From Beijerinckiaceae bacterium (GTDB lineage Bacteria > Pseudomonadota > Alphaproteobacteria > Rhizobiales > Beijerinckiaceae), in NCBI GenBank assembly GCA_030684835.1, contig JAUXWZ010000157.1, forward strand, positions 124,001 through 188,000: 64,000 bases of DNA, written 5' to 3'. Each line of letters opens with the position of its first letter. The stretch's first letter is position 1. The position numbers were made by a program, and so were the translations under genes. The notes under the pieces were generated by a model. The model searched no databases. It was not told where the DNA came from and saw only the letters and a list, made by a program, of their open reading frames with translations. Shown here one piece after another: positions 1 through 64,000 of the stretch.

Positions 1-424
1 GCTGCGTGCGGGGTTTTTCCACGAGTTTGACGGCTGGCCGATCATTCGGCGCGAGGTGAAGTACGGGGCCGCCAGCCGCGTCGACTTCCTGCTTGAAGGC
101 GAAGGCCGGCCGCCCCTGTTCGTCGAGGTGAAAAACGTCCATCTCATGCGCCAGCCGGGCCTCGCCGAGTTTCCCGATTGCGCCACCGCGCGCGGCGCCA
201 GGCACATGCGCGAACTGGCCGACATGGTGCGCGCTGGCTGCCGCGCGTGCGTCGTGTTTGTCATCCAGATGAACGCCGATCGCTTCACGCTCGCCCGCGA
301 TCTTGATCCGGTCTACGGGCGCGCCTTTGACGAAGCGATCGCTGCCGGGGTGGAGGCGATAGCCTTGTCCTGCAACGTCTCTGTGGAAGGCGTGGACATC
401 GCGCAACGCGTGCCGATTGTTTAA
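1..424 (+). CDS. sfsA: DNA/RNA nuclease SfsA, 3' part (5' end outside window)
   Basis: The frame is open from base 2 and ends at 422-424, so only the C-terminal ~140 residues are seen. The segment REVKYG followed by SRVDFLL, then LFVEVKNVHL and later RGARHMREL, matches the core of the SfsA family (restriction-endonuclease-like fold, originally called sugar fermentation stimulation protein). D, E and K of the D...ExK nuclease core are visible in SRVDFLL and VEVKN. An apparent GTG start at 56 is internal, because homology continues upstream of it. The sfsA-map-radC neighbourhood is common in Rhizobiales. The family call is secure; the physiological role is poorly defined in the family. Confidence 0.93.
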   Translation, partial: LRAGFFHEFDGWPIIRREVKYGAASRVDFLLEGEGRPPLFVEVKNVHLMRQPGLAEFPDCATARGARHMRELADMVRAGCRACVVFVIQMNADRFTLARDLDPVYGRAFDEAIAAGVEAIALSCNVSVEGVDIAQRVPIV

Positions 425-1320
425 TCGCGTTCGTAAACGACGTTAGCCCGCGTGCGCAGGATTTCGCGATACCCCTTGTCGAGGATCAGCCTTGGGAGAT
501 CGACGGTCCAGCGCGCGTTGATGTGTTCCATGATCATCAGCTTGGGCCAAAGGGCTTCCGGCGATGTGCGGAAGAACGGCTCCAGGATCAGGTCTTCGGC
601 GCCTTCGACATCAAGTTTCATCGCGTCGATGCGGCTATAGCCTTCCGCATCCACGACGCCAGTTAGAGTGCGTGCGGGCACGCGAACCCGCCTGCCGTCA
701 GCCTCGGCGCTGACGATTCGCACAGAGCTTTCACCGCGATTGTGGGAGGGCAGAAACAGCGTGATTTCGCCGTCCTCGTCAGCTAGCGCGCAATCCATCG
801 CCTTGACCGTCGCAAAGGGGTTCTGGCGGATATTGTAGATCAGCCGCTCAAAGATTTCGGGCTGCGGTTCGATGGCGAGGATGCGCGCAAGAGGCCCGGC
901 GTTCGCGGCGACATACAGCGCGTAACCGCCGACATTCGACCCGATGTCGATGAATACAAATTCTGGCGTGATGCGGCTTTTCAACAGCAATCGCTCCGGC
1001 TCGTCAAAATATTGCGGCGTGAAGAGAATGCGTTTTTCGCAGACGTTATTATACGGGTAGAGGCGCATCTTGGCGCCCAGCGAAGACACGTCCACTGGCC
1101 GTCCGCCCAGCGCCTTGATGCTCAAGCCACGCAGGAAGAATGCATGACGATGGGCCAACCAGGACTGTCCGGCGGCGCGCGTCCATGCGAGAACCCGTCT
1201 CAGGAGAGCGCCAGGGGCGTGCCGCCCGAAGGGCGTAAGATCGTTGGTGGGCGTTATGGACATCTGCTCGTGCGTCAACTTTCCGTGGAGCGAAATGGCT
1301 GCGACGCTGGTTAAGCGCAT
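421..1320 (-). CDS. FkbM family SAM-dependent methyltransferase
   Basis: A 299-residue protein with the SAM-binding signature FIDIGSNVGGYALYVA near residue 125, followed by ILAIEPQPEIFERLIYNI and a later KLDVEGAE, all typical of FkbM-type methyltransferases acting on polysaccharide or natural-product hydroxyls. The substrate cannot be inferred. The start is uncertain: ATG at 1318-1320 gives the longest form and has no clear ribosome-binding site; an ATG at 1261-1263 (MSITPTND) would remove 19 residues. The stop overlaps the end of sfsA by four bases, convergently. The gene sits between sfsA and map, which are usually closer together, so it may be an acquired insertion. Confidence 0.85.
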   Translation of the reverse strand: MRLTSVAAISLHGKLTHEQMSITPTNDLTPFGRHAPGALLRRVLAWTRAAGQSWLAHRHAFFLRGLSIKALGGRPVDVSSLGAKMRLYPYNNVCEKRILFTPQYFDEPERLLLKSRITPEFVFIDIGSNVGGYALYVAANAGPLARILAIEPQPEIFERLIYNIRQNPFATVKAMDCALADEDGEITLFLPSHNRGESSVRIVSAEADGRRVRVPARTLTGVVDAEGYSRIDAMKLDVEGAEDLILEPFFRTSPEALWPKLMIMEHINARWTVDLPRLILDKGYREILRTRANVVYERD

Positions 1321-1451
1321 GCGCCACGCCGGGGGCTCATATCATAGCTGCTTAGCGTCACGCTACCCGCGCCTCAGCCCCCAAGCCCACGTTATCACTT
1401 GCGTTGGGGCTCTTTTCGCCTAGATTCAACGCATTCTTTCGCGGACGCAAA

Positions 1452-2291
1452 ATGACCTTCGTAGACGCACATATCGCCCCTACGCGCAAAACTGGGCACA
1501 TCAAACTTCATGGACCTGACGCCTTTGAGGGGATGCGTAAGGCCGGACGTCTGACGGCCGAAGCCCTCGACATGTTGACGGACTTTGTGAAGCCCGGCGT
1601 CTCGACCGACAAGCTCGACCGCATGGCGTTCGACTTCGCCATGGATCACAAGGCCTACCCGGCCCCGCTTGGTTATCGCGGCTACCGCAAGTCCGTTTGC
1701 ACCTCGATCAATCACGTCGTCTGCCATGGCATCCCTGACTCGCGACCGCTGCGCGAGGGCGACATCGTCAACGTGGACGTGACGCTGCTTGTCGATGGCT
1801 GGCATGGCGATTCGAGCCGCATGTATCGTGCGGGCGAGGTCGCTCGCCGCGCTGAACGACTGATCGATGTGACGTATGAAGCCCTGATGCGCGGCATCGA
1901 CGCCGTTAAGCCTGGCGCGACGACTGGTGATATCGGGTGGGCGATCCAGGAATTTGCGGAGTCCGAGCGTTGCTCCGTCGTGCGCGATTTTTGCGGCCAC
2001 GGCCTCGGCCGGCTGTTTCATGACGAGCCCAACATTCTCCACTACGGCCGTCCGGGCGAGGGCGTTAAGCTGACGCCCGGCATGTTCTTCACCATTGAAC
2101 CGATGATCAATCTCGGGCGCCCTCAAGTGAAAATTTTGCCCGATGGCTGGACCGCCGTGACGCGCGACCGCTCCCTCTCCGCCCAATTCGAGCACACGAT
2201 TGGCGTGACGGAGGTTGGCTGCGAGATTTTCACCTTGTCTCCACTCGGCATGCATCGCCCCCCTTACACGCCAGCGCAGCCTCTCAGATGA
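1452..2291 (+). CDS. map: type I methionine aminopeptidase
   Basis: Cytosolic metalloprotease that removes the initiator methionine from nascent proteins. The metal-binding set of the type I family is visible: [15 protein letters not shown] (two Asp), [12 protein letters not shown] (His), FTIEPMI (Glu) and QFEHTIGVT (Glu). The ATG at 1452 (MTFVDAH) is preferred over an upstream ATG at 1404, whose extra 16 residues do not resemble the family; this gives 279 residues. The stop codon overlaps the start of radC (ATGA at 2288-2291), so the two are translationally coupled. Confidence 0.96.
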
Positions 2292-3049
2292 GAGGAATGC
2301 CGGGCGGCTCTAAAATCGGCTCCCAGCAAAAGTCACTCGCGCAAGCTCAACCTGAGCTTGAGCGAGCCGACGCCAAGGAGCCCCATTACAAGGGTCATCG
2401 CGCCCGCCTGCGCGAACGCTTCGCAGAATCTAGTGATCAGGGCATGCCTGACTACGAACTTCTGGAATTGGTGCTCTTTCGGTCGATCCCCCAGCGCGAC
2501 GTCAAACCGCTCGCCAAAGCGCTGATCTCCCGCTTCGGCTCATTCGCCGAGGTCATCGGCGCCCGGCCAGAGCGCCTTGCCGAAGTGGAGGGAATTGGTG
2601 CAGCCACCGCCCTTGACCTGAAGATCGTGGAGGCGGCCGCACGGCGACTTGCGCGAGGCGCCATCGGCGATCGTCCACTGCTTGGATCCTGGAAAGACGT
2701 GCTCGATTACTGTCGCACCGCAATGGCCTTCGCAGATCGTGAACAGTTTCGTGTTTTATTCCTCGACAAGCGGAATTTTCTGATTGCGGATGAAGTACAA
2801 ACCCTCGGAACGGTAGACCACACGCCCGTGTATCCAAGGGAGGTTGTGCGGCGTGCGCTGGAGCTGGCGGCATCCGCTCTCATTATGGTTCACAACCACC
2901 CGTCAGGCGACCCGACACCGTCCTCCGCAGACATTCGCATGACAGAGGAATTGGCTAGTATCGGCAAGTCTTTAGGCATCACCCTGCACGACCACATTAT
3001 CGTCGGCAAAAATGGGCATTCGAGCTTTCGCGGACTCAATTTGATCTAA
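2288..3049 (+). CDS. radC: RadC family JAB/MPN-domain protein
   Basis: 253-residue member of the RadC (UPF0758) family. The N-terminal half holds a helix-hairpin-helix-like stretch ([13 protein letters not shown]), and the C-terminal JAB/JAMM metalloprotease-like domain contains [14 protein letters not shown], the conserved metal-binding motif. Despite the historical name, a direct DNA-repair function is not established for the family. The start overlaps the stop of map by four bases, as in many Rhizobiales. A ~160-bp AT-richer spacer follows before the EAL gene. Confidence 0.95.
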
Positions 3050-3208
3050 TTGACGCTGCGTCTTTCATGGTTTTAGCGGAAGGGCCCGTTAATAAATACC
3101 GTCTAGTCTTCGCTGGATTGAAGATCGTGTTTTTCAGTTGTGACATTTTATTTATCCGCCACTGCACGCTATCGTGACTACTAGATCGGCTGTGCGCATG
3201 GGACAAAG

Positions 3209-4009
3209 ATGACAGTGCATCAATCCGACGCAGCGTACACGCAGGACGATTTGGCCCAGGCGCTAAAACGCAACCAGTTTACGCTCAATTATCAACCAAT
3301 TGTATCGGCAAAAACCGCGCGTACGGTAACCGTTGAAGCGCTCTTGCGCATGCGTTTACCCACGGGCCATATGGCCACTCCCCCAGACTTCATGGACGTC
3401 GCCGAGCAATCGGGTTTCGTGTGTGACCTTGGCGAATGGGCGCTTCAACGCGCGTGCGCGGATGGCCTGAATTGGCCCGGCGTATGCGTGGCCGTAAACA
3501 TTTCGCCAAAGCAGCTGCAAGTCCCCGGCTTCCTCAACACAGTCCGCCGCATTTTGAATGAAACGGGTTTTCCACCTGACCGGCTTGAACTTGAGCTAAC
3601 GGAACATTGTCCCGTCGAAGATTTCCCGCGTGCCTGCGCGACGCTCACGGCGTTACGCCAACTTGGGATACGGGTTGCGCTTGATGATTTCGGAGTAGGC
3701 TATTCCGGCCTTATTTATTTGCGCAAGCTGCCGCTCGACAAGATCAAGATCGACCGCGCGTTCGTTGAATCCATGGACGAGCAATCAGACGTTCTTGTGC
3801 GCTCCATCGTTCAACTCGGCCGCAATCTGGGCCTCACGGTCACAGCAGAAGGCGTGGAAACGTCCGAGCACCAGCGGGTGCTCATAGAGGCCGGTTGTCA
3901 CGAGCTACAGGGCTATCTGTTTTCGCGGCCCCTGCCGGCTGGAGACATCGACACGCTGTTTGGCTGCGGCGCGGCCTCAGCCCGGCTGCGCATTGCAGGC
4001 GCAGCATAA
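3209..4009 (+). CDS. EAL-domain cyclic-di-GMP phosphodiesterase
   Basis: A stand-alone EAL domain of 266 residues with no GGDEF, PAS or membrane segment. The catalytic set looks complete: EALLRM at residue 43, NISPKQL, ELTEH, LDDFGVGYSGL (the DDFG metal pair), DKIKIDRAF, TAEGVET and QGYLFSRPLP. It should hydrolyse c-di-GMP to pGpG in the cytosol and so favour motile over sessile behaviour. It is monocistronic, with its own 159-bp upstream region (3050-3208). Confidence 0.92.
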   Translation: MTVHQSDAAYTQDDLAQALKRNQFTLNYQPIVSAKTARTVTVEALLRMRLPTGHMATPPDFMDVAEQSGFVCDLGEWALQRACADGLNWPGVCVAVNISPKQLQVPGFLNTVRRILNETGFPPDRLELELTEHCPVEDFPRACATLTALRQLGIRVALDDFGVGYSGLIYLRKLPLDKIKIDRAFVESMDEQSDVLVRSIVQLGRNLGLTVTAEGVETSEHQRVLIEAGCHELQGYLFSRPLPAGDIDTLFGCGAASARLRIAGAA

Positions 4010-4017
4010 GCGAGACG

Positions 4018-4629
4018 TCACACATCACGCGCGGACAATGCGTCCGGCGTGTCGACATCAAAGGCGACAGCGTCGTCGTCCATCGCCACGTCTATGACGT
4101 CGTTGCGACCGCGTAATAACGCGCGCGCGCCGACGTCACCTTCAAGCAGCGCAACGTCATCGAAAAGTGCGGAGCGGATAAAGACCGGATTGCCGCGCTG
4201 CCCATTCAGATTTGGCGCAAGCGCAGAGGCGCGCGGATTATCGTGGAAAGCCGCCACAAGAGTGCGAAGCAAATCGCCGCTCACCCTGGGCATGTCAGCC
4301 AGCAAGATCGCGGCGCCCGTAACGCCATCGGGCAAGGAAGCAACGCCGGCCTTCAGCGACGACGACAAACCGCTCGCAAAGGACGGATTGTGGACAAAGC
4401 CGACCCCCAACCCCTCAAGTGCGGCTTCCGTCGCCTCGCGCGCAAAGCCGGTGACAACGACGACCGGATCAAGCCCAGCGGCGAGAGCGGCTTCCACAAC
4501 GTGTCGCACGAGCGGCTTGCCGCCGAGCGTCGCAACCACTTTCGAGACAGCGGATGGATCGGCGGCGCGATAGCGGCTCGATTGTCCAGCGGCCAGAATG
4601 ACAGCCGCGATGCGCCGGGGCTCAGTCAT
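4018..4629 (-). CDS. MobA/MocA-like nucleotidyltransferase (molybdenum cofactor CTP/GTP transferase)
   Basis: The N-terminus carries the nucleotide-binding signature AAVILAAGQSSRYR with GKPLVRHV after it, and ILLADMPRV and NGQRGNPVF follow, as in MocA-type cytidylyltransferases that convert Mo-molybdopterin to the dinucleotide form (MCD) used by xanthine/CO dehydrogenases. The start at 4629 (MTEPRR) overlaps the previous gene by eight bases. An upstream ATG at 4692 adds 21 unrelated residues. It is the last gene of the minus-strand cox maturation operon. MocA rather than MobA is inferred from context, since CODH-type enzymes need MCD. Confidence 0.88.
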   Translation of the reverse strand: MTEPRRIAAVILAAGQSSRYRAADPSAVSKVVATLGGKPLVRHVVEAALAAGLDPVVVVTGFAREATEAALEGLGVGFVHNPSFASGLSSSLKAGVASLPDGVTGAAILLADMPRVSGDLLRTLVAAFHDNPRASALAPNLNGQRGNPVFIRSALFDDVALLEGDVGARALLRGRNDVIDVAMDDDAVAFDVDTPDALSARDV

Positions 4630-5677
4630 CGTCGCCAGAACTGTCCGGCGACAGAGCTTCGCCTTCTCCGCCTCCGTCTTGTTGACCTTCACGCGGCTGA
4701 CCGCGTGTGACGATTTCCATCAACAACCCGCCTACGCCCATGCGCCTGACGTCGGACGCCGTGACCTCAAGATCGGCGAAGAGGCGCTGCAGCACCCAGT
4801 CAAAGCCGTTCTCTTTTGGCGAACGTGCGCAACCCGGCGCGCCCAGCAATGGCTTGCCTGCGATGCGTCCCACCAGCAGGAGATTGCCCGGATCAACAGG
4901 CATTCCCAGATGAACGATTTCGCCGCCCGCGCCCACGAGCGCAGAGGGAATTACGTCACGTCGATCGGTGATCGCGGAGGCTCCGAACACGACGACAATA
5001 TCGGCGCGCGGCGCGGCATCGCGGATTGCTGCGGAGAGCGCCTCGGATTCATGGGGCGTGCGCAAATCGCACACGATCTCCCCGCCCATCGGCGCAAGAC
5101 GCTCGCTCATCACGCGTAGCGTCTTGGTGACCGTCGCTGGCTTCAGGCCCGGCAGCAATGTGGATATGACGCCGACCTTCTTGCCGCTGAAAGCAGCGAC
5201 CTTGATGAAATCATTGCGCGAGAAAGTTAATGCGGCGTCGAGCGCGGCCCTTGGCGCAGCGTAGGGAATGATCTTCACCGTGGCGATCATCTCGCCTGCA
5301 ACGACAGACTTCCACGGCGCCAGCGTTGCGACGGTCAGCGTCTCGTCAACATCGTTGACGTCATTAACGCCGGCCTCGTTGATGACCAGCACGCCGGCGC
5401 GTTCAGCAAACAGATTGCTACGCCCCGTGAATGGCTTTTCAACACGCACGTGAGAGCCGGCAAGCCCGCGGGCCAGCGCGCCAGCAGCGTCATTCTCGCC
5501 AACATCATCACCTTCAAGCTGCGCGACGACAATTTCCAGAATGCCCGCGCCGCGAAGGCTATCCACATGCGCCCGCGTGACGGTCTCGCCCTTCTTGAGG
5601 ACGAAGCCGTCATAGCGAATGCTGTGTGCAGCGATGGCGCCAACGGCGTCGGCGACCGCTACAGGTCCAAACTTCAC
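4622..5677 (-). CDS. molybdopterin-binding protein (MoeA/CinA-like domain)
   Basis: 351-residue protein. The N-terminal part (GAIAAHSIRYDGFVLKKG) resembles the start of MoeA-like proteins in cox clusters, and the middle contains a MoCF-binding-type domain (ADIVVVFGASAITDRRDVIP, then MPVDPGNLLLVGRIAGKP). It probably handles molybdopterin or MCD during cofactor insertion into a CODH/XDH-type enzyme. The start overlaps the XdhC stop by four bases, and the stop overlaps the MocA-like start. The precise reaction is not known for this subfamily. Confidence 0.87.
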   Translation of the reverse strand: MKFGPVAVADAVGAIAAHSIRYDGFVLKKGETVTRAHVDSLRGAGILEIVVAQLEGDDVGENDAAGALARGLAGSHVRVEKPFTGRSNLFAERAGVLVINEAGVNDVNDVDETLTVATLAPWKSVVAGEMIATVKIIPYAAPRAALDAALTFSRNDFIKVAAFSGKKVGVISTLLPGLKPATVTKTLRVMSERLAPMGGEIVCDLRTPHESEALSAAIRDAAPRADIVVVFGASAITDRRDVIPSALVGAGGEIVHLGMPVDPGNLLLVGRIAGKPLLGAPGCARSPKENGFDWVLQRLFADLEVTASDVRRMGVGGLLMEIVTRGQPREGQQDGGGEGEALSPDSSGDDD

Positions 5678-6393
5678 GCCGCCGCTCCCGCACGTTGCGG
5701 CGCATCCGCGCGCAAAGGCTTCTTGCGCAGCGAGAGCACGATTTCCGCAAGCACTGACACGGCGATTTCCGCCGGGCTCACCGCGCCGATATCGATGCCG
5801 ACGGGCGCCCGGATGCGCGCAATCTGCTCATCGGAGAAACCCTTCTCCTTCAGCCGTTCCACGCGTTTGCCATGCGTCTTTCGTGAGCCGAGCGCGCCGA
5901 CATAAAAACAATCCGCGGATAACGCCGCCTCCAGCCCCGGATCGTCAATCTTGGGATCGTGCGTGAAACACGCAACAGCCGTGTAGCGGTCAAGCCCGAG
6001 CGTCGGGATAATCTCTTGCGGCCAGTCGGCAATGAGAGTCACGTCCGGAAAACGCTCGAGTGTGGCGAACGCGGTGCGCGGATCGATGATCGTCAGATCG
6101 AAGCCCGCGACCCGCGCCATAGGCGCAAGCGCTTGCGTGATATGCACGGCGCCAATCACGAGCAGCCGCGCGGGCGGGGTTTGCACAGTGAGAAAATACG
6201 AGCGTCCCTCGTGCTCCACCATGCCGCTCTTGCCGGTGCGCAGGCTTGCCTCGAGAATGTCTGCGAGAGGGTCGGACGCAAGATCGGCGGCTTTCACAAA
6301 CCGCTGATCGCCGCCGGGCATTTCGGTGACGAGGACGCAAGCGCGCCGCGCCGCGCGTTCGCCATTCATTGCAGTGAGAACATCGAAACGCAT
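5674..6393 (-). CDS. XdhC family protein, C-terminal (Rossmann) half
   Basis: Residues near 90 begin a Rossmann-like XdhC_C domain (LLVIGAVHITQALAPMAR, DLTIIDPRTAFA), followed by FYVGALGSRKTHGKRVERL and VGIDIGAVSPAEIAVSVLAEI, all characteristic of XdhC/CoxF/CoxI. These proteins bind and protect the mature Mo cofactor and pass it to XDH-type apoenzymes. The start at 6393 (MRFDVLTAM) overlaps the stop of the next gene in an ATGA; an ATG at 6453 would lie wholly inside that gene. The full XdhC chain is split between this gene and the 107-residue gene upstream. Confidence 0.92.
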   Translation of the reverse strand: MRFDVLTAMNGERAARRACVLVTEMPGGDQRFVKAADLASDPLADILEASLRTGKSGMVEHEGRSYFLTVQTPPARLLVIGAVHITQALAPMARVAGFDLTIIDPRTAFATLERFPDVTLIADWPQEIIPTLGLDRYTAVACFTHDPKIDDPGLEAALSADCFYVGALGSRKTHGKRVERLKEKGFSDEQIARIRAPVGIDIGAVSPAEIAVSVLAEIVLSLRKKPLRADAPQRAGAAA

Positions 6394-6716
6394 CAGACCA
6401 CCTTCTCGACATAGACGCGGATTCGTCCGCCGCACGAAAGGCCTACGCGCCACGCAGCTTCATCCGCAACGCCAAACTCCAGCATGCGCGGCTTGCCGTC
6501 GGCGATCGTGTCCATTGCCTCGGTGACGACTTCGCCCTCCACGCACCCGCCCGAAACCGAGCCCAGAAAATTCCCCTCGTCGTCGATAACGAGATGCGAA
6601 CCTACAGGGCGTGGCGCTGAGCCCCATGTTTCGGTGACGGTCGCAATTGCGACGCCCTTGCCTGATTTTCGCCAGTCCTCGGCGCGAGCCAGAATGTTTT
6701 CGTCGGTGGCGAGCAT
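6393..6716 (-). CDS. XdhC/CoxI N-terminal domain protein
   Basis: 107 residues carrying only the XdhC_CoxI domain: GKGVAIATVTETWGSAPRP, GSVSGGCVEGEV and LSCGGRIRVYVE. GGCVE with a later Cys (SCGG) are the conserved cysteine positions of the domain. It is translationally coupled (ATGA) to the Rossmann half, so the two likely act as one XdhC-like chaperone, an arrangement known from other cox operons. A 100-bp gap separates it from coxE. Confidence 0.92.
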   Translation of the reverse strand: MLATDENILARAEDWRKSGKGVAIATVTETWGSAPRPVGSHLVIDDEGNFLGSVSGGCVEGEVVTEAMDTIADGKPRMLEFGVADEAAWRVGLSCGGRIRVYVEKVV

Positions 6717-6792
6717 GAGAGCCTCCCGGAGCTACAGTCGGAATGTACGAATGAATATAACGCTCTCACGCGCCAGGACCAAGCGGCGCTTG

Positions 6793-6834
6793 CCCAAGCG
6801 CTTCAGCCCAAGCGCTTCAGCCTACGCGCTTCAG
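6793..6834. repeat. three tandem 14-bp repeats at the 3' end of coxE
   Basis: Unit CCCAAGCGCTTCAG occurs exactly twice (6793-6806 and 6807-6820), with a third copy differing at two bases (6821-6834). The array straddles the coxE stop codon, so slippage could have altered the C-terminus of CoxE. Confidence 0.8.
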
Positions 6835-8058
6835 CCACGTACGCGGATCGACGGCGCCGCCCGCGCGAGGGGTCGAAAGCGCCGCCGCCAGTGCGGCTAC
6901 GCTCGCCAGATTGTGGACCGCGCGGAACTCGTCTACATGCGGCAGCATGGCCCGCACGCCCTGCGCGCGCGGCTCAAAACGGTCAAACCGCAGCAGCGGA
7001 TTGAGCCAGACGAGACGGCGGGCGGACTTGTGCAACCGCTCCATCTCGCGGGCAAGCTCGCTTGCGCCCTCCCGCTCAAGCCCGTCGGTGAAGATCAGCA
7101 CCGTCGCGCCCTGCCCCAGCACGCGCCGCGACCAATCACGATTGAACACGCGCAGGCACTGGCCAATGCGCGTCCCGCCCGACCAGTCGAGAACATCGCC
7201 CGAACATTGCGCGAGCGCTTCGTCAGGGTCCTTGTGACGCAGCGCACGCGTGACATTGGTGAGCCGCGTGCCGAACAGGAAAGTATGCACACGCCCGCGT
7301 CTCTCGGTGAGCGCGTGGAAGAAATGCAAAAACACGCGCGTATATTCAGCCATCGAGCCTGAGATGTCGCACAAGATGACGATGGGCGGCTTGCGCACTT
7401 GCGGCGCGATGCGCGCCAGATCGATGAAGCTGCCGCCACCGCGCATGGAACGTCGCAGCGTGCGGCGCAAATCGATGCGCGCGCCAGAGCGAGAAGGCGC
7501 AAAACGTCGCGTACGCCGCTCATCGCCAGACATATCCAGCGCCGCGATGGCGCGCAGGGCGTCCGCTATTTCGCTCGCGCTCATCTGCGCAAAGTCCTTG
7601 CGCTGCAGGAGTTCTGCTTGCGAGACAGTCAAGGATTGATCGTAAGTAACGGCGCTTTCCTCGCGTTCGGGTTCGCGCTTGCCCATCAGCGCTTGAGCCA
7701 CGCGCGCGGCTGCAGCAGCAGGCTTTTCAACGGGCGCGCCAGGCCCGTTTGCCGGCTGGTCGACTGGCGACATCAGCGTCATCAATTGTTCAAGGAAGCC
7801 ACGGCGGCGCCAGAAAATGCGGAACGCTTCATCAAACACTGCGGCGTGTTCGCGCTTTTTGACGAACACCGCTTCCAGCGTCACGCGGAAATCATCGCGG
7901 TTGCGCACGCCCGCAACATCAATCGCATTGATCGCATCAAGCGCAGCGCCAGTGCCTATCGGCAAGCCCGCTGCGCGCAACGCCCGCGCAAAGTGCAGAA
8001 TGTTTTGCGCAAGCGCCCCGCCAGATTTATCTTGCCCGGGCGTCTGCGCTTCGCTCAC
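6817..8058 (-). CDS. coxE: CoxE-type VWA-domain protein
   Basis: 413 residues with a C-terminal von Willebrand factor A domain. The MIDAS motif DISGSMAEYT is intact, and TFLFGTRLTNV, DWSGGTRIGQCL and VLIFTDGLEREG follow. CoxE works with the AAA+ ATPase CoxD in inserting the [CuSMoO2] or Mo centre in CO dehydrogenase in Oligotropha (now Afipia); in related operons the pair is a general metal-centre maturation module. The start overlaps the YkgJ-like gene by four bases. Cytosolic, no signal peptide. Confidence 0.93.
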   Translation of the reverse strand: MSEAQTPGQDKSGGALAQNILHFARALRAAGLPIGTGAALDAINAIDVAGVRNRDDFRVTLEAVFVKKREHAAVFDEAFRIFWRRRGFLEQLMTLMSPVDQPANGPGAPVEKPAAAAARVAQALMGKREPEREESAVTYDQSLTVSQAELLQRKDFAQMSASEIADALRAIAALDMSGDERRTRRFAPSRSGARIDLRRTLRRSMRGGGSFIDLARIAPQVRKPPIVILCDISGSMAEYTRVFLHFFHALTERRGRVHTFLFGTRLTNVTRALRHKDPDEALAQCSGDVLDWSGGTRIGQCLRVFNRDWSRRVLGQGATVLIFTDGLEREGASELAREMERLHKSARRLVWLNPLLRFDRFEPRAQGVRAMLPHVDEFRAVHNLASVAALAAALSTPRAGGAVDPRTWLKRVG

Positions 8059-8600
8059 GCGTGGATCTTCCCTGCGCTTGTCTGCGCCGGACTCGCCTTG
8101 CGCACATTCGCATGAAAGCGCATGCCGTCGTGCGTCAGCTCAACGCCATCACCGGGATTGAGCTGGCCAATCGGCAATTCCGTATTGGGCAGGATCACGC
8201 TGGCGCGGTCGCCAATCATCAGCAGCACCGGCTTTCTAATGTTCACGCCATGCTCCGCCCAGCGGCGAATTTGCGTTTGATAAGGCTCGCGCCGCCATGC
8301 GGTCGGCTGCGCTGCGTCGCACATGATTTGCAAGGCGCCGTTAGCTTCAACTGCGACAACGAACTTGGCGCGATCCGGCTTCCATTCGTCGCTCAGCGTC
8401 GACGAACTGAGCCACAAACACTGGAACATGCGGCATGACATGGGGCGAGCGTCATGTATGACGCAGCCCACTCCCGCGCGCGCATTCACGCACCAGCGGC
8501 CAGCGGGCTTGTCGAGTTCGGGCACATTGAAGACCTTGCAGCACATCATGCATGAGCCGCAGGCCCGCCCCGGCGCAGGTGTGATTTCTTGCATGCTCAT
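8055..8600 (-). CDS. YkgJ-family Cys-cluster (zinc/iron-chelating) protein
   Basis: 181 residues. The N-terminal half holds clustered cysteines: C14, C17, C20, C21, C37, C46, C56 and C61, in the YkgJ/CxxCxxCC pattern (GSCMMCCKVF, CVIHDARPMSCRMF). These proteins are thought to bind a metal or Fe-S cluster; no reaction is known. It lies between coxD and coxE and is coupled to coxE by an ATGA overlap, so a role in metal-centre assembly is plausible but is inference from context. Confidence 0.83.
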   Translation of the reverse strand: MSMQEITPAPGRACGSCMMCCKVFNVPELDKPAGRWCVNARAGVGCVIHDARPMSCRMFQCLWLSSSTLSDEWKPDRAKFVVAVEANGALQIMCDAAQPTAWRREPYQTQIRRWAEHGVNIRKPVLLMIGDRASVILPNTELPIGQLNPGDGVELTHDGMRFHANVRKASPAQTSAGKIHA

Positions 8601-8628
8601 GCTCTGCTTCGCCCCCGTCGTCCGCGCG

Positions 8629-9672
8629 TCAGACTTTTGCCTGCGCGCGCATGTCCGACAACATCTGCGCGACCTTGGCGCCCGCCACGCTCTCGATGTC
8701 GTCCTGATATTTGAGAAGTACGCCCAGCGTGTCGTTCACGAGCGCGGCGTCAAGCGCGACGGCGTTGAGCTCATGAAGCGCGCTCGCCCAGTCCAGCGTT
8801 TCCGCCACGCCCGGCTTCTTGAACAAGTCCTGCCGGCGCAAATCCTGCACGAACGCGACGATCTCGCTGGTCAGGCGCTCTGGCGCGTCGGGCGCCTTGA
8901 CGCGCACGATCTGCGTTTCGCGCTCGGAATTGGGATAGCCAACCCAATGATAAAGGCAGCGCCGCTTCAAGGCGTCGTGGATTTCGCGCGTGCGGTTGGA
9001 TGTTATGATGACAATGGGCGGCTGCGCGGCCTTGATGGCGCCCAGCTCCGGCACGGTGATCTGGAAGTCCGACAACGCCTCAAGTAGAAAAGCCTCGAAC
9101 GCTTCGTCCGTGCGGTCGAGTTCGTCGATCAACAGGACCGGCGGGCCGCCCGGCTGCGGCTCCATCGCCTGCAACAAGGGGCGGCGCACAAGGTAGCGCT
9201 CGGAGAAAATGTCCTGTTCGAGGCGCGCACGATCCGTCTCGCCAGCGGCTTCCGCCAGCCGGATGGCCATCATCTGCGCGGCGTAATTCCACTCGTAGAC
9301 AGCCGAGGAAACGTCGAGCCCTTCGTAGCATTGCAGGCGAATGAGTCTGCGCCCCAGCGCGGCGGCGAGCACCTTCGCGATCTCGGTCTTGCCGACGCCC
9401 GCCTCGCCTTCCAGAAACAGCGGTCGGCCCATGCGCAGAGCAAGAAACAAAACCGTCGCCAGCGAGCGGTCCGCGACATAGGACGCGCCTGAAAGCAGCG
9501 TCACGGTCTCATCGATGGAATCCGGTAGGGCATGCGCCACGGGGACTTGTTCCACGGGGACTTGTTCCACGGAGTCTTGTTCCACTGAGTCTTGTTCGAC
9601 TGAGTCTTGTTCGACTGAGTCTTGCGGCTGGTTTCGTGGAGACTTAGGCGGCACGCTAATCTTCCCCGTCAA
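8629..9672 (-). CDS. coxD: CoxD-type MoxR-family AAA+ ATPase
   Basis: 347 residues. After a low-complexity N-terminus comes a MoxR AAA+ domain with Walker A LFLEGEAGVGKTEIAKVL near residue 85, Walker B PVLLIDELDRTDEAFEAFL and sensor 1 VIITSNRTREIHDALKRRC. It is the partner of the CoxE VWA protein in post-translational assembly of the CODH active site. The first ~45 residues contain six VEQDS/VEQVP units encoded by a 15-bp tandem repeat, which is not part of the family. The gene starts only 41 bp from the left end of the integrated element, so its native upstream sequence has been displaced. Confidence 0.93.
   Translation of the reverse strand: MTGKISVPPKSPRNQPQDSVEQDSVEQDSVEQDSVEQVPVEQVPVAHALPDSIDETVTLLSGASYVADRSLATVLFLALRMGRPLFLEGEAGVGKTEIAKVLAAALGRRLIRLQCYEGLDVSSAVYEWNYAAQMMAIRLAEAAGETDRARLEQDIFSERYLVRRPLLQAMEPQPGGPPVLLIDELDRTDEAFEAFLLEALSDFQITVPELGAIKAAQPPIVIITSNRTREIHDALKRRCLYHWVGYPNSERETQIVRVKAPDAPERLTSEIVAFVQDLRRQDLFKKPGVAETLDWASALHELNAVALDAALVNDTLGVLLKYQDDIESVAGAKVAQMLSDMRAQAKV
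9539..9628. repeat. six 15-bp tandem repeats encoding (V-E-Q-D/V-S/P) units in CoxD
   Basis: On the + strand the units start at 9539, 9554, 9569, 9584, 9599 and 9614. Neighbouring units are identical or differ by one to three bases; the last is degenerate at its end. The unit length is a multiple of three, so copy-number change would keep the frame and lengthen or shorten the CoxD N-terminus. Confidence 0.9.
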
Positions 9673-9712
9673 GGCCGCTGCTTATAGCGCAGGCGCCAGG
9701 TAAAAACAAAAA

Positions 9713-9729
9713 TCCCTCCCCGATGGGGA
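9713..9729. other. attL core, left copy of 17-bp direct repeat
   Basis: TCCCTCCCCGATGGGGA, identical to 20403-20419. The identity ends abruptly on both sides (A versus T on the left, A versus G on the right). At the right end the same bases form the first part of a perfect CCCTCCCC-GAT-GGGGAGGG hairpin downstream of coxM, so the integration target was probably that hairpin between coxM and coxD. Confidence 0.7.
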
Positions 9730-9832
9730 ATGGTAAGTGTAACTCTATGCTAACGGACTGATAGCGTAAACGACTGTTTTGCAGGCGTTTTCCACAACCC
9801 CGTTAACTAACTGAAACGCGCGGCAAACGCCC

Positions 9833-9852
9833 ATCTTTGGTCGATCTTTGGT
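9833..9852 (+). other. integrase arm-type repeats, left pair
   Basis: Two direct copies of ATCTTTGGT at 9833-9841 and 9844-9852, 11 bp apart, about 100 bp inside the left core. The right end of the element has the same pair with the same 11-bp spacing and orientation. Spaced short direct repeats near the core are typical arm-binding sites of lambda-type integrases; binding is inferred. Confidence 0.65.
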
Positions 9853-9895
9853 TGCGTGTTCGGTATGATCGGCAACGAGCAAGGAGCAACACTCA

Positions 9896-11158
9896 ATGGC
9901 TGGGAGAGCACGAAACTGCAACATCGAAACCACATCGGCGCGCAAGAAATTGAAGCGCGGCAGACAACCACATTGGCAAACTCTGGAGCCGGGCAAGTCG
10001 CATCTTGGCTGGCAGCGCGATCCTGACGCGCCGGAAGGCCGGTGGCTGGCCCGACGCTTCGACGGCCGGAAGTACACCGTCAGGACCATCGGCGTCGCCG
10101 ACGACGCGCGGAAGGCCGATGGCGACGCGGTGCTCGACTACGCGATGGCGACGCGCGCCGCGCTCGCCGTAGTCGATGCGCCATCGGCGAAGAAACCGCC
10201 CGCAAGCTACCGCGTGCGCGACGCCATCGAAGATTATCTGATCTACAAGCGGAACCGGGGCCAGTCCGAAGCCGCGCAACGGGCGACGCTGCTGACGGCG
10301 CGGCGGCATATCCTACCATCGCTCGGTCACTTGATCGTGAACGACCTTCAGCCCGAAACCCTCGACGCATGGGCGGCGGCAATCGCCGCTCAGCCGCCGA
10401 TGGATCGCACCGGCAAGCCGCGTGAGAAGCGCGCGGCCCCGGAAGCGATCAAACGCGGCAAGGCGAGCGCCAATAGGATCGGCACGATCTTGAAGGCCGC
10501 TCTGCGCCTCGCCCTTCAGCATCGCAAGGTGACGAACTCGCAATGGCTGATCGGGGCGAAAAAATATCGCGATGTTGAAACGCCGCGCACCGATTACTGG
10601 ACCGTCGGGGAAGCGGCCCGACTGGTCGCCGCGTGTGATCCCGACTTCGCTCAGATTGTGCAAGCCGGTTTGCTGTGCGGCGCGCGTTGGGGCGAGTTGC
10701 GCCAACTGCGTGTTCAAGACTTCAAGCGCGATCACGGCGCGTTGTACGTTGCGGCAGGGACGAGCAAAACCGGCAAAGAACGCTTCATCACCCTGTCGCG
10801 GCAAGGGGAAGCGTTCTTTCAATCCGTGTGCGCCGGTCGCGGCAGGGACGAGCCGCTATTGAGAACCGCCAACGGCGCGGCGTGGAAGTTGGGACAACAG
10901 CGGCTCCGAATGCGAGCCGCGTGCAAGGCCGCAGCATTGCGCCCTATTGGATTTCATTGCACGCGTCACACTTGCGCAAGTTTGTCGTTGATGGGCGGCG
11001 TCGAACCGCATTTGCTCGCCGCCAATTTAGGTATGAGCCTCGCTATTTTGCTCTCGACCTACGGCCACATCAGCGACCGGCACCGCAAGGAACGCATCGA
11101 GGCTGGATCGCCGAAGTTCGATTTCCCCCTCGACCGGAAGGTTGTCGCTTTGCGTTAA
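9896..11158 (+). CDS. int: tyrosine recombinase/integrase
   Basis: 420 residues with a phage-integrase catalytic domain in the C-terminal half. Catalytic residues are visible: Arg in CGARWGELRQLRVQDF, Lys in SKTGKERFITL, HxxR in FHCTRHTCASLS and the nucleophile Tyr in LAILLSTYGHISDRHR. The N-terminal part contains a SAM-like core-binding region (VRDAIEDYLIYKRNRGQSE). The gene reads inward from the left end of the element and should drive its integration and, with an excisionase, its excision. Confidence 0.95.
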   Translation: MAGRARNCNIETTSARKKLKRGRQPHWQTLEPGKSHLGWQRDPDAPEGRWLARRFDGRKYTVRTIGVADDARKADGDAVLDYAMATRAALAVVDAPSAKKPPASYRVRDAIEDYLIYKRNRGQSEAAQRATLLTARRHILPSLGHLIVNDLQPETLDAWAAAIAAQPPMDRTGKPREKRAAPEAIKRGKASANRIGTILKAALRLALQHRKVTNSQWLIGAKKYRDVETPRTDYWTVGEAARLVAACDPDFAQIVQAGLLCGARWGELRQLRVQDFKRDHGALYVAAGTSKTGKERFITLSRQGEAFFQSVCAGRGRDEPLLRTANGAAWKLGQQRLRMRAACKAAALRPIGFHCTRHTCASLSLMGGVEPHLLAANLGMSLAILLSTYGHISDRHRKERIEAGSPKFDFPLDRKVVALR

Positions 11159-11463
11159 TATCAAATAACTATTTATCTTTAGCCAACAACGGCGCGTCTC
11201 GTAAGGGGCGCGCCGTTCCTTTTGGTTCAAGCGTGACTTTATTAAAAGCCCGAAAACATGCCCGACAAATCATTTCGGATGCGGAATTTTAACCAACTAA
11301 AAATCCTGGCATTTTGAACACTAATAGCGCGCGCGCGAGCCTTCCAAGTTCCCTCCAAACAGCGCGATATTTTTATGCTAAGTGCCGTTGACGCGCTGAA
11401 GGGTTTCGGTGTCCTTACCAGATAACGCTCATCAAACGGCGTTCGTTAGTAAGGAGACAAGCG
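11159..11463. other. intergenic region between integrase and AlpA-like gene
   Basis: AT-richer than the flanks. It begins with a terminator-like hairpin at 11188-11217 and contains no supported gene. The right part, just before the AlpA-like start, has AAGGAG as ribosome-binding site at ~11452; the promoter is presumably in 11290-11440, but I could not identify boxes with confidence. Confidence 0.5.
11188..11222 (+). terminator. rho-independent-like terminator after integrase
   Basis: Perfect 9-bp arms AACGGCGCG (11188-11196) and CGCGCCGTT (11209-11217), with a 12-base loop, followed by CCTTTT. It lies 30 bases after the integrase stop. Confidence 0.7.
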
Positions 11464-11889
11464 ATGGATGACGACGATTATCTGACGCGAACCCAGTTTT
11501 GCGCAGGCCTAAATTGGAGCAAGCCGACATTCTATCGACGGCGCGCGCGCGGCGACACGCCCGAAGAAATTTACATTCGCGGCCAACGCGAGCCAATCAT
11601 CACGCTGAAGGCGCGCGACGCATGGCTGGCACGGATGGAAGAACGGTCGCGCAGCGAAGACGAACAGGCGGCGCGGCAACGCCGCGCTGAGAATTGCCGC
11701 CGCGCAGCCTTGATCGGTTTGCAATCGCCACACCACCCCGCGAGCCGCCGGATCGCCGCAAGGAAAGCCCGCGAGGCGGCAGAGGCGACGAAGAAGAAAG
11801 CCCCAGCACCGAAACCAACGAAACAAGCGCCAGCAAAACCAACCAAGCAAGCGCCAGAAAAATCAAAACTCGCGCGCCAACGCGCGTGA
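11464..11889 (+). CDS. AlpA-like small DNA-binding protein with Lys/Ala/Pro-rich tail
   Basis: 141 residues. Residues ~6-50 (LTRTQFCAGLNWSKPTFYRR and then a strand-turn-strand segment) look like an AlpA/MerR-type winged helix-turn-helix, as in excisionase-like regulators of integrated elements. The second half is basic and ends in KPTKQAP repeats between residues ~115 and 135. The ribosome-binding site AAGGAG is well placed. Its position next to the integrase suggests an excisionase or regulator of the element. The family assignment rests on pattern only. Confidence 0.6.
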   Translation: MDDDDYLTRTQFCAGLNWSKPTFYRRRARGDTPEEIYIRGQREPIITLKARDAWLARMEERSRSEDEQAARQRRAENCRRAALIGLQSPHHPASRRIAARKAREAAEATKKKAPAPKPTKQAPAKPTKQAPEKSKLARQRA

Positions 11890-11959
11890 GCAGGCGCGCG
11901 CCGCCTCAATAACCAAGGAAGACCTCACATGACAAATCTAAATAGCAGAGCGACACATC

Positions 11960-12397
11960 ATGACACGCAAAACGAAAAACCCCGGCGCGAGAGACGCCGG
12001 GGCTCAAGTAGATCATGGGTATGAAAAAGTTGCTGAAGGCAACGAGCGACTGAAACACAAAACGCTCGCCGCTGCAAGCGCATTGTTGCCCGACGCCAGC
12101 CCCTATCAACTTCATGTGACGGATGACGGCACGGAAGTTTATCAAGCCAGTTGCGAGAACCACCACAAAGATTGGGTTCCGTCGCGCGGCGTTCCCTTTA
12201 TGAAAGTCAACGTTGTTGGCGTTGAAGACAACGGCGTTCGTGAAGTGACGAACACCTATTTTTACGCAAAGCCGCGCGGGCGTGGGTGGCTCATGGATTT
12301 AGCAGGAATTTATAATCCATATCAGCCATCTATTTGTTACTCCCGATGGACGCGCCTGCGCACATGGCCGCTTAAGTCAAATAAGGAGGGCGTGTGA
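11960..12397 (+). CDS. unknown element protein (145 aa)
   Basis: No family recognised. The ORF has good codon structure beyond residue ~20, with a Trp/Tyr-rich C-terminus (GRGWLMDLAGIYNPYQPSI). The proposed ATG at 11960 lacks a ribosome-binding site, and codons 7-15 coincide with a perfect hairpin. A different-frame ORF of 31 codons at 11930-12025 has a better Shine-Dalgarno sequence (AAGGAAG). The N-terminus is therefore uncertain. The stop overlaps the primase start in an ATGA. Confidence 0.5.
   Translation: MTRKTKNPGARDAGAQVDHGYEKVAEGNERLKHKTLAAASALLPDASPYQLHVTDDGTEVYQASCENHHKDWVPSRGVPFMKVNVVGVEDNGVREVTNTYFYAKPRGRGWLMDLAGIYNPYQPSICYSRWTRLRTWPLKSNKEGV
11980..12002 (-). terminator. perfect hairpin, terminator-like on the minus strand
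   Basis: Arms CCCCGGCG (11980-11987) and CGCCGGGG (11995-12002), loop of seven. On the minus strand the stem is followed by TTTTTCG, the layout of an intrinsic terminator. It lies within the proposed 5' codons of the 145-residue ORF. Confidence 0.6.
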
Positions 12398-13506
12398 TGA
12401 TCGTCAACGAAAACAAACTAAGCGACTTCACATGCGGCGTCTTCAAATACGCAACACCGGGCGCGTTCGTCTATGTCGCGATGCTTCCGCAAGGCGGCGA
12501 TCAAACGCCCGTGCAACGGTTTGTGCGCATCGAAACTGACCGCGCTCCACTGATCGCCGCTATCATCAACCTTGCGCAACGTGCGGCGGATACCAAAGCG
12601 CCAACCATGTTCGCCGGAGCCATCGCAAGTTTCACCAACGGCGACAATGCGGCGCTCAACGTGCGCGAAGCGTACACGATCAGCGTTGATTGCGATCAGG
12701 ACTGCGACAACAGCCGTGCGATGCTGGAAGCCGTACTAGGCAAGGCAACTTTTGTAATAGCTTCGGGCGGCCTCTGGCGTAATCCGAAAACAGGCAAAGA
12801 CGAAGAAAAGCTGCATCTTCATTGGCGTTTGATGCAAGCCGCTCGCGGCGATGATCTGGCGAAGGTGCAACAGGCGCGGCGCATGGCGGTCACACTTGTT
12901 GGCGGCGATCCATCGGGCATATCGCTGGCGCATTGTTTCCGCTATCCCGGCAGCATCCATCGCAAAGGTGAGCCGCGATACGCCGACATTATTGCAGAGA
13001 CAAATAACGAAATCGACCTAGACGACGCTATTGTTAAATTGGAACGCGTATTGAAAGACGGCGGCGTTGCGCTGCCCGCCGTTCGTTCACCGCCGCTATT
13101 GTCTATTGTTCCGACGCAGATCAATGATGCTGACGACGAAGCGATGCGTGGCTTGCCAACCGGCTTGGACAACATAACCGCCTTCGATATTGGACAATGG
13201 GCGCGGCCCCAAGATGTTGCGACGGTGCTATTCAATGACTGGAACGCTGATTTGTATCCTGATTGGACCCATGCGGCGCTCGCCTTGCACAGCGTTCCTT
13301 ATGGCAAACAGCTTTGGATGGAGTGGAGTGCAACTTCGCCGAAGTTTCGCCCCCTTCAAGCCGAACGCAAATGGCGACAAACCTATCCGCGAAACGCAAT
13401 AGGGATCGGCTCAATCTTGCATCGCGCATCCCTCGACGTACTGCGTCAAATGGCAGATGAAGCACGCGCCGAAATGCAACTAAAGGGGGCGACCGATGGA
13501 CGATAG
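12397..13506 (+). CDS. archaeo-eukaryotic-type primase (RepB-like / PriCT) of the element
   Basis: 369 residues. Pattern features of the AEP primase fold are present: ISVDCDQDCDN (acidic metal site), FVIASGG, KLHLHWRL (His pair) and HCFRYPGSIHRKGEP. The C-terminal ~100 residues (WNADLYPDWTHAALALHS) resemble a PriCT module. ATG at 12397 is chosen because AAGGAGGG lies 7 bases upstream; a GTG at 12394 is also in frame. The stop overlaps the helicase start. Primase next to a RepA-like ATPase is the replication module of many small integrated elements. Confidence 0.78.
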   Translation: MIVNENKLSDFTCGVFKYATPGAFVYVAMLPQGGDQTPVQRFVRIETDRAPLIAAIINLAQRAADTKAPTMFAGAIASFTNGDNAALNVREAYTISVDCDQDCDNSRAMLEAVLGKATFVIASGGLWRNPKTGKDEEKLHLHWRLMQAARGDDLAKVQQARRMAVTLVGGDPSGISLAHCFRYPGSIHRKGEPRYADIIAETNNEIDLDDAIVKLERVLKDGGVALPAVRSPPLLSIVPTQINDADDEAMRGLPTGLDNITAFDIGQWARPQDVATVLFNDWNADLYPDWTHAALALHSVPYGKQLWMEWSATSPKFRPLQAERKWRQTYPRNAIGIGSILHRASLDVLRQMADEARAEMQLKGATDGR

Positions 13507-14726
13507 TAACGAACCAAAATTTGTTACTTACGATCTTGCTGCGGCACAGAGGGAGAAACAAAAGCAGAAACGGAAACCCGTTGTTACCTCAGCTTTCAAA
13601 TGGAGTGAACCTATGGACATTCCGCATCGCGAGTTCCTTTATGACAAACACTACGTTCGCAAATACATTTCAACGACGCTCGCGCCCGGTGGTATTGGCA
13701 AAATCGTCGCTGATCATCGGCGAGGCGTTGGCGATGGTGTCGGGAAAACCTCTGCTCGGTTTGACGCCACATGAACGATTGAGGGTTTGGCTCTGGAACG
13801 GAGAAGACCCGATGGATGAATTGCAGCGACGTATCATGGCGGCAGTTAAATACCACAATCTGCAACGTGAAGACATTGAAGGTTACTTATTTGTCAATAG
13901 CGGTCGCTCGTCCCCAATTACACTAGCCGCTATGGATGGGCGCGCTGCGAAGGTTGATGTTCAATCGAAAAACGAAATTATTGCAAATATCCTCGATAAC
14001 CGTATCGACCTCGTTGTGATTGATCCGCTTATCGCAAGTCATATGGTGAACGAGAATGAGAATGGCCCCATTGCTTTGGTCGCGGAGACATGGGCCGACA
14101 TTGCGGAGCAAACTAACTGCGCTATCGAACTCGTACATCACACGCGTAAGATGATCGGTGAGGCTACACATGATGACGCTCGCGGCGCATCGGCGCTGGT
14201 CAATGCTTCACGATCAGCGCGCGTGCTTAATCGAATGACCGAACATGAGGCGACGAGTTTCAAAGTCGAAAACCGCCGATTGTACTTTCGTGTCGATAAT
14301 GGCAAATCCAACATGGCGAAACCTGCGGACGCGGCTAATTGGTTTCGCATGGCGAGTATTGATCTTTGTAACGGCGAGAAAGGGTTGAGCGACAATGTTG
14401 GCGTTGTGACGAATTGGAAGCCGCCCGCCGTTGACGCCGATGTTGACTTCACCGCCCTTCGCCGCGTGCAAGAAGCCGTCGATAATGATGGCCCTTGGCG
14501 CGCTGATATACGCGTGAAAGACAAATGGGTTGGCGTCGCCGTCGCCAGCGCGTTGGGCCTCGACCTAACCAACACGCAGCACAAAAAGAAAATCAGGGAA
14601 CTCGTCAAAAAATGGATCGAGGATGGTCGCCTGCGCAATTATGAGGACACTGACGAGCATCGCGAGACAAAGACGTTCGTCAAGGTTGGGAAGTGGATTG
14701 AAAAGGGCGAACAAGAACCGTTCTGA
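13496..14726 (+). pseudogene. RepA-like AAA (AAA_25) replicative ATPase, frameshifted in Walker A
   Basis: The first 69 codons (from MDDSNEPK to APGGIGK) run in one frame, and the remainder, starting SSLIIGEALAMVSGKPLLG, continues one base later to 14726. Removing one A from the AAAA run at 13700-13703 restores GGIGKSSL, the expected Walker A, and gives a 409-residue protein. Downstream features fit RepA/AAA_25 helicases: RVWLWNGEDPMDELQRRI, DLVVIDPLIASH (Walker B) and ELVHHTRKM. The C-terminal ~80 residues look like a winged-helix region. Either a real mutation, a sequencing indel or a +1 slip could explain it. The start overlaps the primase stop. Confidence 0.82.
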
Positions 14727-14733
14727 GACCACT

Positions 14734-14899
14734 TTGCCGTAGTTGCATTAACTCCGGCAATTAACTCCGGCACTCCGGCACTTTGCACCCTCTTGCCGTA
14801 CTGCCGTACTCCACCCCCCTTCAGGGGGGGGAGTTATCAGCGGAGTGCGGCGGTGCAATTGAAGGACTACGGGACTACGGCAATAAGTGGACTACGGCA
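14734..14899. repeat. iteron-like 9-bp repeats, candidate origin of replication
   Basis: ACT(C/A)CGGCA occurs directly at 14751, 14764, 14772, 14874 and 14891, with a variant (ACTACGGGA) at 14866. The inverse or near-inverse form TGCCGTA(G/C)T occurs at 14735, 14794 and 14802. TTGCCGTAGTT and AACTCCGGCAA (14734-14760) form 11-bp inverted arms with one mismatch. A C-tract/G-tract dyad lies at 14813-14830. The block follows the primase-helicase genes directly, as in P4-type or iteron origins; function is inferred. Confidence 0.6.
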
Positions 14900-15081
14900 G
14901 AACCAACAGACCCAATGCAACTCAAAGTATTGATCAGCAGCAAAAGACAGGGGTATCCTTCAAACCGTCACGTTTCACGATCCCCAAATTTCAGGCGCTA
15001 CAGGCCGCGCGCCGCTCGCCCCTCATAGAGATAGCCCTCGACCCCCTCACGCCCGTGTAGCGCCAACGTCGCCCCGGCAAT

Positions 15082-15120
15082 CGGCATTGCAGGCGGATAC
15101 CAAACCCGGCATTGCAGGCG
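15082..15120 (+). repeat. 14-bp direct repeat
   Basis: CGGCATTGCAGGCG at 15082-15095 and again at 15107-15120, start-to-start distance 25 bp. Meaning unknown; it could belong to the origin or packaging region of the element. Confidence 0.7.
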
Positions 15121-15396
15121 TTCGGCTCTTCAATTCTCAGGCTTAAGCTGGGTTAATCCGTGTCCTGCGGTTCGCGACCGTCTCAGCATCCCAACAAAAC
15201 CCCCTGTTTCGAGCGATCACGCCTCTCGGGGGAAGAAATATAACGGATTGAAACGGCTCGAAAACGACTGTGGCAGTGGAGGATTTGAACGTTCGTGGTA
15301 TCCTGCGCGCCAGCGAAAACCAGAGATGCAACCAAACTACCGACGGAATAAGCGCGCGATTAGCCCTTGAAAGAACCGCGAAAGATCGGCCAACAC

Positions 15397-15866
15397 ATGC
15401 CCCGACCTAACCGTTCCACGACACGCGCGGGCCGCGTCCATCAAAAAGCCGCCAGCAAGATGACGAACGACGCTTCGTTGCTGCTGAACATTGATGGCCG
15501 CACGCAACTTGCCAGACGACACCGCGACGTGACCTCGCAACTGATCGATGATCAAGGCGGCATTTCTTAACTGTCCGAAGTCCGATTGCAATTGGTCAGA
15601 CGCTTCAGCGCCGCCGCGTGCATAGCCGAAATGATGAAGCCGAACTCATATCGGGCAAGTCTATTTCGATTAGCGATCACGCGGTTTTAACAAGCAGCTT
15701 GGTTCGCTTGTCAGCACGTTTAGGATTAGATCGGCGCATGAAGAACCTCACGCCTATCCTGCAAGACTATTTACATTCGCAACCAACACGCGAACAGCAA
15801 GACGCGCAACGCGCCGCCGCACGCGTCGATGGGCTTGATGAAGACGACGATCTTATTGAACAATAG
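15397..15866 (+). pseudogene. decayed small phage-type gene upstream of terminase
   Basis: Frame 1 reads MPRPNRSTTRAGR to IDGRTQLARRHRDVTSQLI up to an in-frame TAA at 15568-15570, and then continues sensibly in the same frame as LSEVRLQLVRRFSAAACIAEMM. At about 15636 one base is missing, and the protein continues in another frame as EAELISGKSISISDHAVL and LVRLSARLGLDRRMKN to the stop at 15866. With the base restored, the whole is 157 codons with one internal stop. Composition and position before TerL suggest a small-terminase or similar packaging-linked gene; that assignment is weak. Confidence 0.6.
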
Positions 15867-15883
15867 CTATTGAGCATAAGTTA

Positions 15884-17386
15884 ATGAACATTCTGCAAGC
15901 CTGCCGTGATCCAAACCTGTTTGCGCGATGGTTCACGCGCAAAGGTAAAAAGGCTGATACGTGGACGGCGTGGTTTGCAATCCTTGCTGCGATCTTCGCA
16001 CTACCGATGACCGATCAGCAATTGGAAACCTACCGCACACTGACCGGCAGGACGGAGCCGCCAACGAAGCAAGCCAGCGAGGCATGGTTGATCGTCGGTC
16101 GGCGCGCAGGCAAAAGCTTCATACTAGCGCTGATCGCCGTTTATCTCGCCGCCTTCCACAACTATAAATCGTTTTTGCAGCCGGGTGAGAGGGCAGTGGT
16201 ATTGATCATTGCCGCTGATCGGCGACAGGCGCGCGTCATCTTTCGTTACGTGCGCGCACTACTGACTGGCGTTCCCATGTTGCGCGAAATGATCCAGCGC
16301 CAAACCAATGACACGTTCGACCTTGAAAACAGAACGACGATTGAGATTGCAACCGCCAGCTATCGAACTGTGCGCGGTTACACATTGGTCGCCGCGCTAT
16401 TGGACGAACTCGCCTTCTGGCCGACCGAAGGCATGGACCCCGACAGCGAAGTGATCGCGGCGCTGCGACCTGCGATGGCCACTATTCCGAATAGCATGTT
16501 GCTGTGTGCGTCGAGCCCCTACGCACGCAAGGGCTCGCTTTTTAAGGCTCACGAAAAGCACTTCGCTATTGACGGCGATCCGATCCTCGTCATTCAAGGA
16601 AGCACGCGCCAACTAAACCCTTGCGTGCCGCAGCGTGTGATTGACGAAGCTTACGAAGACGATCCAATCGCAGCCGCTGCTGAATATGGCGGTCTATTTA
16701 GAAGTGACGCAACGCGACTGATTACAAGCGAAGCCATCGCCGCATGTGTAACCGCAGGTATCTTTGAACGCGCGCCGCAACGCCTAGCGCGCCATGTGGC
16801 GTTTGTCGATCCTTCAGGCGGCAGCGCCGATAGTTTTACAATAGCAATAGCCCACGCCGACGATGACGGAACGGCGATCCTCGATTGCGTTCGCGAAGTG
16901 CGACCACCCTTCAGTCCTGAAGCCGTTGTGCAGGAATTTGCCGCACTGGCGAAGACTTACGGTTGCACGTCAGTCACCGGAGACAAGTACGCTGGCGAGT
17001 TTCCGAGAGAACTATTTAGAAAGTGTGGTTTGGCATATTACACAAGCGAAAAAACGAAATCTGAAATCTATTTATCTCTGCTGCCGTTGATCAATTCACG
17101 CAAAGTGCAACTGCTCGATGACAAGCGCCTACTGCCTCAGTTGTCGAACCTTGAACGGCGAACGGCGCGCGGCGGTAAAGATAGCATCGACCATGCACCC
17201 GGCGCACATGATGATATTGCGAATAGCGCCGCTGGCGCATTGACGATGGTGACGCGCAACAAAGGCCGTGTCGCCTATGGCGTTATTGATCCAACGGGGC
17301 TCGTGCATGTTCTCAGCAATGATGCGGCGCGAACCCGCGCATGGCAGCGCGGACGTGTGATCGAAACGACGACAAGGTTGAATTAG
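15884..17386 (+). CDS. phage-type terminase large subunit
   Basis: 500 residues. The N-terminal ATPase has Walker A GRRAGKSFILALIAVYLAA (~residue 70) and Walker B LVAALLDELAFWP; the adaptor and the RNase-H-like nuclease follow, with VAFVDPSGGSADSFTIAIAH and a later GAHDDIANSAAGAL (acidic metal site). This is the motor that packages DNA into a procapsid. No portal, protease or capsid gene accompanies it, so any packaging would need shells from another phage. The gene is intact although its upstream neighbour is broken. Confidence 0.9.
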   Translation: MNILQACRDPNLFARWFTRKGKKADTWTAWFAILAAIFALPMTDQQLETYRTLTGRTEPPTKQASEAWLIVGRRAGKSFILALIAVYLAAFHNYKSFLQPGERAVVLIIAADRRQARVIFRYVRALLTGVPMLREMIQRQTNDTFDLENRTTIEIATASYRTVRGYTLVAALLDELAFWPTEGMDPDSEVIAALRPAMATIPNSMLLCASSPYARKGSLFKAHEKHFAIDGDPILVIQGSTRQLNPCVPQRVIDEAYEDDPIAAAAEYGGLFRSDATRLITSEAIAACVTAGIFERAPQRLARHVAFVDPSGGSADSFTIAIAHADDDGTAILDCVREVRPPFSPEAVVQEFAALAKTYGCTSVTGDKYAGEFPRELFRKCGLAYYTSEKTKSEIYLSLLPLINSRKVQLLDDKRLLPQLSNLERRTARGGKDSIDHAPGAHDDIANSAAGALTMVTRNKGRVAYGVIDPTGLVHVLSNDAARTRAWQRGRVIETTTRLN

Positions 17387-17398
17387 GAGGATTTAGAA

Positions 17399-18118
17399 AT
17401 GGTCAGAGTACCTTTATCAGTTGATGCAAGGATCATTGCGCAACACCATGCCCGCGATCCAAAAACACGGTTGCCGCTTGCCGATGATGTTCTCGCAGAA
17501 CTCGGTCGCGCGTTTCAACGGGCGAATGATACCTGCGCCAAGATTGAAACCGCCGTGCAAGCCATCATGAGCGATCAATCCCGGCCTCTGGCTGCGCGAA
17601 TGATTGACGCCAAGAAAACTATTATGCAACTCGCGGAAACGGCGACGAAAAGTTTGGACGCTGCGAAAAGCAAGGCCGCGAAGGAACTAGTCGAAATATA
17701 TAAGGCGTCATCGCCGCCGCCTGAACCAAATAACGCGGGCGAGATACGGCAAGCGTTGCGATCATTGCCGCAAGCTGAGCGTGCGGCGATCATCGCCGCT
17801 GCTATTGAGACAGGCGATCATGCAACGTCCAGCGCAATGTTAAATGCTCCAAGCTGGCTATCAGGATTGAGCGAAGCCGAACGCACGATGCGCTTGCAGG
17901 CGTGGCGCAAGGTTCATCATGGTGAACTGTTCCAGCGTGAAGCACGGCTCAACGCTGCGCTTGTTGATTTTGATCGCGGCACAAGCGCTTTCCTTGGCTT
18001 TGTTGGCGCAAGTATGCCCGATGCAAATAGGGCTGAAGCGGCGGCAGAGGCGGCGAACGCTGCTATTGCTGACGCAACGAAGACGGCGATTGAAGATAAG
18101 CAACAGGCGGCAGAATAG
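17399..18118 (+). CDS. unknown element protein (239 aa)
   Basis: Follows terL by 12 bases with a strong AGGAGG ribosome-binding site. Mostly helical, Ala-, Gln- and Glu-rich in its middle and C-terminus, no signal peptide or membrane segment. The stretch DAKKTIMQLAETATKSLDAA could form a coiled coil. No family recognised. Its position suggests a packaging or capsid-interaction role, which is inference from context only. Confidence 0.7.
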   Translation: MVRVPLSVDARIIAQHHARDPKTRLPLADDVLAELGRAFQRANDTCAKIETAVQAIMSDQSRPLAARMIDAKKTIMQLAETATKSLDAAKSKAAKELVEIYKASSPPPEPNNAGEIRQALRSLPQAERAAIIAAAIETGDHATSSAMLNAPSWLSGLSEAERTMRLQAWRKVHHGELFQREARLNAALVDFDRGTSAFLGFVGASMPDANRAEAAAEAANAAIADATKTAIEDKQQAAE

Positions 18119-18129
18119 GAGACACTAAG

Positions 18130-18654
18130 ATGGCAAAATTTTCGTATGACGTTGACCTAGAAGCGGTTCGCGATGACGCCGCCAAACTTCCGGCGCAACT
18201 CGACAGTCTCGACAAGCTGGCCGATGGTTTGGCTATTTTGTATCGCGAGAACGCCGACACCGGCAAATTCATCCTTGACACAACTTTACGCGACCGCGTG
18301 GTTGATGACCTGTGCGGCGCTATTGAGAAGAACAATTTGAAAAGCGAGAACGCTCAACTTAGATCGGAACGTGATCGACAACGAATTGCGCAGACTGTGC
18401 GCGCGGCGCTCGTCAAGGCGGGCGTCAAGCCAAACATGCTTGATGCGGCCTATTATACTTTCATGGCGAAACACAAATGTGCAATAGACGAACAAGGCCG
18501 CGTGGCTATCGTTGGCAAGGTTGGCGCAACAAATGCTGACCTTGCAGCGGTTCGCTTTTTGGATGAACAGGAAGCTGAGGCCGCGTTTGCTGAAATTGAT
18601 AATAGCAAATCAGGCGAGGCGACGAGCGCGCTTCATCGGCTATTTATGAATTAA
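18130..18654 (+). CDS. unknown element protein, scaffold-like (174 aa)
   Basis: Starts 11 bases after the previous stop with GGAGA upstream. Residues ~55-100 (AIEKNNLKSENAQLRSERDR) form a short coiled coil, followed by a compact C-terminal region (VRAALVKAGVKPNMLDAAYY). The layout of a coiled-coil N-part and a globular tail recalls GP20-type phage scaffolding proteins, but I see no diagnostic motif. Last gene of the rightward element operon. Confidence 0.65.
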   Translation: MAKFSYDVDLEAVRDDAAKLPAQLDSLDKLADGLAILYRENADTGKFILDTTLRDRVVDDLCGAIEKNNLKSENAQLRSERDRQRIAQTVRAALVKAGVKPNMLDAAYYTFMAKHKCAIDEQGRVAIVGKVGATNADLAAVRFLDEQEAEAAFAEIDNSKSGEATSALHRLFMN

Positions 18655-18684
18655 ATCGGCGGTCATCACCACATAGGCGGTGCC

Positions 18685-19863
18685 TTAAGGATTATCGACT
18701 AAGCCATCATGTACTGCTGATCGGCTCCTATCTGCGGGGCATCGCGCGCTTATTGCGTCGAGCGACAGCCGATTTTGAGCGCCGGGGATGGGCAGGACAC
18801 GCTTGTTCCCAGCTTGAGCTTGGTTTTGATCGCGCCATCGGACCATAAACATAGTGCGTCCGTCCGTTCGCTCGACACTCACATCTCCGCCTAACCTGCG
18901 GGCCATTCCCTGAATGACTTTCATGCCGAGACCCGAGTTGCTTTGTGATGGGGAAAATCCGTCCGACAATCCGCAACCGTCATCCACAACACTTAGCACG
19001 AATTGGCCATCGACGCATTGAAAGGCAACGGCGACGGTTCGACGCTCATCCGCTTTGTAAGCATGCATGCAAGCGTTCGTCACTAGTTCATTCACGATGA
19101 GTGCAATTGATGTCGCCGCCTCGCTGCTGAAAACTTGTTCTGCTGCCTCAAGAGAAAGCGTGTCCCCACGTTCACCATCGAAAAGACACCCTCTCAACTC
19201 AGCTACAACCGCGGGTAGGAATGCTGATATTTCGATGACTTCCACCGATCCTGATAAATGTAAATGATGATAAAGCGCGCCAACGGCGGCAACCCGGCGG
19301 GAGATAGATTGAAGAACTTCTACTGGATCTTGGTCGCGCGAAACTCGATGCGTCTGAAGGTCGATTAGGCTTTTCAGCATAGCAATCGTGTTCATTGTAC
19401 GATGGTTCAACTCGCGCAATAATAAGTCTCGCTCCTCGCTAAGCCTCGCGAGCTCGGCCTGAACGCGCTTAAGTTCCGTTATATCCCGCCATGCAATAGC
19501 CCCGGCAACAATGTCGCCTTGCGAATTACGAATTGGCGACGCGTTGCACAAAATAGTTTTCTGTTCACCATCGCTTGTGCGGACAATCCATTCCTCTGCG
19601 CGCACATCTTCGCCATCTCTTGTAGCGCGGCTCAAAGGTAGCTCTAGGTCGTCAGGAATACTCCCGTCGTGTCGGAACAGTTTCCACCCGGCGCTATGTT
19701 GGCCAAGCGGGAGACACAAGTCGCTCGCGGGCTTGTGAAGAAATTCTTGTCCCATCTTGCTGACGTGGACAATTGTCACATCTGGCGCAGTGGCGAGTGT
19801 GATTGCCTCCGGGATTTGATCCAGAAATTCACGTATGATTTGTACACGGCTGGCGTCTTCCAC
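18685..19863 (-). CDS. PAS-containing sensor histidine kinase (HisKA_2/HWE type), element cargo
   Basis: 392 residues, no membrane segment. An N-terminal PAS-like domain ends in GAIAWRDITELKRVQAEL, followed by the HisKA_2 box LLLRELNHRTMNTIAMLKSL (phospho-acceptor His) and an HATPase_c domain with LIVNELVTNACMHAY (N box), VVDDGCGLSD and GLGMKVIQGMARRLGG. GTG at 19863 is preferred because GGGAG lies about 8 bases upstream; a TTG at 19878 is the longest form. The last ~50 residues are beyond the kinase fold. No response regulator is adjacent. Opposite strand to the element core, so likely cargo. Confidence 0.9.
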   Translation of the reverse strand: MEDASRVQIIREFLDQIPEAITLATAPDVTIVHVSKMGQEFLHKPASDLCLPLGQHSAGWKLFRHDGSIPDDLELPLSRATRDGEDVRAEEWIVRTSDGEQKTILCNASPIRNSQGDIVAGAIAWRDITELKRVQAELARLSEERDLLLRELNHRTMNTIAMLKSLIDLQTHRVSRDQDPVEVLQSISRRVAAVGALYHHLHLSGSVEVIEISAFLPAVVAELRGCLFDGERGDTLSLEAAEQVFSSEAATSIALIVNELVTNACMHAYKADERRTVAVAFQCVDGQFVLSVVDDGCGLSDGFSPSQSNSGLGMKVIQGMARRLGGDVSVERTDGRTMFMVRWRDQNQAQAGNKRVLPIPGAQNRLSLDAISARCPADRSRSAVHDGLVDNP

Positions 19864-19936
19864 GGTGTCGTCTCCCAAGGCGTGGCTTGACAGCGTAACC
19901 TACGCCACCGGGACGCGACAAGCACTTTCACCCGAC

Positions 19937-20167
19937 TTACAGCCCGACAAACATCGCCCCGCACATCTCGACGCCCAGCGACTGCCGCGCCGGACAATCG
20001 GCAGAGACGAGCGCCAGCAGATCGGGTAAGGGAATGTCCCCTTTTTCAGCCAAGACGCGCGCCAGTTGATAGCTCCCGTGCCGGTCGCAGCGGTCGCACG
20101 CCACCTCGACGTGCGTTTCGCCCGCTTCAATCAGATCGGAAACCGTGACCGCGCCGGATGTAGGCAT
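19937..20167 (-). CDS. small Cys-containing conserved protein (76 aa)
   Basis: Short ORF with VEVACDRCDRHGSYQLARVL near the N-terminus and SADCPARQSLGVEMCG near the C-terminus: a CxxC plus two later Cys, zinc-ribbon-like. Similar small proteins of this shape are frequent in Rhizobiales accessory DNA; no function is known to me. It is the last gene before the right end of the element. Confidence 0.7.
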   Translation of the reverse strand: MPTSGAVTVSDLIEAGETHVEVACDRCDRHGSYQLARVLAEKGDIPLPDLLALVSADCPARQSLGVEMCGAMFVGL

Positions 20168-20303
20168 TTGCGTATCCTTTCCGATCCTGCGCCGCTGCGC
20201 CAGTGGCGATCCTGCGCGGCGCTGGCCCGCGAGGGTGACGACCCTGCGATGCTGCGGATGAGGCGGGCCGCGATCCTGCGCGCCCGCGTCGCGTCGTGCG
20301 CCG

Positions 20304-20323
20304 ATCTTTGGTATATCTTTGGT
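20304..20323 (+). other. integrase arm-type repeats, right pair
   Basis: ATCTTTGGT at 20304-20312 and 20315-20323, 11 bp apart, same sequence, spacing and orientation as the pair at 9833-9852. They lie ~80 bp inside the right core. Surrounding bases (20170-20300) contain several imperfect copies of GCGATCCTGCG-like sequence and no gene. Confidence 0.65.
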
Positions 20324-20402
20324 CTGGCGCTGATCGCGGTTTTCGGATGGCGCTCTAAGGCTTTGAAAAACACAAGCCTTTTAGATTATTGAAATTTCGC
20401 TT

Positions 20403-20422
20403 TCCCTCCCCGATGGGGAGGG
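20403..20422. other. attR core within a perfect hairpin downstream of coxM
   Basis: 20403-20419 equals 9713-9729. Here it is part of CCCTCCCC-GAT-GGGGAGGG (20404-20422), an 8-bp-arm hairpin 29 bases after the coxM stop. No clear T-run follows on either strand, so it may be a weak terminator or an mRNA 3'-end structure. Confidence 0.65.
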
Positions 20423-20450
20423 ATTGCATTCTCATCCGCGTTTAAATCGC

Positions 20451-21254
20451 TTACTTGGCCAGCGCCTTTTGCACGGCGCGGCGCGTCATCACCATAATCA
20501 GATGGGCGCGATATTCCGCGTCCGCGTGGATGTCTGTGTTGAGGCCTTCGGCCGGGAACGTCAGGCCGTCCAGCCCCTTTGGATGGAACTTCGCGGTCAG
20601 CGCAGCCTCGAGCTTGCTCGCGCGGAACACGCCGCCCGAACCTGCGCCAGTCACGGTAACGCGCGCTTCCTTGCCCTTCTTGGCGACGAAGACGCCGACG
20701 ATGGCATAGCGTGAAGCGGGGTTGCGGAACTTCTCGTAAGCGGCCTTGCTGGGAATCGGGAACGAGATCTTTGTGATCAGCTCGCCCTCTTCCAGCGCCG
20801 TTTCGAACAGGCCCTTAAAGAATTCATCGGCCGGGATCTTGCGCTTGTTGGTGATCACCGTCGCGCCCAGCGCGAGCACGGCGGACGGATAGTCCGCCGC
20901 CGGATCATTGTTGGCGACGGAGCCGCCGATTGTGCCGCGATGGCGCACGGCCGGATCGCCGATCATGCCTGCGAGATCGGCAAGCGCGGGAATCTTTTCC
21001 TTCACGATGTCGGACTCAGCGACGTCGAAATGGCGCGTCATGGCGCCAATGACGACGTTGCGGCCCTTCAGCTCGATGCCGCGCATGTCATCGCAACGGG
21101 AAAGATCGATCAGGCCCGTCGGCGCCGCAAGGCGCTGTTTCATGGTCGGCAGAAGCGTCATGCCGCCGGCGAGGAACTTGGAATCCTCAGCTTTGGCGGC
21201 CGTGTTCACCGCTTTGCGCGCTGTGTCCGGCCGGTGATAGGCGAACTGGTACAT
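20451..21254 (-). CDS. coxM: CO/xanthine dehydrogenase medium (FAD) subunit
   Basis: 267 residues with the two FAD-binding signatures of the family, FLAGGMTLLPTMKQRL (~residue 30) and TIGGSVANNDPAADYPSA (~residue 110), and a CO_deh_flav_C domain after that. It transfers electrons from the Fe-S subunit to the acceptor. The start at 21254 (MYQFAYHRP) lies 38 bases after the coxS stop; the longer frame to 21479 overlaps coxS and is not real. Called coxM because coxG, coxS, coxD and coxE accompany it, but the large subunit that would define the substrate is absent here. Confidence 0.92.
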   Translation of the reverse strand: MYQFAYHRPDTARKAVNTAAKAEDSKFLAGGMTLLPTMKQRLAAPTGLIDLSRCDDMRGIELKGRNVVIGAMTRHFDVAESDIVKEKIPALADLAGMIGDPAVRHRGTIGGSVANNDPAADYPSAVLALGATVITNKRKIPADEFFKGLFETALEEGELITKISFPIPSKAAYEKFRNPASRYAIVGVFVAKKGKEARVTVTGAGSGGVFRASKLEAALTAKFHPKGLDGLTFPAEGLNTDIHADAEYRAHLIMVMTRRAVQKALAK

Positions 21255-21292
21255 CGTGGAAGCTCCCCGTAATTGTGTCGCGCGCGGCGGCG

Positions 21293-21772
21293 TTATTCGG
21301 CTGCCGGCGCCATGGCGGCGGCGCCAGCGGCGATCGCCTTGACGATGTTGTGGTAGCCCGTGCAGCGGCAGATATTGCCTTCCAGCTCGTGGCGGATGGT
21401 CTTTTCGTCCAGCTCGCTGCCCTTGCGGCGCACGATGTCGACTGCGGACATGATCATGCCCGGCGTGCAGAAGCCGCATTGCAGGCCGTGGTTCTCGCGG
21501 AAGGCTTCCTGCATCGGGTGCAGCTTGCCGTCCGTGGCGAGGCCTTCAATCGTAACAACGTCCGCGCCGTCGGCGGTCAGCGCCAGCAGCGTGCAGGACT
21601 TCATCGCGACGCCATTGACGTGAACGACGCAGCAGCCGCACTGGCTCGTATCGCAACCAACGTGCGTGCCGGTCAGGCGCAGGGTCTCACGCAGAAACTG
21701 TACAAGCAGCGTGCGCGGATCAACGTCGGCGGACACCGGCTTGCCGTTCACGGTCATAGAAACCTTGGGCAT
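21293..21772 (-). CDS. coxS: CO/xanthine dehydrogenase small (2Fe-2S) subunit
   Basis: 159 residues with a plant-type ferredoxin [2Fe-2S] motif ([16 protein letters not shown], ~residue 40) and the second all-helical [2Fe-2S]-binding domain ([12 protein letters not shown] and [14 protein letters not shown]). Cytosolic electron-transfer subunit, directly upstream of coxM in the same operon. Length and all eight cluster cysteines are as in the family. Confidence 0.95.
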
Positions 21773-21933
21773 ACAATTCTCTCCTGATGCCGTCCTCCAC
21801 CCCTGTCAGGTGTGGATGCGCCGCGCGCAGATCGCGCGAGCGCCTTGGATTTTTGCGGGGCTCGGGCGCGACGGACGCCCGGATAACCCACAATTTGCGA
21901 GCCAGCCGTCGCGCGGTCAAGCCTTTAGCGCAC

Positions 21934-22386
21934 TCACGCCTTGCTGACGACCTCGACGAACTTCGAGAAGAAGGCGTCCGCGTTCTTCTTGGCGACGCCG
22001 TCGATGAGGCGACCGCCGAGCTGGGCGATCTTGCCGCCGACGTTGGCTTCCACGTCGTAGCTGAGGATCGTGCCGCCTTCGGGGGCGTCGGTGAGGCCCA
22101 CGACCGCGCCGCCCTTGGCGAAGCCCGCGATGCCACCCTCGCCCTGACCGGAAATCTTGTAGCCGTTCGGCGGGTCGAGATCGGTCAATTCGACATTGCC
22201 CTTAAAGGTAGCGCTGACGGGTCCAACCTTGATTTTGGCGGTCGCCTTGAAGGACGTGTCCGAGGTTTTTTCAAGCTCCTGGCACCCAGGGATGCATTGC
22301 TTGAGCACTTCCGGGTCATTAAGCATGTCCCAGACCTTTTGCCGCTCGGCCGGGAGGTGAACCTCCCCCTTCATTGTCATCGCCAT
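21934..22386 (-). CDS. coxG: CoxG-type SRPBCC protein
   Basis: 150 residues of the CoxG/SRPBCC fold: [18 protein letters not shown] at the start and [10 protein letters not shown] around residue 40. In Oligotropha CoxG helps anchor CO dehydrogenase to the membrane. It is the first gene of the minus-strand G-S-M operon, with a 161-bp gap to coxS. The divergent spacer to the pcaD-like gene (22387-22586) should hold both promoters. Confidence 0.9.
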
Positions 22387-22586
22387 GTGTCGTTCCCTCG
22401 CGTTGGCTGGGACGACTTATGTCTTGGACCGGGCGGCCCGTAAAGGGCGATGTCGCGGCGCGCACTCCCAATCGCGCAAGGCTCTTGCAAACACGCAGGG
22501 CTGTTGCGCTTGGCGCGCGCGAACGTTAGCAGAGTCGGACTGAAAGATTTTGCCAGGTCTGCTGGCGTCTGGCTCGGGGGGCTGCA

Positions 22587-23786
22587 ATGGCGGAAATCAA
22601 GCTCGGTGACGTCTCATTCAACGTCTCGGTCGAAGGCGACGACGGAGCGCCCGCGCTCCTCATCGCGCACTCATTGGGCTCGGATCTAAGCCAGTGGGAG
22701 CCGCAAATGCCCTCGCTGACGCGCCGCTTCCGCGTCATCCGCTACGATTCGCGCGGCCATGGCCTCAGCGAACCGACGCCGGGGCCCTATTCCGTTGAAC
22801 AACTGGGCCGCGACGCGCTGGCCATCCTCGACGCAGTCGGCGTCAAGAAGGCCCATTTCATGGGCCTGTCGCTGGGGGGCGCGGTCGGCATGTGGCTGAT
22901 GATCAACGCGCCCGAGCGCATCGATCGTGCGATTCTCTCCAACACAAACGCCTGTTTTGGCCACCCCGACGTCTGGAACGCCCGCATCAAGCAGGCCCTG
23001 GCTGAAGGGCTGGACGCCATGGCGCCAGGCACGATGGACCGCTGGTTCACCCGCGACTTTCAGGAGCGCGCGCCCGCAGAGGTCGACGCCATGGCCGCGC
23101 GCTTCCGCGCCACATCAGCCGAGGCCTACGCCGCCACCGCGGCCGCGCTGCGCGACGCTGACCAGCGAGAGGCGATTCGCGGCGTCAGAAACCGCGTGCT
23201 CGTAATTGTCGGCACCCAGGACGCCGCGACCCCGCCCACCGCTGGCGGGCTGATCGCCGAACACATCCCCGGCTCCCGGCTGGTCGCGCTGGAGGCCGCG
23301 CACCTGTCCAACATCGAAGCGGCTAACGAATTTACGCGCGCCATCGTCTCCTTCCTGACCGCGCCCGCCGCCGCCGCAAAACTGCGTGCTGTCAAGAAGC
23401 CTGCCGCCAAGAAGCCCGCTGTCAAGAAGCCCGCCAAGGAAGCGACAAAGGCCCCCGCCGCAAAAACTGCGAAAAAGGCCGCCAAAAAAGCATCGAAGAA
23501 AGCCGTGAAAAAGGCCGTGAAGGCCGCAACCAAAAAAGCCGCGAAAAAGGCGCCTCTCAAGGCGTCCAAGAAAACTGCAAAAAAAGCTGCGAAAAAGTCC
23601 ACTGTGACAGCAGGTAAAAAGGCCGCCAAAAAGGCGACCAAAAAAGCCGCGAAAGTCGCCGCAAAGAAAACGGCCGCAAAAACCACCAGAAAGGCGGTCA
23701 AAAAGTCCGCAAGAACGACGGCGAAGAAGCCCGCTAACAAGGCGGCCCGGAAGCCGGCGCGCAAGAGCGCCAAGGGCCGCCGCTGA
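22587..23786 (+). CDS. pcaD: PcaD-like 3-oxoadipate enol-lactonase with histone-H1-like tail
   Basis: 399 residues. Residues 1-260 are an alpha/beta hydrolase close to 3-oxoadipate enol-lactonase, with nucleophile Ser95 in GLSLGG, Asp212 in GTQDAATPP and His239 in EAAHLSN. Residues ~261-399 are almost only Lys and Ala with Thr, Ser and Arg (AAKK/KKA repeats), like histone H1-like or AlgP/PhaF-type tails. Usual PcaD length is ~260, so the tail is an addition. The gene overlaps pcaC by one base (TGATG). The lactonase step (enol-lactone to 3-oxoadipate) is family knowledge; the role of the tail is unknown. Confidence 0.88.
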   Translation: MAEIKLGDVSFNVSVEGDDGAPALLIAHSLGSDLSQWEPQMPSLTRRFRVIRYDSRGHGLSEPTPGPYSVEQLGRDALAILDAVGVKKAHFMGLSLGGAVGMWLMINAPERIDRAILSNTNACFGHPDVWNARIKQALAEGLDAMAPGTMDRWFTRDFQERAPAEVDAMAARFRATSAEAYAATAAALRDADQREAIRGVRNRVLVIVGTQDAATPPTAGGLIAEHIPGSRLVALEAAHLSNIEAANEFTRAIVSFLTAPAAAAKLRAVKKPAAKKPAVKKPAKEATKAPAAKTAKKAAKKASKKAVKKAVKAATKKAAKKAPLKASKKTAKKAAKKSTVTAGKKAAKKATKKAAKVAAKKTAAKTTRKAVKKSARTTAKKPANKAARKPARKSAKGRR

Positions 23787-24166
23787 TGGACGACGAGGCC
23801 CGGCGCAAGGCGGGCGAAGCGACGCGGCGCGAGGTTCTGGGCGACGAATGGGTTGACCGTTCGCTCGCCAACCGCAGCGCTTTCAACGCCGATTGGGTTG
23901 ACTACATCACGCGCACTGCATGGGGAGACGTGTGGCAGCGGCCCGGCCTTGACCGCCGCGCCCGCTCGATCGTGGTGTTAAGCGTATGCGTGGCAAACGC
24001 CCAGTGGGACGAATTCCGCCTCCATCTGCGCGGGGCGCTCAACAACGGCCTCACCCGCGACGAGATCAAGGAAATCCTGATTCAGTGTGCGGTCTACGCC
24101 AGCGTGCCCTCCGCCAACCACGCCTTCAAGGAAGCCGACTCGTTCTTCAAGGATGCGGGCGTCTAG
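23786..24166 (+). CDS. pcaC: 4-carboxymuconolactone decarboxylase
   Basis: 126 residues, full length for PcaC (LGDEWVDRSL, WGDVWQRPGLDRRARSI, VANAQWDEFRLHLRGAL, NHAFKEADSFF). It decarboxylates 4-carboxymuconolactone to the 3-oxoadipate enol-lactone, the substrate of PcaD, so the coupled pcaD-pcaC pair covers two consecutive steps of the protocatechuate branch. No pcaB, pcaG or pcaH in the window. Confidence 0.92.
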   Translation: MDDEARRKAGEATRREVLGDEWVDRSLANRSAFNADWVDYITRTAWGDVWQRPGLDRRARSIVVLSVCVANAQWDEFRLHLRGALNNGLTRDEIKEILIQCAVYASVPSANHAFKEADSFFKDAGV

Positions 24167-24271
24167 TCTGGCCTGTTTCCTGCGTACATCGTGCTTGATT
24201 GCCGCGCAGTCGCGCGGTTGCTAGCTTCCATCCACCGGCGAATCTGCCGCCGGTCAACAGCAGCGGGGCGC

Positions 24272-25195
24272 ATGGAGAACTTTCTTCAGCAATTGATCAA
24301 CGGGCTCACGCTCGGATCGATCTACGGCCTCATCGCCATCGGCTACACGATGGTGTTCGGCATTATCGGTATGGTGAACTTCGCCCACGGCGACGTGTTC
24401 ATGGTGTCGACCTTCATTGCGCTGATCATCTTCCTCGCATTGACCACGCTGTTCTCCATCCCTTCGATCTACATCGCACTCTTCCTCGTGATGGTCGCAG
24501 CGATGATCCTGACGTCCGTGTGGAGTTGGGCCATCGAGCGATTGGCGTATCGTCCGTTGCGCGGGTCGTTTCGCCTCGCCCCGCTCATCTCGGCCATCGG
24601 CATGTCGATCTTCCTGATGAACTTCGTGCAAGTGACCCAAGGACCGCGCAACAAGCCCATGCCGCCGATTCTGGAGCATGTCTTCTACCTCTACGGACAG
24701 CCCGGCGCGGCGAACGCCGTAACTATATCCTCGCGGCAGATCATCATCATGGCCGCCACAGCCATACTCCTCACGATCTTCTGGTACGTGGTGCAAAAGA
24801 CTGCGCTCGGCCGCGCCCAGCGCGCTGTCGAGCAAGACCGCAAGATGGCGGCGCTTCTGGGCGTCAACGTCAACAGAACAGTGTCGATCACCTTCATCAT
24901 CGGCGCCATGCTCGCCTCTGTCGCCGGCACGCTTTATCTTCTGCAATATGGCGTTGTGCGCTTCGACGATGGATTCATCCCCGGCGTGAAGGCGTTTACC
25001 GCAGCGGTGCTTGGCGGCATCGGCTCGATCCCCGGCGCCGTTCTGGGCGGCCTGCTCATCGGACTGATTGAGGTGCTGTGGGCAGCCTACGTGTCGAGCG
25101 ACTATAAGAACGCAGCCGCATTTTCTATCCTCATCATTGTTCTGATCTTCATGCCCTCCGGCCTGCTCGGCCGTCCGGAAGTCGAGAAGGTCTGA
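24272..25195 (+). CDS. livH: branched-chain amino acid ABC transporter permease LivH
   Basis: 307 residues, about eight membrane segments; NGLTLGSIYGLIAIGYTMVF and GIIGMVNFAHGDVFM near the N-terminus are the classic LivH start, and GGIGSIPGAVLGGLLIGLIE is the cytoplasmic loop signature. ATG at 24272 is chosen over the longer frame from 24191, whose extra 27 residues are basic and not family-like. First gene of a six-gene liv operon. Confidence 0.94.
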   Translation: MENFLQQLINGLTLGSIYGLIAIGYTMVFGIIGMVNFAHGDVFMVSTFIALIIFLALTTLFSIPSIYIALFLVMVAAMILTSVWSWAIERLAYRPLRGSFRLAPLISAIGMSIFLMNFVQVTQGPRNKPMPPILEHVFYLYGQPGAANAVTISSRQIIIMAATAILLTIFWYVVQKTALGRAQRAVEQDRKMAALLGVNVNRTVSITFIIGAMLASVAGTLYLLQYGVVRFDDGFIPGVKAFTAAVLGGIGSIPGAVLGGLLIGLIEVLWAAYVSSDYKNAAAFSILIIVLIFMPSGLLGRPEVEKV

Positions 25196-25199
25196 GCCA

Positions 25200-26729
25200 A
25201 TGGACGTCGCCGCAGCCAAACGACCGACGCGCGTGCAGACTGCATTGCGCGAGGCGTCGTTTGCGGGTTTGATCGCAGCGCTTCTCTCATTCCCCATACT
25301 TGCGCTACGCGTTGAAGCGGACATGAACAACCGCCTCGTTCTTGAAGAACGCTGGCCGTTGGTGGGGGTCGCGACGCTCTCGATTTTCGTTGCGCGTTTT
25401 CTCTCGTCCATCCTCGACGATTGGCGCGCGCGCGCGCTCGCCATCGCGGGCGCGCTGTCTAATCTTTTCGCCATCGGCTTAATGATTTTTCCCGACAGGC
25501 CGCAGATCGGTCTTGCGCTCTGGTTTGGCGCGAGCGGCTCAACGTTGATGGCTGCAGGACTTTATTTCGAGCGTGAGGGCCGGGCCGCGCCTGAGCGTCC
25601 AATCGCTGCGCCGCAGGTCGCAAAGACTTCGCGCACGAGCGGGTTGATTAATCTGGTCGGCATCGTGGCGCTCGGCTTTGTCATCGCGTATCCGCTTGTG
25701 TTGCTGGCGTGGCTTGGGCCGCAAGGCTCTCTGAAGTGGATCAACAACTACGGCGTGCAGATCCTCATCTATGTGATGCTTGGTTGGGGCTTGAACATCG
25801 TCGTCGGCCTCGCAGGCCTGCTCGATCTGGGCTACGTCGCCTTCTATGCAGTCGGCGCCTACGCCTATGCGCTGCTGGCCACGACGTTTGGCCTCTCCTT
25901 CTGGATATGCCTTCCGCTTGCGGGAATTCTCGCCGCCTTCTGGGGCATATTATTGGGCTTTCCCGTGCTGCGATTACGGGGCGATTATCTCGCGCTGGTC
26001 ACGCTCGCGTTCGGCGAAATCGTCACGATCGTGCTTACGAATTGGGTGGACCTGACGAATGGCGAGGCGGGCATATCGTCGATCCCGCGCGTCTCGTTTT
26101 TCGGTCTTCCCTTCACCGCCGCCGACGATGGCTTCGCGGCGACATTCGGCATCGCCTTCTCGCCAATCCACCGCACGATCTTTCTTTTCTATCTCATTCT
26201 CGTTTTGGCTTTAATCACCAATGTGGTCACGATCCGCCTTCGCCGTCTGCCGATTGGCCGCGCGTGGGAAGCCTTGCGCGAAGATGAAATCGCCTGCCGC
26301 TCGCTCGGGGTCAACACGACCAACACCAAGCTCACCGCTTTTGCCCTGGGCGCCATGTTCGGCGGGCTGGCCGGCGCATTTTTCGCGGTGCGTCAGGGCT
26401 TCATCAATCCCAATTCCTTCACCTTCATGGAGTCAGCAACAATACTCGCGATTGTCGTGCTGGGCGGCATGGGCTCGCAGATCGGAGTTGCGCTTGCGGC
26501 GGTCGCGATGGTCGGCGGCACTGAAATTCTGCGCGAACTCGATTTCCTGAAAGTGCTGTTCGGCAACGATTTCGATCCCAACCAATACCGCATGCTCATC
26601 TTCGGCCTCGCCATGGTTGTGATGATGGTCTGGAAACCACGCGGACTGATCTCGACGCGTGAACCCTCGATTTTTCTTAAAGAGCGTCGCGGCGTTGCCG
26701 GCTCCCTCGTCAAGGAGGGTCACGGATGA
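25200..26729 (+). CDS. livM: branched-chain amino acid ABC transporter permease LivM
   Basis: 509 residues, longer than the ~330-430 of many LivM proteins because of an N-terminal extension of ~160 residues with extra membrane segments. The core begins at GVQILIYVMLGWGLNIVVGL and includes RLRGDYLALVTLAFGEI and VVLGGMGSQIGVALAA. Four bases separate it from livH, and it overlaps livG by four (ATGA). Confidence 0.94.
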   Translation: MDVAAAKRPTRVQTALREASFAGLIAALLSFPILALRVEADMNNRLVLEERWPLVGVATLSIFVARFLSSILDDWRARALAIAGALSNLFAIGLMIFPDRPQIGLALWFGASGSTLMAAGLYFEREGRAAPERPIAAPQVAKTSRTSGLINLVGIVALGFVIAYPLVLLAWLGPQGSLKWINNYGVQILIYVMLGWGLNIVVGLAGLLDLGYVAFYAVGAYAYALLATTFGLSFWICLPLAGILAAFWGILLGFPVLRLRGDYLALVTLAFGEIVTIVLTNWVDLTNGEAGISSIPRVSFFGLPFTAADDGFAATFGIAFSPIHRTIFLFYLILVLALITNVVTIRLRRLPIGRAWEALREDEIACRSLGVNTTNTKLTAFALGAMFGGLAGAFFAVRQGFINPNSFTFMESATILAIVVLGGMGSQIGVALAAVAMVGGTEILRELDFLKVLFGNDFDPNQYRMLIFGLAMVVMMVWKPRGLISTREPSIFLKERRGVAGSLVKEGHG

Positions 26730-27652
26730 ATCGCTGGATGACGGACCCGATCTTGCGCGTTGAACATCTCTCGATGCGCTTTGGCGGACTCATCGCTGTG
26801 AACGATGTGTCCTTCAGCGTCGGGCGCGGCGACATCACCGCGCTGATTGGCCCCAACGGCGCCGGCAAGACGACGCTCTTCAACTGCATCACCGGCTTTT
26901 ACAAACCAACTCAAGGGCGACTCGCGTTCGCCCGCGAAGGCCGTGCGGATGAGCGCGAAGTGCGCGCGCTTACGCGCACCGGCAAACGCCACGCGCGATT
27001 GGCGTCGGGCGACATTTATATGCTTGAGCGCATGCCAGACTTCGAGATTGCGGCAAAGGCGCGCGTAGCGCGCACGTTTCAAAACATCCGTCTGTTCGCA
27101 GGCATGACTGCGCTGGAAAATCTGGTAGTCGCGCAACACAACGCATTGATGCATGCGTCCGGCTGGTCGATCCTAGGCCTGCTCTCGGTCCCCTCCTGGC
27201 GCAGGGCTGAGACGGCGGCGATCGAGATGGCCCGCGCGTGGCTCGCACGCATCGGTCTTGAACACCGCGCGGACGACCCCGCCGGCGCCCTGCCCTACGG
27301 CGACCAGCGCAGATTGGAAATCGCGCGCGCCATGTGCACCGGCCCCGCACTCCTGTGCCTTGATGAGCCCGCCGCAGGCCTGAATCCCCGCGAGTCCGGT
27401 GAACTTGCCAGCCTGCTGCGCCTCATCCGCGACGAACACGTCACGTCGATTCTCATCATCGAGCACGACATGAGCGTCGTGATGAAGATTTCCGATCATG
27501 TCGTCGTGCTCGACTACGGCGCGCTGATCTCCGATGGGACTCCCGATTATGTGCGCAATGACCCGAACGTGATCGCCGCCTACCTTGGCGTATCGGACGC
27601 GGCGGAGGCCGAACAGGTCGTCGCCGAAATCGCGCGCGAGTCGCACAAATGA
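26726..27652 (+). CDS. livG: branched-chain amino acid ABC transporter ATPase LivG
   Basis: 308 residues. Walker A GPNGAGKTTLFN at residues 42-53, Walker B LLCLDEPAAGLNPRE, and a degenerate signature region around ALPYGDQRRLEIARAM. An insert of ~45 residues after the Walker A region (residues ~75-115), rich in Arg and Glu, makes it longer than the usual ~255; such inserts occur in Rhizobiales LivG. Overlaps livF by four bases. Confidence 0.94.
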   Translation: MNRWMTDPILRVEHLSMRFGGLIAVNDVSFSVGRGDITALIGPNGAGKTTLFNCITGFYKPTQGRLAFAREGRADEREVRALTRTGKRHARLASGDIYMLERMPDFEIAAKARVARTFQNIRLFAGMTALENLVVAQHNALMHASGWSILGLLSVPSWRRAETAAIEMARAWLARIGLEHRADDPAGALPYGDQRRLEIARAMCTGPALLCLDEPAAGLNPRESGELASLLRLIRDEHVTSILIIEHDMSVVMKISDHVVVLDYGALISDGTPDYVRNDPNVIAAYLGVSDAAEAEQVVAEIARESHK

Positions 27653-28371
27653 GCGCGCGCCTGCTCTCCATCACCGGCGTCGAAAGTTATTATGGCTCGA
27701 TCGCCGCGCTCAAAGGCGTCGATGTTCACGTCAACGACGGTGAGATCGTCGCGCTCATCGGCGCCAACGGCGCTGGAAAATCCACGCTGATGATGACGAT
27801 CTTTGGCGAGCCGCGCGCGCGCCGTGGCCGAATCGTTTTCAATGGCCGCGACATCACGAACTTGCCCTCGCATGAGATCGCGCGACTCGGCATCGCGCAA
27901 TCGCCAGAGGGCCGGCGCATTTTCGCGCGCATGAGCGTGTGGGAAAACTTGCAGATGGGCGCCTCGCTTGGCGATCCCGAAAACTTCCACGCCGATCTCG
28001 AGCGGATGTTTGCGATCTTCCCGCGCCTGAAGGAGCGGATGCATCAGCGCGGCGGCACATTGTCGGGCGGCGAACAGCAGATGCTCGCCATCGCCCGCGC
28101 ACTCATGACGCGCCCACGCCTCCTTTTACTCGACGAACCATCGCTGGGCCTCGCGCCAATCGTCGTGAAACTCATCTTCGACGTGATTCGCGACCTCAAT
28201 CGCGAACATGGGCTCACCGTCTTTCTCGTTGAGCAAAACGCCTACCACGCGCTCGAGCTGGCGCACCGCGCGTATGTGATGGTCAACGGTCTCGTGACGA
28301 TGGAAGGGGCGGGCCGCGAATTGCTTGCACGGCCGGAAGTGCGCGCCGCCTATCTCGAAGGAGGCCATTGA
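27649..28371 (+). CDS. livF: branched-chain amino acid ABC transporter ATPase LivF
   Basis: 240 residues with Walker A LIGANGAGKSTLM (37-49), signature LSGGEQQMLAIARAL, and Walker B LLLLDEPSLGLAP. Normal length for LivF. Works with LivG as the ATPase pair of the transporter on the inner face of the membrane. The stop TGA overlaps the ATG of the next gene. Confidence 0.95.
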   Translation: MSARLLSITGVESYYGSIAALKGVDVHVNDGEIVALIGANGAGKSTLMMTIFGEPRARRGRIVFNGRDITNLPSHEIARLGIAQSPEGRRIFARMSVWENLQMGASLGDPENFHADLERMFAIFPRLKERMHQRGGTLSGGEQQMLAIARALMTRPRLLLLDEPSLGLAPIVVKLIFDVIRDLNREHGLTVFLVEQNAYHALELAHRAYVMVNGLVTMEGAGRELLARPEVRAAYLEGGH

Positions 28372-28763
28372 TGGGCGATCTGCTGTGGATCGAGTCGCCT
28401 TATGCGCCATGGAGCTTCCTCCTAGTAACAGTGACGCTCGGCGGCGCGGCGGCGTTCGCGGCCGGCCGGGTGCTAGCGCAGACATGGCGGCCTATGTGGC
28501 AGGCGTTCGCATACGCCGCGGCGCTCGCTGCGGCGGTGGGATTTCTCCACTTTGTCCTGTTTGATGAATCGGTCATTCCCGGCGCGCGAATGGTCGCCCT
28601 ACTGGCCGCGTCACGGGAAAATCCAGCGGTATCGCTCGCGGCGCTTGGCTGGGAAGCGCGCCTCTATGGCTTGATTTTCGTGACGCTCTGCCTGTTTGCG
28701 GCGTTTGGTTATCGCCTGACTCGCGTTCGCGCGATGAAACGGCAGTACGGATTTGACAGTTAA
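28371..28763 (+). CDS. DUF6867-type small membrane protein of the liv operon
   Basis: 130 residues with three or four hydrophobic segments (WSFLLVTVTLGGAAAFAAG, FAYAAALAAAVGFLHFVLF, LYGLIFVTLCLFAAFGYRL) and a basic C-terminus. Proteins of this shape lie between livF and the binding-protein gene in many Rhizobiales liv operons; the role is unknown, perhaps a transporter accessory. ATG at 28371 overlaps the livF stop. Confidence 0.85.
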   Translation: MGDLLWIESPYAPWSFLLVTVTLGGAAAFAAGRVLAQTWRPMWQAFAYAAALAAAVGFLHFVLFDESVIPGARMVALLAASRENPAVSLAALGWEARLYGLIFVTLCLFAAFGYRLTRVRAMKRQYGFDS

Positions 28764-28917
28764 GCCCCGGCGCTTTGCGCGCGGTCCATCAAACTGGCTC
28801 CATCTGCGTGCTTTCCCTGATGACAGCCGCATGGAAACGGGCAAGTATCCGCAGCGCGGAGCAGGCCTCCGCACGGGCGACGAACGCCCGCAGCGACCTT
28901 GGAAGGGAGCGTTTTCC

Positions 28918-30033
28918 ATGAAGAAATTCTGGCTTACCGGCATCGCACTCGCGGCCGGCCTTAGCCTCGCGTCGGCAGCGCACGCGCAAGTCCGGCTTGG
29001 CATTGCTGGTCCGGTCACCGGCGCCTCTGCGGCCTTCGGCGCGCAGTTGAAAAACGGCGCCGAACAGGCCGTTGAGGATTTGAACGCCGCCGGCGGCATC
29101 TTGGGCCAGAAGATTCAGGTGTACATCGGCGACGATGCTTCGCGCCCCGAGCAGGGCGTCTCCGTCGCGAACAAATTCGTCGGCGACGGCGTGAAGTTCG
29201 TCGTCGGTCACTTCAACTCCGGCGTGTCGATACCGGCCTCCGAAGTGTACAACGAGAACGGCATCCTCCAGATCACGCCGGCCTCAACCAACCCCACCTT
29301 GACCGAGCGCAAACTGTGGAATGTGTTCCGCACATGCGGCCGCGACGATCAACAGGGCGCTGTCCTCGGCAAGTACATCTCTGACAACATGAAGGGCAAG
29401 AAAGTCGCGGTAATCCACGACAAGACGCCCTACGGCAAGGGCCTCGCGGACGAAACCAAGAAGGCGATGAACGGCCTCGGCGTGAAGGAAGTCATCTATG
29501 ACGGCATCAACGTCGGCGAGAAGGACTTCTCCGCGCTCGTCCAGCGTTTTCGCACGCAAGGCGTTGAAGTCATCATGTTCGGCGGCCTGCACACGGAAGC
29601 GGGTCTGATTCTGCGGCAGATGCGCGGCGCTGGCGTCAAAGCTGTCCTGCTGGGCGGCGACGGCATCGCCTCCGCCGAATTCGCAGCCATCGCTGGCGAC
29701 GCCGGTCAGGGCACGTTGATGAGCTATGGCCCAGATCCGACCAAGCGCCCCGGCGTGTCCGAGATCGTGAAGCGTTTCGAGGCCAAGAAAATCAACCCCG
29801 AGGCGTATACGCTCTACAGCTACGCATCGGTGCAGGTGCTCAAGCAGGCGGCGGAAGCGGCCAAAAGCCTCGACCCGAAAAAGGTCGCCGAGGTCATCCA
29901 CTCAGGCCGCACGTTTGAAACCGTTCTGGGCCCGCTGTCTTTTGACAAGAAGGGCGACCGCACGGACGCTGACTACGTGGTCTATGAATGGCGCAAAGCG
30001 GCCGACGGCAAGCTGGTCTACGAGCAACTCTGA
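28918..30033 (+). CDS. livJ: branched-chain amino acid ABC transporter substrate-binding protein
   Basis: 371 residues with a Sec signal peptide (MKKFWLTGIALAAG to ASAAHAQ) and a type 1 periplasmic-binding fold: RLGIAGPVTGASAAFGAQLK, then VGHFNSGVSIPASEVY and YGKGLADETKKAMN. It captures branched-chain amino acids or related small amides for the LivHMGF transporter. A 154-bp gap precedes it, and a strong terminator follows, so it closes the operon. Confidence 0.93.
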   Translation: MKKFWLTGIALAAGLSLASAAHAQVRLGIAGPVTGASAAFGAQLKNGAEQAVEDLNAAGGILGQKIQVYIGDDASRPEQGVSVANKFVGDGVKFVVGHFNSGVSIPASEVYNENGILQITPASTNPTLTERKLWNVFRTCGRDDQQGAVLGKYISDNMKGKKVAVIHDKTPYGKGLADETKKAMNGLGVKEVIYDGINVGEKDFSALVQRFRTQGVEVIMFGGLHTEAGLILRQMRGAGVKAVLLGGDGIASAEFAAIAGDAGQGTLMSYGPDPTKRPGVSEIVKRFEAKKINPEAYTLYSYASVQVLKQAAEAAKSLDPKKVAEVIHSGRTFETVLGPLSFDKKGDRTDADYVVYEWRKAADGKLVYEQL

Positions 30034-30057
30034 GTCGATCTGACGTTTTTGGATAAG

Positions 30058-30089
30058 GGCCGGGAGCGGAGGCGCTTCCGGCCTTTTTT
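30058..30089 (+). terminator. rho-independent terminator after the liv operon
   Basis: 11-bp arms GGCCGGGAGCG and CGCTTCCGGCC (one G-T pair), 4-base loop, followed by seven T. The site is 25 bp past the livJ stop. Confidence 0.9.
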
Positions 30090-30090
30090 G

Positions 30091-30819
30091 TCAGCCCAGC
30101 CTTGCCAGCGCAGGGAAGGTCTCGAGCAGCCAGAACGACATCGTGGTCATGGCCCCGGTCATGAACGCGATTCCCGTGGCCACGAGAAGGACGCCGACCA
30201 CCCGCTCCACAACGTAAAAGTTTTTCTTGAAGCGGCCGAGGAACCTCATGAACGGCTCGATGGCCAGCGCCGCCATCAAGAACGGAATACCCAGCCCCGC
30301 CGAATACGCGCCCAGCAAAACTGCGCCGCGGGCTACGGTGTCCTCGCTCCCTGCCACGGTGAGGATGGCCGCGAGAATGGGCCCGATGCAAGGGGTCCAG
30401 CCAAACGCGAAGGCGAGCCCCATCACATACGCGCCCCAAACCCCGACCGGCTTCTCCACGTTGACGCGCTTTTCACGATACATGAACGCCATTCGCCAGA
30501 CGCCGAGGAAGTGAAGCCCCATGGCGATGATCGCAACGCCCGCAAGCGCGGACAACGTGCCGATGTACGAACGAACCACCTGGCCGAACACGGATGCGGT
30601 CGCGCCCAGCGCCACAAACACCGTAGAAAAGCCGAGAACAAACAAAATTGCGGCAAGGGCGACGTCGCGCCGTGCGCGGCGCTCCCCACCTTCGGCAAGC
30701 TCCTCGACGGTCGTCCCCGCAATGAACGTCAGGTAGGGCGGCACAAGAGGCAGCACGCACGGGCTCAAAAAGGACAAAAGTCCCGCGAAAACGGCAGCTG
30801 TGAGGGTAACATCGACCAT
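30091..30819 (-). CDS. ccdA: cytochrome c biogenesis protein CcdA
   Basis: 242 residues, six membrane segments, with the two redox-active Cys of the family in LLSFLSPCVLPLVPPYL (TM1) and GWTPCIGPILAAIL (TM4). It moves electrons from cytoplasmic thioredoxin to periplasmic thioredoxin-like proteins for c-type cytochrome maturation. Convergent with livJ across the terminator. No CcmG-like partner adjacent. Confidence 0.94.
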   Translation of the reverse strand: MVDVTLTAAVFAGLLSFLSPCVLPLVPPYLTFIAGTTVEELAEGGERRARRDVALAAILFVLGFSTVFVALGATASVFGQVVRSYIGTLSALAGVAIIAMGLHFLGVWRMAFMYREKRVNVEKPVGVWGAYVMGLAFAFGWTPCIGPILAAILTVAGSEDTVARGAVLLGAYSAGLGIPFLMAALAIEPFMRFLGRFKKNFYVVERVVGVLLVATGIAFMTGAMTTMSFWLLETFPALARLG

Positions 30820-31188
30820 ACCAAGCTCTTAGTCGCAGACGCAGGCGCGAGGAAGCCCGCCCAGGGTCGCAGCCCGGCACGTTCGCGTGAACAGCAGCGG
30901 CGCAGTGGCACGCGTCGCCCCTCGCCACAGCGCTCCTCTTAAGCTCCTGGTGTTTTTCAAACCCGCACCCGTTTTCTTGCAGAAAGCCCGGAGTTTTCGG
31001 CCCGATTTTTGGACGCGACGGCAAAATTCGCCGCAATTTGACGCATTTGCGCAACAGTCACGGTAAAGATCGCGCATTAGCTAAACTGGAGCTTGCCTGT
31101 TCGGCGGCAGCGATGCTTAACGTCGGGACAGGCTGATTGCATAGTTACTGTAGGCCTGAATCGATCTAGCTTAAGGAACGAATGTTTT
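30820..31188. other. intergenic region between ccdA and the porin gene
   Basis: About 370 bp between divergent genes; it must hold the promoters of both. No ORF in it looks coding. AAGGAA lies ahead of the porin ATG at ~31172. No operator recognised. Confidence 0.5.
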
Positions 31189-31863
31189 ATGAAGAAGCTT
31201 CTCCTCGCCACCACTGCGATTCTCCTGGCCGCTCCGGCTCTTGCCGCTGACCTTCCCCTCCGCTCGGCCGCTATCGCTCCGGCGCCGATGATGGTTTCCA
31301 TGAACTGGACTGGCTTTTACCTCGGCGTGAACGTCGGTTATGTCGCCGCTGAAGAAGTTGGCGTTGCCCCGTTCAGCATCGAACTCGACGGCTTCACGGC
31401 CGGCGCCCGCATCGGCTACGACATCCAGCTGTCGCCGAATTGGGTCATCGGCGCGTTCGCCGACATCGATGCAGCCTTCGCCAAGGACACCGTATTCGGC
31501 CTCGTGCGCGTCAAGACGCCCATGATGGCTAACCTCAACCTGCGCGTTGGCTACCTTGTCACCCCCGCCACGCTTCTGTACGTGACCGGCGGTTACTCCT
31601 ATGCCGACCTCAAGATCTCGGCGCCGTTCCCGCTCCCGGCTGGCTTGCCGGGTTCGGCTGACGGCTGGAACGTCGGCGCGGGCATCGAGCACCGCTTCAC
31701 GCAGAACTGGTCGGCGTTCATCGAAGCTCGTTACGTGGACCTGAGCTTTGACCGTATCGCCTTCCTGCGCGGCGCGCCGGACAACACCGACGCTTGGCAG
31801 GTCAAGGTTGGCGTGAACTATCGTTTCGGTGGTTCGGCCCGCCCGGTCGTCGCCCGCTACTAA
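31189..31863 (+). CDS. outer-membrane beta-barrel protein (Omp25/31-like)
   Basis: 224 residues with a signal peptide (MKKLLLATTAILLAAPALA) followed by DLPLRSAAIAPAPMM, then alternating strands such as WTGFYLGVNVGYVAAEE and a C-terminal strand ending KVGVNYRFGG. This is the small Rhizobiales Omp25/31 type barrel. Likely an abundant surface protein; substrate unknown. Followed by a strong terminator. Confidence 0.9.
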   Translation: MKKLLLATTAILLAAPALAADLPLRSAAIAPAPMMVSMNWTGFYLGVNVGYVAAEEVGVAPFSIELDGFTAGARIGYDIQLSPNWVIGAFADIDAAFAKDTVFGLVRVKTPMMANLNLRVGYLVTPATLLYVTGGYSYADLKISAPFPLPAGLPGSADGWNVGAGIEHRFTQNWSAFIEARYVDLSFDRIAFLRGAPDNTDAWQVKVGVNYRFGGSARPVVARY

Positions 31864-31886
31864 GATCTCTTAGGTCTCGAATCAGA

Positions 31887-31914
31887 AGCCCGGCGGAAAC
31901 GCCGGGCTTTTTTG
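31887..31914 (+). terminator. rho-independent terminator after the porin gene
   Basis: Perfect arms AGCCCGGCG and CGCCGGGCT with GAAA loop, then TTTTT. Confidence 0.92.
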
Positions 31915-31970
31915 TGCGCTTCTCCTCAAGGGAGCTACCCGCGCGCCGGGATTCGTGATTCGCTGCTTCA

Positions 31971-32966
31971 ATGCGCAACCTCATCACAGACGTACCCGGA
32001 CTGCGTGTGGGCAACGCCCACGACGCGCGAATAGCAAGCGGCGTCACAGCCCTGGTGTTCGACAAACCCTCCGTCGCCTCGGTCGCAATTCACGGTGGAG
32101 CGCCGGGCGTGCGTGATTCGGCGATGCTCGAACCAGAAGCCAGCGTCGAAACTTTCGATGCGCTCGTTCTGTCAGGCGGCTCGGCCTATGGGCTTGATTC
32201 CATGGGGGGAGTCATGGCGCATCTGCGCGCCATGGGCCGTGGCCTGGAAATCGGCGCGGCTCGCGTACCCCTCGCCCCGGGCGCCATCGTCTTTGATCTT
32301 CTCGCTGGCGGCGCGCTTGACTGGACCGACCCGCCGCCCTGGTGGGAAATGGGTCGCAACGCAGCCGCCAACGCGGCGCTCGACTTTGAGCTGGGCACAA
32401 TTGGCGCCGGCTATGGGGCTACAATTGTTGACCTCAAGGGCGGGCTTGGGTCGGCCAGCGTGCAAACACGCAGTGGATTCATCATCGGCGCCCTCGTTGT
32501 GGTCAACGCCGTGGGGAGCGTCCTGATCAACGGCGGGCCCCATTTCTGGGCGGGCCCGGACGAGCGAAACGATGAATTTGGCGGGCTCGGCGCCCCGGCC
32601 CGATTCGACCCGGATCACGCGGATCTGCAACCCCTCAAGGGCGATCGCCCTCGCGAGAACACAACGATCGCCATTGTCGCGACCGACGCCAATCTGACAA
32701 AGGCGCAAGCCAAGCGGATCGCTATCATGGCGCACGACGGCCTCGCCCGGGCGATAAGGCCCTCCCATGCGCCCATGGATGGCGACGTGGTTTTCGCGGC
32801 GGGCACAGGCGAATCGGGCAGATCTGTTGATCTGCGACAGCTAGCCGAACTGGGCGCCGCCGCGGCCTCCTGCCTTAGTCGTGCTTGTGCGCGCGCAATC
32901 TTTGAGGCCAAAGCATTGTCATTTCCCGGCGCCCTGCCCGCCTGGAAGGACCGCTTTGGCGGCTGA
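31971..32966 (+). CDS. P1 (S58/DmpA) family peptidase
   Basis: 331 residues. LSGGSAYGLDSMGGVMAHL and GSVLINGGPHFW are S58 family hallmarks, and RENTTIAIVATDANLTK gives the self-cleavage site where a Thr in NTT would become the N-terminal nucleophile. The family includes L-aminopeptidase D-amidase and beta-peptidyl aminopeptidases. Cytosolic; specificity unknown. Confidence 0.9.
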   Translation: MRNLITDVPGLRVGNAHDARIASGVTALVFDKPSVASVAIHGGAPGVRDSAMLEPEASVETFDALVLSGGSAYGLDSMGGVMAHLRAMGRGLEIGAARVPLAPGAIVFDLLAGGALDWTDPPPWWEMGRNAAANAALDFELGTIGAGYGATIVDLKGGLGSASVQTRSGFIIGALVVVNAVGSVLINGGPHFWAGPDERNDEFGGLGAPARFDPDHADLQPLKGDRPRENTTIAIVATDANLTKAQAKRIAIMAHDGLARAIRPSHAPMDGDVVFAAGTGESGRSVDLRQLAELGAAAASCLSRACARAIFEAKALSFPGALPAWKDRFGG

Positions 32967-33098
32967 AGGAAACGCAACGCGATTCTAAATATGCCGCCTC
33001 TTGCGAATGTCGCAATCGCCGAACACATGTAATGGTGGACCGAATTGAGGTTCTCCAATCAGAAAACGACTCTAAGTTTGCGTGAACTGGAACAAAGT

Positions 33099-33425
33099 AT
33101 GCGGTTGAAGATACTCGCCGTCTTGATGCTCTGCGCGCCCAGCGCGTTTGCCCAGACGGAGGCTTACTGGCGCACAGCCCTGCACGATCTTTATCGCTAT
33201 GACATCGCCTTTGACGCCTGCAAGGACGTGACGCCTTCAGCAGCAGAGATGCTTCGCCTGGAAGCGGCAATCGCCCATGTCGAGGAAAAAACCGGGCTGG
33301 AAGAGGACGAACTCGACGAACTGTACGGCGTCGTGGAGCGTGAAGCGGGCAATATCCCCGAGTTTTGCAAACAATGGGCGGACGCGGTCGCGCGGGTACA
33401 GGCTCTCCCGCCTGACTACCGCTGA
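33099..33425 (+). CDS. small secreted protein of unknown function (108 aa)
   Basis: Start MRLKILAVLMLCAPSAFAQ is a clean signal peptide; the frame upstream to 33045 is unlikely to be translated. The mature ~90 residues are acidic and helical (AIAHVEEKTGLEEDELDEL) with two Cys (FDACKDV, PEFCKQW) that could form a disulfide. No family recognised. The stop overlaps the convergent MFS gene by about ten bases. Confidence 0.75.
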   Translation: MRLKILAVLMLCAPSAFAQTEAYWRTALHDLYRYDIAFDACKDVTPSAAEMLRLEAAIAHVEEKTGLEEDELDELYGVVEREAGNIPEFCKQWADAVARVQALPPDYR

Positions 33426-34672
33426 GCCCCAAACCGCGCGCCCCGTAAGGCGACCCAGAAAGCAGCTGTTCCAAGCAAGATAAGCCCGAACAGAATCCAC
33501 AGCACAGGCTCATATGAGCCGAACCCGTCGCGCATGACCGCGACGGCCACAGGCGCCATGGTGCGCGGCAAGATGCACACTGTCGTCAGCGCCCCCGTAA
33601 TCGCGCCATACCCCCGAATTCCGAACGCCTCCACGATGGCGGTCTGCCGCACGACCATCAGCACGCCGGCCGACATGCCGTACACGGTGGCGAAGAGGAT
33701 GAGCCCCCAGAGGCCAAGCGGCGCGACGAAGATCAGTAAAAGCATGCCGGCGGCAAACATCGGAAAGGCGATGCGGCCGCTTTTGCGAGCGGAAGCCTTT
33801 GGATCAAAAACATAAAGCGCGAGCCGGCCAATTACCGCCGCCGGTCCATTAAACGCAAAGATCGCCACCGCAACCTGATACGTCACGCTCATCTGGGCCA
33901 GAATTGGCAACATGTGGATGAGCATGGACGTGATGACGAACCAGTGAACCGAAAAGGCCACCGCGAAGAGCCAGAAGGTCGGCGTGCGTAGCGCAGAGCG
34001 AAGCGGCGAGCCCGCCCCCGTCGACGGCAGGCGCCCCTCGGAAAGAGCCACCTTGCGGCGCTCGTACTCCGCCGTGCGGCTGCCAACCGTGCCGCGCAAA
34101 ACCGTGAAGTAGATGAGAGCCGGCCCAAGAAACTGCACAATAGCCAGCGTCACAAGGCCCTGGCGCCAACCCCAGACCTCAATGGCCAGACTCGCCAGCG
34201 GCACCACAGCGATCGAGGAGAGGCCCGTCAGGATGGCGAGCCACGTCAACCCGCGCCGGTAATCGTTGGTGTTTGCCGTTACGACCGCCGCGGCGACGTT
34301 GTAGAGCGACATGGATTGCGCAAAACCCAGCGCCACCCAGATCGCATAAAACTCCCACAGACTGTCAATCCGTGACCAAAGAGCGAGCAATATGGCGGCG
34401 AACGTCGAGCCTGCCGCCATCGCCCAGCGGCCGCCGCTTCGGTCCACCCAATAGCCGACCGGAATCCCGAACAGATCTGCGCAGAAAAGCCCAATGGTGA
34501 AGGCCAGCGTGATTTGGGTCGTCGTCCAGCCAAATTCCTGCTGCAAAGGCGCAACGAACAGGGAGAACGAGTGAAAGAGAATGCCAAATGTCAGGATCTG
34601 GCCAATAGCCATTCCAAAGATGATGACATTGTCGCTGAATCTGGGCGGCCGGGATGGCGGGTCGGCGTTCAT
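33416..34672 (-). CDS. MFS transporter
   Basis: 418 residues with about 12 membrane segments and the loop 2-3 MFS pattern GIPVGYWVDRSGGRWAMAAG. Resembles oxalate/formate- or monocarboxylate-type MFS members (FGWTTTQITLAFTIGLF), but substrate cannot be set. Start at 34672 (MNADPPSRPP) is taken over 34693. Confidence 0.9.
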   Translation of the reverse strand: MNADPPSRPPRFSDNVIIFGMAIGQILTFGILFHSFSLFVAPLQQEFGWTTTQITLAFTIGLFCADLFGIPVGYWVDRSGGRWAMAAGSTFAAILLALWSRIDSLWEFYAIWVALGFAQSMSLYNVAAAVVTANTNDYRRGLTWLAILTGLSSIAVVPLASLAIEVWGWRQGLVTLAIVQFLGPALIYFTVLRGTVGSRTAEYERRKVALSEGRLPSTGAGSPLRSALRTPTFWLFAVAFSVHWFVITSMLIHMLPILAQMSVTYQVAVAIFAFNGPAAVIGRLALYVFDPKASARKSGRIAFPMFAAGMLLLIFVAPLGLWGLILFATVYGMSAGVLMVVRQTAIVEAFGIRGYGAITGALTTVCILPRTMAPVAVAVMRDGFGSYEPVLWILFGLILLGTAAFWVALRGARFGAQR

Positions 34673-34804
34673 CGGATCACCATAGGGCGCCAACTGGTTT
34701 TTCTCATCTACGCCTTCGCATGGGAGACACGCTCAGGATGCATGAGGCCTGCCAGCTCTCTGATCTGATGGACTCGCGGTCGCCTCCCATGCTACCGCCG
34801 CGCA

Positions 34805-35485
34805 ATGCGACCTTTTCAGATATGCCCCTCGATCCTGTCCGCCGATTTTGCGCGGCTTGGCGACGACGTGCGCGCGGTCATGGCTGCGGGCGGCGATGTG
34901 GTTCACGTCGATGTCATGGACGGCCATTTTGTCCCCAACATCACTTTCGGCCCGGATGTGATGAAGTCCATTCGCAAGGTCACGGACAAAGTCTTCGACG
35001 TCCATCTGATGATCTCTCCAGTAGACCCCTATCTGGAAGCGTTCGCCAAGGGCGGCGCCGACATCATCACTGTCCATGCAGAAGCCGGGCCCCACCTCCA
35101 TCGCTCGCTGCAGGCGATCCGCGCGCTGGGCAAGAAAGCGGGCGTATCGCTCAATCCCGGCACGCCCGAAAGCGTGCTGGAATACGTGCTCGACGATCTC
35201 GACCTTATCCTCGTGATGACGGTCAACCCGGGCTTCGGCGGACAGAAGTTCATTCCGGCCTGCCTTGAGAAAATCCGCCGCATCCACGCGATGATTGGCG
35301 ACCGGCCGATTGATCTGGAAGTTGATGGCGGCGTCACCGCCGACAACGCAGGCGCCATCACCGCCGCCGGCGCCAATTGGCTCGTCGCAGGCTCGGCCGT
35401 CTTCAAGGGCGGCGAACCGGCTTACAAAAGCAACATCGACGCGATCCGCCGCGCAGCGCTGACCGCGCGCGGCGAACTCGTCTGA
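34805..35485 (+). CDS. rpe: ribulose-phosphate 3-epimerase
   Basis: 226 residues, (beta/alpha)8 barrel. [48 protein letters not shown] and [11 protein letters not shown] carry the metal-binding His and Asp residues of the family. Converts ribulose-5-P and xylulose-5-P in the pentose phosphate and Calvin pathways. Only 22 bases separate it from purB, so the two are probably cotranscribed. Confidence 0.96.
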
Positions 35486-35507
35486 CGCAAACTCAGAAAG
35501 ACCTCCG

Positions 35508-36815
35508 ATGATCCCGCGTTACTCCCGCCCCGAAATGGTGAAAATCTGGGATCCGCAGACGCGGTTCCGCATCTGGTTCGAAATCGAGGCTCACGCCTGC
35601 GACGCGCTGGCCGAGATCGGCGTCATCCCGAAGGAGAGCGCGAAAGCGATCTGGGAGCGTGCGGGCGACGCGGTGTTCAACGTCGATCGCATCGACGAAA
35701 TCGAACGTGTCACCAAGCATGATGTCATCGCCTTCCTGACGCACCTTGCAGAATTCATCGGCGAGGATTCGCGTTTCGTGCATCAGGGCATGACGTCGTC
35801 CGACGTGCTCGACACATGTCTGGCGGTGCAGTTGATGCGCGCCTCCGACATTCTCATCGCCGATGTCGACGCCTTGCTCGCCGCGATCAAGAAACGCGCA
35901 TTCGAGCACAAGATGACGCCATGCATTGGGCGATCCCATGGCATCCACGCCGAGCCCGTCACGTTCGGCCTCAAGATGGCGCAGGCCTACGCCGAGTTTG
36001 CCCGCTGCCGCACGCGGCTTGTAAATGCGCGCGACGAAATCGCCACCTGCGCGATCTCCGGCGCCGTCGGCACATTCGCCAACATCGATCCGCGCGTTGA
36101 AGAACATGTGGCGCAGAAGATGGGCCTCCAGCCGGAGCCCGTCTCCACGCAGGTCATTCCGCGTGATCGTCACGCGATGTTCTTTGCGACGCTGGGCGTG
36201 GTCGCCTCATCCATCGAGCGGCTCGCCACCGAAATTCGCCATCTACAGCGCACAGAAGTTCTCGAGGCCGAGGAGTTTTTCTCCGAAGGTCAGAAGGGCT
36301 CGTCCGCCATGCCGCACAAGCGCAATCCTGTGCTGACGGAGAATCTGACAGGTCTGGCGCGCCTCGTGCGTGGCATGGCGATGCCCGCGATGGAGAACGT
36401 CGCGCTCTGGCACGAACGCGACATTTCGCATTCTTCCGTCGAGCGCATGATTGGTCCCGACGCAACCGTGACGCTCGATTTCGCGTTGGCGCGCATGACC
36501 AGCGTGATTGAAAAGCTGATCGTCTACCCCGGTAACATGCAGAAGAATCTCGATCGTCTGGGCGGGCTCATTCACTCCCAGCGCGTGCTGCTGGCGCTGA
36601 CGCAAAAAGGCGTGTCGCGCGAGGATTCGTATTCATACGTGCAGCGCAACGCGATGCCCGTGTGGCGCGGCGAAGGCGACTTCCTCGTGCTGCTGAAGTC
36701 AGACAAGGGCGTGAGCGCGAAACTGTCTCACGCCGAACTCGAAGAATTGTTCGACCTTGGCTATCACCTGAAGCACGTCGACACGATCTTCGCGCGCGTG
36801 TTTGGGCAGGTCTAA
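35508..36815 (+). CDS. purB: adenylosuccinate lyase
   Basis: 435 residues, fumarase/aspartase superfamily. RYSRPEMVKIW at the start, TSSDVLDTCLAVQL, and the signature SSAMPHKRNPVLTENLTGL with the flexible catalytic loop. Acts in purine synthesis on SAICAR and adenylosuccinate. GAAAGACC upstream gives a modest ribosome-binding site. Confidence 0.97.
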   Translation: MIPRYSRPEMVKIWDPQTRFRIWFEIEAHACDALAEIGVIPKESAKAIWERAGDAVFNVDRIDEIERVTKHDVIAFLTHLAEFIGEDSRFVHQGMTSSDVLDTCLAVQLMRASDILIADVDALLAAIKKRAFEHKMTPCIGRSHGIHAEPVTFGLKMAQAYAEFARCRTRLVNARDEIATCAISGAVGTFANIDPRVEEHVAQKMGLQPEPVSTQVIPRDRHAMFFATLGVVASSIERLATEIRHLQRTEVLEAEEFFSEGQKGSSAMPHKRNPVLTENLTGLARLVRGMAMPAMENVALWHERDISHSSVERMIGPDATVTLDFALARMTSVIEKLIVYPGNMQKNLDRLGGLIHSQRVLLALTQKGVSREDSYSYVQRNAMPVWRGEGDFLVLLKSDKGVSAKLSHAELEELFDLGYHLKHVDTIFARVFGQV

Positions 36816-36840
36816 GGTTTACGCGTTCATCAACGCCGTC

Positions 36841-36921
36841 ATGGCCGGACTTGATCCGGCCATCCAAGAGTGCGGCTCAATCACTTGCACCGCGACTGGA
36901 TGCGCGGATCAAGTCCGCGCA
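36841..36921. repeat. REP-like doublet of two palindromes
   Basis: ATGGCCGGA-CTTGA-TCCGGCCAT at 36841-36863 and TGCGCGGA-TCAAG-TCCGCGCA at 36901-36921. The loops are reverse complements of each other, as in paired extragenic palindromic elements scattered through Rhizobiales genomes. It follows purB and may also act in transcript 3'-end stability. Confidence 0.7.
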
Positions 36922-36971
36922 TAACGCAATTGCCAGTCATGATGGAATTGAACGACGCTTAAAGCGCCCCT

Positions 36972-37988
36972 TCACATCAGCTTCTTCACGCGATCGGTAA
37001 GATGCTTGGGCGTCGAGAGCGCCCGAAGCGCCATAGCCTTGAGATCGTCGCCCATGATCGGATCAATCTCGATCTTCAACTTGGTCGCCTCGGCCACGAA
37101 GTCGGGATCGACGATCATCGCGCGGTAAGCCGCCAGAATGGCCTTCATGCGGTCAGCGGGAACGTCCGGCGTCGCAACGATCGGCCGGCCCATTTCGGCA
37201 TTGGTGGCGAGCAGTTCGAAAATGCGTCGGTCATCGTCATTTTTGGCAAGCTCCGTCAGCAAGGGCGGCCCTTGAAGATCCTTCGGCTTGCGCAGCGCAG
37301 ACGTCAGCAGGAAGTTGATCTTCTTCTCGGAAATCCAGTCCGGGTGCGTTGTTTTCCACGACGACCATGTATTCCAGCGCCCCATCGATTCACCGCGCTC
37401 CATCGCCAGATTGATCTGGCTACCGCCGGGATAGCCGGGCACGATCTTGATCTTCGTGCCAAGCAGCGCGTTGATCATCGTGGGTGTGAGAACGCTGGTT
37501 GAGCCTGCGCCAGAGGCGCCAAGCACGAACTCCACTTTGCGTAGATCCTCAAATGTCTTCACCGGCGCGGTGTGCCATGCGACGAGCCCTTCCTGCGTGG
37601 GCGCAATCGTGCCTACCCAGTTGAAGCGCGCGGCGTCAAACTTAACGCCTTCAAGTCCGATCGCCTGGAGGAAAGGCAGGCTCGACACCATCATGCCCAT
37701 GGCGGTGCCGTCCTTGGGCGCCACGTTGTAGAGATGATTGGCCGCGACAAGCCCGCCGCCACCCGTCATTTGCGTGGCGATGACCGCGGGATTGCCCGGC
37801 AGATGCCTGCCCAGATGCCGACTGACAAGCTTTGCGTGGATGTCGTATTCGCCGCCCGCAGCCGCCCAGATCACGATGCGGATCGTGTTGCCTTTGTAAA
37901 ACTCGGCAACGCTCTGCGCCTTCGCGGGCGCTGCGGCGCCCAATGCGGTGAGAGCCAAAGTCGCGGTAAGAAATGCGCGTTTGATCAT
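36972..37988 (-). CDS. TctC/Bug-type periplasmic binding protein (copy 1)
   Basis: 338 residues. Start MIKRAFLTATLALTALGAAA with an AKAQ cleavage end. The mature protein begins AEFYKGNTIRIVIWAAAGGE and has YDIHAKLVSRHLGRHLPGNP, a subfamily pattern shared with the other copies in this window. The Bug family are two-lobed binding proteins for carboxylates and aromatics; ligand unknown. No transporter membrane gene is adjacent. Confidence 0.85.
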   Translation of the reverse strand: MIKRAFLTATLALTALGAAAPAKAQSVAEFYKGNTIRIVIWAAAGGEYDIHAKLVSRHLGRHLPGNPAVIATQMTGGGGLVAANHLYNVAPKDGTAMGMMVSSLPFLQAIGLEGVKFDAARFNWVGTIAPTQEGLVAWHTAPVKTFEDLRKVEFVLGASGAGSTSVLTPTMINALLGTKIKIVPGYPGGSQINLAMERGESMGRWNTWSSWKTTHPDWISEKKINFLLTSALRKPKDLQGPPLLTELAKNDDDRRIFELLATNAEMGRPIVATPDVPADRMKAILAAYRAMIVDPDFVAEATKLKIEIDPIMGDDLKAMALRALSTPKHLTDRVKKLM

Positions 37989-38080
37989 CGTTGTTCCCTC
38001 CCAAGAACGCGTGGTTTTGAACGCGCGGTTTGTTCGCGTCTGAGGGGAGCTTACCAAAAATTGCCGTGCTGTGAACCGTC

Positions 38081-38596
38081 CTAAAGGCGCGCCATGAACG
38101 CGCCGAAGCGCATCAGTCCCTCTGGCCACGGTCCATGCCCGGATGTGCTGTCGAGGCGACCAATGGCGCCCGCGTCCACAATATGTCCGCCCCAATCGAA
38201 GCCGAGGTCCTGCATCTCCTCATAGCTTGCGTGCGGATCATCACGGCTAAGGACCACGAGCGAGGGAAACGGCAGCGGATCGCGCGAGGGCGCCGGCACG
38301 TTCCATGCGGACGAAGGGTTGACGAGAAAGGCCCCGCGCACGCGCGACACGTCGCCGGTGCGCGCAACTTGCGCGATGGCGAATACGCCAGCGCCATGGC
38401 CGATCAGCACAAGCGGGCGCGTCCCGTTCACGGCCAAGGCTGCTGTAAGCGCGGCGGTGAGGCTAGCGATGTTGTCGCTCTCCGCCGTGACGCGCCGCCC
38501 TGTCGAGAGCCTGCTTTGCCACCGTGTCATCCAGTGTTCGGGGTCATCGGCGCTGGAGCCCGGGACGAACAGGATTTCGGCTTCGCTGGTGCGCAT
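38081..38596 (-). CDS. YdeN/RBBP9-type alpha/beta hydrolase, catalytic Ser replaced
   Basis: 171 residues (start MRTSEAEILFVPGSSADD). The family elbow GHSxG reads GHGAG here (codons CAT GGC GCT GGC), so the nucleophile Ser is Gly. A downstream Asp (SRDDPHASY) and His (WGGHIVDAG, also SGHGPWPEG) remain. It may be a non-catalytic relative or a mutated enzyme. The start at 38596 avoids a doubtful 22-residue extension. Confidence 0.82.
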   Translation of the reverse strand: MRTSEAEILFVPGSSADDPEHWMTRWQSRLSTGRRVTAESDNIASLTAALTAALAVNGTRPLVLIGHGAGVFAIAQVARTGDVSRVRGAFLVNPSSAWNVPAPSRDPLPFPSLVVLSRDDPHASYEEMQDLGFDWGGHIVDAGAIGRLDSTSGHGPWPEGLMRFGAFMARL

Positions 38597-38734
38597 GACA
38601 GTCCCACGGCGGTTCGTTCTACCGCCGGACATAAACCGAACCCGTGATGAGGTCCAATCCATGGGCTGTGCCTGCGCGTCGGAACCAACTTTCGGCCCCG
38701 CCGTTCTTTTGGCGGACTACGAAGGAGAAAAACC

Positions 38735-39148
38735 ATGATCAAGCATGCACTTGCAGCACTTGCGCTGACCGTCGCCGCCTCCCCCGCGTTTGCCCAGGCA
38801 GACAGCGGCGCTGCAGCTGGCGCGGCCACCGGGGCCGTTGGCGGCGCCATCGTAGGTGGGCCCGTAGGCGCTGTTGTCGGCGCTGGCGCTGGCGCTGTCG
38901 CAGGCGGCACCCTCGGGTCGATCTCCGCTCAGGACCGCGTTTACGTGCGCCAGTACGTAACCGAGAACCGCCGCCAGTCGGCGCGCGTCCAGGGCGATGT
39001 CGTGGTTGGAGCGACGCTTCCCCAGCAGGTCGAATTCTACCCGGTCGAAGGGAACCCGGCGTTCCAAAACTATCGGTACACGTGGGTGAACGATCGCGCC
39101 GTTCTGGTCGATCCCTCGTCGCGCCGCGTCGTCTACGTCGTCGAGTAA
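38735..39148 (+). CDS. DUF1236 domain protein with glycine-zipper region
   Basis: 137 residues. Signal peptide MIKHALAALALTVAASPAFA, then a Gly/Ala/Val zipper (residues ~25-65, GGAIVGGPVGAVVGAGAGAV) and a C-terminal DUF1236 domain (PVEGNPAFQNYRYTWVNDRA, DPSSRRVVYVV). Likely envelope-associated; function unknown. GGAGAAAAACC gives the ribosome-binding site. Confidence 0.88.
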   Translation: MIKHALAALALTVAASPAFAQADSGAAAGAATGAVGGAIVGGPVGAVVGAGAGAVAGGTLGSISAQDRVYVRQYVTENRRQSARVQGDVVVGATLPQQVEFYPVEGNPAFQNYRYTWVNDRAVLVDPSSRRVVYVVE

Positions 39149-39298
39149 GCACTCTGCGCGGCGGCAATCGCTAAACGGCTTGAACGGATCCTGCTGATTG
39201 CAGGGTCCGTTTTCACATGTGCCGCTTATTCGGCCGTGGGGGAGTTGAAGGACGCCGGCGAAGCTGAAGGGTGAGCTTCAATCGCCGCTATCGCCGTC

Positions 39299-39526
39299 TC
39301 AAGGGTCGAAGTCGCGCGCGCACGGCCAGCGGGGATACGCTTCCGCCGCTTGCCCGGCGATTGCGCCGCCCTTTCGGCCGGCCTCCGCCGCCAGTTCCTT
39401 GTCTTTTGCAAAGGCGCGGTTTTCAGGCTTCACGGCCTGCCCGCCCTTGCGAGCAATGTCCCGGCGCTTTTCCGGCGACACGGCTGCAAAACCGCGTTTA
39501 GCTTTTTGGCGTTTCGGACGAATCAT
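39299..39526 (-). CDS. KGG-repeat stress-type small protein
   Basis: 75 residues from MIRPKRQKAKRGFAAVS. Two KGG-type units are visible: SPEKRRDIARKGGQAVKP and ELAAEAGRKGGAIAG, as in GsiB/KGG hydrophilic stress proteins. Very basic and hydrophilic. An upstream start at 39562 is possible. Confidence 0.75.
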   Translation of the reverse strand: MIRPKRQKAKRGFAAVSPEKRRDIARKGGQAVKPENRAFAKDKELAAEAGRKGGAIAGQAAEAYPRWPCARDFDP

Positions 39527-39640
39527 CAGTTCCTTGAAATACTTCTGAGGGGAAATTCGCACCGCCTTTACAAAGCGTCGTGTGAAACCTCCCTAAAACC
39601 GAGTTATTGTTTAATAATCAAAAGAGGGGATCGGCGAACC

Positions 39641-40720
39641 CTAACTGGAAGCTAAACTATCACCACCCAGAGCGAAGACAAGAGCGTGACCATGCGTCAC
39701 GCGTACTCCAATAGTCTCAGACAGCGTTGACGCAACACCGGGCAAAGCCTTGAGCATCAACGGCGCGACCAACCCGTCCACACGCGCAGTGATCAGATCA
39801 CTATCCCCCAGAAAACGGCGACGGATCACGACTCCCACCGCATCGGCCTCTGCGGGCGGCACAATGTGAAGGGAAGTGGGCCGCACGCACACAACGCAGC
39901 GACCATGAGGAGCATCAACGGGCGCGTCGAACGCACCCAGCGGCGTTTCAACACGGCCGTCGCGCGCCTGCCCTTCAATCTCATTCAGATCGCAGAAGAA
40001 CCGCGCCGCAAACAGCGAGACCGGCCGCTCATAAAGCTCCTCCGGCGTTCCAGTCTGTACGATGCGCCCACCGCGCATCAGAACGATGCGGTCTGCGATC
40101 ATCATCGCCTCGACCGGGTCGTGAGTGACCACAAGGGCGGTGGCGTCCTTTTCGCGCAGGAGGCCCATCGTTTCCTCGCGAATGCGTTCGCGCATGCGCT
40201 GGTCGAGATTCGAGAAGGGCTCGTCCATCAGCAGGATGCCGGGCTGTGGCGCCAGCGCGCGAGCCAGCGCAACGCGCTGTTGTTCCCCGCCAGACAGCAT
40301 GTGCGGATAATCGTTCGCGTATTTCGCCAGTCCGACGCGCGTGAGGGAGGCCTCCGCAATCGCCCGCGCCTTTGCGCCGGGCATACGCGCCAGACCGAAC
40401 ATTACATTGTCAAGGATGGTGAGGTGGGGAAACAGCGCGTAGTCCTGAAACATCAAGCCGACGCCGCGTTGCTCCGGGGGAACAAACGCACCCGGCCCCG
40501 CAACCTCACGCCCGTCGAGGATCACTTTGCCCGAGGTCGGACGCTCGAGCCCCGCGACGACCCGCAACAGCGTCGTCTTTCCGCAGCCCGAATGCCCAAG
40601 AAGGCAAACGGTTTCCCCTGGAGTGACCGCAAGCGATACGTCGTCGACCGCGAGCGTCGAGCCGAAAACCTGCCGCACATGCTGAACGTCGAGAGACGCT
40701 GCACTGTTGCTTTTCATCAT
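39641..40720 (-). CDS. fbpC: Fe(3+)-type ABC transporter ATPase (FbpC)
   Basis: 359 residues. Walker A LLGHSGCGKTTLLRV, signature LSGGEQQRVALARALAP, Walker B ILLMDEPFSNLD and a C-terminal TOBE-like regulatory region. Belongs to the FbpC/PotA group. The start overlaps the permease stop (ATG at 40718-40720 or 40715-40717). Third gene of the fbpABC operon. Confidence 0.9.
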   Translation of the reverse strand: MMKSNSAASLDVQHVRQVFGSTLAVDDVSLAVTPGETVCLLGHSGCGKTTLLRVVAGLERPTSGKVILDGREVAGPGAFVPPEQRGVGLMFQDYALFPHLTILDNVMFGLARMPGAKARAIAEASLTRVGLAKYANDYPHMLSGGEQQRVALARALAPQPGILLMDEPFSNLDQRMRERIREETMGLLREKDATALVVTHDPVEAMMIADRIVLMRGGRIVQTGTPEELYERPVSLFAARFFCDLNEIEGQARDGRVETPLGAFDAPVDAPHGRCVVCVRPTSLHIVPPAEADAVGVVIRRRFLGDSDLITARVDGLVAPLMLKALPGVASTLSETIGVRVTHGHALVFALGGDSLASS

Positions 40721-42477
40721 ACAGCACTGCGTCCCGGAGCTGGCGCGCCATCGCCAAGGATGATTTCGCGAGCAATCGCCTCCTGCGTTTCGCTGGCGCC
40801 GCCGTATGCGAATTGACGGCGTCGGCCAAGGCGCGCGAGCATGATCACCGGAATAAGCCCCACCAGAATAATGCATGTGGCAGCAACGGAGCCGTCCTCG
40901 TAGGTGCCCCGCGCCGCCTCACCGTAAAGATGAGTCGCGAGTGTTTCGAAATTGAGCGGCCTCAGCAAGAGCGTTGCCGGAAGTTCCTTCATGCAGTCAA
41001 CGAAAACCAGCAGCGCAGCAGCGCCGAGCGCAGGCCGCAGCAGAGGGAGATGCACGCGGCGCATCGCACCCCCCGCCGTCTCGCCCAGCGCCCGGGCGGC
41101 GCCATCGAGGGATGGCGATAATTTGGAGAGCCCCGATTCCACACCGCCCGCAGAGATCGCAAGGAAGCGAACCACATAGGCGTAAACCAGCACGGCGCCC
41201 GACCCTGAAATCAATAACCCTACGGAAATGCCGAGGAACTTCTCAAGCCCGTCCGCCAGCATATTGTCGAGTGCGAAGATGGGCGTCATCAGGCCGATGG
41301 CGAGAACAGTGCCGGGCACAGCATACCCAAGCGAGGACGCGCGCAGGAGGACGCCAGCCGTCCGCGCCTGCGAGAGGCGCGCGGTGCTCGCAACAAGAAA
41401 GCCCAGTAAAAGCGCCACGAATGTAGCGACCGCAGAAATCAGGACCGTGTTCAGGATCTCTTGCCAAATCTCCGGCGAGACGCCCGCGAATGCGATACGC
41501 TTCCACGCCTCGGCGCCAAGATGCAGGGCGGGCAACACAAATCCGATGACAATGGGCAGGGACAGAAAGGCGATCGTGACGCCCGCCCGCCAGCCTGTCA
41601 GCGGCATTGGCGCGGCGCGGCGCGCGCGCTGCGCCATGGACACATAACGCTGACGACGGCGCGCCCAACGCTCCAGCAAAATCAGGGAGACGACGATGAC
41701 GAGCATCGCCAGCGCAATCTGCGCGGCGCCCGGCAGATTGGAGCGATTGATCCACGTTGAATAGATCGATACCGAAAGCGTTCGGACGCCCAGAAATTCC
41801 GACGCACCAATGTCGTTGAGCGCTTCCATCAGCGCCAGCGAAGCGCCAACCGCGATGGCAGGACGCGCAAGCGGCAACGCAACGCGAAAGAACATGCGGC
41901 TGCGGCTGGCGCCAAGCGTGCGCGAGGCTTCGAGCAAGCTGCCCGCCTGCATCAGGAACATCGCACGCGTCGAAAGATAGACATATGGATACAGCACGAA
42001 CCCGAGCAGCAGGATGCAGCCGCCCATTGAGCGCACATCCGGAAACCACAAGCCGCGCACATCCTCAATGCCGAACAGAGCGCGCAGGCCCGTCTGGATG
42101 GGCCCGATAGGATGCAGCAGATCGAGATATGCGAACGCGACGATATACGTCGGCGTCGCCAAGGGCAGCAGCAGAGCCCAGTCAAACACGCGGCGGCCGG
42201 GAAATTCGTAGGCCGTCATCAACCAGGCGAGCGCCGTGCCGAGCGTCACGACCATAACGCCGACGCCAAGAAGCAAGATGGCCGTTTCCCTCAACGCCTG
42301 GGGCAACACGAAAGCGAAGATGTGCGGCCACAGATCGCCAGAACCCTGGGCCGCGATCAGGGCCAGGGAGACAACCGGCGCGACCACAAGAACGGCGACA
42401 AGCGCAGAGGCGGCGAGCCATCTACGGTCGCCGCCTTTTCCGAACATCACGCTGTGTAAGCCAAACCTGCCAGCCAT
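40717..42477 (-). CDS. fbpB: Fe(3+)-type ABC transporter permease (FbpB), fused two-domain type
   Basis: 586 residues with two BPD_transp_1 domains and about 12 membrane segments: EASRTLGASRSRMFFRVALP in the first half and LDGAARALGETAGGAMRRVH in the second are the EAA loops that contact the ATPase. Start at 42477 (MAGRFGLHS) is preferred over 42498. Confidence 0.9.
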   Translation of the reverse strand: MAGRFGLHSVMFGKGGDRRWLAASALVAVLVVAPVVSLALIAAQGSGDLWPHIFAFVLPQALRETAILLLGVGVMVVTLGTALAWLMTAYEFPGRRVFDWALLLPLATPTYIVAFAYLDLLHPIGPIQTGLRALFGIEDVRGLWFPDVRSMGGCILLLGFVLYPYVYLSTRAMFLMQAGSLLEASRTLGASRSRMFFRVALPLARPAIAVGASLALMEALNDIGASEFLGVRTLSVSIYSTWINRSNLPGAAQIALAMLVIVVSLILLERWARRRQRYVSMAQRARRAAPMPLTGWRAGVTIAFLSLPIVIGFVLPALHLGAEAWKRIAFAGVSPEIWQEILNTVLISAVATFVALLLGFLVASTARLSQARTAGVLLRASSLGYAVPGTVLAIGLMTPIFALDNMLADGLEKFLGISVGLLISGSGAVLVYAYVVRFLAISAGGVESGLSKLSPSLDGAARALGETAGGAMRRVHLPLLRPALGAAALLVFVDCMKELPATLLLRPLNFETLATHLYGEAARGTYEDGSVAATCIILVGLIPVIMLARLGRRRQFAYGGASETQEAIAREIILGDGAPAPGRSAV

Positions 42478-42520
42478 TGCGCCCCGCCCGCGCCCCAAGA
42501 CGCAGGCGCCAAGCTATCGA

Positions 42521-43540
42521 TTAATTGTCATAACCGACCTTGTCGACCAGTTCGCTCGCCTGCTTGCGAAAACGAACAACTTCAGACACGGGCATCGGGT
42601 CGATTTTCAGTTCTCCCAGCGCAGCGATAATCGGATCAGCCTTGGCGCCCTTCACCACCGGGTACTCATAATTGCCCTCTGCGTAAATCTTCTGCGCGTC
42701 GGCCATGACGAGCCATTCCATGAACTTTACACCCGCCTCCTTGTTAGGCGCGTTCTTGGCCAGCGCCGCGCCCGAAATGTTCACGTGCGCGCCCTTGCCG
42801 TCAAACGTCGGGATGACGACGTTGATCGCTTCGCCCCATTTCAGCTGATCCGGCCCGCCCCTGCCCGACCGCATTAAGCCTACATAGTAAGAATTAGCGA
42901 TGCCGATCTCGCAGATGCCCGCAAGAATATCGCGCGCCACCTCACGGTCGCCGCCGCCGGGCTTGCGCGCCAGGTTCGCCTTCACGCCGCGCAACCATTG
43001 CTCAGCCTTTTCAGGGCCATAATGGGCGATATAGGCGGCGATAAGCGCCGTGTTGTAGGGATGCTGGCCAGAGCGCGTGCAGACCTTGCCCTTGAACTTG
43101 GGGTCGGCAAGATCCTCATAGGAAACAGCCGTCAAACCGAGTTTCTTGGACGCATAAACGACCCGCGCGCGCATCGACATTGCGAACCATTGCCCCTTCG
43201 CATCGCGCAGATTGGCGGGAATCGCCTGTTCCAGAACTTCGGAACGAACGGGCTGGGTCACGCCCTTGTCGACCATGTCGAGAATGGCGCCGACATCCAC
43301 GTCCATCAGCACGTCGGCGGGCGAACGAGCGCCTTCCGCCTGCACGCGTTCGGCAAGACCTTGCTTCACAAAGACGGTGTTGACCTTGATGCCCGTTTCC
43401 TTCGTGAAGGCCTCCAGAAGCGGCCGCACGAGGCCCGGCTCGCGCGTCGTGTAGAGGTTCAAAGCATCCTGAGCATAGGCAGGCGCAGAAATTGCTATGG
43501 CCGCTACGGCGATGTGAAGAAGGGACGCGCGGAAAGCCAT
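42521..43540 (-). CDS. fbpA: Fe(3+) ABC transporter substrate-binding protein (FbpA)
   Basis: 339 residues, signal peptide ending SAPAYAQDALNLYTTREP, then a type 2 periplasmic-binding fold. YYVGLMRSGRGG and WGEAINVVIPTFDGKGAHVN match FbpA-like ferric binding proteins, including the paired Tyr region (NSYYVGLM). It captures ferric iron in the periplasm for FbpBC. An Irr-box-like site lies 73 bp upstream. Confidence 0.9.
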   Translation of the reverse strand: MAFRASLLHIAVAAIAISAPAYAQDALNLYTTREPGLVRPLLEAFTKETGIKVNTVFVKQGLAERVQAEGARSPADVLMDVDVGAILDMVDKGVTQPVRSEVLEQAIPANLRDAKGQWFAMSMRARVVYASKKLGLTAVSYEDLADPKFKGKVCTRSGQHPYNTALIAAYIAHYGPEKAEQWLRGVKANLARKPGGGDREVARDILAGICEIGIANSYYVGLMRSGRGGPDQLKWGEAINVVIPTFDGKGAHVNISGAALAKNAPNKEAGVKFMEWLVMADAQKIYAEGNYEYPVVKGAKADPIIAALGELKIDPMPVSEVVRFRKQASELVDKVGYDN

Positions 43541-43612
43541 CGATGCACCTCATCATTTGCTAGGATGCCGCACATTCTCAAATTCTTCACAAACTGCAAG
43601 CAAAATCAGTAG

Positions 43613-43629
43613 TTTATAATTCCTCTAAA
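43613..43629. promoter_or_regulatory. Irr/ICE-box-like palindrome upstream of fbpA
   Basis: TTTATAATTCCTCTAAA matches the published iron control element TTTAGAAnnnTTCTAAA at 12 of 14 fixed positions. Located 73-89 bp before the fbpA start. Irr control of iron uptake is established in Rhizobiales; binding here is not shown. Confidence 0.55.
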
Positions 43630-43708
43630 TTGAGAAAGGCTCGACCAATGTCTGTATTCGCTCTAAAGTACAGTCAAAGGTCCAAGCTATCAGTGAGAAA
43701 GGCGAGCC

Positions 43709-44293
43709 ATGCCCAAACGCGTGCTCATCGTGCAGGGACATCCCGACGGCAATCAGTCGCACCTGTGTCATGCGTTGGCGGACGCCTACGCGGACGGCGT
43801 TATCGCATCCGGCGGCCAAATGCGACGCGTCGACATCGCCAGCCTCGATTTTCCGCTGCTCCGCCGCCAATCCGACTTCGAGACCGGCCCACCGCCCGAA
43901 GCGCTCCGCGAGGCGCTCGCCGACATCGCCTGGTGCGAACACGTCGTGATCGTTTTTCCCCTTTGGCTCGGCGGCGCCCCCGCCCTCTTGCAGGCTTTTC
44001 TCGAACAGACCATGCGACCCGGGCACGCCTTCCGCTATCTGGACGCGGGACGCACGCAAACCATGCTCAAGGGCCGCTCGGCGCGTCTTGTCGTCACAAT
44101 GGGCATGCCTGCCTTCGTGTACCGCTGGTGGTTCATGGCGCATGGCGTGCGTCGCGTGTCGCGCAGCATCCTTGGGTTTGTCGGCTTTTCGCCGGTGCGG
44201 GAGACAATGTTCGGCATGGTCGCGAACGCGACTGAGGCGACACGGGCGAAATGGCTGGCGCAGATGCGCGAAATGGGCCGCAAGGGCGTCTGA
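43709..44293 (+). CDS. NAD(P)H-dependent flavodoxin-fold oxidoreductase
   Basis: 194 residues of the NQO/ribosyldihydronicotinamide-type flavodoxin fold: RVLIVQGHPDGNQSHL at the start, CEHVVIVFPLWLGGAPALL and EQTMRPGHAF. Usually binds FMN or FAD and reduces quinones. Divergent from fbpA. Confidence 0.88.
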   Translation: MPKRVLIVQGHPDGNQSHLCHALADAYADGVIASGGQMRRVDIASLDFPLLRRQSDFETGPPPEALREALADIAWCEHVVIVFPLWLGGAPALLQAFLEQTMRPGHAFRYLDAGRTQTMLKGRSARLVVTMGMPAFVYRWWFMAHGVRRVSRSILGFVGFSPVRETMFGMVANATEATRAKWLAQMREMGRKGV

Positions 44294-44559
44294 GGCCTCA
44301 ATCGTTTGACATCGGCGCCCGTCCCTCCTATGAGAACGCGTCGTCACGCTCCATCCGGGGCGCGATAACAATTCGACGCACCCGTGGCTTTTCCCGAAAT
44401 CGGTGAGAAACCTGTCGGTTCCTGCTTCCCCGGAAGCGTTTGGAACAGAGGAGGGCGCGTTCCTCCGCCATTGCCGGCGGGAGGAGACGCGGATGAAGCG
44501 CGGCGCCACAAGCGCGTGCGAAGCCGTGGCCTCGTCGGCGCTTATCTACGAGGATCGCA

Positions 44560-45177
44560 ATGACCAAGCGCGCAGAATCCAAGTATAAACTCGACCGCCG
44601 CATGGGCGAGAACATCTGGGGCCGTCCGAAAAGCCCGGTGAACCGCCGCGAATACGGCCCCGGCCAGCACGGCCAGCGCCGCAAGGGCAAGATGTCCGAC
44701 TTCGGTACGCAGCTGAAGGCGAAGCAGAAGCTCAAGGGCTATTACGGCAACATCTCGGAGAAGCAGTTCCGCAAGTACTACGCGGAAGCCATCCGTATGA
44801 AGGGCGACTCGGGCGATAACATGATCGGCCTTCTTGAGCGCCGTCTCGACGCGGTTGTGTACCGCGCGAAGTTCACCGCGACGCCGTTCGCGGCACGCCA
44901 GTTCGTGAACCACGGCCACATCCGGGTGAACGGTCGCCGCGTGAACATTGCTTCCTATCTTGTGAAGCCCGGCGATCTCATCGAGGTGAAGGAAACCTCC
45001 AAGCAGCTCGCGTTTGTTCTTGAAGCAAGCCAGCTCGCCGAGCGTGACGTTCCCGACTTCTACGAAGTCGACCACTCCAAGATGACCGCGAAAATGACGC
45101 GCATTCCGCTTCCCTCGGAAGTGCCCTACCCGGTCATCATGGAACCGAACCTCGTGATCGAGTTCTATTCGCGCTGA
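44560..45177 (+). CDS. rpsD: 30S ribosomal protein S4
   Basis: 205 residues, standard length. [20 protein letters not shown] at the start, [19 protein letters not shown], and an S4 RNA-binding domain from [14 protein letters not shown]. Stand-alone copy, typical of alphaproteobacteria where rpsD is outside the alpha operon. The 266-bp upstream leader has a small GGAGG/CCTCC hairpin (44448-44467). Confidence 0.98.
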
Positions 45178-45203
45178 TCTGGGCAACATTGCCTTCAATT
45201 TGA

Positions 45204-45233
45204 AACGCGCGGCCCAGTGGGCCGCGCGTTTTT
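45204..45233 (+). terminator. rho-independent terminator after rpsD
   Basis: AACGCGCGGCCC and GGGCCGCGCGTT arms with a 3-base loop, then TTTC. Confidence 0.9.
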
Positions 45234-45281
45234 CGTTCAATCACTCGACGGGCGAGCCCGGCGGTCAGCTCGCTTCGCGCG

Positions 45282-46583
45282 TCAGAATTCGAGAAACTGT
45301 TTGCGCAAGGTCGGCTGCGTGTAGTGCGTGCGCACTGCCCCGCGCCGCTGCAGAATGGGCACAAGCCCCTCGGTTACCGCGTTGATCGCGCGTCGGCTGA
45401 TGAGGTGATAGGGCTGGCGCAACAGGAAGCCATCGCCGCCAACCTCATCGATGATCGAGATCATCTTGTCGGCGACCTGCTCTGGCGTGCCGATGACATC
45501 GACAGTGCCCTTGCTGGCGTCGCGCACAAGTTCGCGCAGCGTCTTGTTCGCGCCGCCCTGCGTAAATTTTTCGAGCATCGTCGACTCGCCATTCGTCGTT
45601 AGTTTCGGCAAGGGCTTGTCGAGATCGAACTGCGAGAAATCTATGTCGGTCAGCACGCTGATGTGACAAAGCCGCTGGTCGATGTGGCGCTGCGAACTGA
45701 TCGCACGCTCATTGGCGGCGTGCGCTTCGGCCTCCGTCTCGGCCAACACCGGCGCGAGCTGAAACAGCACCTTGATGTCGTCGGGATTGCGCCCGAAGGA
45801 CGCCGCCTGCGCCCGCACATCATCGCGGAACGCCTTCATCGCCGTCACGCCATTGGCGGTGGCGATGATCGTGTCCGCATGCCGCGCCGCGAAGGCGCGT
45901 CCGCGCGGAGAGCCGCCGGCTTGAAAATACAGCGGCCGCCCCTGCGGCGACGGCGCTGTGTTGAGTGGTCCGCGCGACTTGTAATACTTACCGTTGAAGT
46001 TGATAGGCGCCACCTTGGAGCCGTCAGCATACGTCTGTGTCGCGTGGTCCATCACCACGGAATCCGGCCCCCACGAGCCGAACAATTGATTGACGCAATC
46101 AACGAACTCGTCAGCCATGTCATAACGCACCAGCCGATCCGGCAGATGGTCGAGGCCAAAATTCTGCGCCGCGCTTTCTTCGCCGCTTGTAACGATGTTC
46201 CAGCCAAAGCGGCCGCCCGCAATGTGGTCCATGGTGCACGCGAGCCGCGCGAGCAGGAAGGGATGATAGCCCAGCGTCGACATCGTTGTGACGACGCCCA
46301 GATGCTTGGTGTGCGACGCGATCACCGCCGCCAGAGGTACGGGATCATGACGCGGCGCATTCACCGCATTCTTGAGCACGAACTTCATGTCGCCGCCAAA
46401 CGAGTCCGAAACCATCAGCGTGTCGGCGAACATGATGCAGTCGAAGCAGGCGCGCTCGAGACTCTTCGCAAGATCGACGTAGAAATCCCCCGACCACGGA
46501 TACCCTCCCGACGACGTCATCGGATCGAGCCATTCGTCGACACTGAAACTGGTGAACCAGGCAAGATGGAATTTCTTCGGCAT
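45282..46583 (-). CDS. LLM-class flavin-dependent monooxygenase (NtaA/SnaA/DszA family)
   Basis: 433 residues starting MPKKFHLAWFTSFSVDEW. MSTLGYHPFLLARLACTMDH and GGRFGWNIVTSGEESAAQNF are the family flavin-site region, and GTPEQVADKMISIIDEVGGD is near the C-terminus. Uses FMNH2 from a separate reductase to oxidise organic substrates, such as chelators or sulfur compounds. Sits beside a Bug-type gene, which may share the substrate pathway (inference). Confidence 0.9.
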   Translation of the reverse strand: MPKKFHLAWFTSFSVDEWLDPMTSSGGYPWSGDFYVDLAKSLERACFDCIMFADTLMVSDSFGGDMKFVLKNAVNAPRHDPVPLAAVIASHTKHLGVVTTMSTLGYHPFLLARLACTMDHIAGGRFGWNIVTSGEESAAQNFGLDHLPDRLVRYDMADEFVDCVNQLFGSWGPDSVVMDHATQTYADGSKVAPINFNGKYYKSRGPLNTAPSPQGRPLYFQAGGSPRGRAFAARHADTIIATANGVTAMKAFRDDVRAQAASFGRNPDDIKVLFQLAPVLAETEAEAHAANERAISSQRHIDQRLCHISVLTDIDFSQFDLDKPLPKLTTNGESTMLEKFTQGGANKTLRELVRDASKGTVDVIGTPEQVADKMISIIDEVGGDGFLLRQPYHLISRRAINAVTEGLVPILQRRGAVRTHYTQPTLRKQFLEF

Positions 46584-46626
46584 CGTCGCTTCTCCCTTTT
46601 GGTTCATCACGCAGGTTTTGCTTGGG

Positions 46627-47661
46627 TCAGCGGCCTAAAATCTGCTTCACTTTCTGGACGACGGCAGGCGACGTGTTCATCACACCGTCGACGACTGCGA
46701 GTGTCTTTTCAGCGTCGAGTGGATCGACGACGAGCCGTCGCGTCGTCATTTCTGTACGAAACGTCTCGTCATTCACAAGATGCTGGAATGCAGCGCGATA
46801 GGCGGCAAGGATGGCGGGCGGCACACCGGGAGGCGCCATGTACGGACGTCCCACCTCCTGGCCCGAAAGCATCAGACGAAATGCTTCGCGCTCTTCGTCG
46901 GTCTTCGCGAAGTTGATGATGAGCGGAACGTCGGTCAGCTCCTTGTTCCCTGACAATCCGTATTGCGCGATGACCTTGATCTTGCCTGTCTCGAGCAGAT
47001 GCGGGAACGAATTCTTTGTGCCAGTGTACGAGGCGCTGCCGTAGCCTGCCACCTCACCATTAGTCATCGCAAGAATGATAGCGCTCGCGCCCTTGTATCC
47101 TTCGATGACTTTCATGCGCGTGCCGATCACGCTGTTGACGAGCCGCGGAAGCATGGATGCGAAAGCGGCCGCCCCCGTGCTGCCCGTGACAAGCTCTTTC
47201 TGGAAGAGATCATCGAACTTTGTAACGCCGGATACATCGGTTGCGAGGATCACCTCGGTGTCGCGTGCGCCGCTGCCGATCCAGCCAAATTTGCGCGGAT
47301 CGTACTTTGCATGCTGGGGATTGAACAGGGGTTCAACCAGGGCGGCAGGGTTCATGGCGCCGATCACTGTCCCATCCTTGGGCGCGACGTTATAAAGATA
47401 ATTCATCGCCACCATGGATCCCGCTCCCGCCATATTTTGCAGCACAAGCGTTGGCGGATTGGGATGCAATGCGCGAGCAAAGTGCGGCGCCATCAAGCGG
47501 GCATAGACGTCATAAGCGCCACCGGCGTCGGTTCCGATGATGACCCTGATTTGGCGGCCCGCGAAGAACTCGTTTGGCGCCGCGCTGTTTGCAATAGCGC
47601 CCTGCGCGCCAAGCGCAGAAAGAGTTGCGATAAAAAGACACGCCTGAAGCTTGCTGCTCAT
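46627..47661 (-). CDS. TctC/Bug-type periplasmic binding protein (copy 2)
   Basis: 344 residues from MSSKLQACLFIATLSALGAQ, signal peptide. NEFFAGRQIRVIIGTDAGGA and YDVYARLMAPHFARALHPNP, then LVLQNMAGAGSMVAMNYLYN and APKDGTVIGAMN. Lies 43 bases after the LLM monooxygenase start in the same direction, so the two are a likely operon with this gene first. Confidence 0.87.
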   Translation of the reverse strand: MSSKLQACLFIATLSALGAQGAIANSAAPNEFFAGRQIRVIIGTDAGGAYDVYARLMAPHFARALHPNPPTLVLQNMAGAGSMVAMNYLYNVAPKDGTVIGAMNPAALVEPLFNPQHAKYDPRKFGWIGSGARDTEVILATDVSGVTKFDDLFQKELVTGSTGAAAFASMLPRLVNSVIGTRMKVIEGYKGASAIILAMTNGEVAGYGSASYTGTKNSFPHLLETGKIKVIAQYGLSGNKELTDVPLIINFAKTDEEREAFRLMLSGQEVGRPYMAPPGVPPAILAAYRAAFQHLVNDETFRTEMTTRRLVVDPLDAEKTLAVVDGVMNTSPAVVQKVKQILGR

Positions 47662-48002
47662 TGTCGTCTCCGCTCCTGTCGCCAGCAAGCACGCGATCAT
47701 GCCAAGCGCCTTATCGAAGCGAATTGGCCATCAACGGCTTGCACGTTCTCTGCGAAAAGGTCGCAAGCGCCGTGCCAGCGGACGGCTTCTTTATTTTCAG
47801 TAATTTGCGGGTCGACCCCTGTTTTTGCGCGCTGCGAACGCCTCATCCTTGTGCGTTTCCAGTCACTTTTGGCGTCATCGCCCATAAGCCGGACTAACAG
47901 AAAGCTTCGTAGTCCACGGGGTTGTTTTTCAAGTACAATTTCGGTCCAATCAGCCCGCTCAGACAAACGGGCGCCAGCGAGTCGCAGCTAAGGAATTTAA
48001 GT
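47662..48002. other. divergent intergenic region between two Bug-type genes
   Basis: 341 bp; must hold the promoters of copies 2 and 3. Contains no ORF that looks coding. No operator recognised. Confidence 0.5.
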
Positions 48003-48974
48003 ATGAAGCCGACATCGAACATTGCAGGTCTCATCGCAGGCCTGTGTCTTTTGGCGCCCCTGCCCGCGTTCGCTCAGGCGGACTGGCCGAACCGGCCAGT
48101 AAAACTCATCGTACCCTTTGGCGCGGGGGGCAGCTCGGACGTGCTGGCGCGCATCGTCGCGGAACAATTGGGCAAGACGTTCAAGCAGCAGTTCGTGGTT
48201 GAAAACAGGCCGGGCGCCGGTGGGACTATCGGCGTCACGCAGATCGCCAACGCAGAGCCGGACGGCTACACGATCGGCGTCACCAATCTGTCGACGCTGG
48301 CGCTGGCGCCGTTCATCAATCAGTCGGTTACGTACGATCCGATGAAGAGCCTTACGCACATCGCCTATGTTGGCGGCGCCCCGGTGCTGCTCTCGGCCGC
48401 TATTAAAACCGGCGTGAAAACTATTCCTGAATTCATCGCCTACACAAAGGCGAAGAGTTTCACCTTCGTCTCATCGGGCGTTGGCTCCGATGGGCATCTC
48501 ATGGGTCAGGCCATAGCGTTGGCCATGGGGCTCAAGATCGAACATGTGCCCTATTCACAGACGGCGCAGGCGCTGGGCGATCTCGTTGCGGGCCATGTGC
48601 CATTCTCGACGTTCACGTTGTCATCGACCTCGCAGTTCCTGCGCAGCAATCAGGTTTACGGGGTCGCCGTGACGACGCCAGAGCGTTTACCTGATTACGC
48701 GAACGTGCCCACCTTCAGCGAGGCAGGTTATCCCGCGCTCATCGGCACCACCTGGTTTTCCATATCGGGACCGGCGAAGATGCCTAAGGAAATCTCCGAA
48801 CGATTGAACAAGGAAATTCTCGCTGCTGTCATGCGGCCCGAAACCGTCGAGCGCTATCGCCGCGACGGCTTTATCGCCAACACGCTTTCGGCCACGGACT
48901 TCACAAAGTTCGTTGCGGACGAAATCCTGCGCTGGAAGCCGGTGATCGAGGCGGCGGGTCTGGCCAAGCGCTAG
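48003..48974 (+). CDS. Bug-family (TctC) receptor, canonical type (copy 3)
   Basis: 323 residues, signal peptide MKPTSNIAGLIAGLCLLAPL to AFAQADWPNRPVKL. IVPFGAGGSSDVLARIVAEQ and VENRPGAGGTIGVTQIANAE, and the PDGYTIG motif are the canonical Bug/TctC pattern, unlike the divergent pattern of the other copies in the window. Ligand unknown; no TctA/TctB nearby. Confidence 0.93.
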   Translation: MKPTSNIAGLIAGLCLLAPLPAFAQADWPNRPVKLIVPFGAGGSSDVLARIVAEQLGKTFKQQFVVENRPGAGGTIGVTQIANAEPDGYTIGVTNLSTLALAPFINQSVTYDPMKSLTHIAYVGGAPVLLSAAIKTGVKTIPEFIAYTKAKSFTFVSSGVGSDGHLMGQAIALAMGLKIEHVPYSQTAQALGDLVAGHVPFSTFTLSSTSQFLRSNQVYGVAVTTPERLPDYANVPTFSEAGYPALIGTTWFSISGPAKMPKEISERLNKEILAAVMRPETVERYRRDGFIANTLSATDFTKFVADEILRWKPVIEAAGLAKR

Positions 48975-49008
48975 GCTTTATTTAGCCGCTCGCTCCTGGC
49001 GCCGCGCC

Positions 49009-50787
49009 TCACCCGCCCTGCACGCCCGCGGGCGCGGCTGGCGGGGTCGCGGCGACTTGCGGCTGGGGGGCCGGTCTTGCAGCCACCGCCAAAACGTCGT
49101 CAATCATTCGGCGTGAGATTGCTTCATCCGAGAAGACGATATCCTGCGCGCCCAGCCCGCGCAGGTAATCGACGGCCTCCTGACTGTTCGCCCGCGCAAT
49201 GACGCAAATCTGCGGATTGCTGGCTTTCGCCTGCTCAATAATACTCCCGGCCTCAAACGCATCCGAGATCGCGGAAATGAGGCACCGCGCGCCCTTGAGA
49301 TTAATCTGATCGAGAAGCGCCTTTTCGCCGCCGCCGCCGGCGAACGTTTCAACGCCCAGCGCTGAAAGTTCACGGACTGCGCTCGGATCATCCTCCACAA
49401 CGAGAAACGGCAAGCCGCGCTCAAGCAATGCTGCGCGAAGACGCGCCCCCACACGCCCATGACCGACAAGAACGAAATGATCGGTGAGCATTGTGGGAGC
49501 CTCCTCACGATTGGCTGGCCACGCGGACATTGGCTCATCGCTGGGCAGGGGCTCCGCCGGCCGAGGCTCATGCGCGCGTATCCACTTGTCGAGGCCCACG
49601 AAAATGAACGAATTGACCAGGATCGAAAGAATGGCGCCCGCCACCACCAGATCGCGCGCGACATCGGGAATGATCTTCAGCTGAGCGCCAAGCACCATCA
49701 GAATGAACGAGAACTCGCCAATCTGGGCAAGGCTCGCTGAAATGGTCAGGGCGACCGAGCGCGGATATCGGAACGCCCGCACGATAAGGTAAGCCACTGC
49801 GGACTTTCCCACCACGATGATGAGGAACACCGCCAACACCGCCACCGGATGCTCTGCGATAACGGAAGGATTGAAAAGCATTCCAACAGAGACGAAAAAC
49901 AGCACGGCGAACGCATCGCGAAGCGGCAACGTTTCGCGCGCTGCCTGCGAGCTTAAAGGCGATTCCGCCATCACCATGCCGGCGAAAAACGCGCCCAGCG
50001 CGAAGGACACGCCGAACAGGCTCGACGCGCCAAACGCTATGCCCAGCGCGATGGCGAGCGCCGACAAACGAAAAAGCTCGCGCGATCCCGAATGCGCCGT
50101 GTGATGCAACAACCACGGGACTAACTTGCGCCCGACAACAAGCATCAGCGTCAAAAACGCGATGATCTTTGCCGCCGTAACGGCGAGCGTTCCCCAGATC
50201 GGGCCGACGCCAAGCGACATCACGAGACGCATGTCCTCGGGGTTGGTCGGCGAGACGCCGCCGAGAAGGCTGGCGAGCGGCGGCAACAGAACAAGCGTGA
50301 GAACCATCACGATGTCTTCGACGATAAGCCAGCCAATCGCGATGCGGCCGCGCTCGCTCTCGACGAGACGCCGCTCCTGCAACGCCTTCAGGAGCACGAC
50401 GGTGCTCGCAACCGAAAGCGCAAGGCCAAACACAATTCCGGCGCCGAGCGTCCACCCCATCGCCCAGGACAACGCCATCCCCATCAGCGTAGCGCTTGCG
50501 ATCTGGCCGATGGCGCCTGGAACCGCGACCACACGCACCGCAAGCAGATCCTTCAGCGAAAAGTGCAGCCCTACGCCGAACATGAGGAGGATGACGCCCA
50601 GCTCCGCCAACTCATTGGCAAGCTTCTGATCGGCCACATAACCCGGCGTGAACGGACCGATGACGACGCCCGCGAGCAAATAGCCGGCGATCGTAGGCAG
50701 TTTCAATTTCTGCGCGAGAAACCCGAAGACGAAGGCAAGGCCAATGCCGGCAACGATCGTGGAAATAAGCGGGGTGTCGTGAGGCAG
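49009..50787 (-). CDS. KefB/YbaL-type cation/proton antiporter with TrkA-N domain
   Basis: 592 residues: ~12 membrane CPA2 domain (GVILLMFGVGLHFSLKDLL) and a C-terminal TrkA-N (RCK) domain (DHFVLVGHGRVGARLRAAL). Coding similarity continues upstream of the TTG at 50706 as PHDTPLISTIVAGIGLAFVF, and no ATG or GTG lies in frame. CTG at 50785-50787, with AGGAG 8 bases upstream, is the best start; this is an unusual start codon. Probably K+ or Na+/H+ exchange, gated by nucleotide. Confidence 0.88.
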   Translation of the reverse strand: MPHDTPLISTIVAGIGLAFVFGFLAQKLKLPTIAGYLLAGVVIGPFTPGYVADQKLANELAELGVILLMFGVGLHFSLKDLLAVRVVAVPGAIGQIASATLMGMALSWAMGWTLGAGIVFGLALSVASTVVLLKALQERRLVESERGRIAIGWLIVEDIVMVLTLVLLPPLASLLGGVSPTNPEDMRLVMSLGVGPIWGTLAVTAAKIIAFLTLMLVVGRKLVPWLLHHTAHSGSRELFRLSALAIALGIAFGASSLFGVSFALGAFFAGMVMAESPLSSQAARETLPLRDAFAVLFFVSVGMLFNPSVIAEHPVAVLAVFLIIVVGKSAVAYLIVRAFRYPRSVALTISASLAQIGEFSFILMVLGAQLKIIPDVARDLVVAGAILSILVNSFIFVGLDKWIRAHEPRPAEPLPSDEPMSAWPANREEAPTMLTDHFVLVGHGRVGARLRAALLERGLPFLVVEDDPSAVRELSALGVETFAGGGGEKALLDQINLKGARCLISAISDAFEAGSIIEQAKASNPQICVIARANSQEAVDYLRGLGAQDIVFSDEAISRRMIDDVLAVAARPAPQPQVAATPPAAPAGVQGG

Positions 50788-50949
50788 CGGTCTGTCTCCT
50801 GATCGGAAAGAAAAATTTGGGCTTACAACACGATATGGTCTTGTAACCGTTTAGATCAACCTTCCAGATGACGGGTGCTTGTCAAAAGGCGGTTGAGCGG
50901 ACACTCTGCGATCATGGCGCCGAATGAAGCGCGATCCTGGGAGGAGACC

Positions 50950-51993
50950 ATGAGCTGCAAGCGCAATCGCGCGACCTCACGCGTGAAAACATTGGCGTGC
51001 GCGGGAGCGCTGGCCGCAATGCTTTTGGCGCCATCCTCCGCCTTCGCCGCGTCGCCAGAAGACTTTCCCGTGCGACGTGTGAATTTTTACATCGGCTTTG
51101 CGGCGGGAGGTTACGATTCCTACGCGCGGCTTCTAACCCGGCATATGGGCCGTTACTTGCCGGGCAGCCCCGACGTTGTGCCCATGAATATGCCCGGCGC
51201 CGGAAGCGTAAAGCTCGTGCAATATCTCAACAGCGCCGCGCCGGCAGACGGCAGCGCCATGGGGATTATCGACCGCGGGCTGTTCGTTGCGATTTTCACC
51301 AATCCCGCGATTCCCAAGTTCGATTTTCCGGCCATGAAATGGATCGGCAGCATCACGAACGAAAACCTGCTGTGCGTGAGCTGGCACGCCTCGCCGGTCA
51401 AAGTATTCGAAGACATGCTCACACGTGATTTCGTCACCGGCGGCGTTACCCAAGGCGTGGCGTGGACAAGCGCCGCAGTCATGCAGAAAATGCTCGGCGC
51501 CAAGCTCAAATTTATTTCCGGCTATCCGGGAGGAAACGAAATCCTCATTGCGATGGAGCGCGGTGAGCTCGACGGTCGCTGCGCATGGAGCCATAGCAGC
51601 GTGATGACCAGCCGACCCGACTGGATCGCCGAGAAGAAGATCAATGTCCTTCTTCAATACGCGCTGACGCGCAGCCCGGAGCTGCCTGATGTGCCAACAA
51701 CGCTCGAAGTCGCCAAAGACGACAGGCAGCGCGACATCATCCGCTTCCTGTTTGCGCCTGAAGCGGTCGCGCGTCCAATCGTGGCGCCGCCAGGCCTTAA
51801 TCCCGCGCGGCTTGCAATTTTGCGCAAAGGCTTTCTTGATACGATGGCGGACAAGGCCTTCCGCGCGGAAGCCGATAAGCTTGGCATGGATATCAACCCA
51901 ACGTCCGGGGATCGGCTTGCTGAAATCATCTCCGAGATTGCGCAGACACCGCCCGACATTATCGAAGAGGCGAGAGAATTGCTGAAGCAATGA
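50950..51993 (+). CDS. TctC/Bug-type periplasmic binding protein (copy 4)
   Basis: 347 residues. GGAGGAGACC is the ribosome-binding site before ATG at 50950; signal peptide around MLLAPSSAFAASPEDF. FYIGFAAGGYDSYARLLTRH and MGRYLPGSPDVVPMNMPGAG, then SAAPADGSAMGIIDRG. Convergent with a LysR gene that begins one base after its stop on the other strand. Confidence 0.87.
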   Translation: MSCKRNRATSRVKTLACAGALAAMLLAPSSAFAASPEDFPVRRVNFYIGFAAGGYDSYARLLTRHMGRYLPGSPDVVPMNMPGAGSVKLVQYLNSAAPADGSAMGIIDRGLFVAIFTNPAIPKFDFPAMKWIGSITNENLLCVSWHASPVKVFEDMLTRDFVTGGVTQGVAWTSAAVMQKMLGAKLKFISGYPGGNEILIAMERGELDGRCAWSHSSVMTSRPDWIAEKKINVLLQYALTRSPELPDVPTTLEVAKDDRQRDIIRFLFAPEAVARPIVAPPGLNPARLAILRKGFLDTMADKAFRAEADKLGMDINPTSGDRLAEIISEIAQTPPDIIEEARELLKQ

Positions 51994-52905
51994 TTAGTCG
52001 TCCTTGGCCGCATCGCTCCAGTTCGCCGCAAGCATGTCACGAAATCTTTGCGCCGCAGGTGAGAGATGCGCGTGACGACGCTCTACGATGCCCAGCGTGC
52101 GGGTAATCACAGGGTCCTTGATCCGCCTCGAAACGATGAACGGGTGATCGTCCTGCGGCGTCGCGAGGCGGGGCAGCACCGAAGCCCCAAGTCCTGTCTC
52201 GACTAGCCCAAGCGACGTCGAAAGATGGTTCACCTCGCACAGCCACTGCAGCTGGATGTCGCTCTTGGACAGCGCAGCGTCGAGCAACAGACGATTTCCA
52301 CTTGCGCGACTCACGCCGATGAGCGGCACGCCCCGCAGATCTGCCCATGTCAGTTCCTCCACAGCCGCAAGCGGATGATCGCGACGGCACGCCAGAACAA
52401 AGGGGTCGTCCGTCAACGCGGTAAACGTTAGATCGGGATCGGACGCGCCCATGAAGTTGAGCCCAAACTCCACTTCGCCCCGCGCCACGCTCGCCAGGCA
52501 TTCGGCGGCGCCTTCGTCGACGATGCGAAATCTAATCTTCGGGTAGATGGCGTTGAAGGCCTGCACGACCTTCGGCAGAAAATAGAAAGCAGCGGTGGGG
52601 ATGCAGGCGATATGAACTTGTCCATGCTGCGCACGGCCTACATCGCCCACTGATAACAGCGCTGATTCAAATTCATCGATCATACGCCGCACGAGCGGTT
52701 CGAGCTGACGTCCCACCGCCGTCATCGACACGCTGCGGGTTGTGCGTTCCAGCAATTGCGCCCCAAGCGTAGCTTCCAGCCCCTGAATACGGCGAGATAA
52801 CGCGGGCTGGGAAATCGCCAAATGCTCCGCCGCCTTGTGGAAACCGCCGAAGTCGATCACCGCAAGAAATGCGCGCAGGTCGAGGAGTTCAAAATTTAGC
52901 CGCAT
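51994..52905 (-). CDS. LysR-type transcriptional regulator
   Basis: 303 residues. N-terminal wHTH FELLDLRAFLAVIDFGGFHK to AISQPALSRRIQGLEATLGA, then a type-2 periplasmic-binding-like effector domain. Resembles LTTRs next to Bug-type or catabolic genes. Likely regulates nearby copy 4 or the prpF operon; which one is not visible. Confidence 0.93.
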   Translation of the reverse strand: MRLNFELLDLRAFLAVIDFGGFHKAAEHLAISQPALSRRIQGLEATLGAQLLERTTRSVSMTAVGRQLEPLVRRMIDEFESALLSVGDVGRAQHGQVHIACIPTAAFYFLPKVVQAFNAIYPKIRFRIVDEGAAECLASVARGEVEFGLNFMGASDPDLTFTALTDDPFVLACRRDHPLAAVEELTWADLRGVPLIGVSRASGNRLLLDAALSKSDIQLQWLCEVNHLSTSLGLVETGLGASVLPRLATPQDDHPFIVSRRIKDPVITRTLGIVERRHAHLSPAAQRFRDMLAANWSDAAKDD

Positions 52906-52921
52906 GACGCAATGCTATACG

Positions 52922-52948
52922 AAAAAAGGCCGCCCGTCATGGGCGGCC
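52922..52948 (-). terminator. rho-independent terminator after the prpF operon
   Basis: GGCCGCCC (52928-52935), loop GTCAT, GGGCGGCC (52941-52948). On the minus strand the stem is followed by a T6 run, so it ends transcripts coming from prpF. Confidence 0.88.
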
Positions 52949-52978
52949 AGTGTAGCGGGAGGTAATCCGCCGAAAGCC

Positions 52979-53092
52979 TTAGTGGATGGAGATGTTGGCC
53001 GCCTTCACCACCTCGAACCAGCGCTTCGATTCCACTTCCATCATCTTGCGGAAATCGGCAACGAACCGGGTAACGTTGCGATGTATATTCAT
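52979..53092 (-). pseudogene. 37-codon remnant of a Bug-type binding protein
   Basis: MNIHRNVTRFVADFRKMMEV and then ESKRWFEVVKAANISIH, ending at TAA 52979-52981. The last ~28 residues look like the C-terminal helix of Bug-type receptors, which end in ...EVVKAA(N/G)I. The ATG overlaps the prpF stop (TGA 53089-53091), so it is translationally coupled. Probably a gene reduced by an internal deletion, leaving only the two ends. Confidence 0.7.
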
Positions 53093-54246
53093 TGTTGTTG
53101 TCCCTCCTTGTTGGCGCGGTCCGCCGCGAATAGCCGCGACGGAACCAGCACCGCTCCCTCAAAAATGCGACGCGCAGTTCGGACGAATTCGGCGCGGCTT
53201 ACACCGTCCTGATGAGTCGTTAGCGCGACTGGTATTTTTCCCGATGGATGCTCGACGCCGACAACGCCGCTTTCTTTCGTCGCGATATCGCTGGCCACGG
53301 TGCCTTCAAGCCGGCACGCAGCCGCGACACAAAGCGCGCCGGTCGCCGAGTGATTGCGATGACAGGAATCGGGCACGAGATAGCGCGATGTGATCGTGCC
53401 GCCATTGCGCGGACGCGATAGCAGTGCGACCTTCGGAATCACGCTGCCCGTAACGTCGCCCAGCCCCATGCGACGGCCAGCTTCCAGTCGCATGCTCTCG
53501 ATCCGCTCGAACAACGGCTTGTTGGCGTCGATCTCGGCGGGCGTTTCGGCGCCGTCGAGCCCAAGGTCGCTGGCGGCAAGCAGCATCATCGGCATGGCGT
53601 AGTCGATCAGCGTGACCTCGACGCCGCCAATGACCTCTCGCCGCTTTCCGGTTGGAAACAGCGCCCCCGTCTTGCCGCCTGCAGCGTCGCCAAAACTCAG
53701 GCGGATTGCAGCGGCGGCGCCGTTGACGCCGTCAATGGCGGTTTCGCCATCATACTCAACGTATCCTCCAGGCGTCTGGATGACAGCCTCAACGAGGCTC
53801 GACGTGTTGCGGTTGAAAATACGCACTGGCGTTTCGCCGTCGCGGGCAGCGACGAGGCCAGCTTCGATGGCGAAGGGCCCGACTGCTGAAAGCATGTTGC
53901 CGCAGTTGGGGCCGGTATCAACGACGGCCTTGTCGACGGAAACCTGCGCGAACAGATAATCGACATCCGCATCCATTCTCTGCGACCGGGAAACGATCGC
54001 GACTTTGCTGGTGAGCGGATTTGCGCCGCCCAGTCCATCCACCTGCAATTGGTGGGGCGACCCCATGACAGTGAGGAGGAACTCGTCGCGGGCTTCGGGC
54101 TCCTGCGGCAAATCGCTGGCCAGGAAGAAGGGACCGCGTGACGTCCCACCGCGCATCATCACGCACGGGACGCGTGAGGTGCGAGATGCGCCCGGGTTCA
54201 CGAAATGGATCGGCTTTGATGTGTTTTGTGTATCGATGTTGCTCAT
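53089..54246 (-). CDS. PrpF-family isomerase (2-methylaconitate isomerase / 4-oxalomesaconate tautomerase type)
   Basis: 385 residues, diaminopimelate-epimerase-like fold: RVPCVMMRGGTSRGPFFLAS at the N-terminus, TGPNCGNMLSAVGPFAIE, and SATGALCVAAACRLEGTV near the C-terminus. In the family it isomerises methylaconitate or 4-oxalomesaconate. ATG at 54246 begins MSNIDTQNTS; the longer frame is not coding-like. First gene of a short operon with the Bug remnant. Confidence 0.9.
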   Translation of the reverse strand: MSNIDTQNTSKPIHFVNPGASRTSRVPCVMMRGGTSRGPFFLASDLPQEPEARDEFLLTVMGSPHQLQVDGLGGANPLTSKVAIVSRSQRMDADVDYLFAQVSVDKAVVDTGPNCGNMLSAVGPFAIEAGLVAARDGETPVRIFNRNTSSLVEAVIQTPGGYVEYDGETAIDGVNGAAAAIRLSFGDAAGGKTGALFPTGKRREVIGGVEVTLIDYAMPMMLLAASDLGLDGAETPAEIDANKPLFERIESMRLEAGRRMGLGDVTGSVIPKVALLSRPRNGGTITSRYLVPDSCHRNHSATGALCVAAACRLEGTVASDIATKESGVVGVEHPSGKIPVALTTHQDGVSRAEFVRTARRIFEGAVLVPSRLFAADRANKEGQQQ

Positions 54247-54360
54247 ATAATACAGAAACAACATTTTTAATTGGACGTGAAATGCAAAGATCAGCGTAAT
54301 TGATGCAGAAATCGCATAAATGTCCGGTCGCCTCACCACGGAGCTACCCAAGCTCCTCGC

Positions 54361-54390
54361 CAAACAAAAGGGCTCCCCGAAGGGAGCCCT
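54361..54390 (-). terminator. rho-independent terminator after Bug copy 5
   Basis: GGGCTCCC (54370-54377), 4-base loop, GGGAGCCC (54382-54389); minus-strand T-run TTTTGTTTG follows. Confidence 0.9.
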
Positions 54391-54412
54391 CATCCGGCGC
54401 GGGGCGCATCGT

Positions 54413-55426
54413 TCAGTCCATGAACTTGCGCGCAAGTTCTACAGCGTCGGTCGGCGTGTTGTTGATGGCCGCAGCAATCTCGGCGGCCTTCTCGCCGCTG
54501 ATTGGACTGATGTCCATCTGCGCCTTTTTCGCGAACTCCAGGAATTCCGGATCCTTCATCGTATCGTTGAAAGCCTTGCGGATCACGTCAGCGCGCTGCA
54601 TCCCGGGAGGCCCAATGACGGGACGTCCGATTTCTTCAGACGCAATGAGGAAGTTGATCGCCTTCTTCTGGTTCTCGTCCTTCACCACTTCGAAGATTGT
54701 CGGCACATCCGGCAGATCCGGATGCCGCTTTTCAGCAAATTGCACGACGACGTTGATCTTCTTCTGCGGAAGCCAGTCGGGCCGCTGCACCTGCACGCTG
54801 CCAATCAATGTGCAATTGCCATCAATCTCGCCGCGCTCGATAGCGAGCCAGATGTCGCCGGTATTCGCATATCCAAGCACCATCTTGCCCATGTCGCCGC
54901 TGAGCGACCGCAGGATCGACGTGTAGATATAGCCACCGCTATTTTTGGAAGTATCGCCAACCGTGAAGGGCTTTTTGGCGACGTCTTCGATTGTGTTGAT
55001 CCCCTTGGCTGACCAGAAATAGCACGTGGCCATTTCGCTGTTCATGCTGCCAATCCAGGTGAACTTGGTGAAGTCCACTCCGGTCTTGGGATCGAGAACC
55101 GAGGTCGGCATCAAGCCGCGGTTGAACATGCCCCACTGCGTGCCATCGGTGGGCGCGCGGGTCGCCAGGTAGCGCACGAACTGCAGGCTGGATGCGCCCG
55201 GCATGTTCTGCACGATAACGTTTGGGTTGCCGGGGATGTGCTTGCCCATGAAGCGTGCGGCAGCGCGCGTGTACGCATCGAATCCGCCGCTTGGGCCGTA
55301 GCCGACCATGAACTGGACGGTCTTGCCTTTGTAAAATTCAGCCGGGGATTGGGCGGCCGCCAACCCTGACCACAGGGCGCAGATCGCAATTCCAGCCGTC
55401 ATAGACTTCATCATAGTCCCTCGCAT
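54413..55426 (-). CDS. TctC/Bug-type periplasmic binding protein (copy 5)
   Basis: 337 residues. AGAGGAGAT lies 5-7 bases before ATG at 55426; signal peptide runs to GLAAAQSPAEFYKG. TVQFMVGYGPSGGFDAYTRA and FMGKHIPGNPNVIVQNMPGA, then SWIGSMNSEM-like WIGSMNSEMATCYF. Same divergent subfamily as copies 1, 2, 4 and 6-8. Confidence 0.87.
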   Translation of the reverse strand: MRGTMMKSMTAGIAICALWSGLAAAQSPAEFYKGKTVQFMVGYGPSGGFDAYTRAAARFMGKHIPGNPNVIVQNMPGASSLQFVRYLATRAPTDGTQWGMFNRGLMPTSVLDPKTGVDFTKFTWIGSMNSEMATCYFWSAKGINTIEDVAKKPFTVGDTSKNSGGYIYTSILRSLSGDMGKMVLGYANTGDIWLAIERGEIDGNCTLIGSVQVQRPDWLPQKKINVVVQFAEKRHPDLPDVPTIFEVVKDENQKKAINFLIASEEIGRPVIGPPGMQRADVIRKAFNDTMKDPEFLEFAKKAQMDISPISGEKAAEIAAAINNTPTDAVELARKFMD

Positions 55427-55583
55427 GTTTTATCTCCTCTGATATCTAGCCGGCCTCTGTGGGCGGTTGGCGTGACATTACTGTATCTTGCACCGCGCTC
55501 AAGGATGCAATCCTTCAAGCCGATTGTTCCCTCCGTCGTGACAAGCTGCTAAGCTGTGCGTCAATAATTCTCGGGAGGAAGTT

Positions 55584-56102
55584 TTGTCGTTCTTTTCGTT
55601 CCTGACGCAAAAATCGGGCATAGGCGACCTGTGGAAGATTAATCCTACGCTCGCCAAACCGATGCAAGACCTCGGCGTCGCGATCATGCGCGGCGAGTCG
55701 CCGCTCAGCAAAGGCGATCGCGAAATGATCGCCGCCTATGTGTCCGCACTCAACAAATGCGACTATTGCTTCAATGGCCACGCTCAACTAGCCGTCAATT
55801 ATGGCGTCCGCCGCAAACTCATTGACGAGATCATTGCGGACATCGACGCCTCGTCCGCGGACGAAACGTTCAAGCCTATTCTCCATTTTGTCCGCAAACT
55901 GACGCTCGAGCCTTCGCAGATGACGCAAGCGGACGCCAATAGCGTTTTCGAAGCTGGCTGGTCTGAAAAAGCTTTGCAGGATGCAATCCTCGTCTGCTGC
56001 CGCTTCAATTTCATGAACCGGCTCAGCCTGGGACATGGCCTGGATCCAAATGCGAAGTCGCCGCAAGAGCGCGCAGCGAACATGAATTACGACAAGGCTT
56101 AA
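55584..56102 (+). CDS. AhpD-like peroxidase-related protein
   Basis: 172 residues, TTG start at 55584 with GGGAGGAAG just upstream. AhpD fold with the CxxC pair in NKCDYCFNGHAQLAV; EIIADIDASSADETFKPIL and CCRFNFMNRLSLGHGLDP follow. A peroxidase-related group within the carboxymuconolactone decarboxylase superfamily; the redox role is inferred. The stop overlaps the ATG at 56102 of the next frame, so coupling to Bug copy 6 is possible. Confidence 0.88.
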   Translation: MSFFSFLTQKSGIGDLWKINPTLAKPMQDLGVAIMRGESPLSKGDREMIAAYVSALNKCDYCFNGHAQLAVNYGVRRKLIDEIIADIDASSADETFKPILHFVRKLTLEPSQMTQADANSVFEAGWSEKALQDAILVCCRFNFMNRLSLGHGLDPNAKSPQERAANMNYDKA

Positions 56103-56128
56103 TGATCAAGACGCGATCGGGAGGGGAC

Positions 56129-57199
56129 ATGAACTTCGATCTGTTTACGCTTGTGCGCAGGCGGGGCGCGTGGCGTCTGTTGGCGGTTCTGCTGGGAGCA
56201 ACAGCGACGCTCCCTCAAATGGAGGCGCGTGCGCAGGGCGCACGGGACTTTTTCGCCGACCGGCAGATCACGTTGCTCATCGGCGGCGGCGGCGGTGGCT
56301 CGGTTGACATTTACGGCCGCATGGTCGGGCGATACATCGCCAAGCAGCTCTCCCCTACGGCGACTGTCGTGCCGCGCAACCTGCCTATCTCGGGAGGCGT
56401 TCAGGCGTTCATGACACTGGGCTCGACAGCCCCACGCGACGGTTCAACCTTCGCGACGTCGGCCCGCGGTCCGCTGGCTGACCCCCTGCTCGCTCTCAAG
56501 CCCGCGACTTACGATCCCCGCTCCTTTATCTGGATCGGTTCAATCAACGAGGACATGAGCATCTGCTTCACGCGCAAGGATTCCAACGTGAAGTCGCTGG
56601 AGGATGCGCGGCGCGTAGAGGGGACGATGGCCTCGACCGGCGCATTGGCCGAAAGCGCCAAATTCCCGCTGATGGTCAACGCCCTTGCGGGCACAAAATT
56701 CAGGGTTATCACCGGCTACAAGGGCGCATCAGACACGCGGCTCGCCGTTGAGCGTGGCGAGGTGGACGGCCAATGCACAACTTACGGAAGCGTGCTCGCA
56801 ACTCAGCCACAGGTTTTCACGGGAGACGATTACAATTTGCTGATCCAGATCGGCGATCAACCGAACCCGCTGGGAAAGAATGCGCCCGTGATTACGCAAT
56901 TCCTCAAGAGCGAGGATGACCGCCGCCTGCTCGATATCATCGTGAAGCCATTGTTGATCACAAGCTCTTATGCGCTCCCCCCCGGCGTGCCGGCAGACCG
57001 CGTCGCGGCATGGCGCGGGGCGTTGCAAGAAGTGCTGAAGGATCAGCAATTCCTCGACGAGGCAAAGAAGGTCGGGCTCGAGATCGACTATCGCACCGGC
57101 GAGCAAGTGCAGGAACTGGTCGATGGGCTGTACAAGACGCCGCCCCACATCGTCGACCGGGCTCGCCAGATCTTCGGATACGGTTCCGCCAATCGATAA
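56129..57199 (+). CDS. TctC/Bug-type periplasmic binding protein (copy 6)
   Basis: 356 residues from MNFDLFTLVRRRGAW, with GGGAGGGGAC as ribosome-binding site; an ATG at 56102 adds nine residues. Signal peptide to MEARAQGARDFF. ITLLIGGGGGGSVDIYGRMV, with RNLPISGGVQ replacing the usual NMPGAGS, makes it the most divergent copy. Same operon as the AhpD-like gene. Confidence 0.85.
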   Translation: MNFDLFTLVRRRGAWRLLAVLLGATATLPQMEARAQGARDFFADRQITLLIGGGGGGSVDIYGRMVGRYIAKQLSPTATVVPRNLPISGGVQAFMTLGSTAPRDGSTFATSARGPLADPLLALKPATYDPRSFIWIGSINEDMSICFTRKDSNVKSLEDARRVEGTMASTGALAESAKFPLMVNALAGTKFRVITGYKGASDTRLAVERGEVDGQCTTYGSVLATQPQVFTGDDYNLLIQIGDQPNPLGKNAPVITQFLKSEDDRRLLDIIVKPLLITSSYALPPGVPADRVAAWRGALQEVLKDQQFLDEAKKVGLEIDYRTGEQVQELVDGLYKTPPHIVDRARQIFGYGSANR

Positions 57200-57234
57200 G
57201 GGCGAGGCGGCGAAAACGCCGCCCGCCACCTCAA

Positions 57235-58275
57235 TTACTTTGATGACTTCAGCAAATCTTCGTGGATCTGACGCGCCGCGTCGACCTGCTCTTTGGGCGT
57301 TTTCATCACACGCGCGATTTCCGCTGTCAGGTCTTCACCCGACATTGGCGCGACAATGATGTTCGACTTCTTGGTCTCTGCGATGAACGCGGGATCCTTC
57401 ACCATCTTCTGGAATGCGTCGCGCATGACTTGCACACGATCCCCGGGCACACCCGGCGGATAGGCAAGCGCGCGGCCAATTGTGCCGGTCGATGCGTAGA
57501 TGTCCATGAGAAGCCGCGAGGGTCCGCTGCCAAATTCCGTCATCGCTGGAATGTCCGGGAAGGCAGCGAGCCTTTTCGCAGAAAGTGCAAGGTAAGGCTT
57601 GAAATCGCCGTTCTTGATCTTGTCGCCATGAATGGTCATCGCGTTTGCAAGCGTCATGCCCGCGCCATCGACTTCGCCACGCTCCATAGCGATAATAATG
57701 TCGGACGAGCCCTTGTAGCCGCCGATAATCTTGAACTTCGTCCCCGCAACGCGATTGAGAAGAAGCGGCCCCAGAGCATAAATATTGGCGATACCGGTTG
57801 AGCCAAGGATGGGCTCGCGGCTTTTGGCTTCATCAAAAGTTGTAAGTTTCGAATTGCGCGTCGACAGGATCAGGGAGTCCGCATCCGCTATGCGGCCAAT
57901 CCACTGATAGCCCTGCGCGTCGAACTTGGCTTCCCGTGTAAGCAGCGTCTCGTACAGAACCTCTGCATGCACCAGGTGCATCAGCGTTCCGTCCTTGGGA
58001 GCCACGTTGTAGGAATAATTCAGCCCTATCAAACCGCCGGCGCCCGGCATGCTCTGCAAGATGAGATTCGGCTTGCCAGGAATATGTTCGCGCATGTGGC
58101 GCGCCGCGAGCTGTGCATAAAGGCCATAGGTGCCGCCGACCGCGGCGCCAATGAGAATGCGCACGTCCTTGCCCGCAAAAAATGTGTCAGCTGATTGCGC
58201 GTTGGCAGGCGCTAAAGGCGCGAGTGCGAGCACGGCTCCAGCCGCAGCAGCATACGCAAGCGATGCAGTTCTCAT
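57235..58275 (-). CDS. TctC/Bug-type periplasmic binding protein (copy 7)
   Basis: 346 residues from MRTASLAYAAAAGAVLALAP, signal peptide to NAQSADTFFAGK. VRILIGAAVGGTYGLYAQLA, ILQSMPGAGGLIGLNYSYN and APKDGTLMHLVHAEV. Convergent with copy 6 and divergent from copy 8. Confidence 0.87.
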   Translation of the reverse strand: MRTASLAYAAAAGAVLALAPLAPANAQSADTFFAGKDVRILIGAAVGGTYGLYAQLAARHMREHIPGKPNLILQSMPGAGGLIGLNYSYNVAPKDGTLMHLVHAEVLYETLLTREAKFDAQGYQWIGRIADADSLILSTRNSKLTTFDEAKSREPILGSTGIANIYALGPLLLNRVAGTKFKIIGGYKGSSDIIIAMERGEVDGAGMTLANAMTIHGDKIKNGDFKPYLALSAKRLAAFPDIPAMTEFGSGPSRLLMDIYASTGTIGRALAYPPGVPGDRVQVMRDAFQKMVKDPAFIAETKKSNIIVAPMSGEDLTAEIARVMKTPKEQVDAARQIHEDLLKSSK

Positions 58276-58425
58276 GAATTCCCTCCTTCGAGGCTTTTTT
58301 CCGCCTCCTACAACGCGCCAAGTATTGCATGAATAAGCCACATGGCAATCACCTGCAGCCCACCGTCACGCTTGACAGCCGACGTGCTCAGATGAGATTC
58401 ACGCTGCGGAAAGGGAGGAATATTG

Positions 58426-59463
58426 ATGAAAAAAACGACCGCGCGCACGCCGCACACTTTGCTGACGGCTGCCGCAATTGCAGCCAGCCTGACATGCGGC
58501 CTTTCAACCGGGGCTCAGGCTCAGGATTTTTGGGCCGGCAAACAAGTCTCCTACATTGTTGGCTCGGCAACGGGCGGCGGCTACGACAACCTAGCCCGCC
58601 TCACCGCGCGCCATCTGGGACGCCACCTGCCCGGAACGCCAACATTCGTTGTGCAGAACATGCCGGCCGGCAATTCGATTGCAGCCGCCAACCATATTTA
58701 CAACGTCGCCGCAAAAGACGGCACCGCGATCGCGCTTCTGCAACGCGGCATGTTGCTGGCGCATCTCATCAACACCAGCGGCATTCAGTTTGACGTTCAG
58801 AAATTCAACTGGCTTGCAAACCTCAACAGCGAAACGGGCCTCGTGCTCGTGATGGCGAACCACCCGCACCAGAACGCCAAAGATCTCTTCGACAGGGAAC
58901 TGATCGTCGGCGCATCGACCGGCATCGACCCGGAATTGTCGCCAAAGATCTACAACGCGCTTCTTGGTACTAAGATCAAAATTGTCACGGGCTATCGCGG
59001 CACTACCGAAATAGGCCTCGCGATGGAGCGCGGCGAAGTTCAGGGCATTGGGGACTGGTCGTGGTCCAGCCTCAAGGCGCAGAAGCCGCAGTGGATCAGC
59101 GAAAAGAAAGTTCGCATTCTCTTGCAGGGCGCGCTGGAGCGCGACCCAGAGCTTCCGGACGTACCCAACGCGCTTGATTTTGTGAAGAACGAGACGGACC
59201 GGAGAGCGCTGCAACTATACTTCTCGCAAAAGACGGTCGCGCGTCCCGTCGTCGCCCCTCCCGGCGTGCCTGCTGCGCGCGTCGAAGACTGGCGCAAGGC
59301 TTTCATGGCGCTCGACAAAGACAAGGCCTTTATGGACGAAGTTCAAAAGTCGCGCATGGAAGTGTCGCTGACGTCCGGCGAAAGTGTGACGAAGGTTATC
59401 AACATGGTCGCCAACGCTTCGCCGGAAGTGCGCGCGCGCTTCATCGAGGCCTTGAAGAACTAA
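58426..59463 (+). CDS. TctC/Bug-type periplasmic binding protein (copy 8)
   Basis: 345 residues; AGGGAGGAA before ATG 58426, signal peptide to STGAQAQDFWAGK. VSYIVGSATGGGYDNLARLT, HLGRHLPGTPTFVVQNMPAG and IYNVAAKDGTAIALLQRG. Same subfamily as copies 1 and 4. Confidence 0.88.
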   Translation: MKKTTARTPHTLLTAAAIAASLTCGLSTGAQAQDFWAGKQVSYIVGSATGGGYDNLARLTARHLGRHLPGTPTFVVQNMPAGNSIAAANHIYNVAAKDGTAIALLQRGMLLAHLINTSGIQFDVQKFNWLANLNSETGLVLVMANHPHQNAKDLFDRELIVGASTGIDPELSPKIYNALLGTKIKIVTGYRGTTEIGLAMERGEVQGIGDWSWSSLKAQKPQWISEKKVRILLQGALERDPELPDVPNALDFVKNETDRRALQLYFSQKTVARPVVAPPGVPAARVEDWRKAFMALDKDKAFMDEVQKSRMEVSLTSGESVTKVINMVANASPEVRARFIEALKN

Positions 59464-59467
59464 TTGG

Positions 59468-59983
59468 TTAAAGCGTTTCAATCTGCGGCGGGCGCACGGC
59501 GTCCGCCGCTTTGCGTTGCGCGGCATCCCGCCGAAGCGCCAGCGCATCCAACATTGCGTAATAGGTGCGGGCGAACAGAACGAGGCAGATAGCGCCAGCC
59601 AGAACCGGGACGAACAGGAATGTCCACGCCGGGTGCGCGACGACCATGATCAAGGCGTTGATGCCAGCGGGTGGATGCATCGTGTCCGTCGCCTGCATCG
59701 CCGCGATGGCGATACCGACAGCCAGCGCCGCAAACCACGGCGTCTCGCCCAGCGCGTGGACCACGAGAAGGCCAGCAAGCGCAGACACAACATGTCCGCC
59801 CACAACGTTGCGCGTGCGCGCGAACGCGCTGCCCCGGGCCGACATCACCAGCACAATGGACGTTGTGAATGGCGCCAGCATCAGCGGCAGGTTGGCCACA
59901 CCCGCCAGCGCGATCATCAACGCGATGCCAAGCGCCCCGCCGATAGCGGGCGCGAAGATGCGAGCAATTGAAGTTGAGTTCAT
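59468..59983 (-). CDS. HPP family membrane protein
   Basis: 171 residues with four membrane segments. The family motif is visible in QATDTMHPPAGINALIMVVA (HPP). MNSTSIARIFAPAIGGALGI is the likely start. HPP proteins are linked to nitrite transport in plants and cyanobacteria; the bacterial role here is open. Convergent with Bug copy 8. Confidence 0.88.
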   Translation of the reverse strand: MNSTSIARIFAPAIGGALGIALMIALAGVANLPLMLAPFTTSIVLVMSARGSAFARTRNVVGGHVVSALAGLLVVHALGETPWFAALAVGIAIAAMQATDTMHPPAGINALIMVVAHPAWTFLFVPVLAGAICLVLFARTYYAMLDALALRRDAAQRKAADAVRPPQIETL

Positions 59984-60111
59984 CACGGCGCTATTATCCA
60001 GCGCCGAAGCCGTGCAGGGAAGATTAAATTGGCGGCGCTGCGCACACATCTTGTACACGGCGCCGCGTATATTTCTCAAACGGCCAGCAACTGCCGACCG
60101 ATTTTATGCGA

Positions 60112-60711
60112 CTAGGCGGTCAGCTTCTTGGCGATCTCTGCGACATGCCGCCCCTGAAAACGCGCGCCCTCGAGTTCCACGGGAGAGGGCCAACGGCTCC
60201 CATCGCCATCGGCGATCGTTGAAGCGCCGTAAGGCGAATTGCCCATGACTTCACTCACGCCGTTTTGACCAGCGAAAGAATACGGCAGGCCCGTGACGAT
60301 GAAGCCCAGATGCAGGAGCAGCGTGTGAAACGACAGGATCGTCGATTCCTGCCCGCCGTGCTGCGAGGCTGTTGACGTGAACACGCCGCCGACCTTGCCG
60401 ACGAGTTTGTTCTGCGCCCACAGGCCGCCAGTCTGATCGAGGAAGTTTTTCATCTGCGACGCCATCATTCCAAAGCGCGTCGGTGTGCCGAAGATGACGG
60501 CGTCATAGTCAGCAAGTTCCGCAGGCTTGGCGATTGAAGCCGCCTGATCGAGCTTGAAATGGGACTTCTCTGCGATTTCCAACGGCACAAGCTCGGGCAC
60601 GCGCTTGACGTCAACCTCGGCGCCCGTCGCGCGAGCGCCTTCCGCAACAGCGTTCGCCATCGTCTCGATGTGGCCATAGGACGAATAATAAAGAACAAGA
60701 ACCTTGGTCAT
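60112..60711 (-). CDS. wrbA: NAD(P)H:quinone oxidoreductase WrbA
   Basis: 199 residues: [40 protein letters not shown] and [20 protein letters not shown] are WrbA hallmarks of FMN binding. Two-electron quinone reduction in the cytosol. Start at 60711; the longer frame to 60738 adds nine residues. Confidence 0.95.
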
Positions 60712-60814
60712 TTGATCAGAAACCTCTGCGGTGAACATACACTGCAGAGATAAGCCGATGGCGACGACGTTTGATCCCTCTCGCGCGCAAACCCATCTTT
60801 GCAGACGGGCAAGG

Positions 60815-60900
60815 AGCGATGCAGATCTATGCGCGATGCAGGTTAGGGCGCGACGCAGATCAAAGACGCGATGCAGCTCAAGCGCGCAACCGACTGCACG
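60815..60900. repeat. short degenerate tandem repeats
   Basis: Variants of GCGATGCAGATC recur between wrbA and the lipoprotein gene (for example at about 60817, 60834, 60853 and 60868). No gene in 60712-60927; meaning unknown. Confidence 0.4.
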
Positions 60901-60927
60901 AGACTGGCTCGAAGCGCCCTATTCCTA

Positions 60928-62190
60928 TTAGTGCGTCGCGACACCGCGAACTGTATGCTTCACGTGACCGCCAAGCTCGTCCAGTTGGTCGCCTAATCCA
61001 TCGCGCGTGCGCGGATCGATAAGCGACACGGGGGCGGAAACCGCGATCGAAGCCGCGCGCCCCACCACGCCCGCAGCCCCGGTTGCGACAAAACCAATCT
61101 TGTCGCCAAGACCCGCTTTCGAATCCGTTAGGGTCTGGCCTGCCGCCAGCTGGCCGCCGATGATCTGCACGACCTCGGGACTGTTGGCGAACTTTCCGTG
61201 ATTGAGCGAATCGCCCGACTTTTCCTTGGTGAGATCGAACACCGTGATCTTTTCTTTGGCGAACATCGTGCGATACGGCTCCTGCTCCGGGTCAACGGAG
61301 CCCACACGCGCGCTGCTGCCCCAGACACGGTTGGAAAGCGCCAACGCCTTGTCGTCCTGCGACACAAAAAGGTAGAAGGGCGGGCGCTTGTCGCCGATGG
61401 CCGCAACCTGCCGGCGGAAGACATCCACATCGATATCCGGGGCCGCGAGCATCACGTTCTTGATCTTGCCGTGAATGCCCTTGTCGCGGATCGACATCTG
61501 CCGCAGCGCCTCCATCGTCACCCAATTGCCCATCGAGTGCGCCAGGATCGTGACCTCGTTTACGGACTTGTCCTTCACGAGATATTGCAAAACCGCCTCA
61601 AGGGAGTCGCGCGAATAGTTCGCGCTCTCACGATCATACGTGTACGCGAGCAGACGTCCGCGTGAAGGCCATGTGAACAATAGCGGAACCGCAGGGGCGT
61701 TCGCGTCATGCGCAACTTGCGCAAAACGATAAACCGCCTCTTCGAAGCGCGTGTTGTAGCCGTGTACGAAGAGGAGGACGTTGCGGTGTGGCGTCTTGCG
61801 CAGACGCGCGTAAAAGCGATCGAGCGCCTGTTCCTTGCTGATCCGCTCCGCGCTGATTGTCGTGAACTCTTTCAACGGATTGCCGCCGCCGTTTTCCGGC
61901 CATTGCACGTCACCCGGCTTGCGCGCGCTCGCCGGGGGGATCGACACTGCGATGTCGGCGAAATGCAATCCGATGGCGCGCTCGCCGTTATACAGTTCGC
62001 CAGGCTGCGTATTCTCGGCCTGGCGCGTCGTCGCCGCCAGAATGTCGATGCGCGAGGTGCCGGCAAACTGCTGGCCGGTGGGAATGAGGAAGTTGGTCGG
62101 CCGTCCACCGCACCCAGCCAGGGTGAGCATGGCCGTCAGACCAAGGGTTACCTTTGCAAAACGCACGCGGCGCCCCCACCGTTTGAACAT
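60928..62190 (-). CDS. DUF900-type alpha/beta hydrolase lipoprotein
   Basis: 420 residues. The N-terminus is a lipoprotein signal: LGLTAMLTLAGCGG (lipobox LAGC). Hydrolase core: NVLLFVHGYNTRFEEAVYRF and the nucleophile elbow ILAHSMGNWVTMEAL (Ser in HSMG). PDIDVDVFRRQV carries an Asp. The enzyme is probably anchored in the envelope; substrate unknown. The last 100 residues are of low similarity to the core. Confidence 0.9.
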   Translation of the reverse strand: MFKRWGRRVRFAKVTLGLTAMLTLAGCGGRPTNFLIPTGQQFAGTSRIDILAATTRQAENTQPGELYNGERAIGLHFADIAVSIPPASARKPGDVQWPENGGGNPLKEFTTISAERISKEQALDRFYARLRKTPHRNVLLFVHGYNTRFEEAVYRFAQVAHDANAPAVPLLFTWPSRGRLLAYTYDRESANYSRDSLEAVLQYLVKDKSVNEVTILAHSMGNWVTMEALRQMSIRDKGIHGKIKNVMLAAPDIDVDVFRRQVAAIGDKRPPFYLFVSQDDKALALSNRVWGSSARVGSVDPEQEPYRTMFAKEKITVFDLTKEKSGDSLNHGKFANSPEVVQIIGGQLAAGQTLTDSKAGLGDKIGFVATGAAGVVGRAASIAVSAPVSLIDPRTRDGLGDQLDELGGHVKHTVRGVATH

Positions 62191-62353
62191 CTAAGCCGTT
62201 TAACCATTTCCAAGCGTGTGCGCTAGCGCAGGCGCGCAACACATTTAATTCATTCGCCCATGGTTAACCGTCGCCGCAGGCGGGAGAATGCTTGACGGGC
62301 GCGCCGAACCGGGCCACCCAATCTTTGGCGCAGCGCAACCCCAAAACCCCCAA

Positions 62354-63700
62354 ATGACCGATTGGCCCGACACGTTCACATTCGCCGGCTTCGACATTGA
62401 CGAGGCGGCCTGTGAAGTCCGGCTGCGCTACGCGCTGGGGCGGGACATGCCGTTCACCGAACGGATCGTCTTCGATTCGCCATTGCCGCCAATGGGTTCG
62501 CTGCTTCGTCCAGCCTTTGAAGCCGCTGTCGAGACGCTCTGGCTCGCCGCCGGCGTCAGCTATTACAAAACCTGCGTCCCGCCACGCATCGAGATCGAGG
62601 GCGCCTCGCTCTCGGATGATCAGCGGCGCTTCTTTCAGACGCTTTACGTGGATGGGCTGGGCGAATTTGGCGTGCGCAATGGCGTCGATGTCGCTGCCCG
62701 GGTCGATTTTTTGGACGCCCGCTGTCGGGCGGGCGCGCCGCGCCTGGCGACGTCGCCGCCCCTGCCCCGCCGGTCTGCGGTGCTGGTGGGAGGCGGCAAG
62801 GATTCGCTCGTCAGCGTGGAGGCCCTGCGCGCCGGCGGCGAGCCCATGGCGCTTTTTGCGGTCAACCCGAAGAAGCCGATCATCGATTGCGCGGCGGCGA
62901 GCGGCCTGCCGTTCGTCAAGGTCTCTCGCTATCTTGACCCGCTTCTGTTCACGCTAAATGACAAGGGCGCCCTCAACGGGCACGTGCCGATCACGGCCAT
63001 CGTCAGCTTCGTCGCGGTCGCCGCCGCCTTTGTGGAAGGTTTCGACACGGTCGTTCTGTCCAACGAACGCTCCGCCGATCAGGGCAACGTGTTCGTGGGC
63101 GGGCGCGAAGTGAACCACCAATATTCCAAGACCACGCAGGCTGAGCGCGACATCGCCTCACAGATCGCCGCGCACATCCATTCCGGGCTGAATTATTTTT
63201 CATTTTTGCGCCCTCTTTCCGAGGCGCATATCGCCGCGTTGATGGCGCGCGCCACGCGCTACGACGACGCTTTCACCAGTTGCAATCGTTCGTTCCAGAT
63301 CAACCCGAAAACCCCGCCTAAACGCTGGTGCGGCGATTGTCCCAAGTGCCGTTTCTCCTTCCTCATGCTGGCCGAGAACATGGGGCGCGCGCGCATTGAA
63401 TGCGTATTCGAAAAGAACATGCTCGGCGACGAAACGCAGCTTGAGGGATTTGAAGAACTCACCGGCCTCAGCGGCCATAAACCATGGGAATGCGTTGGGG
63501 AGCTGGCCGAGTCCAGCGCCGCGCTCCTGCGGCTCGCCGGCATGGACGAGTGGAAAGACGCGGCCATCGTGCGCGCTCTTGCGCCCCGCATACACGCGCT
63601 GATGCCGGACCCCGCCGCAGTATGGCGCGAGCTGATGACGCCGGCGCGCGAACATCGCCTGCCCGCGCGTTACGAGGACATGCTGCGTGACTATCTCTAG
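62354..63700 (+). CDS. murL: UDP-MurNAc-L-Ala-L-Glu epimerase
   Basis: 448 residues from MTDWPDTFTFAGF. SAVLVGGGKDSLVSVEALRA is a PP-loop-like motif (SGGxDS type), and VLSNERSADQGNVFVGGREV and PKRWCGDCPKCRFSFLMLAE are typical of MurL. In Xanthomonas oryzae MurL epimerises the L-Glu of UDP-MurNAc-L-Ala-L-Glu to D-Glu after MurD2 has added L-Glu. The next gene looks like MurD2 and overlaps by 14 bases, which supports the assignment. Confidence 0.88.
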   Translation: MTDWPDTFTFAGFDIDEAACEVRLRYALGRDMPFTERIVFDSPLPPMGSLLRPAFEAAVETLWLAAGVSYYKTCVPPRIEIEGASLSDDQRRFFQTLYVDGLGEFGVRNGVDVAARVDFLDARCRAGAPRLATSPPLPRRSAVLVGGGKDSLVSVEALRAGGEPMALFAVNPKKPIIDCAAASGLPFVKVSRYLDPLLFTLNDKGALNGHVPITAIVSFVAVAAAFVEGFDTVVLSNERSADQGNVFVGGREVNHQYSKTTQAERDIASQIAAHIHSGLNYFSFLRPLSEAHIAALMARATRYDDAFTSCNRSFQINPKTPPKRWCGDCPKCRFSFLMLAENMGRARIECVFEKNMLGDETQLEGFEELTGLSGHKPWECVGELAESSAALLRLAGMDEWKDAAIVRALAPRIHALMPDPAAVWRELMTPAREHRLPARYEDMLRDYL

Positions 63701-64000
63701 AAGCACCCGTTCCGCCGCCATCTGGGGCTTGGGTCGCGAAGGTCTCGCCGCGCTCGGTTGGATGCGCGAGCGTTATCCCTCCTGCGTAGTCACAATCCTC
63801 AACGACACGCCGCTTTCCGACGCACTCCAAGATGTCCCCGTTCTGATAGGCGAAGACGCGGCGCAGGCGTTGAGGGATGGCCGGTTCGAGGTCGTCATCA
63901 AAAGTCCCGGCGTCAGTCTTTATCGCCCCGAAATCGCCGCCGCGCGCGCCAAGGGCGTGCGCTTCACATCCGGCGTCAATCTGTGGTTTCGAGATAATCC
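63687..64000 (+). CDS. murD2: UDP-MurNAc-L-alanine--L-glutamate ligase, 5' part (MurD2-like)
   Basis: Frame open from GTG at 63687 to the window end (104 codons). It reads TISRSTRSAAIWGLGREGLA, a MurD-type nucleotide-binding start, then VVIKSPGVSLYRPEIAAARA and KGVRFTSGVNLWF, as in MurD. It overlaps murL by 14 bases. MurD2 as opposed to ordinary MurD is inferred from the murL partner. Confidence 0.8.
   Translation, partial: MTISRSTRSAAIWGLGREGLAALGWMRERYPSCVVTILNDTPLSDALQDVPVLIGEDAAQALRDGRFEVVIKSPGVSLYRPEIAAARAKGVRFTSGVNLWFRDN

Follow-up and report, generated by a model that had tools for sequence, protein, structure and literature searches.

The 64,000-nt stretch of Beijerinckiaceae DNA analysed here, referred to as the window, harbors a 10,690-bp island that we consider, with a probability of roughly 0.7, to be a degraded copy from a widespread group of small, integrating phage satellites, which carry their own packaging motor and fill the procapsids of a helper. 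That such elements package their DNA is what we infer from their sequences.

The island and its genes

The island is a discrete, site-specific insertion. An exact-repeat scan of the window located it at 9713–20419 with a 17-bp direct repeat at both flanks (Table 1), and as the empty site in the close relative L186 holds a single copy of the 17-bp core, the island is real. The insertion site lies between a MoxR-like and a CoxM-like gene, both named by eye. The size of about 10.7 kb given in the initial annotation is borne out by the exact repeats starting at 9713 and 20403, while the right end of its proposed extent, 9896–18654, had to be moved: TerL is followed by two small proteins, a minus-strand histidine kinase, which is probable cargo, and short ORFs up to 20419. 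Repeats adjoining both attachment sites are possible integrase arm sites, and a 14-mer similar to them is found near the two ends of L010, a sister element in the same genome. Gene calls are longest ORFs rather than the output of a trained caller.

Table 1. Features of the island, in window coordinates.
Feature	Position	Strand	Basis
attL, 17-bp core TCCCTCCCCGATGGGGA	9713..9729		exact match to 20403–20419; 20 shuffles gave at most 14
possible integrase arm sites, two copies of ATCTTTGGT, adjoining attL	9831..9852		repeat family D2
tyrosine integrase, 420 aa	9896..11158	+	PF00589 5.4e-9; phrog_1 9.1e-42
AlpA/excisionase-like HTH protein, 141 aa	11464..11889	+	phrog_66 7e-4; 33% to L010 homologue
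unknown protein, 145 aa	11960..12397	+	no Pfam family; PHROG matches weak only
primase with PriCT_2 domain, 370 aa	12394..13506	+	PF08707 4e-10
AAA_25 (RepA-like) helicase, frameshift near 13.70 kb	13496..14726	+	PF13481 4.5e-25, second piece
TerS-like gene, broken	15403..15839	+	L010 TerS-like protein aligns in two frames, 49% and 42%
TerL, 500 aa, intact	15884..17386	+	phrog_2 9.6e-27; PF03354 2.6e-5
helical-bundle protein, 239 aa	17399..18118	+	member of a family located after TerL in several relatives
putative capsid scaffold (GP20-like), 174 aa	18130..18654	+	weak scaffold matches in three homologues
PAS-HWE/HisKA_2 histidine kinase	18685..19878	−	PF07568 2.7e-11; PF13581 1.1e-11
possible integrase arm sites adjoining attR	20302..20323		repeat family D2
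attR, 17-bp core, within palindrome TCCCTCCCCGATGGGGAGGGA	20403..20419		repeat scan and empty site

Profile matches confirm the integrase, the primase and TerL of the initial annotation (Table 1). Its helicase stands as regards identity but not as a single ORF, since homologues align in two frames that join near 13.70 kb. The AlpA-like regulator is a weaker call, for which the L010 homologue contributes a phrog_66 match at 2.6e-5. TerL had been taken for the only terminase gene; a TerS-like gene directly preceding it was overlooked. This gene is called TerS-like by position and size, its L010 homologue being without a Pfam match, and in the window an in-frame stop interrupts it near 15.57 kb and its frame changes near 15.64 kb. 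In TerL, by contrast with its damaged neighbors, the motor and nuclease residues are conserved: E175, D309, D367 and D444 occur in all 154 rows of the alignment underlying the TerL tree and K77 in 150 of them. Comparison of the TerL profile with four solved terminase sequences gave weak matches.

With a stop and a frameshift in the TerS-like gene and a further frameshift in the helicase, the window copy is not intact and is probably dead; with both genes broken, it would otherwise depend on functions supplied in trans, L010 being one possible source. This sister element spans 10.7 kb, is bounded by a 47-bp att at tRNA-Glu and shows the gene order of the island, comprising integrase (43% to that of the island), HTH protein, an intact TerS-like gene, TerL and both post-TerL proteins, with a helicase from another cluster.

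Neither Pfam nor PHROG profiles returned a portal, capsid-protein or tail match among the window proteins scanned. The claim that every structural gene is missing may be slightly too strong in view of the 174-aa protein, which may be a capsid scaffold: its fold matches in BFVD include GP20 structural or scaffold proteins, none at E≤0.001, and its model is of low confidence (pLDDT 67). A fold search of both post-TerL proteins had been proposed in the initial annotation; for the 239-aa protein, the AF2 model (pLDDT 86.6, nearly all helical) yielded no specific fold match. The families f54, f11 and f115, to which this protein belongs, are mutually homologous and occur in nine of the 29 repeat-bounded relatives described below. 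A complete tailed prophage was rejected as a candidate, with no portal, capsid or tail gene recognised between TerL and the right boundary at 20419.

Relatives bounded by end repeats

TerL was called in 74 of 80 genome loci. The end-repeat scan comprised the window and 57 integrase-bearing loci, drawn from 81 eligible loci with a called TerL (58 with an integrase), viral contigs and L016 lying outside it. Several of the relatives are metagenome bins, so the phylum assigned to them could be a binning error. Not counting the window, clear exact end repeats of 24–59 bp were found in 29 of the 57 loci, while the longest matches in shuffled sequence, where shuffles were run, reached 10–15 bp. The other 28 loci showed no clear end repeat, some being cut by contig ends. 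Five loci with repeats of 17–21 bp (L111, L123, L129, L137 and L171), some of which have tape-measure or capsid genes, were excluded from the 29; L138, with a 24-bp repeat and a 19-bp match next to it, was included. The 29 bounded elements, all with an integrase by selection, measure 7.8–18.1 kb (median 12.7 kb) and are spread over many genera; their end repeats overlap a tRNA in 23 cases and the TerS-like family is present in 21.

Profile searches recognised neither a portal nor a complete head or tail module among the scanned proteins of these 29 elements. The post-TerL set consisted of 116 same-strand ORFs of at least 100 aa, exclusive of integrases and ORFs overlapping TerL, grouped into families by single-linkage BLAST clustering; post-TerL ORFs on the same strand that reach 300 aa were also scanned for portals, singly or through a family representative. 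The result refers to these ORFs, to the 25 families listed out of 146 in one scan and out of 27 in another, and to profiles that could miss divergent portals, with opposite-strand, short and pre-TerL proteins outside the scanned set. Some relatives do carry single virion genes, namely an HK97 capsid gene (alone in L156 and L161), a protease, or a tape-measure or neck gene, so that the lack of structural genes does not extend across the family. The cassettes following TerL vary between lineages and do not form one eroding series.

These relatives bear directly on whether the island could be what deletions left of an ordinary prophage whose head and tail genes formerly lay 3′ of TerL, as the degradation of the window copy might suggest. 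We regard this as quite unlikely, because chance deletions would not retain end repeats every time, yet the short integrase-to-TerL layout between attachment repeats recurs in 29 elements from many genera, which already weakens such an origin, and the content of L010 matches that of the island.

TerL in viral contigs and plasmids

Four viral contigs with a terminal overlap of 60–127 bp represent units of 7,747–9,705 bp that contain TerL and show no match to the portal cluster found in the TerL clade. The profile search left 80 viral contigs, however, and in 30 of them a portal lies close to a related TerL. The wider TerL clade therefore serves real phages too, and the portal label switches seven times on the TerL tree; both observations speak for the prophage remnant. 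The result named in the initial annotation as decisive against a satellite, namely complete prophages with this gene order, did not turn up: the sole portal family found in the TerL clade is carried by none of the 80 genome loci. A satellite family with a motor of its own is favored by the 29 bounded relatives among 57 loci, whose scanned proteins include neither a recognised portal nor a complete set of virion genes, and by the four overlap-ended contigs, and is qualified by the portal-associated TerLs.

As neither post-TerL protein strongly matches a named family, the island might also be a tiny autonomous phage with a capsid and portal that have diverged beyond recognition. This is very unlikely, as the 239-aa protein is predicted to be a plain helical bundle, the modelled 174-aa protein appears to resemble scaffolds, and circular relatives of 7.7–9.7 kb can hardly accommodate portal, capsid and tail beside replication genes and TerL.

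Among 72,556 plasmid records, five also encode related TerLs; one of these carries ParA and VapE genes and another a P4-family primase. Such cases would fit an integrative plasmid-like element in which TerL has been co-opted for a task other than packaging. We hold such co-option to be the least probable explanation: TerL has a TerS-like partner and conserved motor and nuclease residues, and its recurrent company of scaffold-like, capsid, protease, neck and tape-measure genes points to virion assembly.

Comparison with known satellites

The gene set of P4-like satellites comprises P4 alpha, Sid, Psu and Delta. Neither the PICIs, without TerL, nor the cf-PICIs, with their full head, fit the island. 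PICIs, given as around 15 kb (PMC6092414) or 9.5 kb on average (PMC10803314), are described as sharing with it an integrase, an AlpA-like regulator, primase and replication genes, att sites, a similar size and the absence of a complete structural module, and some carry TerS. As att-bounded islands with an integrase they correspond to the window element with its 17-bp att and empty site. As these sources describe them, however, PICIs have at most TerS, whereas the island and its relatives have TerL, present and conserved, together with a TerS-like gene. As to structural genes, the window is without a capsid, portal or tail match but has a possible scaffold, and relatives may have one capsid or tape-measure gene.

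The cf-PICIs average 14 kb and have their own TerS and TerL (PMC10803314); they are reported to encode capsid, protease, portal and connectors, requiring the helper for tails only (PMC10690885). The island has a clear TerL and a TerS-like gene, assigned by position, that is broken in the window and intact in L010; it differs in that no capsid protein, protease, portal or connectors were recognised in the window, no portal was recognised in the scanned proteins of the bounded relatives, and a capsid gene is usually absent. Descent from a cf-PICI lineage stripped of its head genes would account for the TerL and the TerS-like gene, as cf-PICIs carry TerS and TerL (PMC10690885), and for the one capsid gene or protease retained in some relatives. 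We consider it unlikely, given that no bounded element showed a portal or full head module among its scanned proteins and that cassettes differ by lineage instead of forming a single eroding series, the comparison with cf-PICIs being one of descriptions.

Redirection of helper capsids is described for a satellite-borne capsid homologue, Ccm of SaPIbov5 (PMC8569155), and for the scaffold-like CpmA/CpmB of SaPI1 (PMC5644958). By description rather than sequence, these recall the lone capsid genes of L156 and L161 and the scaffold-like 174-aa protein; the island group differs in adding its own TerL. The Streptomyces satellites MulchRoom and MiniFlayer likewise have their own TerS and TerL, yet their reported gene sets add portal, capsid, scaffold and adapter genes (PMC10690885). 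Among gut sequences, seven small circular contigs have a TerL or a portal and no identifiable capsid gene, and their authors consider, among other options, that they are satellites (PMC7762592). By description they are similar as closed small genomes with a packaging hallmark, but they are not treated as an integrative family in that account. VEIMEs (2022), named in PMC10803314 and PMC10690885, are likewise integrative satellites and were found packaged in marine virions. PICMIs are described as integrating adjacent to fis, with three core proteins and no packaging-redirection genes (PMC10803314), while the island lies between MoxR-like and CoxM-like genes and has TerL.

Proposed life cycle and possible helpers

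The layout of the proposed satellites would be integrase, HTH protein, primase/helicase, TerS, TerL and one or a few virion-modifying genes. Upon helper infection or induction, an intact member would excise and replicate through its own primase-helicase; its TerS-TerL would then recognise the satellite DNA and pump it into the helper's procapsids and portals, and helper tails would finish the particle. The post-TerL cassette may bias helper assembly, through a possible scaffold in the island and, in other members, through a single capsid protein, a protease or a tape-measure/neck pair.

More tentatively, and at somewhat less than even odds, these elements could form a cross-phylum satellite class that combines its own TerS-TerL motor with a swappable cassette re-specifying one helper virion part (scaffold, capsid protein, head protease, or tail length and neck). 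Some members, as the mirror image of cf-PICIs, would supply motor and tape-measure/neck while borrowing the head and, if so, could tune which host receives the injected DNA. The described satellites compared here use the helper's TerL or bring their own along with a head, as far as their descriptions go. A TerL without a portal in a satellite implies that the motor docks on a foreign portal, which bears on the specificity of motor-portal matching. Detection based on capsid or portal genes would overlook these elements or label them broken prophages, and the variable virion gene after TerL in the 29 bounded elements makes it possible to test whether single parts of heads or tails are pirated.

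As regards possible helpers, no PF06810 scaffold gene was found in the host genome at E≤0.001. The same genome contains three HK97 capsid loci and two portal loci, which may represent prophages or gene transfer agents.

Boundaries and Gene Content of the Island

The island is a site-specific insertion with a recurrent core, and its repeat-bounded relatives contain no recognised portal. Its features and neighbours are collected in the table. G+C content is about 51–57% over most of its length vs about 59–65% in the surroundings, the integrase stretch reaching 65%. In a relative whose MoxR gene is 97% identical to that of the window (G041), the left-flank alignment stops at 9729 and the right-flank alignment begins at 20403; on that relative's locus (L186), an empty site of the island, the two overlap by exactly 17 bp. 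Both flanks occurred in pieces within a locus of ~4 kb or less in 20 of 29 relatives' loci (L186–L214), one of which (L188) has a right-flank piece of just 63 bp, while island DNA was matched among the loci compared only by L185 of the window's own genome.

Features of the island and its neighbours in window coordinates
Feature	Position	Strand	Remark
MoxR-like gene	8629-9672	minus	left neighbour; name read from translation
attL repeat, 17 bp	9713-9729		exact; left end of island
Integrase			
AlpA/excisionase-like			weak
145-aa protein			
PriCT_2 primase			
AAA_25 helicase			
TerS-like			
TerL			
239-aa protein			
174-aa protein			
Histidine kinase		opposite to other island genes	
attR repeat, 17 bp	20403-20419		exact; right end of island
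Perfect palindrome, 9-bp arms	20403-20423		terminator-like, contains attachment core (attR copy); no tRNA gene there
CoxM-like gene	ends 20451	minus	right neighbour; name read from translation

The integrase, AlpA-like regulator, primase, helicase and TerL listed in the initial annotation are all encoded, the AlpA-like assignment being weak and the helicase frame broken near 13.70 kb. Its view of TerL as the lone packaging gene had to be given up, as a TerS-like gene is also present, disrupted in the window by one in-frame stop and one frame change. The genome carries two further TerL homologues, L010 (65%) and L011 (51%). In L010 the window's gene order recurs: both post-TerL proteins are encoded and the TerS-like gene is intact, but the helicase falls into a different cluster. 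L010 has end repeats of 47 bp and is inserted at a tRNA-Glu gene. Its 159-aa TerS-like protein aligns to the window gene as two pieces in different frames. Assembly error might account for the helicase and TerS-like lesions, but with three lesions within one island this is a weaker reading.

The window TerL frame is open and retains Walker and nuclease residues: E175, D309, D367 and D444 are identical in 154/154 TerL rows and K77 in 150/154, the catalytic ones among them being assigned from general terminase biology. Its profile gave four weak matches to solved terminase sequences (E 0.001–0.006).

Proteins Encoded Downstream of TerL

A fold search of both post-TerL proteins, suggested earlier, yielded structural candidates for one of them. 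The 239-aa protein is modelled as a confident helical bundle (pLDDT 86.6) and is homologous to the families f11 and f115, which follow TerL elsewhere (hhalign probabilities 97–99.6%); taken together, the three families are represented in nine of the 29 bounded elements. GP20 minor structural or scaffold proteins account for several of the high-ranking named BFVD matches of the 174-aa model (E 0.009–0.9), none of the BFVD matches reaching E 0.001 or below. This protein has a homologue in L010 and a more distant one in L112 (22% identity, hhalign 84%), and scaffold families are among the weak matches of all three. PF06810 matches the window protein at E 0.18, by itself chance level, and the L112 homologue at 0.034, the latter also matching phrog_172 (0.0079), while the L010 homologue matches phrog_206 (7e-4). 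Both homologues also weakly match unrelated families, and the best PHROG match of the window protein is a family of unknown function. We assign the 174-aa protein as a capsid scaffold with moderate confidence.

Repeat-Bounded Relatives

End repeats were scanned in the window and 57 integrase-bearing loci, integrase thus being present in all bounded elements by selection. Exact repeats of 24–59 bp bound 29 loci; in the other 28 they are shorter or absent, for some owing to contig ends. The bounded units span 7,822–18,107 bp (median 12,668), 23 overlap a tRNA gene and 21 carry the TerS-like family; replication-gene clusters were assigned in 12, the remainder being unannotated for such genes. In L161 and L176 the repeats are contig ends, so they may have arisen where the assembly of a circular molecule overlaps itself. 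Four viral contigs (L019, L020, L066, L070) with terminal overlaps of 60–127 bp are closed units of 7.7–9.7 kb, all with TerL and three with the integrase family; none matched the portal cluster, the profile scan covering four of their proteins.

The bounded elements encode 116 same-strand post-TerL proteins. Pfam recognised three HK97 capsids, three DUF2213 proteins, one S78 protease, six tape-measure/minor-tail matches from three families, and one tail-collar and one baseplate-plug match, with no portal among 25 of 27 families listed. PHROGs gave head proteases, major head proteins and tape measures, likewise with no portal among 25 of 146 families listed, and the larger proteins, scanned singly or through a representative, had no portal match. 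A capsid is the sole recognised virion gene in L156 (Thiomicrospira, 9.3 kb) and L161 (7.8 kb). Together with L172, whose end repeat is merely 14 bp, these are gammaproteobacterial loci of ~7.8–9.3 kb with one HK97 capsid as the only recognised post-TerL virion gene.

Tape-measure layouts occur in seven bounded elements (L117, L125, L126, L134, L140, L143, L176), and L120 shows a weak tape-measure match. Neck proteins are found in L117, L134 and viral contig L019. The Ensifer genome of L117 has a second integrase-bearing island (L240, G505:C106, 3.3–16 kb) with a tape measure and its neighbour f18. As no TerL matching this clade was found there, the pair suggests a movable (tail) cassette.

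Distribution and Relation to Phages

A single-protein search found this TerL in 6 of 200 relatives, own genome counted. Profile scanning of genome contigs gave 261 relatives from 355 candidate stretches; many are metagenome bins, and the groups named in the record titles include Alphaproteobacteria, Nitrospira, Acidobacteria and Gammaproteobacteria. Among the 80 loci kept, 54 have the integrase family, 55 the TerS-like family, five an HK97 capsid, five DUF2213 and none the portal family of this TerL clade. Another decayed copy is L016 (G067 C6:1730547-1732778), where TerL is broken into two fragments separated by 0.9 kb; in this gap an ORF of 270 aa was called on the other strand, and an f54-like gene is close by.

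Of 50,697 phage records, 71 matched; the first in rank is 28% identical, and the tool counted no match spanning 80% of the query at a single location. The partial phage genome Virus Rctr16k (L177; 16.7 kb), obtained from an enrichment culture, carries an integrase-like gene, a replication gene and a TerL 28% identical to the window's. Among 72,556 plasmids, five have a match of 48–59%; one of these, Komagataeibacter pKNA06 (NZ_CP019881.1, 25.8 kb), may be a related element in episomal form. It encodes VapE, recombinase, TerS-like, TerL, DUF2213 and ParA, and part of its element region is duplicated.

Genuine phages also belong to the wider TerL clade: a Phage_portal_3-type portal is present in 30 of 80 viral contigs kept (106 found), and 16 of the 29 tree rows with that portal have a different TerS family. 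On the FastTree tree the portal label requires seven changes, and the smallest supported sets holding the window (2 and 4 rows) lack this portal. TerL has therefore probably been exchanged between phages and satellites.

Proposed Mechanism and Known Systems

We propose that the element would excise, replicate itself and package its DNA with its own motor into helper procapsids, while the post-TerL cassette may bias assembly. Ccm, a capsid homologue redirecting helper capsids, offers a precedent (PMC8569155). PICIs (PMC6092414) and cf-PICIs (described in PMC10690885) are the nearest named families, and these elements fit both definitions only in part. An earlier hint comes from seven gut contigs that are closed and have a TerL or portal gene without a capsid gene; satellites are one option raised for them (PMC7762592). 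VEIMEs (Eppley 2022) aside, the literature searched contained no description of this gene set. The window's genome holds three HK97 capsid loci (contigs C54, C62 and C191), two of them with portals, which could represent helper prophages or gene transfer agents.
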